Virus record (IMG/VR): IMGVR_UViG_3300009149_000217
Coordinates: 1 to 27,606 of that record
DNA length: 27,606 nucleotides
Source of the DNA: a virus
Direction: 5' to 3' (one strand)
A program made the position numbers and the translations under genes. This document shows positions 1-27,606 of the stretch, one piece after another; position 1 is the stretch's first letter; each line of letters starts with the position of its first letter. The notes beneath the pieces were generated by a model. The model worked only from the letters and a program-made list of their open reading frames with translations. It had not been told where the DNA came from and did no database searches.

Positions 1-205
1 CACCCAACTTCGCTTCGGACTTAGACGCAGCTTGGCCCATCTCACGCTCAATGGCAGCACCAGCAGTCGTGAACGCCGATTCGACCTGCTGTGCGGCATC
101 GTCGCCTCCGACTTCGATTTTGCTGAAAGCCGTTTTTGCTCCTTTGAGCAATTTCGTGTCGTCGATTAGAAGTTCGACGTATGCCTCAGCGATCGGACCA
201 GCCAT
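1..205 (-). CDS. Tape measure protein, N-terminal part (cut by window edge)
   Basis: The reading frame starts at the ATG at 203-205 and runs off the left edge without a stop, so only about 68 residues are visible. They begin MAGPIAEAYVELLIDDTKLL and continue as a polar, Ala/Glu/Lys-rich helical segment. A start of the MAGPxAEAYVE type is usual in tape measure proteins of actinophage-like siphoviruses. The position just after the tail-assembly chaperones is where the tape measure gene belongs. It would set tail length and later occupy the tail tube lumen. No strong ribosome binding site precedes the start. The assignment rests on context and the N-terminal pattern. Confidence 0.75.
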   Translation of the reverse strand, partial: MAGPIAEAYVELLIDDTKLLKGAKTAFSKIEVGGDDAAQQVESAFTTAGAAIEREMGQAASKSEAKLG

Positions 206-258
206 CCGGCCAGGCTACTCGTAGCCGTGCCATCATGCGGGCGACCCACGAATGGCCG

Positions 259-872
259 TCAGGCAAGCAGCGCATCGAAACCGTCAAGCTCGTCCGCACC
301 CTCTCCCCAGGCAAAAGGTAGACCAGTCTTTTGGTCCACAATGTTCGGAGGAAGAAGTGCTTCGTCTAAGGCTTCCTGAGACTCAGCGCTCCGGCCATCT
401 CGCAACGCAAACTCGTAAACGTTGAGAAGCCTGTCGAGGCTCAGTTCGGTGGGGTCGATCCCGTGGCTTCCACACCATCCGTCGAACTGTCGCCATCCTG
501 CGGCAATGCCAGATCCGAGGATGGCGAATTCTCGAAAGGGCGACCTGATGCCAACGCAATCACAGCCTGAAGAAGTTCGATGAGTTGCGTCATCCCAATC
601 AGCGACTCGTGCATCAGACCGGCGATCAGTTGCTGGGTGTCTTTGGTCGCCATCAGGTCGAGCACTTCGACCGCAGCAGAAAGCTGATCGGCAGGATTCG
701 TCGAAGCAGACATATCCTGCATCCGTCCGATCACTTCGATCGCTGCGGCAGGGAAGGTCTGATCGAATCGAAGCTCGAACTCCTCGCCGTAATACGTTCG
801 GGTCAGCGTGGCTGCCGTGTTGTCCTTCGTGGAGCGGGCACGGGCGATTGCGGATTGAATTCCTGAATCCAT
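259..872 (-). CDS. Tail assembly chaperone, long (GT-type) -1 frameshift product
   Basis: Translation begins at the same ATG (870-872), reads 113 codons to the slippery heptamer at 534-540, slips back one base, and continues in the second frame to the stop at 259-261. The product is about 204 residues. The downstream frame carries a plausible conserved segment (WCGSHGIDPTELSLDRLLNVYEF). It has no start signal of its own, which argues that it is only made by frameshifting. GT-type proteins recruit the tail tube subunit to the tape measure-chaperone complex. The tape measure start at 205 lies 53 nt beyond this stop. Confidence 0.8.
441..872 (-). CDS. Tail assembly chaperone, short (G-type) product
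   Basis: This 143-residue protein starts at the ATG at 870-872 (MDSGIQSAIARARS) and ends in the zero frame with a Ser/Asp/Pro-rich tail. It lies directly upstream of the tape measure gene. Together with the overlapping -1 frame it has the classic layout of lambda G/GT-like chaperones, which hold the tape measure protein soluble while the tail tube assembles. The domain around FELRFDQTFPAAAIEVIGRM is followed by a helical segment, as usual for this family. The longer in-frame extension upstream of this ATG crosses non-coding sequence and was not used. The sequence shows the ORF pair; the function is inferred from family layout. Confidence 0.8.
   Translation of the reverse strand: MDSGIQSAIARARSTKDNTAATLTRTYYGEEFELRFDQTFPAAAIEVIGRMQDMSASTNPADQLSAAVEVLDLMATKDTQQLIAGLMHESLIGMTQLIELLQAVIALASGRPFENSPSSDLALPQDGDSSTDGVEATGSTPPN
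534..540 (-). other. Programmed -1 ribosomal frameshift site CCCTTTC
   Basis: In the frame of the short chaperone the codons read cgC CCT TTC, a perfect X XXY YYZ heptamer (CCCTTTC). A one-base slip lets both tRNAs re-pair as CCC and TTT (Pro, Phe). The new frame then stays open to 259. Heptamers of this form are the established frameshift signal in lambda-like tail chaperone genes. The frame geometry was checked by hand; efficiency is unknown. Confidence 0.78.
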
Positions 873-983
873 AACACCCGACCATAGTCGATGCGATTCA
901 AGAAGACACAACCCTCTGCCGGGGCAACCGGGGCTGAGATCGCTTCGGAGCGCTTAGATGGCCTTCTAGCGACGTCTACGGGG

Positions 984-1289
984 CTATGGCTTGGCTGCCG
1001 ATAAGGCTGGAACCAGGAACGGGCGAGGTGCAATATATCTTGTACCCTTTTCCATGTAGAGCGCGTACGGAACGTTGGTCCCGACGACGCCGTAAAGCTG
1101 TGTGCCGCGTTTCCGAATCTCCCAAGTGATCGAGCCACGAAGGTTCCCGGTGTCTACCGGAGCCAACGTGCGAGCCTTGTTCGTCACCCGTTGAAGACGG
1201 CGGATCAAGTCCTGAGCAACGGGGCCAGTCGTCGATGACAACAACTGTTGCAACTCGATCGTATCGACACGAACCTGCATCACAGTCAT
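984..1289 (-). CDS. HK97 gp10-like tail completion / head-tail joining protein
   Basis: This 101-residue protein begins MTVMQVRVDTIELQQ. Its core, ARTLAPVDTGNLRGSI, followed by GVVGTNVPYALYMEKGT and APRPFLVPAL, is the recognisable pattern of the HK97 gp10 family: PVDTGxLRxS, then YAxxxExGT, then RPFL. These proteins sit at the head-tail interface or help terminate the tail. The start overlaps the upstream stop as ATGA, which fixes the start and suggests translational coupling. The longer ORF upstream of this ATG is a shadow of the neighbouring gene. A gap of about 110 nt without a visible gene separates it from the tail chaperone. Confidence 0.85.
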   Translation of the reverse strand: MTVMQVRVDTIELQQLLSSTTGPVAQDLIRRLQRVTNKARTLAPVDTGNLRGSITWEIRKRGTQLYGVVGTNVPYALYMEKGTRYIAPRPFLVPALSAAKP

Positions 1290-1801
1290 GTGCAGGTCAC
1301 ACACCACCGGGAATCCTCGATACCGATGAGGCATCGAGTCTCGATCGCGATACAGCCACCCGTCGTGTCGATGATTACCTGTCGGACTTGCGCCCGGTCC
1401 CATTCGTTCTCGACCGGCAGCGGAGATGTGAACGCACGCCACATGATCGCAGCGTCATCCAAAACTCGCTTGTGTGCGACATTCAATTCAGTCGCCGTTG
1501 GAGGTCTGCCGCTGTCCGACAGAGTTGGAACGCAACGCACCAATGTCGCGACGATTCCGAGCGCGATCGTTGCCCCGTTGCAATGGTCGTCGGTCGTCGC
1601 CTCCGACGGGAACGCCTCCGAGCGGAAAATCGATTCTGGCGTGACGACGAGCTGACCGCAGCAATCGTCCCACGATGCGAGGCCAGCGCCGACATACGCA
1701 GTGGTGATCGGGTCAGATCCGCATGCGGCAAGATCGCCGAGCGAAGCAGCCAGGAACCATTCGGCCACCTGGTACGGGCCGAACGTGACATCGGTCGTCA
1801 T
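1286..1801 (-). CDS. Head-tail connector protein (stopper or tail-terminator type)
   Basis: This 171-residue protein starts MTTDVTFGPYQVAEW. It has several Cys residues (SWDDCCGQLVV, CVPTL, CIAIETRC, WCVTC) and a beta-rich core. It lies between the head-tail adaptor and the gp10-like protein and overlaps each neighbour by four bases (ATGA). Similar Cys-containing proteins with an SWDxCCGQL-type segment occur at this place in actinophages and are usually taken as a head-tail stopper or tail terminator. The sequence alone does not show which of the two it is. A structural role is likely from its position. Confidence 0.6.
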   Translation of the reverse strand: MTTDVTFGPYQVAEWFLAASLGDLAACGSDPITTAYVGAGLASWDDCCGQLVVTPESIFRSEAFPSEATTDDHCNGATIALGIVATLVRCVPTLSDSGRPPTATELNVAHKRVLDDAAIMWRAFTSPLPVENEWDRAQVRQVIIDTTGGCIAIETRCLIGIEDSRWCVTCT

Positions 1802-2517
1802 GTCGCCACGCTCACGCCGTCGATTTTGACCACGCGAGAGCGTTGGCGAAGGTTGGCTGGATTATATGTGCGGATGAAAGCATCAACGATCGGCAACCCG
1901 GTCAGCCCGTTCGACAGGATCGACTCGATGTTCGGTCGGGTCACCGTCACGCCTTGGCGGACGATCTGCGAGGCACCGGACGGCAGTTTGCACTCGCCGC
2001 CGACCAGCACGTTGATGAACTCGCACGTCAGCTCACCCGCAGCGGCAAGCGCCAGCGGATCGGGTGTCACGCCCCACGTGTAATCCAATCGGATAATCGG
2101 AGCTTCGCACTCGTCAATGCAAGGCCAGCACGCATTGATACGACGAACCGAGTTGGATGTCAGTACATACTTGCTCGGGTCGAGCACGACACCCGACAGC
2201 AGGATCTGAGTGATCTCATTGACAGGTTGCCGGAAGATCTCGATGCGACAGCAATCGTGCGCCCCGATAAGACCGTTGCGCCACTGCCCGTCTCCACCCT
2301 TGTATGGGTAGACACCAGGATAGAAACACTTGGGGCCGCACTCGGCCTGGTACATATCGTGGGTCGTCGTGAACATACCGATGCGAGCACCGGACAGCGC
2401 AAACATCCAAGACTGAGCCATGCTCAACGCTCGCGCGAGGACGGCAGGATCTACGCCAGATACATCGCACGGGTAACTGACAAGATTGGTCCACGGCTGG
2501 GCAACGGTGCGGCTCAT
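1798..2517 (-). CDS. Head-to-tail adaptor protein
   Basis: This 239-residue protein has an all-helical start (DPAVLARALSMAQSWMFAL), then a Cys-rich insertion with a YPYKGG turn, and a C-terminal part with GGECKLPSGASQIVRQGVTV. This layout matches the actinophage head-to-tail adaptor family related to HK97 gp6, which docks on the portal ring after DNA packaging. It sits downstream of the capsid genes, as expected for a connector. Its stop overlaps the start of the next connector gene. The start ATG at 2515-2517 follows the preceding small gene by 16 nt. Confidence 0.7.
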   Translation of the reverse strand: MSRTVAQPWTNLVSYPCDVSGVDPAVLARALSMAQSWMFALSGARIGMFTTTHDMYQAECGPKCFYPGVYPYKGGDGQWRNGLIGAHDCCRIEIFRQPVNEITQILLSGVVLDPSKYVLTSNSVRRINACWPCIDECEAPIIRLDYTWGVTPDPLALAAAGELTCEFINVLVGGECKLPSGASQIVRQGVTVTRPNIESILSNGLTGLPIVDAFIRTYNPANLRQRSRVVKIDGVSVAT

Positions 2518-2533
2518 GGACCAATCCTACTTG

Positions 2534-2692
2534 TCAGGTATTGCTTGATGCTGAATTGCCCTTGCGCCGTGGAGCAGCCGGTGCTACCGGCTCCGCCTTC
2601 GGCTTGGGCTTCGGCTCGGCTTTCGCCATGCCAGGATCGACCCGTGTACCAGCCACCACCTGACGGAGCATGTCAGCGAAAGGATGACTCAT
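2534..2692 (-). CDS. Small Lys/Pro/Ala-rich structural-region protein
   Basis: A 52-residue ORF runs from the ATG at 2690-2692 to the TGA at 2534-2536. The first 20 residues (MSHPFADMLRQVVAGTRVDP) look ordered. The remainder is a low-complexity Lys/Pro/Glu/Ala tail with KPKPKAEPVAPAAP in it. The start overlaps the stop of the upstream gene as ATGA, the strongest argument that it is translated. Short basic Pro/Ala-rich proteins at this position occur in other actinophages. The function is unknown; it might be a disordered assembly factor. Confidence 0.6.
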   Translation of the reverse strand: MSHPFADMLRQVVAGTRVDPGMAKAEPKPKPKAEPVAPAAPRRKGNSASSNT

Positions 2693-3348
2693 GCGAGTGC
2701 CACACAGCCGTCAGTGACAGCCGGAGGCTGAACCGTGGTGCGGACAACAGCCCACATATCGCCGACCGGCATTCCCGCAGCGGTGAGCAACGGGTTGTCG
2801 AGGTAAGGGTTGACACCCCACGAAGCTGTGGCTTTCTGGCCCTCGCCCTTCACATCGACGGACAGCGTCCCGTTTTCGATTGTGATCGAACCGTCGAGCG
2901 AACCGTTGATGCAGTACGGAGCCACGAAGTAACCCCATTCAGCGACTCCACCGTCACAGTTTCCGCCAGCCTGCTTCGTCCAGACTTCGATGGCGAAACC
3001 TTGAGTGCTGTTGTATGTGCCGAAGCTGGAACCGATCGTGTCGGTGCCATCCGTAATCGGGCTGCCTCCACCAATGATGTCGAGGATGTCGGGATTCACC
3101 TCGCACAGAGACAGAGCGACGTTGACCCATTTGTTCCGGTCGGCGTCTTTCTCGCTGATGCAGAAGTCGCCCCACGCATTCTTTTGCGTGTACTCCTCGC
3201 CTGCCTCGACTTCAGGCGTAAACCCGAGAGTGATGAAGCCAGCGGACACGATGGACGAGCAGGCTCCCACGACCGGGACACCACAATCATCGAGGCGGGT
3301 AATTCGGATGACCCGGCCCTTCAGTGAGTTGAGCATTTTTGTTGCCAT
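2689..3348 (-). CDS. Structural protein, candidate major tail (tube) protein
   Basis: This 219-residue protein starts MATKMLNSLKGRVIRITRLD with a clear AGGAGG ribosome binding site nine bases upstream. It is beta-rich with paired Cys residues (LDDCGVPVVGACS, SLCEVNPD, PYCINGS) and a GFAIEVWTKQAGG segment. Relatives with this DxCGxPVxGxCS start are conserved next to capsid genes in actinophages. No other tail-tube candidate exists between the connectors and the tail chaperones, so this gene or its upstream neighbour probably encodes the tube subunit in a shifted position. A decoration or joining protein is the alternative. Confidence 0.55.
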   Translation of the reverse strand: MATKMLNSLKGRVIRITRLDDCGVPVVGACSSIVSAGFITLGFTPEVEAGEEYTQKNAWGDFCISEKDADRNKWVNVALSLCEVNPDILDIIGGGSPITDGTDTIGSSFGTYNSTQGFAIEVWTKQAGGNCDGGVAEWGYFVAPYCINGSLDGSITIENGTLSVDVKGEGQKATASWGVNPYLDNPLLTAAGMPVGDMWAVVRTTVQPPAVTDGCVALA

Positions 3349-3377
3349 TGCTGTTGCCTCCTAAGGGCGGGTATTGG

Positions 3378-4196
3378 TTATACGGCTTTTGCGATGCCGG
3401 AATCGACGGCCACTACACCGCAGGCGGTGCCGATGGCGTAGGTTCGCTGGGCGATGATTGACACGTCGTTGATCGACGTTCCTGGGCGAGTCGTCCCGTT
3501 GAGAGTTTCGACTGCTCCCCGGTGCGTCTTCCACGGGCCAGTGCCGTAGATCGTCGCAGGCGAGGTGCCGGTCAGCGGTGCGGTGGCCGTGATGGCGACC
3601 TTCGACCCGAGCTGCGTTTTCATGACGCCACCGAAAGGCTTCAGAGCGCCGTTGGATATCAGTAGCGAGCCGAGCCAAGTGTTCATAAACAAGATGCGCT
3701 CGTTGTTCGTAATCTGCGCTGTAGCTTCCTCGGCGGTGGCGAGACAAACCAACGCCAATTCGCTGCTGCTGGAATGGGCGGCACCAGGCGGTTTACCTGC
3801 GATTGGTACGTCAGTTTTGTTGGCGATTAGATTCGCCATCAGGTACTGCTCGAAGCCCCACTGCTCGGCTGCGAGAAGGCGAGCCGTAGCGTTGGCTTCG
3901 TGCTCGGCCATCGTCCGGCTGCCCGCACCAATCGAATCAGTGTCGTACGTGTAAACAGCGAACGGGTCGGCGTAGCCCTGCGTGTTGCAGCCTGAGGCGG
4001 TCAGCGGATCGACCGAAGGATCTACGCAAGCGTTGTATGTGACACCGCTCTGGAAACAGGCGGTCGTATCCCATGTCATTCCGAGGCCAGCGTGCTCGCC
4101 GTAGTCCTCAAAGTCGAAGACGCTCAAGCCGCCAAAAGCCCGGGGTGCCGAGACCGGTGCGGTGGTCACGTCGTAGATATCTGGTACTCCAGCCAT
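3378..4196 (-). CDS. Virion structural protein next to capsid (minor capsid or pentamer candidate)
   Basis: This 272-residue protein begins MAGVPDIYDVTTAPVSAPRAF with an AGAGG ribosome binding site. Its middle part has a helical stretch (EHEANATARLLAAEQWGFEQYL). A beta-rich C-terminal half follows. It comes directly after the major capsid gene, separated by a strong hairpin. Actinophages often carry a second capsid-related gene here, sometimes annotated as a minor or pentameric capsid protein. That identity is from memory of the layout, not from a motif. It has no signal peptide or membrane segment. Confidence 0.5.
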   Translation of the reverse strand: MAGVPDIYDVTTAPVSAPRAFGGLSVFDFEDYGEHAGLGMTWDTTACFQSGVTYNACVDPSVDPLTASGCNTQGYADPFAVYTYDTDSIGAGSRTMAEHEANATARLLAAEQWGFEQYLMANLIANKTDVPIAGKPPGAAHSSSSELALVCLATAEEATAQITNNERILFMNTWLGSLLISNGALKPFGGVMKTQLGSKVAITATAPLTGTSPATIYGTGPWKTHRGAVETLNGTTRPGTSINDVSIIAQRTYAIGTACGVVAVDSGIAKAV

Positions 4197-4234
4197 AGGT
4201 GCCTCTGTGATCTTGTGTTAGTTGAATCGGACCA

Positions 4235-4278
4235 GAGGACTGACGCAACCCTCAAGGGTGAGAGTTGCGCCAGTCCTC
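4235..4278 (-). terminator. 19-bp hairpin between capsid gene and next gene
   Basis: The two arms pair over 19 positions (GAGGACTG, wobble, CGCAAC, wobble, CTC) around a six-base loop. The hairpin is just after the major capsid stop (4289). There is no U-run after the stem on the minus strand, so it is not a textbook intrinsic terminator. It may attenuate transcription, mark RNA processing, or protect the capsid message 3' end, so that capsid is made in excess over downstream products. Confidence 0.6.
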
Positions 4279-4288
4279 CAAAACTCGA

Positions 4289-5890
4289 TCAGGCTCCGAC
4301 GAACTCGGGGCCGCCGGTCTGACCGTCTACCGCAGTCGTCACGGTGACGCTGCGGGCCGCAGGTCCACGCTGAGCGGTCAGCATGAACTGTTCCGTCCAG
4401 GCCAACGTGAAGTCGTTGGTTGCGTTGAGCGTCGAGTCACGAACGACACCGAGGTCGATCGTGCCGCCGTCGCCTGCGACGTAGCCGCCTGCCGGGTAAA
4501 GCAGGAAGGTCGTTGTTGCAGGCCATGCCGTAAGCGCCGTGCCGGTTGTGATCGGATCTTGTCCCGTCATGAACTGAGGACGTACACCTCGGATCGTGAA
4601 GAACCGGGTCACGTCGTCATCGCTGACATCGAAGTATCCGATGCCTGCACGGAGTGCCAGCATGGACCGGATCGCTCCACGAACCCAGGTCGGGAAGACA
4701 GCTTCGAGCACTGCGTTCGGAGACATCGTGAAGGTGCTCCGGTAGTCAGCGACCTGAAGGTCAACAGCGCTGAGGATGTCGCCTGCGGCGTCGGACGGGA
4801 TCGAGGTCACGGTGACCGCAGTTGCCCCAGCGACGATCGCTGCGATATGAGCAGCCGACACCCGGTGCATGTGAGCAGTCATCGCAAGGTCCGTCGTGCG
4901 GGCCAGCATCTCCGGGTAGCTCTTGTCCATGAAGTTGCCAGCCGTCAAGCACAGACCCTCGGCGATGAGCCGGTAGTCAGTCCAGGTCGGGCAGGGAACT
5001 TGGAGGCAAGCCTTGACTGATTCGCCCGGCGTGATGTCGGTCGTTTCGGTCCAGGTCCACAACGAGCCAGCTACGTCGGACAGGCCGATGTAGCTCGGGA
5101 TGTTGATGCCGCCACGGGACACACCCATCGTCGGCAGGTCGAGAAGACCTTCACGGCTTTCGATGCTGAACAGCTCGTACATGTTCTCTGACGGGGTGCA
5201 GAAGCCACCGGATGCGACGAGCGCTCCAGCGTCCTTGCCACGGAGTGACGAAGCTACGACCGTTTCCATGACCTGCGAAGCGGAAGCTCCACCGTCACGA
5301 ACGAAGTGCTCTTCCGGGATTCCAGTGTCAACCGACGCCACGCCTACACGGGGCGAGTGGTCAGCGAGGCCACGGGACCGGGCAGAGAATGCCCGGGCGA
5401 GGCCCATACGGTCCAGCTGAGATCCAGAACTGATGCCTGGAATGTCGGCTGCTGCTGTAATGGTCACGTTGCTCGATTCGGTAGGCGGTGCGCTGATTTT
5501 GCTGGTGTTGCGGCCGGTTGCGGCAGCCGAGACGGGTGCGGAAGCAACAGCGACCGGTTCCTGTACTTCGGCGAGGATTTGTTCAGCCGCTGCGACAGCT
5601 TCAGCCTCAACCTCAACCTCGACGGCTTCGTGCTCGGATTCGTCGGCAACGGGACGGATGCGCTCGGCAAGTTCCGTCCGAATGAGCTGATCGGCCTGAG
5701 CCTGATCGAAGCGGCGGGTTGACTCGGAGCGGACAAGGTCAATCGCCTCAGCGATCTCGGCCAGCTCTTCAACGGAGGCGACGGTATCACCTTCGTATTT
5801 TTGGTCGAACTCGGCCGTAAGGGTTTCGACCAGAGCCTGAAGCTCTGCATCGCTGAGTTCGTTGAATGTTTCAGGGACCGGAGTCTCCAT
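4289..5890 (-). CDS. Major capsid protein with long N-terminal delta-like region
   Basis: This 533-residue protein starts at METPVPETFNEL, chosen because GAAAGG lies nine bases upstream; another ATG 39 bases further upstream has no such site. Residues 1 to about 150 are charged, helical and Ala/Glu/Val-rich (EVEVEAEAVAAAEQILAEV), like an internal scaffold or delta domain that is cleaved during maturation. The HK97-like fold follows, with GGFCTPSENMYELFSIES, SRGGINIPSY, and CPTWTDYRLIAEGLCLTAGNF. A protease-like gene lies upstream in the same direction, which fits cleavage of the delta region. A long leader and the ncRNA lie between the two genes. It should form the hexamers and pentamers of the head. 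Confidence 0.88.
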   Translation of the reverse strand: METPVPETFNELSDAELQALVETLTAEFDQKYEGDTVASVEELAEIAEAIDLVRSESTRRFDQAQADQLIRTELAERIRPVADESEHEAVEVEVEAEAVAAAEQILAEVQEPVAVASAPVSAAATGRNTSKISAPPTESSNVTITAAADIPGISSGSQLDRMGLARAFSARSRGLADHSPRVGVASVDTGIPEEHFVRDGGASASQVMETVVASSLRGKDAGALVASGGFCTPSENMYELFSIESREGLLDLPTMGVSRGGINIPSYIGLSDVAGSLWTWTETTDITPGESVKACLQVPCPTWTDYRLIAEGLCLTAGNFMDKSYPEMLARTTDLAMTAHMHRVSAAHIAAIVAGATAVTVTSIPSDAAGDILSAVDLQVADYRSTFTMSPNAVLEAVFPTWVRGAIRSMLALRAGIGYFDVSDDDVTRFFTIRGVRPQFMTGQDPITTGTALTAWPATTTFLLYPAGGYVAGDGGTIDLGVVRDSTLNATNDFTLAWTEQFMLTAQRGPAARSVTVTTAVDGQTGGPEFVGA

Positions 5891-5934
5891 GAGGATCTGC
5901 CTTTCAGGCGGTGGGGAAATGATCGTCATGTGCC

Positions 5935-5972
5935 CGGGTCAGACCCGTATCACGTCGCTCGGGTTATACCCG
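5935..5972 (-). promoter_or_regulatory. Twin short hairpins in the capsid mRNA leader
   Basis: The region 5891-6199 between the capsid start and the ncRNA terminator holds no convincing gene. Within it are two CGGGTnnnACCCG hairpins, at 5935-5947 and 5960-5972, with identical 5-bp stems and different three-base loops (CTG and ATA on the minus strand). They begin about 45 bases upstream of the capsid start codon. A weak TTGCAA/TACGAT promoter-like pair lies further upstream, near 5995-6030. The hairpins might bind protein or stabilise the leader; that is speculation. Confidence 0.35.
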
Positions 5973-6199
5973 TGGGCGACTTCAGCTGTGATCGTAGTAC
6001 ATCCTTCAGCTTTATTGCAACAATTAACTTTGGAGCTTGGCTAATTGTGGCCTGTGTGGGCCTGTACGGGCCTCGATCGTCATCTCGGGGCGTCGGGGGC
6101 GGGATCTCCTGTGCGGCGTCGAGCGGTGTACTTGCTCCGGGCCTTGAGGGCAGCGACGGCGTAGACGGCCCTATCTGACCGGGGTCGAGTCCAGACAGC

Positions 6200-6230
6200 A
6201 AAAGACCCCAGGCCGCTAAGCCTGGGGTCT
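6200..6230 (-). terminator. Terminator-like hairpin at the ncRNA 3' end
   Basis: AGACCCCAGGC (6220-6230 on the template side) and GCCTGGGGTCT form a perfect 11-bp stem with a six-base loop. A short U-run follows at 6200-6203. The U-run is only four bases long, so read-through into the capsid gene is possible. That could matter, because no strong separate capsid promoter is visible. Confidence 0.7.
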
Positions 6231-6623
6231 GTTACTCACATCCTGAGAAACGAGCAGTGCGCCTGCCGATACTTACCAAGATTCTCTGTTCCCTTTGACC
6301 CATGCATAGGCGGGGCAGCTAGTTCCACTTGGCTTTTTCGACGTTCTTCCGAATTCACTCGGCTACTGCGATCCTCTCGTTCATCCTTCGTTCAGGGGTC
6401 GCCGTGCTTAAGGTGTAATTCTGCGGGCCGTCTCAAGTGTCGAAAGTGGACTCCCACAACTTAATGTCGGGTGACTCACATCTTCTTGAAGCAGTTTGCT
6501 GATTCCTTAGCCCGGTCGTGGTCGTTAACCGTCAGGGATGAATGCAGGTCGCTCACCGGTACTTTTTCGGGGCGCTTGCTTGCTTCTCAGTTTTCAATGT
6601 GCGTGTCACGGATGTTCGGCGAC
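6200..6623 (-). ncRNA. Candidate structured non-coding RNA of about 424 nt
   Basis: A cassette-type promoter (-10 box at 6631-6636) points into a long stretch with no good ORF on its strand, ending in an 11-bp GC-rich hairpin at 6203-6230. By analogy with the leaderless copies, transcription should start at 6623. The RNA would begin GTCGCCG, which can pair with GCGAC (6548-6552) or over seven bases with CGGCGAC (6398-6404). Other possible pairings are CTGAGAA (6584-6590) with TTCTCAG (6243-6249), and an H-type pseudoknot: CCAAG 6328-6332 with CTTGG 6276-6280, and CTGCC 6314-6318 with GGCAG 6263-6267. The nonamer GATGTGAGT occurs at 6474-6482 and 6234-6242. The size and phage setting recall large ornate phage RNAs such as ROOL or GOLLD, but no family match can be claimed. 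Confidence 0.65.
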
Positions 6624-6630
6624 AAAGATC

Positions 6631-6690
6631 ACTATAGGGCACCACCCACCGGTTGTCAACGTTTATCTCAGATATTTTTGAGAAAGTTTG
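6631..6690 (-). promoter_or_regulatory. Promoter of the ncRNA (cassette type)
   Basis: TTGACA at 6654-6659, a 17-bp spacer, and TATAGT at 6631-6636. Upstream lies the TATCTGAGATA dyad, preceded by an A-rich run, as in the copy at 18362-18416. Unlike the other copies no ATG occurs seven bases after the -10 box; the base at that place is the G at 6623 that would open the ncRNA. Confidence 0.75.
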
Positions 6691-6691
6691 T

Positions 6692-6799
6692 TCAGAGGGT
6701 TTCGACTACGCCACCGATGGCATCCGCATACCGTTGAGCAGCAGGCAACGACGTGAACCGACGGCCCGTAAACAGACCATCCTTCAACACTTGGTGCAT
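6692..6799 (-). CDS. Possible 35-residue protein
   Basis: An ATG at 6797-6799 opens a 35-codon frame (MHQVLKDGLFTGRRFTSLPA onward) ending at a TGA at 6692-6694. The stop is within ten bases of the A-rich end of the ncRNA promoter, the same stop-then-promoter layout seen at proven-looking genes. The predicted peptide has a globular composition with a helix ending YADAIGGVVETL. No strong ribosome binding site precedes it, and the function is unknown. The 84 bases between this start and the protease stop hold nothing else I can name. Confidence 0.45.
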   Translation of the reverse strand: MHQVLKDGLFTGRRFTSLPAAQRYADAIGGVVETL

Positions 6800-6883
6800 T
6801 ACAGACGTGGCTGAAGACAACGCCCGTTCAGGAGAGAGAGACCGCACGGGCCGCATCGTTATCTTCCCGCCTCAAGCCATAGC

Positions 6884-8305
6884 TCACTCACCCCTGACAG
6901 CGGCGGCCAGAGCGGCACGACGTTGAGAGGGATGGCGGCCGATACCGAACGCAACAATGTCACGCTCGGCCTGTACCTGTTCGTGAGTTCGGCCAATCGA
7001 CGCTGCGATTCTGTCAGCGACTCGCTGCACGGCGGGGTCGAGATCGGAGACGCAGACAGGGACGGCGGCAATCATTGCCATCATCTCGCCCGAGGCGTAC
7101 ACCGTTTTCACGAAGCCTGGCACGGGAACAGTGCGAATCGAGATCAGTTCCAACGACCCGTTGAGCCGACGCCAGTCGCCAGACACGTCGTGAGACATCA
7201 GCTTCCTGATTCTCAAGTCGTCCAAGCCTGGCATGATCGAACCTGCAACCCAGATGCCGAAAGCGTCTTCGCCGATGGTGACATCAGCGGCAGTCCAACC
7301 TGTTTCGTCGTAATGCTGTTTCGCTGCCTGCGCCGAAGCGCTCTCGTTTGCATGGCCCCCATCGACGGTGATGTGCCCGACACGGGCGACGCTTCCATCA
7401 TCGCAACGGATCTCGCCCGTCAGGAAGTGGGCGTAATCGCCTGTCCTGTTTCGTGGCGGCGGCACGCACCTGTCGGCAAACCCACGGTGACAGGACTTCC
7501 ACAACGCTATGTGACCGAACAGGCGGCCCGTAGAGAGCACTGTGATCGGGGTCGGGACGGTAAGGGCGGGAGGAGCGAACCAGGCCGCAGGCGGCACTGC
7601 GGGAGCAGCAAGCGAAACTTTCTGCGTTTGCTCGGTGTCGATCGTGGCAGCGCCAGCGACCAAAGATGCAGCGAGTTGCTGCGCTTCCTGGAAGGCCGGG
7701 AACGGGACAGCCGTTGCGCCCATGATGCGGGCAGACGTGATGACCATTCTTTCTGTTTCCAATGGAACGATCATGTCGCCGTTCTCGTCCGGCAACATCG
7801 CTTCGGAGGCGGTGACCACAATGTGGCCCTCGACCATATCCATATCAACCGACACGCCTTTGAGATCGCCATCTTCGATCAGCTTCTGAAGCCGTTGAAC
7901 TTTTTTGTCCGACGAGTTGAGCATTGTCGTGTACCCGTAAATCTTGTCGCCCTCACGTTCGATGCGGATCAGGTTCGCAACAAACTTGGCACCATCATGC
8001 CCGTGGCCCGTCTCATCGGTCGCCATCAGCGGAAGCGGCAAATCTCGCCACGTCAGCGCATCCTGTTCGATGGTCCGACCATCGCCCGTTGGCACACCTT
8101 CCTGGACGAGCAGCCAGCGGGTTTCGTCGCTGCTCGAACCAATGTCGTCGTCGTCGCCGATCGGTACGTCGTCAACTTCCTCATCGGGGTCAACCTCAAT
8201 GACGTCTTCAACGATGACCGGCAAGCCTGTGTCGTCGTCAATTCCATCGCCGTTGTCGTCAGCGAACGTAGCCGTTTGTCGATCTGGTGCTAGTTGCAAC
8301 CTCAT
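6884..8305 (-). CDS. Prohead protease / capsid maturation protein, two-domain
   Basis: This is a 473-residue protein. After an acidic, Asp-rich start (about residues 15-60, with DDNGDGIDDD and GDDDDIG), residues about 62-215 look like a herpesvirus/HK97-type serine protease. They have a candidate catalytic His in DETGHGH and a candidate Ser in LKGVSVDMD. After an Ala/Pro linker, residues about 270-410 look like a second related domain (VGHITVDGGH, then RKLMSHDVSGDWR and LELISIRTVPVPGF), common in actinophage capsid maturation proteins. It is expected to trim the capsid delta region. Either half could be the active one; the other may have a scaffold role. It lies upstream of the capsid gene, with the ncRNA between them. 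Confidence 0.65.
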   Translation of the reverse strand: MRLQLAPDRQTATFADDNGDGIDDDTGLPVIVEDVIEVDPDEEVDDVPIGDDDDIGSSSDETRWLLVQEGVPTGDGRTIEQDALTWRDLPLPLMATDETGHGHDGAKFVANLIRIEREGDKIYGYTTMLNSSDKKVQRLQKLIEDGDLKGVSVDMDMVEGHIVVTASEAMLPDENGDMIVPLETERMVITSARIMGATAVPFPAFQEAQQLAASLVAGAATIDTEQTQKVSLAAPAVPPAAWFAPPALTVPTPITVLSTGRLFGHIALWKSCHRGFADRCVPPPRNRTGDYAHFLTGEIRCDDGSVARVGHITVDGGHANESASAQAAKQHYDETGWTAADVTIGEDAFGIWVAGSIMPGLDDLRIRKLMSHDVSGDWRRLNGSLELISIRTVPVPGFVKTVYASGEMMAMIAAVPVCVSDLDPAVQRVADRIAASIGRTHEQVQAERDIVAFGIGRHPSQRRAALAAAVRGE

Positions 8306-8344
8306 GCCGACACGCTACCCCCGTCCGAGGTAACGAGTGGGGGA

Positions 8345-8557
8345 TCATTGGTTGATGTTCGGCCATTCCGTTTGGATCTGAACCTCATAGCCTTCGGCGA
8401 TGATCTCAGCAATTTGGATGGCGAGACGATCCCACTGAGCTTTGTACTCTGGTCCCAACGGCACCTGACTTCGGATGTCGCCGTATTCCAAACCGAACAT
8501 GATCTCAAGTGTCATGCGGGCCAGCACGTCCGCTTCGATGACGATCGGTCTAATCAT
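8345..8557 (-). CDS. Small acidic protein of unknown function
   Basis: A 70-residue ORF starts MIRPIVIEADVLARMTLEIM and carries on as amphipathic helix-rich sequence (QWDRLAIQIAEIIAEGYEV). Its start overlaps the upstream stop as ATGA, making it the last gene of a coupled run that begins at 9354. It is followed by 39 bases and the protease gene. I do not recognise the family. It lacks membrane segments and Cys residues. Confidence 0.6.
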   Translation of the reverse strand: MIRPIVIEADVLARMTLEIMFGLEYGDIRSQVPLGPEYKAQWDRLAIQIAEIIAEGYEVQIQTEWPNINQ

Positions 8558-8718
8558 GGTCGTAACCTATCCAACCGCTTCGCTGCCTCGATGACATGCT
8601 TGCGAGTCTTGACACCGAGGCGGCGGCGGTCAGGTTCAGCCAACCAATCCACGACCCGCACGATGTAGTTGAGGTCTGTTTCGTCGGCTTCGGGCGTCGG
8701 AGCGTCGTGACGGATCAT
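8554..8718 (-). CDS. 54-residue protein of unknown function
   Basis: The frame runs from the ATG at 8716-8718 to the TGA at 8554-8556. The product starts MIRHDAPTPEADETDLNYIV and ends in a basic helix (RKHVIEAAKRLDRLRP). Both ends share four bases with neighbours (ATGA at each junction), which strongly supports translation. The Arg/Lys-rich second half (EPDRRRLGVKTRKH) could bind nucleic acid, but no motif is clear. No function is assigned. Confidence 0.65.
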   Translation of the reverse strand: MIRHDAPTPEADETDLNYIVRVVDWLAEPDRRRLGVKTRKHVIEAAKRLDRLRP

Positions 8719-8945
8719 GCCACCGACACCCAACGCATCGCCGTTGCCAGGACGTTGTTGTAATCGCCTGACGTGGCCTCATCCATAAACTTGTTGACTT
8801 GTTCGTAGCTGGCACCGCCATCGGCGAGAGCAGTTTTGACTCGCCCGATAATGGCGAAGGCGTTGCCGTCGCTGCCTGTCAACTTGACTTCGATGTTCGG
8901 ATATTTGGTCATGCTCATCTGTTCCTTTGTGTCGTGGTTGCTCAT
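8715..8945 (-). CDS. Conserved small phage protein (IEVKLTGSDGNAF family)
   Basis: This is a 76-residue frame starting MSNHDTKEQM. An internal ATG (8916-8918) preceded by AAAGGA gives a 67-residue alternative starting MSMTKYPN, which matches the usual length of the family better. The body IEVKLTGSDGNAF..GRVKTAL..FMDEATSGDYNNVL is a pattern widespread in phages of actinobacteria and proteobacteria, of unknown function. The first 60 bases of the short form recur at 10511-10570, where they form the start of a chimeric gene. The start lies five bases after the previous stop. Confidence 0.7.
   Translation of the reverse strand: MSNHDTKEQMSMTKYPNIEVKLTGSDGNAFAIIGRVKTALADGGASYEQVNKFMDEATSGDYNNVLATAMRWVSVA
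8859..8918. repeat. 60-bp dispersed repeat (partner 10511-10570)
   Basis: The start of the small conserved gene at 8918 and the start of the chimeric gene at 10570 match at 57 of 60 positions by eye. Both are in the same direction and frame. Confidence 0.88.
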
Positions 8946-8950
8946 GTCGA

Positions 8951-9136
8951 TCATTCTCTCATCCAGGCAGGAGCGTTGACGCATGTGTCAACGTGTTCGT
9001 CCGGTTCGTGGGCGTCGTCCACGTTCACGATTGCCCCACAGCACGGTTGCGCCTGGTAGTCGCTGCATCGAAGGTCGTACGCTTCGTGGCCGCACCAAAG
9101 CTCGCACTCGGGCGGCGTTGTGGGTTGGTTGCTCAT
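8951..9136 (-). CDS. Small Cys-rich protein, possible zinc binder
   Basis: A 61-residue protein begins MSNQPTTPPECELWCGHEAY. Its six Cys and several His residues (CELWCGHEAYDLRC, PCCG, HVDTC) could bind one zinc, as in a zinc ribbon or treble clef. The start was chosen at the ATGA overlap with the upstream gene; an ATG further upstream lies inside the neighbour. It is the second gene of the coupled run from the leaderless promoter at 9355-9410. Function unknown. Confidence 0.65.
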   Translation of the reverse strand: MSNQPTTPPECELWCGHEAYDLRCSDYQAQPCCGAIVNVDDAHEPDEHVDTCVNAPAWMRE

Positions 9137-9354
9137 TGCTGTCCCCATCCCATGTCAACGAAGTTCTGTGCTGCTTCGACCCTTGTGCCGCCGCCGATGA
9201 ATGTGTGTGCGCTGTCGTTGTCTCTCGCCACCCATCCACCTCCTGTGATCTTGGCAACCACTGCGTTGATAAGCACGCCGTTGACTGCGATGTGCCAGTC
9301 GGTCTTGTTGGTCTGCTTGCTGAATGTGATCTTGTCTGCTGCCGTGTTGCTCAT
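9133..9354 (-). CDS. Small conserved phage protein, leaderless
   Basis: A 73-residue protein starts MSNTAADKITFSKQTNKTDW and has the beta-rich pattern WHIAVNGVLI..KITGGGWVARD, followed by a short helix (TRVEAAQNFVDMGW). Such single-domain proteins are frequent in phage accessory regions, with no known role. The ATG is exactly seven bases after a TATAGT -10 box, so the start is taken here and not at an ATG inside the promoter. It heads a coupled run of five small genes (9354 to 8345). Confidence 0.75.
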   Translation of the reverse strand: MSNTAADKITFSKQTNKTDWHIAVNGVLINAVVAKITGGGWVARDNDSAHTFIGGGTRVEAAQNFVDMGWGQQ

Positions 9355-9410
9355 AACTTCAACTATAGGGGACTGCGTTGCGGTTGTCAACGTCAATCTG
9401 AGATTTATTT
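9355..9410 (-). promoter_or_regulatory. Leaderless promoter cassette, copy A
   Basis: On the minus strand: AATCTCAGATT dyad, TTGACA at 9385-9390, 17-bp spacer, TATAGT at 9362-9367, then TGAAGTT and the ATG at 9354. The cassette begins right at the TAA of the upstream gene; the stop-to-start distance is 56 nt. Confidence 0.85.
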
Positions 9411-9596
9411 TTAAGGGTTGTTGGCGAGCTTTACCAACGCAGCCCTGGTCGCTTCAATATCTGCGATCGGATCGAGAGGAAGCAACTCATGCACAGCCAT
9501 ATCCAACGGTTCGAGAGGCGGCAGCAGCCGATCCCACACTCGATCAAGAACCTTTTCCGGGTCAGCGCCCGGACCGTTTTTACGGGTCACAGCCAC
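9411..9596 (-). CDS. 61-residue protein of unknown function
   Basis: The frame begins with a GTG at 9594-9596, inside the last codons of the chimeric gene upstream, and ends at the TAA that opens promoter copy A. The product starts MAVTRKNGPGADPEKVLDRV and is predicted to be helical, with two Leu/Pro-rich stretches (LLPPLEPLDMAVHELLPLDP). The ten-base overlap suggests coupling. I do not recognise it. It may be an accessory head-region protein, judging only by place. Confidence 0.55.
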   Translation of the reverse strand: MAVTRKNGPGADPEKVLDRVWDRLLPPLEPLDMAVHELLPLDPIADIEATRAALVKLANNP

Positions 9597-10570
9597 GGGA
9601 TGACAGCCGAATCAGACACCGGCAAGTTTGCGATACGGGCCGTTTCCACAATCTCAGCGTACAACTCTTCGTAGTCCTGGCCTGTGTCTAGGTTCTGCGG
9701 GACCAGCTCCGAATACCGTTGGCGACCAGCCCTGTCGAGCGGGCCATCAGCTTTCGACTCAAGGCGGCGCACCTCATCTTCCCAACCCTGGAACGTCATG
9801 CGCCACGGCGGCAGTTCTGAAGCTGTCGATTCGCCGAGGAACTGATACGCCTCGTCGCCTACCTGTGCCTTTTTGGTTTGGGCAACATGGCCTACGGCAT
9901 CGTCAATATGAACACCCAGAATCTTTGACGGGTCGAACCCTTGCAACTGGAGGCGAGGCAGCAGCTCCGTACCATCAAGACCGCCGAACCGGGCTGAGTT
10001 ATTGCCAGGCCAAAGCCCTTGCCTGATTGAAGCGCCAGCGTCCACAATCCTGGTTTGCCTCAACCATTCTTCGGCAAAATCATCGACCGACGCACCATTC
10101 ATCACCGATCCAGCAGACCGGGCGTTCTCCGTTAATTTGTCTATCGCATAAACCGGGTCGTCAACGAACCAGCGGTTGAGCCGATCTTTCTCTTTTTTAG
10201 ACAGACCCTTATACCAGTCGTACTCGCCGCCCGTGGAGTTCCGGGGGTGTTGCATGAACGTGCCCTGCGCTTGGTCAAGCCAACTGAGCGCCTCACGCTG
10301 AGCTTCCGCAGCTTCAACCCAAACGTCTTCTTTCAACTGTTGAGTCACCTTGCGCTGTGCGTACATCTCTTCGGATGACACACCGTATTTCTCAGCTATG
10401 TCCGGTCGCCAATTGGTCGGGCCTTGACGTGCCTTGACGGTTTTGGCCGGGACGGCTGGTGTTTGCGTAGCCCGGAATCCTTCGTCCAACGGCGACTTGG
10501 CAAGGAACCGGGCGTTGCCGTCGCTGCCTGTCAACTTGACTTCGATGTTGGGATATTTGGTAGTGCTCAT
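9587..10570 (-). CDS. Chimeric head-region protein
   Basis: This is a 327-residue protein. Residues 1-20 (MSTTKYPNIEVKLTG...) match the start of the small gene at 8918. Residues about 21-47 (ARFLAKSPLDEGFRATQTP..) match an internal linker of the zeta/ART protein, from an 85-bp repeat with one mismatch. The remainder (from about RQGPTNWRPD) is unique. It has the stretches GGEYDWYKGLSKKEKDRLNRWF and AEEWLRQTRIVDAGASIRQGLWPG, which I associate with uncharacterised actinophage head-region proteins. The start was chosen at the leaderless ATG; the longer frame crosses the promoter. No catalytic motif is seen. Gene fusion by recombination is visible in the sequence; a role in the virion is inferred. 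Confidence 0.7.
   Translation of the reverse strand: MSTTKYPNIEVKLTGSDGNARFLAKSPLDEGFRATQTPAVPAKTVKARQGPTNWRPDIAEKYGVSSEEMYAQRKVTQQLKEDVWVEAAEAQREALSWLDQAQGTFMQHPRNSTGGEYDWYKGLSKKEKDRLNRWFVDDPVYAIDKLTENARSAGSVMNGASVDDFAEEWLRQTRIVDAGASIRQGLWPGNNSARFGGLDGTELLPRLQLQGFDPSKILGVHIDDAVGHVAQTKKAQVGDEAYQFLGESTASELPPWRMTFQGWEDEVRRLESKADGPLDRAGRQRYSELVPQNLDTGQDYEELYAEIVETARIANLPVSDSAVIPWL
10431..10515. repeat. 85-bp dispersed repeat, copy 1 (partner 11367-11451)
   Basis: This segment and 11367-11451 are identical apart from one base (10455 versus 11391). It encodes the FLAKSPLDEGFRATQTP linker in the same frame in both proteins. Copy 1 joins the other repeat (10511-10570) at the shared bases GGCGT. Confidence 0.9.
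10511..10570. repeat. 60-bp dispersed repeat, second copy
   Basis: Matches 8859-8918 with three differences. It abuts and overlaps by five bases (GGCGT) the 85-bp repeat, marking a recombination junction. Confidence 0.88.
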
Positions 10571-10619
10571 AACTTCAACTATAGGGGACTCAATCCGTTT
10601 GTCAACGTCACTCCCCGAT
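10571..10619 (-). promoter_or_regulatory. Leaderless promoter cassette, copy B
   Basis: TTGACA at 10600-10605, a 16-bp spacer, TATAGT at 10578-10583, then TGAAGTT and ATG. The dyad is degenerate here (AATCGGGGAGT). The upstream gene ends at the second TAA of the A-rich start of the cassette, so the intergenic gap is 49 nt. Confidence 0.8.
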
Positions 10620-10745
10620 TTATTTTGAGGAATTTTCGACACCGAACGGGGCAGAATCTTCGGGTTGCTTTTGCTTCACGATCCGAATCGGAAACTCAGT
10701 GCCGTACTTGTCCAAGTCGGCCGGTGGGATCTTCGGAGCTTTCAT
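10620..10745 (-). CDS. 41-residue protein of unknown function
   Basis: The frame runs from the ATG at 10743-10745, overlapping the upstream stop as ATGA, to a TAA that is part of promoter copy B. It begins MKAPKIPPADLDKYGTEFPI and is rich in Lys, Pro and Glu, probably partly disordered. Coupling to the zeta/ART gene suggests a linked role. A small immunity partner for the enzyme domain is one possibility, but nothing in the sequence shows this. Confidence 0.55.
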   Translation of the reverse strand: MKAPKIPPADLDKYGTEFPIRIVKQKQPEDSAPFGVENSSK

Positions 10746-12022
10746 ACTTGCCTCGCAGAAAATATGGTCACGTCAAGAGTCCGAGACGAGTACGGCACCG
10801 ACTGGACCTCGTTGCGAATACCTACGATTTCGAACTGCTGACGGCCAGACACAACCAGAGCCATCTCATCGTTCAGAGTTACCGGCATCGCAAGCCCACG
10901 ATCCGTGACCAGTTCCAACATGAAAGACTTACCCATCTCGTTATCGCCGTACAACACTGCGTAGTCCGGCCAGGCTGAGGCGAACGTGGCTCCTTCACCC
11001 GCATTAATGACTGACCCCACGGGTGCGTTCTTCATCAGTTCTTCGGCTACTTGTTCGTTGATTCCCCGGTACACCGTCGTCGGGCCGTTGAGCTTGGTTG
11101 TCTCAGCAGCCTTCATTATCTCATCCAGCCCTGGGCTGATTCTTCCTGCACGAGCTTCTGCGTTCCAAGAACGGTTGAGAATGGAGAAGTCATCCATCAC
11201 CGTTGGATCTACAGAGACTTTTGCTTTTCGGGCCTCCACTACGTTGTCGATCGACGCCGAACGGGTCGGGAGAGAAACTTCTGTGAGGTCATTTCCTGAG
11301 ATCGTCGGCTGGTCTGTCAGTTTCGGTCGGCGTTTGGCAGGCGTCGGCCCATCAGGAACGAACTCAGCCTTGACGGTTTTGGCCGGGACGACTGGTGTTT
11401 GCGTAGCCCGGAATCCTTCGTCCAACGGCGACTTGGCAAGGAACCGGGCGTACGCCTCGGGGTCAAGTATCTCAGTGACACCGTCAATCTGCTGGAAGAT
11501 CAGACGAGGCGAATCGCCCATGTTGTCCCACAACCTCAACTCATCGAACAACTCATTTTTTGCGGCCTGCGGGAAGACAGCGGACACCGATTCGTGCGTG
11601 CCCGTAATCGTGTCGAGCGGCACTTTGCGGCCAGTCCGCTCAGCACGGGCGGTCGCTCTCCTGATTGCTTCGTCAGTGTCGATCGTGACATAGTCGGCAA
11701 CTACACGCTTGGCACCTTGTTTACGGGCAGCATTTACCTTGCCGGTCATTTTTTCGATCGAGCTGTTGCCCGTGCCGTCGAGCATCGTGTCGAAACTTGA
11801 TTCGATCGACTCACTCATCGCCCGCTTGCCCAGGTAGGAAGATTCCTCGTGTGCGAACGCTGCCGCAAACTCATTTTTAGAATCAACCATCGTTTTGTAC
11901 TCTGGCAGAAACAGCTTTGCCTCGTCCGAGTCGATGACAACCGACCCTTTGCGTAACACAATTTTTCCTTGCTTTTGGAGCGAGCCTTTGCCAGCGCCAG
12001 ACCCTCCACCCATGAACCGCAT
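10742..12022 (-). CDS. Zeta-toxin-like kinase fused to ADP-ribosyltransferase domain
   Basis: This is a 426-residue protein. Residues 1-170 resemble zeta toxins (UDP-N-acetylglucosamine kinases): Walker A GGGSGAGKGS at residues 5-14, then VVIDSDEAK, HEESSYLGKRAM, LDGTGN, and the TIDTDEAIRRATARAERTGR and HESVSAVFP segments typical of phage forms. Residues about 310-420 resemble ADP-ribosyltransferases: VYRG (Arg), ATFASAW in place of the STS strand, and NDEMALV at the expected ExE site with Glu kept. The N terminus starts right at the Walker strand, as if split from the MuF protein upstream. MuF-linked toxins and ARTs are known phage effectors delivered with the DNA. That this one is packaged is inference. 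Confidence 0.75.
   Translation of the reverse strand: MRFMGGGSGAGKGSLQKQGKIVLRKGSVVIDSDEAKLFLPEYKTMVDSKNEFAAAFAHEESSYLGKRAMSESIESSFDTMLDGTGNSSIEKMTGKVNAARKQGAKRVVADYVTIDTDEAIRRATARAERTGRKVPLDTITGTHESVSAVFPQAAKNELFDELRLWDNMGDSPRLIFQQIDGVTEILDPEAYARFLAKSPLDEGFRATQTPVVPAKTVKAEFVPDGPTPAKRRPKLTDQPTISGNDLTEVSLPTRSASIDNVVEARKAKVSVDPTVMDDFSILNRSWNAEARAGRISPGLDEIMKAAETTKLNGPTTVYRGINEQVAEELMKNAPVGSVINAGEGATFASAWPDYAVLYGDNEMGKSFMLELVTDRGLAMPVTLNDEMALVVSGRQQFEIVGIRNEVQSVPYSSRTLDVTIFSARQV
11367..11451. repeat. 85-bp dispersed repeat, copy 2
   Basis: This is the presumed source copy, inside the zeta/ART gene between its two enzyme domains. It is in the same orientation and reading frame as the copy at 10431-10515. 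Confidence 0.9.
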
Positions 12023-12034
12023 GACGTTGTCTTC

Positions 12035-13003
12035 TCAGGCAATCCCGCCTTTGAGCATCTCGTCAACGTAAGGGTCATGCACAGTGGCAACCCGGTCGGC
12101 ATCCCAAACGCCAGTGCCGGACGAGCGGTCAAGATAAATGTCCTCCGACTGCACCACCAAATCTGGGTCGCTGACTCCTTCAGGGAATTGAGCGACAGAC
12201 CCATCAGGCAGCTCGTCGCCAGGGTAGTAAAGAAGCATCGTGCACCGACAGTTCACAACCTCATCAGCCGGTGCGCCAGACGCTTGAGGTCGAGACATCG
12301 ACCGTCCCCCAACGTCGAACATTTCTTCCATGCCGACGACTTGGCCGTTCGCTGCTTTGTGCGTTTTTCGGGTGCGGGAATCTGAGGTGGCAAGCCATTC
12401 CTTAGCGACGGGCCGATGTTCCAGGGGCATCGCCATCGCCCCTTCCTCAAGACCACCGTTGTATGCGCTCATCGTTTCAGTGCGGGCGATCGCCTCAGCT
12501 CGGGACGCTGAATACCCAGTGATTTTTTTAACCTCTTTTTGTAAATCGACGTTGCTCATACCTGTGAGCAGCGACTGATTGACCTTGCCTTGTACGTCGC
12601 CCCACACTTCGAGGGTCGAGTTTGTGATTTTGTTCGTGGTCGTTTCGAGGAAACTTACGGCGTTGACATCCATGACTTTTGCCCATGAAGCCTGCACGTT
12701 GATCGGCGGGACATTGTCGTCGCCTCGACGCACCCAGGAAGACAGCCCACCCGCCTGGTACATCTCAGTGATTTCGCCCGCTGTTTTATCTGACAAGGCA
12801 GTCAGTGCAGCCGTGTACCCATCGAGGGCAGCGGGATCACCCGCAGCGGTCAGCGTTGCCGTATAAGCCTCAGCCGCCTGAAAGACAATCAGCTCAAGCG
12901 ACACCCGGTAAGCGTCAGCGATCCGTTCCTCATGCCTGACAAGCCAGTTGTCGATTTCGGCCGGATCTGACGGGACCGTCAGCTCTTCAATCGAAACTGG
13001 CAT
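12035..13003 (-). CDS. MuF-like minor head protein
   Basis: This 322-residue protein has a helical N-terminal half. The characteristic phage Mu F-like domain follows: YSASRAEAIARTETMSAYNGG, then WLATSDSRTRKTHKAANGQVV and the Cys pair VVNCRC near residue 280. These proteins bind the portal and are needed for head assembly or DNA delivery in SPP1-like phages. It follows the portal with a two-base gap after the portal stop. Its C terminus stops 12 bases before the zeta/ART start, so the two may once have been a single MuF-toxin fusion of the kind common in temperate phages. Confidence 0.85.
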   Translation of the reverse strand: MPVSIEELTVPSDPAEIDNWLVRHEERIADAYRVSLELIVFQAAEAYTATLTAAGDPAALDGYTAALTALSDKTAGEITEMYQAGGLSSWVRRGDDNVPPINVQASWAKVMDVNAVSFLETTTNKITNSTLEVWGDVQGKVNQSLLTGMSNVDLQKEVKKITGYSASRAEAIARTETMSAYNGGLEEGAMAMPLEHRPVAKEWLATSDSRTRKTHKAANGQVVGMEEMFDVGGRSMSRPQASGAPADEVVNCRCTMLLYYPGDELPDGSVAQFPEGVSDPDLVVQSEDIYLDRSSGTGVWDADRVATVHDPYVDEMLKGGIA

Positions 13004-13004
13004 C

Positions 13005-14861
13005 CTAGATCACAGGGTCGAGGGCAGCGATGAGGCGTTGCCGAGTGTGCGGATGCTGAGCAGCCAATAGTCCTTTGCAGTAGGCGGTCAGCGTTTCTGT
13101 CAGATTGCTGGCAGTCAACCCGATAGCCGGGGCGATCTCATCGACCCGATCAAACGCTCCTGTTAACAGCATGTCCAAATCTGCGTACACTGTGGGGTCG
13201 TACTGGAGATGAAGCAGCGCAATATCGTCGCAGCTAATCGCAGCCGGGCCACCTTCGGTGCGTCGCCCGATCGAGGATTTGAGGCGTGCGCCAGCACGTT
13301 CCATCGCCCGATAGACAATGCCATCGCAGGCCATCAACACAGCAGCCGACCCAGGGCGGTTGTCGGCAGAGGGCGGGCCTTCGACAACAACTTCAACGGT
13401 CGGTGAATCGACCTGTACGGCCTCGGGGCTGCCAGTGGTGGGCGTAGGGGTCGAACCGCTAGGGATCAACTCACGCTCGACCAGGGCGTCGAAGTAGTCG
13501 GCCGGTGCTGCCTTTGCCATTTCAAGCAGTACCCGGCTTTGGTATTCGTATTCGGTGGGGGCGTCTTCTTGGGAGAACCCAGACTCACGGCGAAGTGCTG
13601 CGTCCGACAATACGAGGCGATCCCAGTTTGCCTGAGCGTTGCCTGAGCGGTCGGGTGGCGAGGTCAGATCGCTTGTGTCATACCAGACCATTGCGATCGA
13701 GGGGTCGATTCCTTCACCCTGGAGGGCTGGAGACAGGAAGCCCTCGGTCAGAGCGTTGCAGACAATCTCGGCGTTCGGCTCGATGTGGAGGGTGATCGCT
13801 GTTTCCTCAACCTGCCATGCCGTCCAGTGGTTAACACCAGCCATCCCAGTCAGCACTTCGGGCGGCATGTCCAAGCCCAGGGCCAGACGTTTGATTGACT
13901 CTTTGAGCAACTCGGTGACCCTGGCGTCGAACGGGGTACTGAATGTGATGTGGGCCAGACGTTCTATGTACTCGCCCGGCACCGACAGTACCAAAGGTAC
14001 AACACCTGCCGCTGAATCACGGTTTGTGATCGGGACCGTCATCGCCTCGGTGAGCTGCTGAACAAAGTAGTCGAACGAGTCTTGGGCCGAAGGCGTCCCA
14101 TCGGCCTCGTCGGGCGGCGGCGGGAACTCGGCTTCGGAAGGAATCGCAAATACGCCTGCGCCTGCGAGACGGGAGCGGCCGGTTGCCGTGATGTGTGCAC
14201 CCAGCAAGTCGATTTGATCGAGCACGCCCAGCACTGCCCGAACTGGTGCGTCCGGTTCCCACCAGCGGCGGGGATGCTTGCGCCACGTTTTGACTACCAG
14301 GGCGTCGCTGTGTAGGCGTCGCCAAGAATCAGAGTTCGACCCATTGCCTATCCGCATCTCAATTATTTGAGCACCGCTTTTGGTCGTGATGCGAAGCGAA
14401 TCCTGAGCGAGCACGTGCCACTTTTCGTAGGCGTCGCTTGCTGTCGCTTCGTTTGGTTCAGCAACCAGCCACCCGAGACCAGCGATTGCAAGGTGCTGAC
14501 CAAACTCGCCCATGAGCTGACCTTGACCTGATGCTCCACCAGCGATCGACTCGACCATCTCAGCGGCACGGCGTTCGTCCTGCGTCGTCGTGTCATCATC
14601 AAGCCTGATCGCTTGTGGCTCATCGCCTACCTGTCGTGGCGGGCGGGCAGCAACCAAGTTGACACGGGACAGCCCATTGCTCAACCAGTTCACACCGAAC
14701 CGGTACTCGCCTACGGTGTCATAATAAAACCAGGCCCGTTCCTGCCACGGCAACATGCCATCGACACTGACCACGTTGCTCACATCCCGAGCTGAGAGCA
14801 CCTGTGCAGCCGCAACCATTGAGTAGCGGTGAGGGATAGAAAGGGGCGAACGGTCAGCCAT
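13005..14861 (-). CDS. Portal protein
   Basis: This 618-residue protein starts MADRSPLSIPHRYSMVAAAQ with GGAG upstream. The N-terminal part WQERAWFYYDTVGEYRFGVNWLSNGLSRVNL and the core with DMPPEVLTGMAGVNHWTAWQVEE near residue 360 are typical of actinophage portals. The length is at the high end, because a C-terminal tail of about 150 residues follows a Pro/Thr/Val-rich linker (SGSTPTPTTGSPEAV). It should form the dodecameric DNA channel at one head vertex. The order portal then MuF protein is standard. Confidence 0.85.
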   Translation of the reverse strand: MADRSPLSIPHRYSMVAAAQVLSARDVSNVVSVDGMLPWQERAWFYYDTVGEYRFGVNWLSNGLSRVNLVAARPPRQVGDEPQAIRLDDDTTTQDERRAAEMVESIAGGASGQGQLMGEFGQHLAIAGLGWLVAEPNEATASDAYEKWHVLAQDSLRITTKSGAQIIEMRIGNGSNSDSWRRLHSDALVVKTWRKHPRRWWEPDAPVRAVLGVLDQIDLLGAHITATGRSRLAGAGVFAIPSEAEFPPPPDEADGTPSAQDSFDYFVQQLTEAMTVPITNRDSAAGVVPLVLSVPGEYIERLAHITFSTPFDARVTELLKESIKRLALGLDMPPEVLTGMAGVNHWTAWQVEETAITLHIEPNAEIVCNALTEGFLSPALQGEGIDPSIAMVWYDTSDLTSPPDRSGNAQANWDRLVLSDAALRRESGFSQEDAPTEYEYQSRVLLEMAKAAPADYFDALVERELIPSGSTPTPTTGSPEAVQVDSPTVEVVVEGPPSADNRPGSAAVLMACDGIVYRAMERAGARLKSSIGRRTEGGPAAISCDDIALLHLQYDPTVYADLDMLLTGAFDRVDEIAPAIGLTASNLTETLTAYCKGLLAAQHPHTRQRLIAALDPVI

Positions 14862-14871
14862 GATGCTCAGG

Positions 14872-15075
14872 CTACTCCTGTGAGGGGTGTTGATCTTGGG
14901 ATCGGCGAGACGACGCCTCAGCGATAATCATTTCTGCTTCCATGATGACGGCGTCATCAACCCGTTTCCGATCGGCTTCAACTGCGGCAGCAACTATTTT
15001 TGCGAAACTTTGGCGGCCAAGTTTGACAAGCAGCCACGGCGTGACAACGCAGAAAGCTACGACCCTTTTTAACAT
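14872..15075 (-). CDS. Small membrane-anchored protein
   Basis: A 67-residue protein begins MLKRVVAFCVVTPWLLVKLG. Residues 4-18 form a short hydrophobic segment, and the rest is a charged helix (AAAVEADRKRVDDAVIMEAE). This N-in or N-out single-pass layout is seen in holin-like, spanin-like and unknown phage proteins; no motif decides between them. The start shares its A with the stop of the 35-residue gene upstream (TGATG). It ends ten bases before the portal gene, an unusual place for lysis genes. Confidence 0.6.
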   Translation of the reverse strand: MLKRVVAFCVVTPWLLVKLGRQSFAKIVAAAVEADRKRVDDAVIMEAEMIIAEASSRRSQDQHPSQE

Positions 15076-15182
15076 CAGCGTTCTCTACGTTCCGTCCAGA
15101 CAAGCACGACCAGACAGACCACGAGAATGCCTACTCCGAAACCAACAATTTGGATGTTTGTCCAGTCCAGCGGATGGCTCAC
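15075..15182 (-). CDS. 35-residue single-pass membrane peptide
   Basis: A GTG start at 15180-15182 overlaps the upstream stop as GTGA, and the frame ends at a TGA that overlaps the next ATG. The product begins with nine polar residues (VSHPLDWTN). One hydrophobic segment of about 20 residues (from IQIVGFGVGILVV) follows, and it ends WTERRER. The positive C terminus predicts N-outside, C-inside. It is too short for common tools, but the double overlap supports it. It could act with the two adjacent membrane proteins. Confidence 0.6.
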   Translation of the reverse strand: MSHPLDWTNIQIVGFGVGILVVCLVVLVWTERRER

Positions 15183-15475
15183 CGGTCGAGTCGATCCTCA
15201 AGACTTTGCCCGAACCCAGCAACCAGCGAACCGGCAAGGACGATCAGGACGACCCACACCTCACGGTAGCCCGACAGGTAGACGGCGGCAATGCTGAGCG
15301 GGACTGAGGTCCACATGCTGACGCACCAAACGCAGGTGACTAAGTAGGCGACCTGGCCTTCAGGCTTTCGGGCGACGATCCGGTTTCTGACGGGCCGGGC
15401 GATCTCGTCGATGGCGGCGAGACGGCCCAGCCGCCATGATGCTAGGAGGGCGAGAACGAGGAGCGTTGCTGACAT
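15179..15475 (-). CDS. DUF1360-like small membrane protein
   Basis: This is a 98-residue protein. Hydrophobic stretches lie at residues 2-12, about 43-66 and about 73-88, so two or three membrane passes are likely. The pattern WRLGRLAAIDEIARPVRNRI followed by CVWCVSMWT resembles the DUF1360 family, which has an RLxRLxxxDxI..PxR start and a CxxCxxxW pair. The function of that family is not known. It opens a three-gene coupled membrane set in front of the portal. Confidence 0.65.
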   Translation of the reverse strand: MSATLLVLALLASWRLGRLAAIDEIARPVRNRIVARKPEGQVAYLVTCVWCVSMWTSVPLSIAAVYLSGYREVWVVLIVLAGSLVAGFGQSLEDRLDR

Positions 15476-15496
15476 GAGTCCACAGTAACCGCAGCG

Positions 15497-15527
15497 CCCC
15501 CGTTTTGCCGGGAAGGGCGAACGGGGG
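15497..15527. other. GC-rich hairpin in the leader of the membrane gene set
   Basis: CCCCCGTT and AACGGGGG pair over eight bases with a 15-base loop. It lies about 20 bases upstream of the ATG at 15475, inside a 99-base gap. No U-run follows on either strand, so it is more likely a leader structure than a terminator. Confidence 0.4.
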
Positions 15528-15574
15528 CGGGGCGGGAGGGCTGTGCCTTAGAGCGGCTTCGGCGTGCGACTATC

Positions 15575-15814
15575 TTAACGCAGCCAGCGCCAAGCGGCCC
15601 GGAGCAGCGGATCGTCACCGTAGATCGCATCTGGCAGGCGACCGGGCCGAACGTAGATTGGCTGGGGCGGGCACGATCGCATGTCCCATTTGCTTGCCTT
15701 TGCTTTGGCCTGATCAAACATGCTGCGAATCTCGTTGCGTGCGTCCAGGCACTCGGCGTGCAAGGCATCGAGCGGAGCGTTCATTGCGACAGCTCCTTGA
15801 TCCCACTGGCTCAT
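15575..15814 (-). CDS. 79-residue protein of unknown function
   Basis: The frame begins at an ATG that overlaps the upstream stop as ATGA (15811-15814). It reads MSQWDQGAVAMNAPLDALHA, then a helical stretch and an ending rich in Pro, Arg and Trp (RSCPPQPIYVRPGRL, WRWLR). A second possible start, MNAPLDAL, lies at 15784. The long frame that runs further upstream is a shadow of the neighbour. I do not recognise the family. Confidence 0.6.
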   Translation of the reverse strand: MSQWDQGAVAMNAPLDALHAECLDARNEIRSMFDQAKAKASKWDMRSCPPQPIYVRPGRLPDAIYGDDPLLRAAWRWLR

Positions 15815-16305
15815 GACTCGAACTGGTCGGCGGTGACGATCTCTTCTGTGCCGTCGAACTGGGAGCGAATGATAACGGCCGTCACGTTGCAGGCGCTCTT
15901 GCCCCGAAGGTCGGCGTAGGCCCGAGCCATAACCCGGCCTTCCATCACGTCTTTGCTGGCGAGCGTCGAGCGGCGAGCCGGAAAGGCGTTGACCCAGCGG
16001 ACGATGTCGCCCGAACCGTTGAGGTCGTCCCACGACTCGAAGATGCCCCACGCCATGCCGAAGCGGGTGTCGATCAACTTCGCCGGAACCAAGTTGCCAG
16101 CGAGATCGAACAGGGCGGGCACCTCGGCCAAGCCGCCGTTGTCTTGAATGTCGGCCTGGAGGCGCTTCTTGGCTGCGGTGCAGCCGGACGCCCATTGGCT
16201 CATGAAGCCGTCGGTGTCGCAGCGCTCAAAGCTGTCGGCGGCGTCCTGTTCGTGTTGTGCGGCTTCGGCCCGGAGGGCGGCGGTGGTGGTGGTGGAGTAG
16301 CTCAT
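15811..16305 (-). CDS. Conserved 164-residue phage protein, leaderless
   Basis: It begins MSYSTTTTAALRAEAAQHEQ at the ATG seven bases after a TAAAGT -10 box. A conserved-looking core follows: GFMSQWASGCTAAKKRLQAD, EVPALFDLAGNLVPAKLIDTRFGMAWG, and a C-terminal part with GRVMARAYADLRG. Proteins with this core are frequent in actinophage accessory regions; their function is unknown. The start is preferred over an upstream ATG that would translate the promoter. It is coupled to the next gene by ATGA. Confidence 0.75.
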   Translation of the reverse strand: MSYSTTTTAALRAEAAQHEQDAADSFERCDTDGFMSQWASGCTAAKKRLQADIQDNGGLAEVPALFDLAGNLVPAKLIDTRFGMAWGIFESWDDLNGSGDIVRWVNAFPARRSTLASKDVMEGRVMARAYADLRGKSACNVTAVIIRSQFDGTEEIVTADQFES

Positions 16306-16360
16306 AACTTCAACTTTAGGGGACTCGATTCTATTTGTCAACGTCGGCACTGGATTTATT
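16306..16360 (-). promoter_or_regulatory. Leaderless promoter cassette, copy C
   Basis: TTGACA at 16336-16341, 17-bp spacer, TAAAGT at 16313-16318, then TGAAGTT and ATG. The dyad is degenerate in this copy (AATCCAGTGCC). The gap from TAA to ATG is exactly 55 nt. Confidence 0.82.
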
Positions 16361-16669
16361 TTAGAAGGCGTCTCGGTAGCAGGAGGCCCGGTAGCAGGCT
16401 TCCCCAACTTCTTCGACATAGACATCGGTACGGATCGCCTTGACCGTTGCCACGCCCGAGCGGGTCAGCACTCGTTCAACCGTGAACGTGTCGTTACCGG
16501 CGATGGTGACCCGGACGCTGTAGCCCGAGGCAACTGGCATCGAGATTGTTGACTTGCCTAAGCGGTCAGCTCGGCCGCCCGAGATCGCCATCAGATTCGA
16601 TCCGAGGGCTGCTTTGAGGTCGTCCCATGAAAGGTCTCGGCCTGTGCTGTATTTGTTTGCGGTGCTCAT
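16361..16669 (-). CDS. 102-residue protein of unknown function
   Basis: The start MSTANKYSTGRDLSWDDLKA has an AGGAG ribosome binding site, so this gene is read from a leadered message, unlike its neighbours. The middle is beta-rich (SGYSVRVTIAGNDTFTVERVL), and the C terminus has two Cys in ACYRASCYRDAF. An upstream in-frame ATG at 16744 is rejected because it crosses a 10-bp hairpin. The stop TAA opens promoter copy C. Function unknown. Confidence 0.65.
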   Translation of the reverse strand: MSTANKYSTGRDLSWDDLKAALGSNLMAISGGRADRLGKSTISMPVASGYSVRVTIAGNDTFTVERVLTRSGVATVKAIRTDVYVEEVGEACYRASCYRDAF

Positions 16670-16704
16670 GGTGGTTGCTCCTGTTGGTTGCTGTTGGTTC
16701 AGTC

Positions 16705-16734
16705 GAACGCACCGACCGGGTAGCCGGTGCGTTC
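16705..16734 (-). terminator. 10-bp hairpin between two small genes
   Basis: GAACGCACCG and CGGTGCGTTC form a perfect stem with a ten-base loop, between the stop at 16748 and the start at 16669. There is no U-run after it. It could be a weak terminator for the short leaderless message from 16972, or an RNA stability element. Confidence 0.5.
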
Positions 16735-16747
16735 TCAGGATCAACGA

Positions 16748-16972
16748 TCAGGCGGTGAGTCCTTCAGCTTCGAGGGCTTCGAGGAGGCCGAGGAGGAGCC
16801 AGCCTGCACCGGCGCTCCATTCGTGGGCTTCGGCCAGGGCGGCACGTTCGCCGATTTTGAGGGAGCGGCGGGCGAACTCTTTGAGAAGGTCACCTGTCAG
16901 CCGGGTGAACTCGGCTTCAGTCGTGCGGGCGGCTGCTGATTCGAGGGCGAGGGATGCGGTGCGGTTGCTCAT
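16748..16972 (-). CDS. 74-residue helical protein, leaderless
   Basis: It starts MSNRTASLALESAAARTTEA seven bases after a TATAGT box. The composition is Ala/Leu/Glu-rich and should be almost entirely helical (LTGDLLKEFARRSLKIGERA, LLLGLLEALEAEGL). The LLLGLLEAL segment is amphipathic, not clearly a membrane span. It is a single-gene unit, with its own promoter upstream and a hairpin downstream. Function unknown. Confidence 0.7.
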   Translation of the reverse strand: MSNRTASLALESAAARTTEAEFTRLTGDLLKEFARRSLKIGERAALAEAHEWSAGAGWLLLGLLEALEAEGLTA

Positions 16973-17027
16973 AACTTCAACTATACACGACTCGGATTAG
17001 GTTGTCAACGTCAATCTTAGATTTATT
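16973..17027 (-). promoter_or_regulatory. Leaderless promoter cassette, copy D
   Basis: AATCTAAGATT dyad, TTGACA at 17003-17008, 17-bp spacer, TATAGT at 16980-16985, TGAAGTT, ATG. The TAA-to-ATG gap is exactly 55 nt. This is the cleanest copy of the cassette. Confidence 0.87.
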
Positions 17028-17174
17028 TTAGGGTCGCTGTTTTCTGGTGACCAGGCGCTCTCGATCTCGGCGTCGAGTCGAGCAGCACGGGCAGCCGCAC
17101 GACGGATCATCCCCATCATTCTGATCGAGCGTCCCCCACATATCGCAGCACGTAAACCCATGCTCCCAGATCAT
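17028..17174 (-). CDS. 48-residue Cys-rich protein
   Basis: The ATG at 17172-17174 overlaps the upstream stop (ATGA) and is preferred to an ATG 42 bases further upstream. The product MIWEHGFTCCDMWGTLDQND ends with a CGCPCC cluster and a basic tail (RRRDRERLVTRKQRP). CC..CGCPCC with a His suggests a small zinc site. The basic tail might contact nucleic acid. The TAA stop is the first element of promoter copy D. Confidence 0.6.
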   Translation of the reverse strand: MIWEHGFTCCDMWGTLDQNDGDDPSCGCPCCSTRRRDRERLVTRKQRP

Positions 17175-17335
17175 CTCGGATACACCGGCCCGGAGATCAC
17201 TGTCTCGGACACCCATAGCTTTTGCTTACTGTCGTTAGACGGTCGAGCAATAACCGTCTGGGGCGAACAGACGTGTCGAGCGAGATCGGCCGACAGGCGG
17301 CCACAGGGGCGGCAAGGGTAGAGAAGCGTTGCCAT
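17171..17335 (-). CDS. 54-residue protein with a zinc-knuckle-like segment
   Basis: The frame begins at 17335, four bases after the preceding stop, with MATLLYPCRPCGRLSADLAR followed by HVCSPQT. CxxC plus HxC over 17 residues is compatible with one zinc site. The rest is polar. It overlaps the next gene by four bases. Several small zinc-binding-like proteins occur in this window, but no shared family is evident. Confidence 0.55.
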   Translation of the reverse strand: MATLLYPCRPCGRLSADLARHVCSPQTVIARPSNDSKQKLWVSETVISGPVYPR

Positions 17336-17339
17336 CGTG

Positions 17340-17960
17340 TCAGCCGTTGGCTGACACCGCCTCGCTGATCGACACTCGCCACGACCGGCCCGAGAACCAG
17401 ACTCGCAGCTCGCCCTGGCGAGGCTCTTCAGGGGCCACTTCGACCATGCAGAAATCGGTGCGGTGCCGATCCACAAACCGGCCAGGTACTCGAAGCCAAT
17501 CACCCGTCCGGTAGTCGCCCGCAGCCATCCGCTCGGCGTACTTGATTTTCGCCTGCGCTCGCTCGACTTTTTCACGCTCTTGGTGCTCGATCGCTTCGGC
17601 GTACTCGGGCGTCGCTTGGTACCTAGCACGCTCAGCATCTGCTTTTGCTCGACACGCTCGCTTGAACTCGTTCAACTCGTCGGCCGTGAATTGCTTAGCG
17701 AGATGGCGAAGCGTTGCTCCAGCAGAACTGACGATCCAGAAATTATCTTCACGGTCCATGCCGTCAAAGTCGTCGTAATATGTTGCGTCCGAGACAAGGT
17801 CGGCGATGTCGTCGCTTGTGATGTCGAGGCGGACTGTCTTAGCCAGTTGCTTGACTATGACGGCGTCCGGGTTGCAGCGGTCGGCGTGGTCATGCCAGAA
17901 ATTGGACGGCACGTCGATCCGGTAGGTCGCCTGGACTGGGAACAGAACCGGCGTGCTCAT
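17340..17960 (-). CDS. 206-residue protein of unknown function
   Basis: It begins MSTPVLFPVQATYRIDVPSN. The central part is a long charged helix, likely a coiled coil (LNEFKRACRAKADAERARYQ to ERAQAKIKYAERMAAG, about residues 95-150). A beta-rich end with DWLRVPGRFVDRHR and LRVWFSGRSWRVSI follows. The start overlaps the upstream stop as ATGA. I do not recognise a catalytic motif. Confidence 0.65.
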   Translation of the reverse strand: MSTPVLFPVQATYRIDVPSNFWHDHADRCNPDAVIVKQLAKTVRLDITSDDIADLVSDATYYDDFDGMDREDNFWIVSSAGATLRHLAKQFTADELNEFKRACRAKADAERARYQATPEYAEAIEHQEREKVERAQAKIKYAERMAAGDYRTGDWLRVPGRFVDRHRTDFCMVEVAPEEPRQGELRVWFSGRSWRVSISEAVSANG

Positions 17961-18181
17961 CGCAGGCTCTCAGCGGCCAGAGCAGCCGACTCAAACCCAT
18001 CGACATCGTCGGCCTCGGGATCGAGATTGACGGCGACCCATCCGGCCCGCTCTTGGATGATCCAGCCGATGTGGCGGCTGTCCTCTCGGACGGTGTAGGT
18101 GCCCCATGCGCCTGGAGCGGCGTGGATGTGAAGGGTTACCGCCTGGGTGGTGGTGGTGGTGGTGGTGGTGGTTTTGCTCAT
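17957..18181 (-). CDS. 74-residue protein with a poly-Thr start
   Basis: After MSK come nine consecutive Thr codons, all ACC, a trinucleotide repeat that could change length by slippage. The remainder (QAVTLHIHAAPGAWGTYTVR onward) is beta-rich, with WIIQERAGWVAVN. It is the first gene of a four-gene coupled run (18181 to 17028). The promoter at 18182-18244 belongs to the leadered variant. Function unknown. Confidence 0.65.
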   Translation of the reverse strand: MSKTTTTTTTTTQAVTLHIHAAPGAWGTYTVREDSRHIGWIIQERAGWVAVNLDPEADDVDGFESAALAAESLR

Positions 18182-18244
18182 GGCTTCTTTCTATCGGTAG
18201 TTTCTCTGGTTGACAACGTCGGGCCTAGATTTATTTGAGGTGGA
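18182..18244 (-). promoter_or_regulatory. Variant (leadered) promoter cassette
   Basis: It shares AAATAAATCTAGG and GACGTTGTCA with the leaderless family but has GATAGAAAG 15 bases further on and then AAGCC before the ATG. AAGAAG may serve as a weak ribosome binding site. The upstream TGA lies just before the A-rich start. The exact -10 is uncertain. Confidence 0.55.
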
Positions 18245-18361
18245 TCAGACGGCCAAGAGTCCGTTACCCGTGAACCGGCAATCTTTGCGATGGGCGGCTG
18301 CCTGGCGGGCGGCTGCTTTGCGGTTCTTGCGGTTGGCTTTGCGGTTTTTGCGGTTGCTCAT
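18245..18361 (-). CDS. 38-residue very basic peptide with NRK repeats
   Basis: The start is the ATG seven bases after the TATAGT of promoter copy E. The frame ends at a TGA at 18245-18247. The first 15 residues are MSNRKNRKANRKNRK, four N-R-K units, followed by AAARQAAAHRK. Net charge is strongly positive. The sequence suggests binding to nucleic acid or to an acidic partner. It is a single-gene unit between terminase and the four-gene run, too short for most gene finders. Confidence 0.65.
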   Translation of the reverse strand: MSNRKNRKANRKNRKAAARQAAAHRKDCRFTGNGLLAV

Positions 18362-18416
18362 AACTTCAACTATAGGGACCGACGTTGCGGTTGTCAATGT
18401 TTATCTTAGATATTTT
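18362..18416 (-). promoter_or_regulatory. Leaderless promoter cassette, copy E
   Basis: TATCTAAGATA dyad, TTGACA at 18392-18397, 17-bp spacer, TATAGT at 18369-18374, TGAAGTT, ATG. The TAA of the terminase gene opens the cassette; the gap is exactly 55 nt. The dyad is the T/A variant also seen at the ncRNA promoter. Confidence 0.85.
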
Positions 18417-19817
18417 TTAGATGTTTTGGTTTACGACTGACCCCACACTCGCCCTACCCATCGGACGATCAGGCAACACATGGCGAATACCGTGAACCAG
18501 AGCATCAACCCGGTCTGGGGAAGCGCCCTCTTTTGGCACCCACGAAGTCATCTGCGCTTCGAGCAGCGGCATGTGCCCGACATGATGGACGTACCCTTTT
18601 TCGTACAACGCCGAGATCGGTGAAGCCCGGGCTTCCTTGTCGGAGACAGCCGTGATCTTCTGGACCCTCACCTGATTGTCGGCGGCGTGAATTGTCGAGC
18701 GTGTCATATCGCCGCCCTGGTTTTTCTCGACCACAACCAGATCCGCACCGTAGGCGTGGTAGGCGTCAACGACCTGCTGGCCCCATTCTTCGGGCCGACC
18801 CGTTCGAGAATAGTCGGCCAGCACAAACGCATGATCCCGACCGGCACGGGCCTTGACCGGGGCAGTCACAACCACAATGCCACACTCGGCGGTTTCGCCT
18901 GGCGGGTCCACGGCAACAATAGTGGACCAGGCCCGACGCCTGTCATTGCTCGGGAACTCGGTGCGATTGCCTAGCGCAAGCCAGGCGTTCAGCGAGTCCC
19001 AGCGTTCATTCGCATCCCAGGCCGACGGCTCGAACCTGTTGGAGTCGAGGATGTCATCGGTCCACAGTGCGCCCTCAACGTCATCGAGCCATTCGGCGTG
19101 CAGTTCCTGGCGGCCCATCCGGGTTCCCTCGTACCTGTTGATGATGTCTTTGATGAAGCCCGGGGCCAGGTTCATCATGTTGTCGTAAGTGGACGACTTG
19201 CCCGAGGCCGTCGAGATGTCTTGTTCCAATTCCCTCAGCCACGGCAAGCGCTTCGGCGTACCAGTCATCAGAACCCACGGGTGACGCCCGAGGCGTAACC
19301 CGAACTTTGCCATGTCGTAAACTTCTTGGCCGTTGTTGGCGGCCGAAATCTCGTCCATCCAAATCCAATGATGCTGCGGGCCTCTCAGGCGTCTTGGTTG
19401 TTCAGCCGAGTACGTGAAGGCGACACAACCATTGTGGAACTCAAGACGCCGAACAGAGGGCACGTACAGCGGCTCTTGCCCTGGGGGGAACACTGACAAG
19501 ATCCCAGACTCGCCTTGAATCATCACGTCTCGCACGTCGGCGACCGTCGGGGCAACGAGACCGATGCGGCCATGCTCGCCGAGACGCTCGACCATCAGCT
19601 TTGTCGTTTCGGCACCAGTACGAGTTTTGCCTGAACCTCGCCCAGCGAGAAACATCCAGACAGAATGAACCGAACCCATCGTCGCCGGGATCTGCTGGAT
19701 CTCTCGACCCCAGAAATCCCAGTCGTAAAGCAACTCGTCTAGGGCGTGCTCAGGCATCGTTGCCAACACTTCGTCAATCTGGCCCCGTTCGATCAACTGT
19801 TCAGCGAGAGAAGGCAT
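18417..19817 (-). CDS. terL: Terminase large subunit
   Basis: This is a 466-residue packaging motor ATPase/nuclease. Walker A FLAGRGSGKTRTGAE is near residues 56-70, Walker B WIWMDEIS near 150, and a coupling motif MTGTPKR near 185. The nuclease domain shows acidic residues in VAVDPPG (about 296), VVVEKNQGGD (about 355) and SPDRVDALVHG (about 435). The length is typical. Its ATG overlaps the stop of the upstream gene (TAATG). It should cut concatemeric DNA and pump it through the portal. No endonuclease motif residue appears missing. Confidence 0.93.
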   Translation of the reverse strand: MPSLAEQLIERGQIDEVLATMPEHALDELLYDWDFWGREIQQIPATMGSVHSVWMFLAGRGSGKTRTGAETTKLMVERLGEHGRIGLVAPTVADVRDVMIQGESGILSVFPPGQEPLYVPSVRRLEFHNGCVAFTYSAEQPRRLRGPQHHWIWMDEISAANNGQEVYDMAKFGLRLGRHPWVLMTGTPKRLPWLRELEQDISTASGKSSTYDNMMNLAPGFIKDIINRYEGTRMGRQELHAEWLDDVEGALWTDDILDSNRFEPSAWDANERWDSLNAWLALGNRTEFPSNDRRRAWSTIVAVDPPGETAECGIVVVTAPVKARAGRDHAFVLADYSRTGRPEEWGQQVVDAYHAYGADLVVVEKNQGGDMTRSTIHAADNQVRVQKITAVSDKEARASPISALYEKGYVHHVGHMPLLEAQMTSWVPKEGASPDRVDALVHGIRHVLPDRPMGRASVGSVVNQNI

Positions 19818-20407
19818 TACTCGTCGTCGTCCAAGCCTTCAGTAAGCGTCCTGACCTCTTCCCGGTTTCGTTGCATCGTTTCTAGTCTTTCACGGACAAG
19901 TTGTGAAGCGGGCACGGCCAGCAGCTCGATCGGTCGGCCCTCGGTGCCACCAAGCTCGGTGCGCTCGGTTGCTTCGCCACGGGCGAGGCGTTCCATCGTC
20001 ACCCCTTCTTTCAAGAAAGCCACTACGTCCCGGGCTGCCATCGAGGAAGCAGACAGCGACTCAAGCCTTTCGAGGGCCACTTTCTGAAGCATGACCGCAG
20101 TGTTGGCGTGCCGACGTTCCATCAACCTGATGTCGTCTTGCCTTTCTCGCCAACGGGTGAAGTCGTTGAAAGCGTCGTACTCGCCACAGCGTGCGACCCA
20201 ACGGTTCGGTGACGACCATTTAGCGACCAGGCGGCGGTGAGTTTCGTCGGTCCCCGAATGTTCGGCATACACCTCGTCAGCAGCAAGCCGGAGCGTCCGC
20301 TTGCGACCCATGTCTCGATAAGCGACAAACGCTCGGAACGCAGCGTCGGTTTCGTCCGGTGCCTGTTCCCACGGCATCCGTTCCAACTCGTCCCAGCGGT
20401 TAATCAT
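19817..20407 (-). CDS. Terminase small subunit-like DNA-binding protein
   Basis: This 196-residue protein has an N-terminal segment with RAFVAYRDMGRKRTLRLAADEV and HRRLVAKWSSPNRWVARCGEYDAF. This is the helix-turn-helix arrangement found upstream of terminase large genes in many actinophages. The middle is a long helix, and the end is acidic (TLTEGLDDDE). It sits directly before terL with a one-base overlap. It would select the packaging site and stimulate the motor. Confidence 0.7.
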   Translation of the reverse strand: MINRWDELERMPWEQAPDETDAAFRAFVAYRDMGRKRTLRLAADEVYAEHSGTDETHRRLVAKWSSPNRWVARCGEYDAFNDFTRWRERQDDIRLMERRHANTAVMLQKVALERLESLSASSMAARDVVAFLKEGVTMERLARGEATERTELGGTEGRPIELLAVPASQLVRERLETMQRNREEVRTLTEGLDDDE

Positions 20408-21315
20408 CAGGGACCGGCCAGGTAATCGGCAGCCCAGTATTCGATGGCACGCCAGCGGACAAACTGACCGAGGTCGTGAGCTTCCTGCATCTTGGCGACC
20501 GCAGCCTCAATCACTTCGGCGGCGTCTGGCGGGACCATTGCCGAACCGAATAGCTGTGGCAACGCAACCCATTCGGTTGGGTCGATGGATTCCGGGTTTG
20601 ACGTGTCGATGCCCAGAGCGTCCTGTGCGGCGTCGAGCAGCCTCATGATGACGGTCGAGAGGGCACGGGCGTCGTACTCTTTAGAAACCCGAGACATCAG
20701 AGCTTTCCAGCGGTCGTACAACTCAATGTCGGCCAGGTACACCTGATCCCGATTGAGATCCACCTCGGCCACGACAGCCTCGACTGTTTTGTCGAACCGT
20801 TCAGCCTGATGCGGGAGGAAGACGAACAGCGTCGTCCTGTACTTGACATCCAGATCGAGTGCCGGAAGTGACAGGGACTCAATGTCTGGCATGTCGAGCG
20901 ACTCGGGCGTGATGAACGCCTCAAGCCTGGCATCCACGTCCTGGATCGAATCGAGGATTTGGCGCAGCAACTGTTTCTCGTCGGTCCCTGCGATGGAGTT
21001 GTGGGCCAACTGCTTGGCGGCGATTTGGTCACGATTCAGCCCGGTCGTGTCAACGAGGGCAAAGATGTCGCCAACGCCTGCGGCCCGTGATGCCCGCACC
21101 CGGTGATGACCAGAAATAATCTCGATCCCGCCGTCGGCGTTCAGAGCCATGAGGGGCAGCGACTCAAGCCGCCCGTCACGCTCGATCGTGGCGGCGAGGC
21201 GATCGAACATTTGCGGCGACATTGCTCGGGCGTTGACATCCTGTTCCGATACGTCATCCACCCCAACTTTGTAGAGGGCGAGACCTTGCCCGAGGTCAAT
21301 GATGTGTTCAGTCAT
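20407..21315 (-). CDS. ParB-like (ParB/Srx fold) protein
   Basis: This 302-residue protein starts MTEHIIDLGQGLALYKVGVD, with GGAGAACC upstream. The domain of about 120 residues includes FDRLAATIERDGRLESLPLM, IISGHHRVRASRAAGV (the GHHRxxA box of ParB N domains) and a following helix (QIAAKQLAHNSIAGTD). The C-terminal 150 residues are unknown. Phage proteins of this kind act as nucleases, NTP-dependent factors or parts of DNA-modification sets. It overlaps the upstream modification-like gene by eight bases and precedes the terminase, which suggests a role before or during packaging. Confidence 0.75.
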   Translation of the reverse strand: MTEHIIDLGQGLALYKVGVDDVSEQDVNARAMSPQMFDRLAATIERDGRLESLPLMALNADGGIEIISGHHRVRASRAAGVGDIFALVDTTGLNRDQIAAKQLAHNSIAGTDEKQLLRQILDSIQDVDARLEAFITPESLDMPDIESLSLPALDLDVKYRTTLFVFLPHQAERFDKTVEAVVAEVDLNRDQVYLADIELYDRWKALMSRVSKEYDARALSTVIMRLLDAAQDALGIDTSNPESIDPTEWVALPQLFGSAMVPPDAAEVIEAAVAKMQEAHDLGQFVRWRAIEYWAADYLAGP

Positions 21316-22765
21316 TTTGGTTCTCCGATTGTGAGCGCTGGCGCTTCTTTTTAGGGGTGGCTGGGGCGGGAGGGTCAACAAACCGAGTGAACCAATCGCC
21401 CAGAGTTTCGGCGTACGTCATCTCGTTGAACTCGCCTCGATAAACGAGTTTCCACGTTTTGTTTGGCATTTCCTTCCTAGAGCGAAGTTTGAGAACGCCT
21501 TTGTCGATTTTGCTGTCCCTGGTTTTTGACAGGGTGGTCGTTTGGATGCCTGACAGGGCGCTCATGTGGAGGCCGATGTGGTGGCGGTAAACCCAGTGCT
21601 TGAACTCGGCCGAGCAGAGGAGCATCGTGTTCAGTTTCTGAAGTTTTTTGTAGACGTTGTGATTGGCCGTCACCCCATAGCCCTCAAGCATGTAGCGGGA
21701 TCGGCCCGTGACGGCGTCGGAACCATTCAAGCCGACGCTGGCTGCGACTTTGCCGTCGATGAGGAGCAGCACCGGGAAATTGGTGGTTGTCGTGCCCAGG
21801 CGGTGAACGAAGAGATCCCGGTAATACATGCCCGTCGCAAAGTCGCATTGCATGTACGAAATCTTGGAGTCCCTGGTGATGATGTCGTTGGCCCCCAACA
21901 CCGGGAGGTGCGTCGGCTCTTGCTTGGCTACAGCGGGGACAGCCCGGCGCAGCGTGAGGGGCTTGTTAGTGATGACATAGTCGGTGCGGCCCCCACCTCG
22001 CTCAACTGCGAGGAGTTTCGTCCAACCTTCAGGTATCCGGCTGTTGTCCATATACATCAGCGACACACAAGTCGCCTTCGACCCAGTCAGCATCCCGAGG
22101 GTCTCGACAATCTCGGCGGGGTCGAATGCCCGCTCATCCCATGTCGGCGTCCAAAGCTGTTGCTCGGCTTCGTCGTACAGCTTGGCGTAGTCGCCTGCGT
22201 ACATAGGAAGCGAGGCGGTGATGAAGTCTTCCTCAGAGTCCCGTTCAGCTACCTCAGCGACCACGTCACGAACGTCGGCAAGTTCATATTTGGCACCGTC
22301 GAGCAGCGCAGCCTGAACCGATAGGCGCTCGGCGAGGGTGCGGCGATACTCGACCCGGTTACCCCGTAACTCCCGTTGCATCTCGGTCGTGTATGCGGTG
22401 ATAACCCGACGGCCCTCGTTCGGGATGGTCAGGTGACGGAGAGCCAGCATGTGCCCAGCGACTTCTTCGGCCCGGGTTTCTGCACCGTCGATATAAAGCT
22501 GAAGATGTTCGGGGACTTTGATCCCGAATTGCTCGAACGTCAATTTTTGGTTACAGATCAGCCCGATGAGCGTCGAGTAAAGCGAGATGTCCGACGCCTC
22601 AAGCACGCTGCCTTTGATCCCGGTGCGCTGTGCGATCAGCGTGGGGATCGACCATTTGCCTACGCACGGGTGGACTAGCCGTTTGTGCTTGTCCGGGTCG
22701 AACTGTGCGGCGATCGTGTCCCGGAGCGGGGAAGGCGCAACACCCAGAAAGATTTGATGGAACAT
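21308..22765 (-). CDS. Putative DNA modification protein (methyltransferase-like plus Mom/GNAT-like)
   Basis: This is a 485-residue protein. Near residue 32, VHPCVGKWSIPTLIAQ and then SVLEASDISLYSTLIG resemble a Rossmann methyltransferase motif I region of the D12 adenine-methylase type, but I see no DPPY box. From about residue 300, YRDLFVHRLGTTTTNFPVLL, then KVAASVGLNG and YKKLQKLNTMLLC, look like a GNAT/Mom-type acyltransferase. Mom of phage Mu modifies adenines to block restriction. The C terminus is basic (KKKRQRS). It overlaps the ParB-like gene. Function is inferred from weak motifs and place. Confidence 0.5.
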   Translation of the reverse strand: MFHQIFLGVAPSPLRDTIAAQFDPDKHKRLVHPCVGKWSIPTLIAQRTGIKGSVLEASDISLYSTLIGLICNQKLTFEQFGIKVPEHLQLYIDGAETRAEEVAGHMLALRHLTIPNEGRRVITAYTTEMQRELRGNRVEYRRTLAERLSVQAALLDGAKYELADVRDVVAEVAERDSEEDFITASLPMYAGDYAKLYDEAEQQLWTPTWDERAFDPAEIVETLGMLTGSKATCVSLMYMDNSRIPEGWTKLLAVERGGGRTDYVITNKPLTLRRAVPAVAKQEPTHLPVLGANDIITRDSKISYMQCDFATGMYYRDLFVHRLGTTTTNFPVLLLIDGKVAASVGLNGSDAVTGRSRYMLEGYGVTANHNVYKKLQKLNTMLLCSAEFKHWVYRHHIGLHMSALSGIQTTTLSKTRDSKIDKGVLKLRSRKEMPNKTWKLVYRGEFNEMTYAETLGDWFTRFVDPPAPATPKKKRQRSQSENQND

Positions 22766-22802
22766 TCCCGCACCCTACCCTCATCCGGTACGGGTGCTCA
22801 AG

Positions 22803-22873
22803 TGGACCGAGAGGCAGGGGTCAAACCTGCAACGCCTTTCGGAAGAAAGGCATGATCGTTTCAACACTCTCGG
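22803..22873 (-). tRNA. tRNA-like gene with abnormal anticodon arm
   Basis: On the minus strand a perfect 7-bp acceptor stem (CCGAGAG/CTCTCGG) ends in discriminator T and an encoded CCA. The T arm is canonical in size (GCAGG, TTTGACC loop, CCTGC). The D arm is only about 12 bases, with a 3-bp stem. The anticodon arm reads GCCTTTC TTCC GAAAGGC, a perfect 7-bp stem with a 4-base loop. With a bulged T it can be forced to a CTTCCGA loop (anticodon TCC, Gly), and U73 would fit Gly. It lies in the 138-base gap between two genes. It could be a degenerate tRNA or a tRNA mimic. Confidence 0.5.
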
Positions 22874-22903
22874 GTGAACCCACTTGGGCAACACCCACCT
22901 TAC

Positions 22904-23080
22904 TCAGATCAGGCGGGCGGCCGCAACTACGGCGTCGTTGCGGGTCCGGTATTCGCCCCAGCATGACTCGCCGATCCAAACGATGTAGCGGAAATATCCG
23001 CTCGGCTTGGTGACGATTCGGATCTGCTCGAAGAACGGCGAGATGCCTACGGTGGTTGAGAAGGTGGGAAGGTTGCTCAT
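22904..23080 (-). CDS. 58-residue protein, leaderless
   Basis: It starts MSNLPTFSTTVGISPFFEQI seven bases after a TAAAGT box. The sequence is beta-rich with RYIVWIGESCWGEYRTRNDA. A short C-terminal helix (VVAAARLI) follows. The pattern of strand, aromatic residues and terminal helix is common in single-domain phage accessory proteins of unknown role. The tRNA-like gene follows about 31 bases downstream and may be cut from the same transcript. Confidence 0.7.
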   Translation of the reverse strand: MSNLPTFSTTVGISPFFEQIRIVTKPSGYFRYIVWIGESCWGEYRTRNDAVVAAARLI

Positions 23081-23135
23081 AACTTCAACTTTAGTGGTCG
23101 AGGTTGCCGATGTCAACGTCGGGCCTAGATTTATT
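23081..23135 (-). promoter_or_regulatory. Leaderless promoter cassette, copy F
   Basis: TTGACA at 23111-23116, 17-bp spacer, TAAAGT at 23088-23093, TGAAGTT, ATG. The dyad region reads AATCTAGGCCC, so only the left half is kept. The TAA-to-ATG gap is exactly 55 nt. Confidence 0.82.
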
Positions 23136-23564
23136 TTAGAAGAATGAACCTTGCTCCGGCGACGGTGCAGGCGGCTGCGTCAACTCGGGAACAATCAGAC
23201 CATGCCGCTCACGGAACCAAGCCGACAGCCACGTCCTGTGGCAGTAATCTCGAACCGGCGGTTGCACGTCATCGAAGCAAAGGAACACAAGGCGCTGTCC
23301 ACCATTTGCCTGAGCGATACGGTTGCACGTCGAGATGATGTCAGCCTGTAAGCGGTCCAGGCGTTCCGTGTAGCCCACGATCATTTGCGGGACGGTACTG
23401 AAGGCGGGATTGCGGAACACGCCCGCAGGAGCCAACTCAGGCACGTTGACCGGTTCGTACCCCAGCTTGAATCGAGGGTGACCCATCGTGGTGCGGACTG
23501 GCACACCGTCGACTGCGTTGAACCGCTGGTAGCGGGACGTGGCGGCAGTGAACTCAATCTGCAT
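23136..23564 (-). CDS. DUF488-like protein
   Basis: This 142-residue protein contains NAVDGVPVRTTMGHPRFKLG near residue 16 and, near residue 93, RLVFLCFDDV, then RDYCHRTWLSAWFRERHGL. A hydrophobic strand ending LCFD/E, then CHR, then a helix, is the signature of the DUF488 family, which is frequent in phages and has no settled function. The start shares one base with the upstream stop (TGATG). The C terminus is Pro-rich. Confidence 0.65.
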   Translation of the reverse strand: MQIEFTAATSRYQRFNAVDGVPVRTTMGHPRFKLGYEPVNVPELAPAGVFRNPAFSTVPQMIVGYTERLDRLQADIISTCNRIAQANGGQRLVFLCFDDVQPPVRDYCHRTWLSAWFRERHGLIVPELTQPPAPSPEQGSFF

Positions 23565-23788
23565 CAGTGGAAGCTGACGTAGGTGAAGGAGCAGCTCCCG
23601 CCGTGGACCGGCTGATTCCAGGAGTCGAGGATATCGGCGTTGAACGTGTCGCCCTGGGTCGTGGTGACGGTAATCGTGTCGCCAGGTTCGCCCAGGTAGA
23701 AGCCCAGGATGTCGAACGATTCGCCAGGGTCTAGCGACCTGATCGTTTGTGTCGAGTAGTCGATTTTGGTGATGGTGCGGTTGCTCAT
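23564..23788 (-). CDS. 74-residue beta-rich protein
   Basis: It begins MSNRTITKIDYSTQTIRSLD, with AGAAAGG a few bases upstream, so it is read from a leadered message. The body is made of short strands (FDILGFYLGEPGDTITVTTT, CSFTYVSFH), suggesting a small beta barrel. The longer upstream frame crosses the promoter. It is coupled to the DUF488-like gene by TGATG. Function unknown. Confidence 0.65.
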   Translation of the reverse strand: MSNRTITKIDYSTQTIRSLDPGESFDILGFYLGEPGDTITVTTTQGDTFNADILDSWNQPVHGGSCSFTYVSFH

Positions 23789-23850
23789 AAATACCTTTCT
23801 ATCATGCCGGGCGACGTTTCGCAACGTCTACGGCAGGGAATGTTTCGGAG
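23789..23850 (-). promoter_or_regulatory. Variant (leadered) promoter, GATAGAAAGGTATTT type
   Basis: GACGTTGCGA, then 15 bases on GATAGAAAGGTATTT directly before ATG. The last 15 bases are identical to those before the gene at 24491. AGAAAGG is a fair ribosome binding site. The -10 box is not certain, because GATAGA is a poor match. Confidence 0.5.
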
Positions 23851-23862
23851 GGCGTCGAGTTC

Positions 23863-24168
23863 TTATTCTTCGAGGAAGACCATTGCTACGGCTTGCCAAT
23901 CGACACGCCACAGGCTGCCAACATCAGAGATGAACAGCCGCCACAGGTCCGTCGGGGGCCAGTCTTGCTCGTATGGGAACAGGACCATCTCGACGTTCTC
24001 AGTGCAGAACGCCTCGATCGCATCGCCGCCCGACCATCGTTCCTTGCCATCGACCAGACTCATGCAGTGCAGATACATCGACTCGTCGTTGCTCAGGTGA
24101 AGGTGGGCAGCCCACGTTTCTCGGTTGGCCCAGCCGTTGTACTCGTCGGCGTTCATCGGCTTGCTCAT
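23863..24168 (-). CDS. Conserved phage protein (NGWxNRETW type)
   Basis: This 101-residue protein starts MSKPMNADEYNGWANRETWA and continues AHLHLSNDESMY. The YNGWxNxETW..L.L.ND pattern is widespread in phage accessory genes; the role of the family is not known to me. The C-terminal half is acidic and Trp-rich. The start overlaps the upstream stop as ATGA. It is read together with the 24491 gene. Confidence 0.7.
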   Translation of the reverse strand: MSKPMNADEYNGWANRETWAAHLHLSNDESMYLHCMSLVDGKERWSGGDAIEAFCTENVEMVLFPYEQDWPPTDLWRLFISDVGSLWRVDWQAVAMVFLEE

Positions 24169-24491
24169 GCGCCGTCAGCGAACAGGTTGATAACGATCTC
24201 GCCTTTGGCGGTGGTGACGACGATCTTGGTCGGATCGCTCACGTCAACGTCGGTCACCTGATGGCAACTGATCGAGGCATGCTTGAACTCGCCGTTCGGC
24301 GTGGTCCAGGCTGCGGCGTACAGCGGGGAAATGCTCATCTGGCCCGAGAAGTACGGTTCGCCATCGTTCCGTTCCCATCGGGACACTTCTGTTTGGAGGG
24401 GGCCGTGAGATGCCTGGTTTTGTTCGAGGCATCGAGCCGCATGGCCCACGTAGGTGCCGGGACGGATTTCGGATTGGATTTGGTTGCTCAT
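24165..24491 (-). CDS. 108-residue protein of unknown function
   Basis: It starts MSNQIQSEIRPGTYVGHAAR after AGAAAGGTATTT. It contains CLEQNQASHGPLQTEVSRWE and ISPLYAAAWTTPNGEFKHAS, then a beta-rich end (DPTKIVVTTAKGEIVINLF). An upstream in-frame start is rejected because it crosses the promoter. Function not recognised. Confidence 0.65.
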   Translation of the reverse strand: MSNQIQSEIRPGTYVGHAARCLEQNQASHGPLQTEVSRWERNDGEPYFSGQMSISPLYAAAWTTPNGEFKHASISCHQVTDVDVSDPTKIVVTTAKGEIVINLFADGA

Positions 24492-24546
24492 AAATACCTT
24501 TCTATCGTCGGTGCCAGCGTTTGACAACGTCGGCCGTTTATTTATT
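24492..24546 (-). promoter_or_regulatory. Variant (leadered) promoter cassette, 55 nt
   Basis: It begins at the TGA of the upstream gene with AAATAAAT, then GACGTTGTCA (24522-24527 for the TTGTCA box) and GATAGAAAGGTATTT before ATG. The stop-to-start gap is 55 nt, as in the leaderless copies, although the box spacing differs. Confidence 0.6.
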
Positions 24547-24777
24547 TCAGGCCCAGATGTGGGCGAGATCGTTGTCGAGTGACTCGTACCCGCTCATCAG
24601 GGTCGAGAGACCCGTGATAGTTGAGGTGACGTTACGAAGACGCCCATCGTGGCGAGGGTTCTTGGCTTCCCCCATCCAGTCGCCTTCGAGGGCAGCCTCG
24701 GTGCGGATGAGCTGGCGGCGAATGCGGAGGGCGTCGATATAGCTGACTGTCTCACTGATGTCGATATGGCGGTTCAT
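24547..24777 (-). CDS. 76-residue helical protein
   Basis: It begins MNRHIDISETVSYIDALRIR at the ATGA overlap with the upstream gene and ends with the TGA that opens a promoter cassette. It is predicted to be two helices (ALRIRRQLIRTEAALEGDW and a Ser/Thr/Leu-rich second one), separated by a charged loop. No family recognised. Confidence 0.6.
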   Translation of the reverse strand: MNRHIDISETVSYIDALRIRRQLIRTEAALEGDWMGEAKNPRHDGRLRNVTSTITGLSTLMSGYESLDNDLAHIWA

Positions 24778-24968
24778 CCGTTGATCCCGTATTCGGTGCA
24801 GATGCCGCCCTGGACCGGGTAGATGTGCGTGGCGTACCGATCGCTGCGACGTTCGCAAGCTCTGGCGTCACCCACTGAGTCATATCGGCCAGCGCCAGTG
24901 ACGCCGTTACGGATGGCAACGAACTTGCTGCCCGACTTCTTGATTTCGATAATCGCTGTTGCGTTCAT
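24774..24968 (-). CDS. 64-residue protein, leaderless
   Basis: It starts MNATAIIEIKKSGSKFVAIR seven bases after a TAGGGT box. The pattern of a strand, GVTGAGRYDSVGDARACERR and THIYPVQGG suggests a small single-domain fold with one helix, like other short phage accessory proteins. It lacks the SN at residues 2-3 that is usual for its leaderless siblings. Function unknown. Confidence 0.65.
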   Translation of the reverse strand: MNATAIIEIKKSGSKFVAIRNGVTGAGRYDSVGDARACERRSDRYATHIYPVQGGICTEYGING

Positions 24969-25023
24969 GTAAAGAACCCTACACGACTTGACTTAGATTG
25001 TCAACGTCAATCTCAGATTTATT
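24969..25023 (-). promoter_or_regulatory. Leaderless promoter cassette, copy G
   Basis: AATCTGAGATT dyad, TTGACA at 24999-25004, 17-bp spacer, TAGGGT at 24976-24981, seven bases, ATG. The TAA-to-ATG gap is exactly 55 nt. The last seven bases (TCTTTAC) differ from TGAAGTT, showing that spacing is kept while sequence is not. Confidence 0.82.
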
Positions 25024-25374
25024 TTAGACGGTCCATTCGGTGACTTTCCCGAACGTCAGATACCTGGCGATCTCGTCGCCGTCAGCCGGACGCCACTCGG
25101 CGTAATGGATTCCTTTGGAAGCGTCAGCGAGGGCAGTGAGGTGGTCAGCCCAGACAACTTGCTCAGCGCTCAGCTTGTTCGGCGGCACCTTCAGCTCGGC
25201 GACGATGATGAACCCACGCTCATGGGTCAGCGTCAGATCCGGCCAACCCGTCCCGTCATATTTCCAGCCTGTCGCAAACCCGTGCTTTGTTCGCATCGTG
25301 CGGTGGCCGACCGCACGCCACCCGTAGAGGTGGGCGAGATCGACCACAGCCGACTCAAACTCTGCTTCCGTCAT
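25024..25374 (-). CDS. VRR-NUC domain nuclease
   Basis: This 116-residue protein starts MTEAEFESAVVDLAHLYGWR. A mid-protein GWPDLTLTHERGFIIVAELK is the PD-(D/E)xK core: the Asp of GWPDL and the Glu and Lys of AELK. LSAEQVVWADHL and YAEWRPAD complete the VRR-NUC layout. Single-domain phage VRR-NUC proteins are taken to be structure-selective or Holliday junction-type nucleases in replication or recombination. It follows ssb and a 124-residue gene. No strong ribosome binding site is present. The TAA opens promoter copy G. Confidence 0.85.
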   Translation of the reverse strand: MTEAEFESAVVDLAHLYGWRAVGHRTMRTKHGFATGWKYDGTGWPDLTLTHERGFIIVAELKVPPNKLSAEQVVWADHLTALADASKGIHYAEWRPADGDEIARYLTFGKVTEWTV

Positions 25375-25383
25375 AAGCAACAA

Positions 25384-25396
25384 CGTAACTGTTACG
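25384..25396. other. 13-bp perfect palindrome CGTAACTGTTACG
   Basis: The palindrome spans the stop codon of the 124-residue gene and ends ten bases before the nuclease start. It may be a small operator or a stop-linked hairpin; it is too short to terminate transcription. Chance cannot be excluded. Confidence 0.35.
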
Positions 25397-25766
25397 GGTC
25401 TGACAGCACTCCAGTAGCAGCGACACGCTCGGCGTGCCGATCGAACACTGCGACCGCACGGGACAACAGCTCTTCGGTTACAACTTCAGCTTTGACTGTT
25501 TCGGCCAGCAACTCTTTTTGTGAGCGAAGCTGAGCAAGACGCAAAGCCGAATCTCGGTGAGCCGACCTTAGCATCGTTTCAGGATCACGGTGGTCTGGAC
25601 CTCGCACCCGGTCGGCGAGTTCCTCACGCTGCAACTGGGTCGAGTGAGCAGTCAAAGCAACATGCCTTAGCTCATGCCGTAGCACGGGCGGGTACTCTTC
25701 GACGCCATCAGCATCTACGGGTGTGGCGAGGATGTCGATAAGTTTTTCCGGCTCATAGTCCGACAT
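25392..25766 (-). CDS. 124-residue protein with a HExxH-like motif
   Basis: It begins MSDYEPEKLIDILATPVDAD. Residues 30-34 read HELRH in the context YPPVLRHELRHVALTAH, a HExxH zinc-protease-like motif. The rest is a long Glu/Arg/Leu-rich helix region (AHRDSALRLAQLRSQKELLA). No clear third zinc ligand follows, and the protein is shorter than known peptidases, so the motif may be chance. The start shares its A with the ssb stop (TGATG). Confidence 0.6.
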   Translation of the reverse strand: MSDYEPEKLIDILATPVDADGVEEYPPVLRHELRHVALTAHSTQLQREELADRVRGPDHRDPETMLRSAHRDSALRLAQLRSQKELLAETVKAEVVTEELLSRAVAVFDRHAERVAATGVLSDP

Positions 25767-26209
25767 CAGAACGGCTCTTCTTCGCTGTATGCGGGGTCTT
25801 GGCTTGCACCCGACTTTGGCGAGGGACGTTCAGCCGAGGACGAACGCTCAGTCCGCTCGATCTGGCATTGAGCAAACCGAAGCTCAGCCCCCACCTGGTC
25901 GGCGACGATCTCGGTCACATATTTTTTGACGCTTTCCCGATCCTCGTAACTTCGGTTCGAGAGGCGGCCACTGACCATGACCCGGTTGCCTTTGCTTAGC
26001 GAGGCAGCAACGTTTTCTGCCAACTCGCCCCAGACGACGATGTTGTGCCAGCACGTTTCCTCATCCCATTCATCCGTCTTGCTGTTCTTCCATCGCCGGT
26101 TTGTCGCCACCGAGAAGTTCGCCAACGCTTGACCGCTAGAGATGTAACGAAGCTCAGGATCTTTGCCCATCGTGCCCACGATGTTGATTACGTTTTCTCC
26201 AGCCATCAT
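25766..26209 (-). CDS. ssb: Single-stranded DNA-binding protein
   Basis: A 147-residue SSB. The OB fold is clear: NVINIVGTMGKDPELRYISS, ANFSVATNRRW, ETCWHNIVVWGELAENVA and KGNRVMVSGRL, over residues 5-110. A low-complexity Ser/Glu tail leads to the acidic tip YSEEEPF, the usual docking site for partner proteins. The length is close to that of phage SSBs. The start overlaps the HTH gene stop (ATGATGG), with a second ATG one codon later. It should protect single-stranded DNA in replication and recombination. Confidence 0.95.
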   Translation of the reverse strand: MMAGENVINIVGTMGKDPELRYISSGQALANFSVATNRRWKNSKTDEWDEETCWHNIVVWGELAENVAASLSKGNRVMVSGRLSNRSYEDRESVKKYVTEIVADQVGAELRFAQCQIERTERSSSAERPSPKSGASQDPAYSEEEPF

Positions 26210-26712
26210 CTGACTCCTTCAGTTTGTCGTTTTTTACTCGCCTTTTTTTTGGATGCCTGAGACGGCTTGGCACGGGCCAGCGCTTTGGCTGCGGTTTGTT
26301 CGGGCGTATCCGGCGGCCGACCTACAGCGAGAACATCACGGTCAGGATCGAAGGCGCTCAGGGCAGCCTCAGCGACGACGTACCGCCTCGGATCGACGGT
26401 GTCACGTACTGCGGTCAGATACCCTTTGTGAATCCAGTGAAGGACACCAGACTGCGACCTGTCTAGGCGGGCGGCAACTTCAGCCGTCGTCAAGAAGCCA
26501 GGCATCGCTGGGAGAGTCGAACCAGCAGTAGCTACGCCTGATTTGCGGGCAGCTACTTCCCGCTCGACTACGTGGCGGGGGATGTAGTTGACCAGCGCAA
26601 CCGAAATGGTTTCGAGACGGCCGTCCGCAATAAGTTTCGAGACTCGTTGCCGAGACACTTGAAGCGCCTCGGCGGTGGCTTTGATCGACATCAGGTCGTT
26701 GTGCGTGGTCAT
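26206..26712 (-). CDS. Two-HTH DNA-binding protein
   Basis: This is a 168-residue protein. Residues 6-28 (DLMSIKATAEALQVSRQRVS) and about 73-95 (GFLTTAEVAARLDRSQSGVL) are each a MerR/excisionase-type helix-turn-helix. The end is a Lys-rich tail (QASKKKASKKRQTEG) that would hold DNA non-specifically. It stands before ssb with an ATGA overlap and after an 18-codon leader ORF. It could be a transcription regulator, excisionase-like factor or nucleoid-type protein. Its dyad-binding form makes it a candidate to recognise the AATCTnAGATT element, an untested idea. Confidence 0.7.
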   Translation of the reverse strand: MTTHNDLMSIKATAEALQVSRQRVSKLIADGRLETISVALVNYIPRHVVEREVAARKSGVATAGSTLPAMPGFLTTAEVAARLDRSQSGVLHWIHKGYLTAVRDTVDPRRYVVAEAALSAFDPDRDVLAVGRPPDTPEQTAAKALARAKPSQASKKKASKKRQTEGVR

Positions 26713-26765
26713 CGGCGTATCGCTTTCGAGGCGTTGACCTGATCGTTGTTTAAGACTTTGCTCAT
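26709..26765 (-). CDS. 18-residue leader peptide coupled to the HTH gene
   Basis: An AGAAAGAG ribosome binding site precedes the ATG at 26763-26765. The product MSKVLNNDQVNASKAIRR ends at a TGA that overlaps the HTH protein start (ATGA). The short length and the overlap suggest that its translation opens the start of the regulator gene. Its own function is doubtful. A TAGGAT box about 30 bases upstream may be part of a promoter. Confidence 0.5.
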   Translation of the reverse strand: MSKVLNNDQVNASKAIRR

Positions 26766-26796
26766 GGTTGCTCTTTCTGGTAGTTGTGATCTCATC

Positions 26797-26991
26797 CTAG
26801 CGTGCTGCGGACCGATACGAAACGTCGAGGCGTTCGATTGTTTTGACTTGCCGGGAGTCCCAGCGGTACTTGTCTTGCCGTGAGTCAAACGAGTGCCAGC
26901 GGCAGTACAGATATTTGCTCTGGTCGTTCCAAAACTGCACGGCTGTCGTCGCTTTATTTTGGCAGCGCCCAACATCGCACTTTGCTGTCAT
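26797..26991 (-). CDS. 64-residue zinc-binding-like protein
   Basis: It starts MTAKCDVGRCQNKATTAVQF with a CxxxxC pair. A YCRWH follows 20 residues later, a layout like a small treble clef. The rest is basic (RWDSRQVKTIERLDVSYRSAAR). The start overlaps the upstream stop as ATGA. It lies in a chain of coupled small genes from the right edge. Function unknown. Confidence 0.6.
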   Translation of the reverse strand: MTAKCDVGRCQNKATTAVQFWNDQSKYLYCRWHSFDSRQDKYRWDSRQVKTIERLDVSYRSAAR

Positions 26992-27272
26992 CGAGTGATC
27001 TCGGTATCGCTGTTGAGTGGTGACACGATTCTGCGGAGCATCGTGTCGAGGTGGCTGTCTTTGAGCTGCTCACTTCCTAACCAGATGCAGCGCCATGCTT
27101 CGGTGCCGTAGAACAGATCCCAGCGGTAACGCTTGTCTAGGTCTTGAACTTTGTCGGCCCGTGGGAACTTACCATCCCGGTATTCCTGACGGGTCGCTTC
27201 GGTGTCGTATGGTTTGATCCACTCTTTGACCCGTGCGAACAGTTCAGGTGAGACTTTCATCGTGCTACCCAT
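26988..27272 (-). CDS. 94-residue protein of unknown function
   Basis: It begins MGSTMKVSPELFARVKEWIK (an alternative start is four codons in) and is rich in aromatic and charged residues (YRWDLFYGTEAWRCIWLGSE). It shares one base with the upstream stop and four bases with the next gene. It is helical, with no known motif. Confidence 0.6.
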   Translation of the reverse strand: MGSTMKVSPELFARVKEWIKPYDTEATRQEYRDGKFPRADKVQDLDKRYRWDLFYGTEAWRCIWLGSEQLKDSHLDTMLRRIVSPLNSDTEITR

Positions 27273-27490
27273 CAGACTTCTGAGATCCAGGCTTCCACGA
27301 CGGTCACAGCGGAGGCCATGAGGTCGTTCGTGCCACGCCGGACGATCCTGGCGAGCTTGTCCTCAAGTTCCATCTGCGTCTGGAACGGCAGCTTGTTGAA
27401 CTCGTACTCGCAGGCGTCATCGAACGCAAAGGTCAGGGCAGCGCCCAGGTTGGCGAGTTGGCCCATCTGGGTTTGAGTGGAGTTGCTCAT
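27272..27490 (-). CDS. 72-residue helical protein
   Basis: It starts MSNSTQTQMGQLANLGAALT at an ATGA overlap with the gene at the right edge. It contains FAFDDACEYEFNKLPFQTQM, then ELEDKLARIVRRGTN, and ends in a hydrophobic helix (MASAVTVVEAWISEV). The MSN start is shared with many small genes of this phage. Function unknown. Confidence 0.6.
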   Translation of the reverse strand: MSNSTQTQMGQLANLGAALTFAFDDACEYEFNKLPFQTQMELEDKLARIVRRGTNDLMASAVTVVEAWISEV

Positions 27491-27606
27491 CGTGCTGCGG
27501 CTTCGCTCTGGCACGTCGGGCAGAAGTCGATGAACTGGTTGCTGTTGGCGTGACGGCCGAGGCTATGCGCCTCGGTGGCGCATTCAAGAAGAAGTGCTGC
27601 GTTGAA
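27487..27606 (-). CDS. C-terminal part of a zinc-finger-like small protein (cut by window edge)
   Basis: Thirty-nine codons and a TGA are visible, with no start inside the window. The sequence has CATEAH and, 16 residues later, FCPTCQSE, a pair typical of a small zinc ribbon. The stop overlaps the next start as ATGA. Confidence 0.55.
   Translation of the reverse strand, partial: FNAALLLECATEAHSLGRHANSNQFIDFCPTCQSEAAAR

Follow-up and report, generated by a model that had tools for sequence, protein, structure and literature searches.

The minus strand of a viral contig from IMG/VR encodes, at 6200-6623, a structured non-coding RNA, as judged by comparative sequence analysis, and this RNA belongs to a new family of phage RNAs that very probably dimerise through a palindromic kissing loop. 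The contig (IMGVR_UViG_3300009149_000217, positions 1-27,606, henceforth the window) was analysed over its full 27,606 nt. Its structural genes are assigned to phage families of actinobacteria, and the closest capsid relatives that carry phage names, at ~35% identity, have mainly Microbacterium and Streptomyces as hosts.

The RNA gene is predicted to be a transcription unit of its own, delimited by the following elements:

6654-6659, minus strand: -35 box, TTGACA
6631-6636, minus strand: -10 box, TATAGT, separated from the -35 box by a 17-nt spacer
6200-6623, minus strand: non-coding RNA gene, with a predicted start at the G at 6623, placed by the spacing of the cassette promoters
6203-6230, minus strand: intrinsic terminator, a 12-bp stem followed by a T run, TTT(T)

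The sigma-70-type promoter (TTGACA-17-TATAGT, minus strand, 6659-6631) has 11 of 12 matches to the consensus and is the sole site in 5900-6900, where 0.4 would be expected by chance. As the initial annotation had it, this promoter feeds about 424 nt devoid of a plausible ORF, the longest one on the RNA's own strand within 6200-6623 having 40 codons' worth of protein (40 aa) and a GTG start. The closing GC hairpin that it described as 11 bp is a terminator, with a stem that we measure at 12 bp. Its observation that other copies of the promoter place the A of an ATG at the eighth base past the -10 box also stands, for six copies by strict consensus rather than the seven it counted; at the RNA gene this base is the G at 6623. 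These six near-identical cassettes lie on the minus strand of the window, with -35 boxes at 23116, 18397, 17008, 16341, 10605, and 9390 and the layout TTGACA-(16/17)-TATAGT/TAAAGT-TGAAGTTATGAGC. Because the ATG falls at the expected transcription start, the layout suggests that the cassette genes give rise to leaderless mRNAs. Ahead of the capsid start, at ~5930-5990 on the minus strand, the window carries hairpin-like repeats (CGGGTATAACCCG and GGGTCTGACCC), and hairpin-like repeats (ACCGGTATGACCGGT) are also found upstream of the capsid gene in the relatives L003-L006; they are possibly a conserved 5' UTR element.

The family was opened by a BLAST search of the window RNA against phages, which returned a single 24-nt exact match, located in a part of the Mycobacterium phage ScoobyDoobyDoo genome that carries no annotation. 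A homologous RNA also lies ~3 kb upstream of the capsid gene in L003, whose capsid is 78% identical to that of the window, and BLAST aligns the two RNAs in four matching blocks (best E 1e-14). Two motifs are nearly invariant in the family:

6515-6535, minus strand: motif M1, CUGACGGYUAACGAYCACG
6387-6401, minus strand: motif M2, CGAYCCCUGAAYGAA

Among 31 members, 17 of 20 columns of M1 are invariant. The 20-mer CUGACGGYUAACGACCACGA occurs exactly in 29 viral contigs, and a looser word in 38; with L197 rejected as a chance match to the looser word, 37 homologues and the window make up the set. A stricter search with the M2 pattern yielded no further members. The exact M1 word had no match among the genomes of 84,980 species of bacteria and archaea. 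In GenBank, 194 records carry the RNA, all of them mycobacteriophages of the cluster C type, belonging to the genera Bixzunavirus and Myrnavirus among the records inspected. Many mycobacteriophage genomes have the RNA masked by small predicted proteins or leave it unannotated; in L049, for example, gp62 and gp63 of LRRHood are annotated over it (6141-6245 and 6285-6674). These small overlapping proteins of cluster C mycobacteriophages are probably spurious.

Membership of the window does not hinge on its own contribution to the models. The window is recovered in two blocks, with E about 1e-8 (hits of E 1.3e-8 and 4e-8), by a profile from which it was withheld, and equally when L003, L018, L023, and L034 are withheld as well. 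The covariance model gives 92 bits at 6573-6342 for the window, which is part of its training set, and 85 bits (E 3e-19) for L196, which lies outside the model-building set and has the same hairpin. The window RNA combines a core recognised by model and profile, the invariant motifs, the palindromic-loop hairpin, and the closing helix.

None of the Rfam 15 covariance models, run on the window, L003, and 14 relatives both with the gathering threshold and with E relaxed to 10, matched the window RNA or its relatives; the matches obtained were chance ones, plus tmRNA and tRNA elsewhere in the loci. By this covariance-model test the RNA constitutes a new family of structured phage RNAs, from which GOLLD, ROOL, and OLE are excluded. 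The initial annotation had raised the prospect of a new class, with which the scan of all Rfam families agrees, and had drawn a comparison with GOLLD and ROOL, membership in which is unsupported down to E 10. OLE membership was rejected on the same grounds, for the window and its relatives. We found no report of the RNA in the open-access literature, which most subscription journals lie outside.

The consensus fold comprises a long closing helix (P1), three internal helices (P2-P4), and a variable arm, which map onto the window as follows:

6572-6601, minus strand: P1, 5' strand, by folding
6237-6262, minus strand: P1, 3' strand, by folding
6566-6569, minus strand: P2, 5' strand, CGAA, partner 6350-6353
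6350-6353, minus strand: P2, 3' strand, UUCG
6556-6560, minus strand: P3, 5' strand, ACCGG, partner 6357-6362 (alignment A2 columns 15-19/144-149)
6357-6362, minus strand: P3, 3' strand, within the conserved CGAGUGAA
6536-6542, minus strand: P4, 5' strand, UUCAUCC, partner 6380-6386
6380-6386, minus strand: P4, 3' strand, GGAUGAA
6404-6514, minus strand: variable domain carried on a stem that covaries, its length ranging from 14 to 113 nt among members

The initial annotation had proposed looking for covariation among homologues, and it is present. In alignment A2, which holds 31 distinct members with the variable arm trimmed, 23 of the 30 consensus pairs show double-sided changes and 90.6% of cells are paired. 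These changes include four of four pairs in P2 (columns 6-9/153-156) and seven of seven in P4 (columns 43-49/101-110). Covariation scored 0.578, compared with 0.161 ± 0.013 for shuffled partners and 0.068-0.094 for slid partners. In a tree-aware simulation (FastTree, parsimony counts, independent columns, 300 nulls), in which invariant pairs are uninformative, 33 pairs were tested and 17 of them outscored every null, among them the three pairs of the hairpin loop described below. The folding energy has a z of -3.8 with the terminator and -2.9 without it; the comparative evidence far outweighs it.

Duplex folding predicts P1 for all members, with a length of 20-30 bp in most of them, the predictions for L015, L025, and L046 being weaker or containing misplaced stretches. 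The 5'-3' pairing of 6584-6590 with 6243-6249 that had been noticed earlier proves real and falls within this conserved helix, and the repeated nonamer (GATGTGAGT) is likewise there, at 6482-6474 and 6242-6234. A further pairing had been proposed between GTCGCCG, the first bases of the transcript, and 6398-6404. The complement exists as described, but we regard a functional pairing as coincidence, because the target lies in the invariant GCGAYCCCUGAAYGAA and the 5' leader is unconserved. In L024, L015, L028, and L046, pairing of the P2-P3 joiner with the 3' joiner into a pseudoknot seems possible by eye; as a family-wide element it was rejected.

Within P1 we also found a resemblance to rRNA leaders:

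6586-6599, minus strand: boxA-like element CATTGAAAACTGAG, inside the P1 5' strand

The pattern AAC[TC][CGT][AT][AG] occurs in or near the P1 5' strand in 19 of 32 members, against 0.029 by chance, and the resemblance was not found in the other 13 of the 32. Mycobacterial rRNA leaders carry a similar UUUGAGAACUCAAUAGUGUG ~180 nt before 16S rRNA, a distance taken from the loci with a recognisable 16S start (25 of 81 matches). Like the rRNA leader-trailer helix with its boxA (a concept described in PMC10250234), the phage RNA has a long end-joining helix whose 5' strand includes a boxA-like element, which may suggest that it shares Nus antitermination and leader-trailer processing with rRNA. It differs in containing no rRNA sequence or mimicry: match or complementarity of M1 and M2 to mycobacterial rRNA was no greater than for shuffled motifs, and at this level we rejected rRNA mimicry or antisense action.

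The strongest constraint on how the RNA might work comes from a hairpin on the 3' side:

6298-6311, minus strand: putative kissing-loop hairpin GCCUAUGCAUGGGU, with the loop AUGCAU at 6302-6307

Its consensus is CCGG-GGAG-[6 nt]-CGAA-CCGG, and the 6-nt loop is self-complementary, strictly so in 29 of 31 members and in all 31 when G-U is allowed (the other two have one G-U pair); self-complementary 6-mers make up 1.2% of the background. Eight loop sequences occur: UGCGCA, UGGCCA, GUGCAC, UUGCAA, AUGCAU, GUGCAU, CUGCAG, and UCCGGA. In alignment A4, which is restricted to 25 members alignable without gaps and leaves out the divergent five, the hairpin is 98% paired and the loop pairs are GC13/CG12; GC18/UA6/CG1; and UA21/GU2/CG1/GC1. 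The six loop columns changed 8, 6, 8, 8, 6, and 8 times by parsimony, and L042 and L044, alike elsewhere, have the loops UGGCCA and UCCGGA. The central adjacent letters are GC in 13 members of A4 and CG in 12. Because adjacent letters covary yet cannot pair within one chain, the constraint on the loop must be intermolecular; moreover, the loop 6-mer occurs only once per RNA in 29 of 31 members (the exceptions being L017 and L020), and thus an intramolecular partner is no explanation. The loop stays palindromic through changes of adjacent letters, as expected of a homo-oligomer formed via a symmetric kissing loop, and such covariation has served as an argument for homomeric contacts in OLE and GOLLD (PMC12286853). 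We conclude that the RNA very probably dimerises through this loop.

For the five divergent members, which include the window, the loop was chosen for being palindromic and compared afterwards, and palindromic 6-mers are not rare in a stretch of about 100 nt. The window loop rests on the homology-anchored alignment with L003: the window hairpin is homologous to CCCGUGCACGGG of L003 in a BLAST alignment that runs across the hairpin, and the two loops, AUGCAU and GUGCAC, differ by a compensatory change.

Self-association raises the question of whether assembly is itself the function. GOLLD is likewise a phage- or prophage-borne large structured RNA in which adjacent-letter covariation backs a symmetric kissing loop, and ROOL, phage-borne and ornate, forms homo-oligomers (PMC12286853); OLE, too, is a dimer. 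For the phage RNA such association is predicted from its sequence. A GOLLD- or ROOL-like particle or cage made only of RNA, working through its assembly and not through binding of a host factor, would fit an RNA that is phage-encoded and has a long closing helix, a conserved symmetric kissing loop like those of OLE and GOLLD and, in some members, a location by tRNA or tmRNA genes, as is often so for ROOL and GOLLD. A second palindromic hairpin, UCAUGA (GGGGAGUCAUGACCC or close; GUCAUGAC), is present in L007, L017, L020, and L021 only, the members of the ScoobyDoobyDoo/Myrna/Phabba kind, and could allow chains or larger assemblies in this group. For most members, however, only one conserved symmetric contact was found, and tRNA genes are absent within about 10 kb. 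The P1-to-P1 span, about 265-410 nt across members, compares with 659 nt for ROOL env-120, making the RNA about half the length of ROOL or less, and with more than 800 nt for many GOLLD RNAs. GOLLD also has hallmarks of its own, a universally conserved 3' region and a 14-mer cage, and is matched by a model that does not recognise the phage RNA; OLE, equally without a model match here, is bacterial and about 600 nt long. On balance, we consider an RNA cage unlikely.

The genomic surroundings of the RNA bear on the remaining alternatives. In the relatives the RNA lies near unrelated genes and on either strand, its neighbours being variously a helicase loader, a metallophosphoesterase, a tail protein, an endolysin, a replication initiator, a head morphogenesis gene, or a terminase. 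Of 23 regions, only a few have genes for tRNA or tmRNA close to it, with mostly none within about 10 kb, and association with tRNA islands was therefore rejected as a general feature. Phage tmRNA genes lie downstream on the same strand in L015 (10221-10616) and L028 (284-609), and just downstream of the RNA in L008 (~4080-4140) there is a T-arm-like GGGGTTCGAACCCC that ARAGORN does not call as a tRNA.

The initial annotation had thought a role in head assembly or packaging plausible from the position of the RNA before the capsid gene. The window copy does lie between the protease and capsid genes, the L003 copy is in the same module, and that of L189 is near a terminase gene; the pRNA of phi29 likewise uses intermolecular loops. 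In pRNA, however, the two loops that pair are complementary but different, and the RNA is part of the packaging motor, whereas here one loop is predicted to pair with itself and the link to head genes is unconserved. Capsid family and RNA also dissociate in both directions: the window capsid family is missing in 15 of 19 RNA-bearing records tested, and the RNA was not found in G002 (29 kb) or in the 156-kb phage contig G003 (IMGVR_UViG_3300027848_000009, L006), both with a capsid 78% identical to that of the window. Given the varied neighbours and this dissociation, a phi29 pRNA-like function in packaging or head assembly is very unlikely and action in trans is likely.

We give still less credence to a Y-RNA-like partnership with a Ro (TROVE) protein of the phage. 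Pairing between 5' and 3' ends is a feature of Y RNAs too, and TROVE proteins are encoded in six of 28 records searched, only by cluster C-type phages; the other 22, which include RNA-bearing contigs of 113-150 kb, had no TROVE match. A role in cis for the capsid gene, as its leader or as an element of its 5' UTR, suggested by the position of the window RNA directly upstream on the same strand, can hardly be upheld in view of the strong terminator between the two and is excluded as a general explanation by the unrelated neighbours on either strand in relatives.

We therefore favour, with fair though not full confidence, a free-standing RNA gene acting in trans, whose product would form a kissing dimer that presents its invariant motifs to a host component. 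The argument for action in trans draws on the gene's own promoter and terminator and on its differing neighbours. P1 closes the ends of the RNA, and P2-P4 with the variable arm present the two nearly invariant motifs of 15-20 nt. Two copies would then join by the symmetric kissing loop, so that the working form is probably at least a dimer. The boxA-like element in P1 might help transcription of the untranslated RNA to resist Rho, and P1 might be processed like the leader-trailer helix of rRNA. As further commitments of this model, the dimer would show the motifs to a host component conserved across actinobacteria, either a protein or a ribonucleoprotein, and would sequester or redirect it during lytic growth.

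A broader proposal, which we put forward tentatively and as somewhat short of an even prospect, is that the family constitutes a new RNA class spread across unrelated actinobacteriophages, in which the loop dimer captures a conserved host machine via the motifs in infected cells and Myrna-like members form longer assemblies through the second palindromic hairpin. Only a handful of natural homo-oligomeric RNAs are known, and the ornate ones from phages have no known function. The family described here offers strong evolutionary evidence for self-association in a compact RNA, and its carriers include cultured Mycobacterium smegmatis phages, for which gene deletion, pull-down, and structural studies are standard practice.
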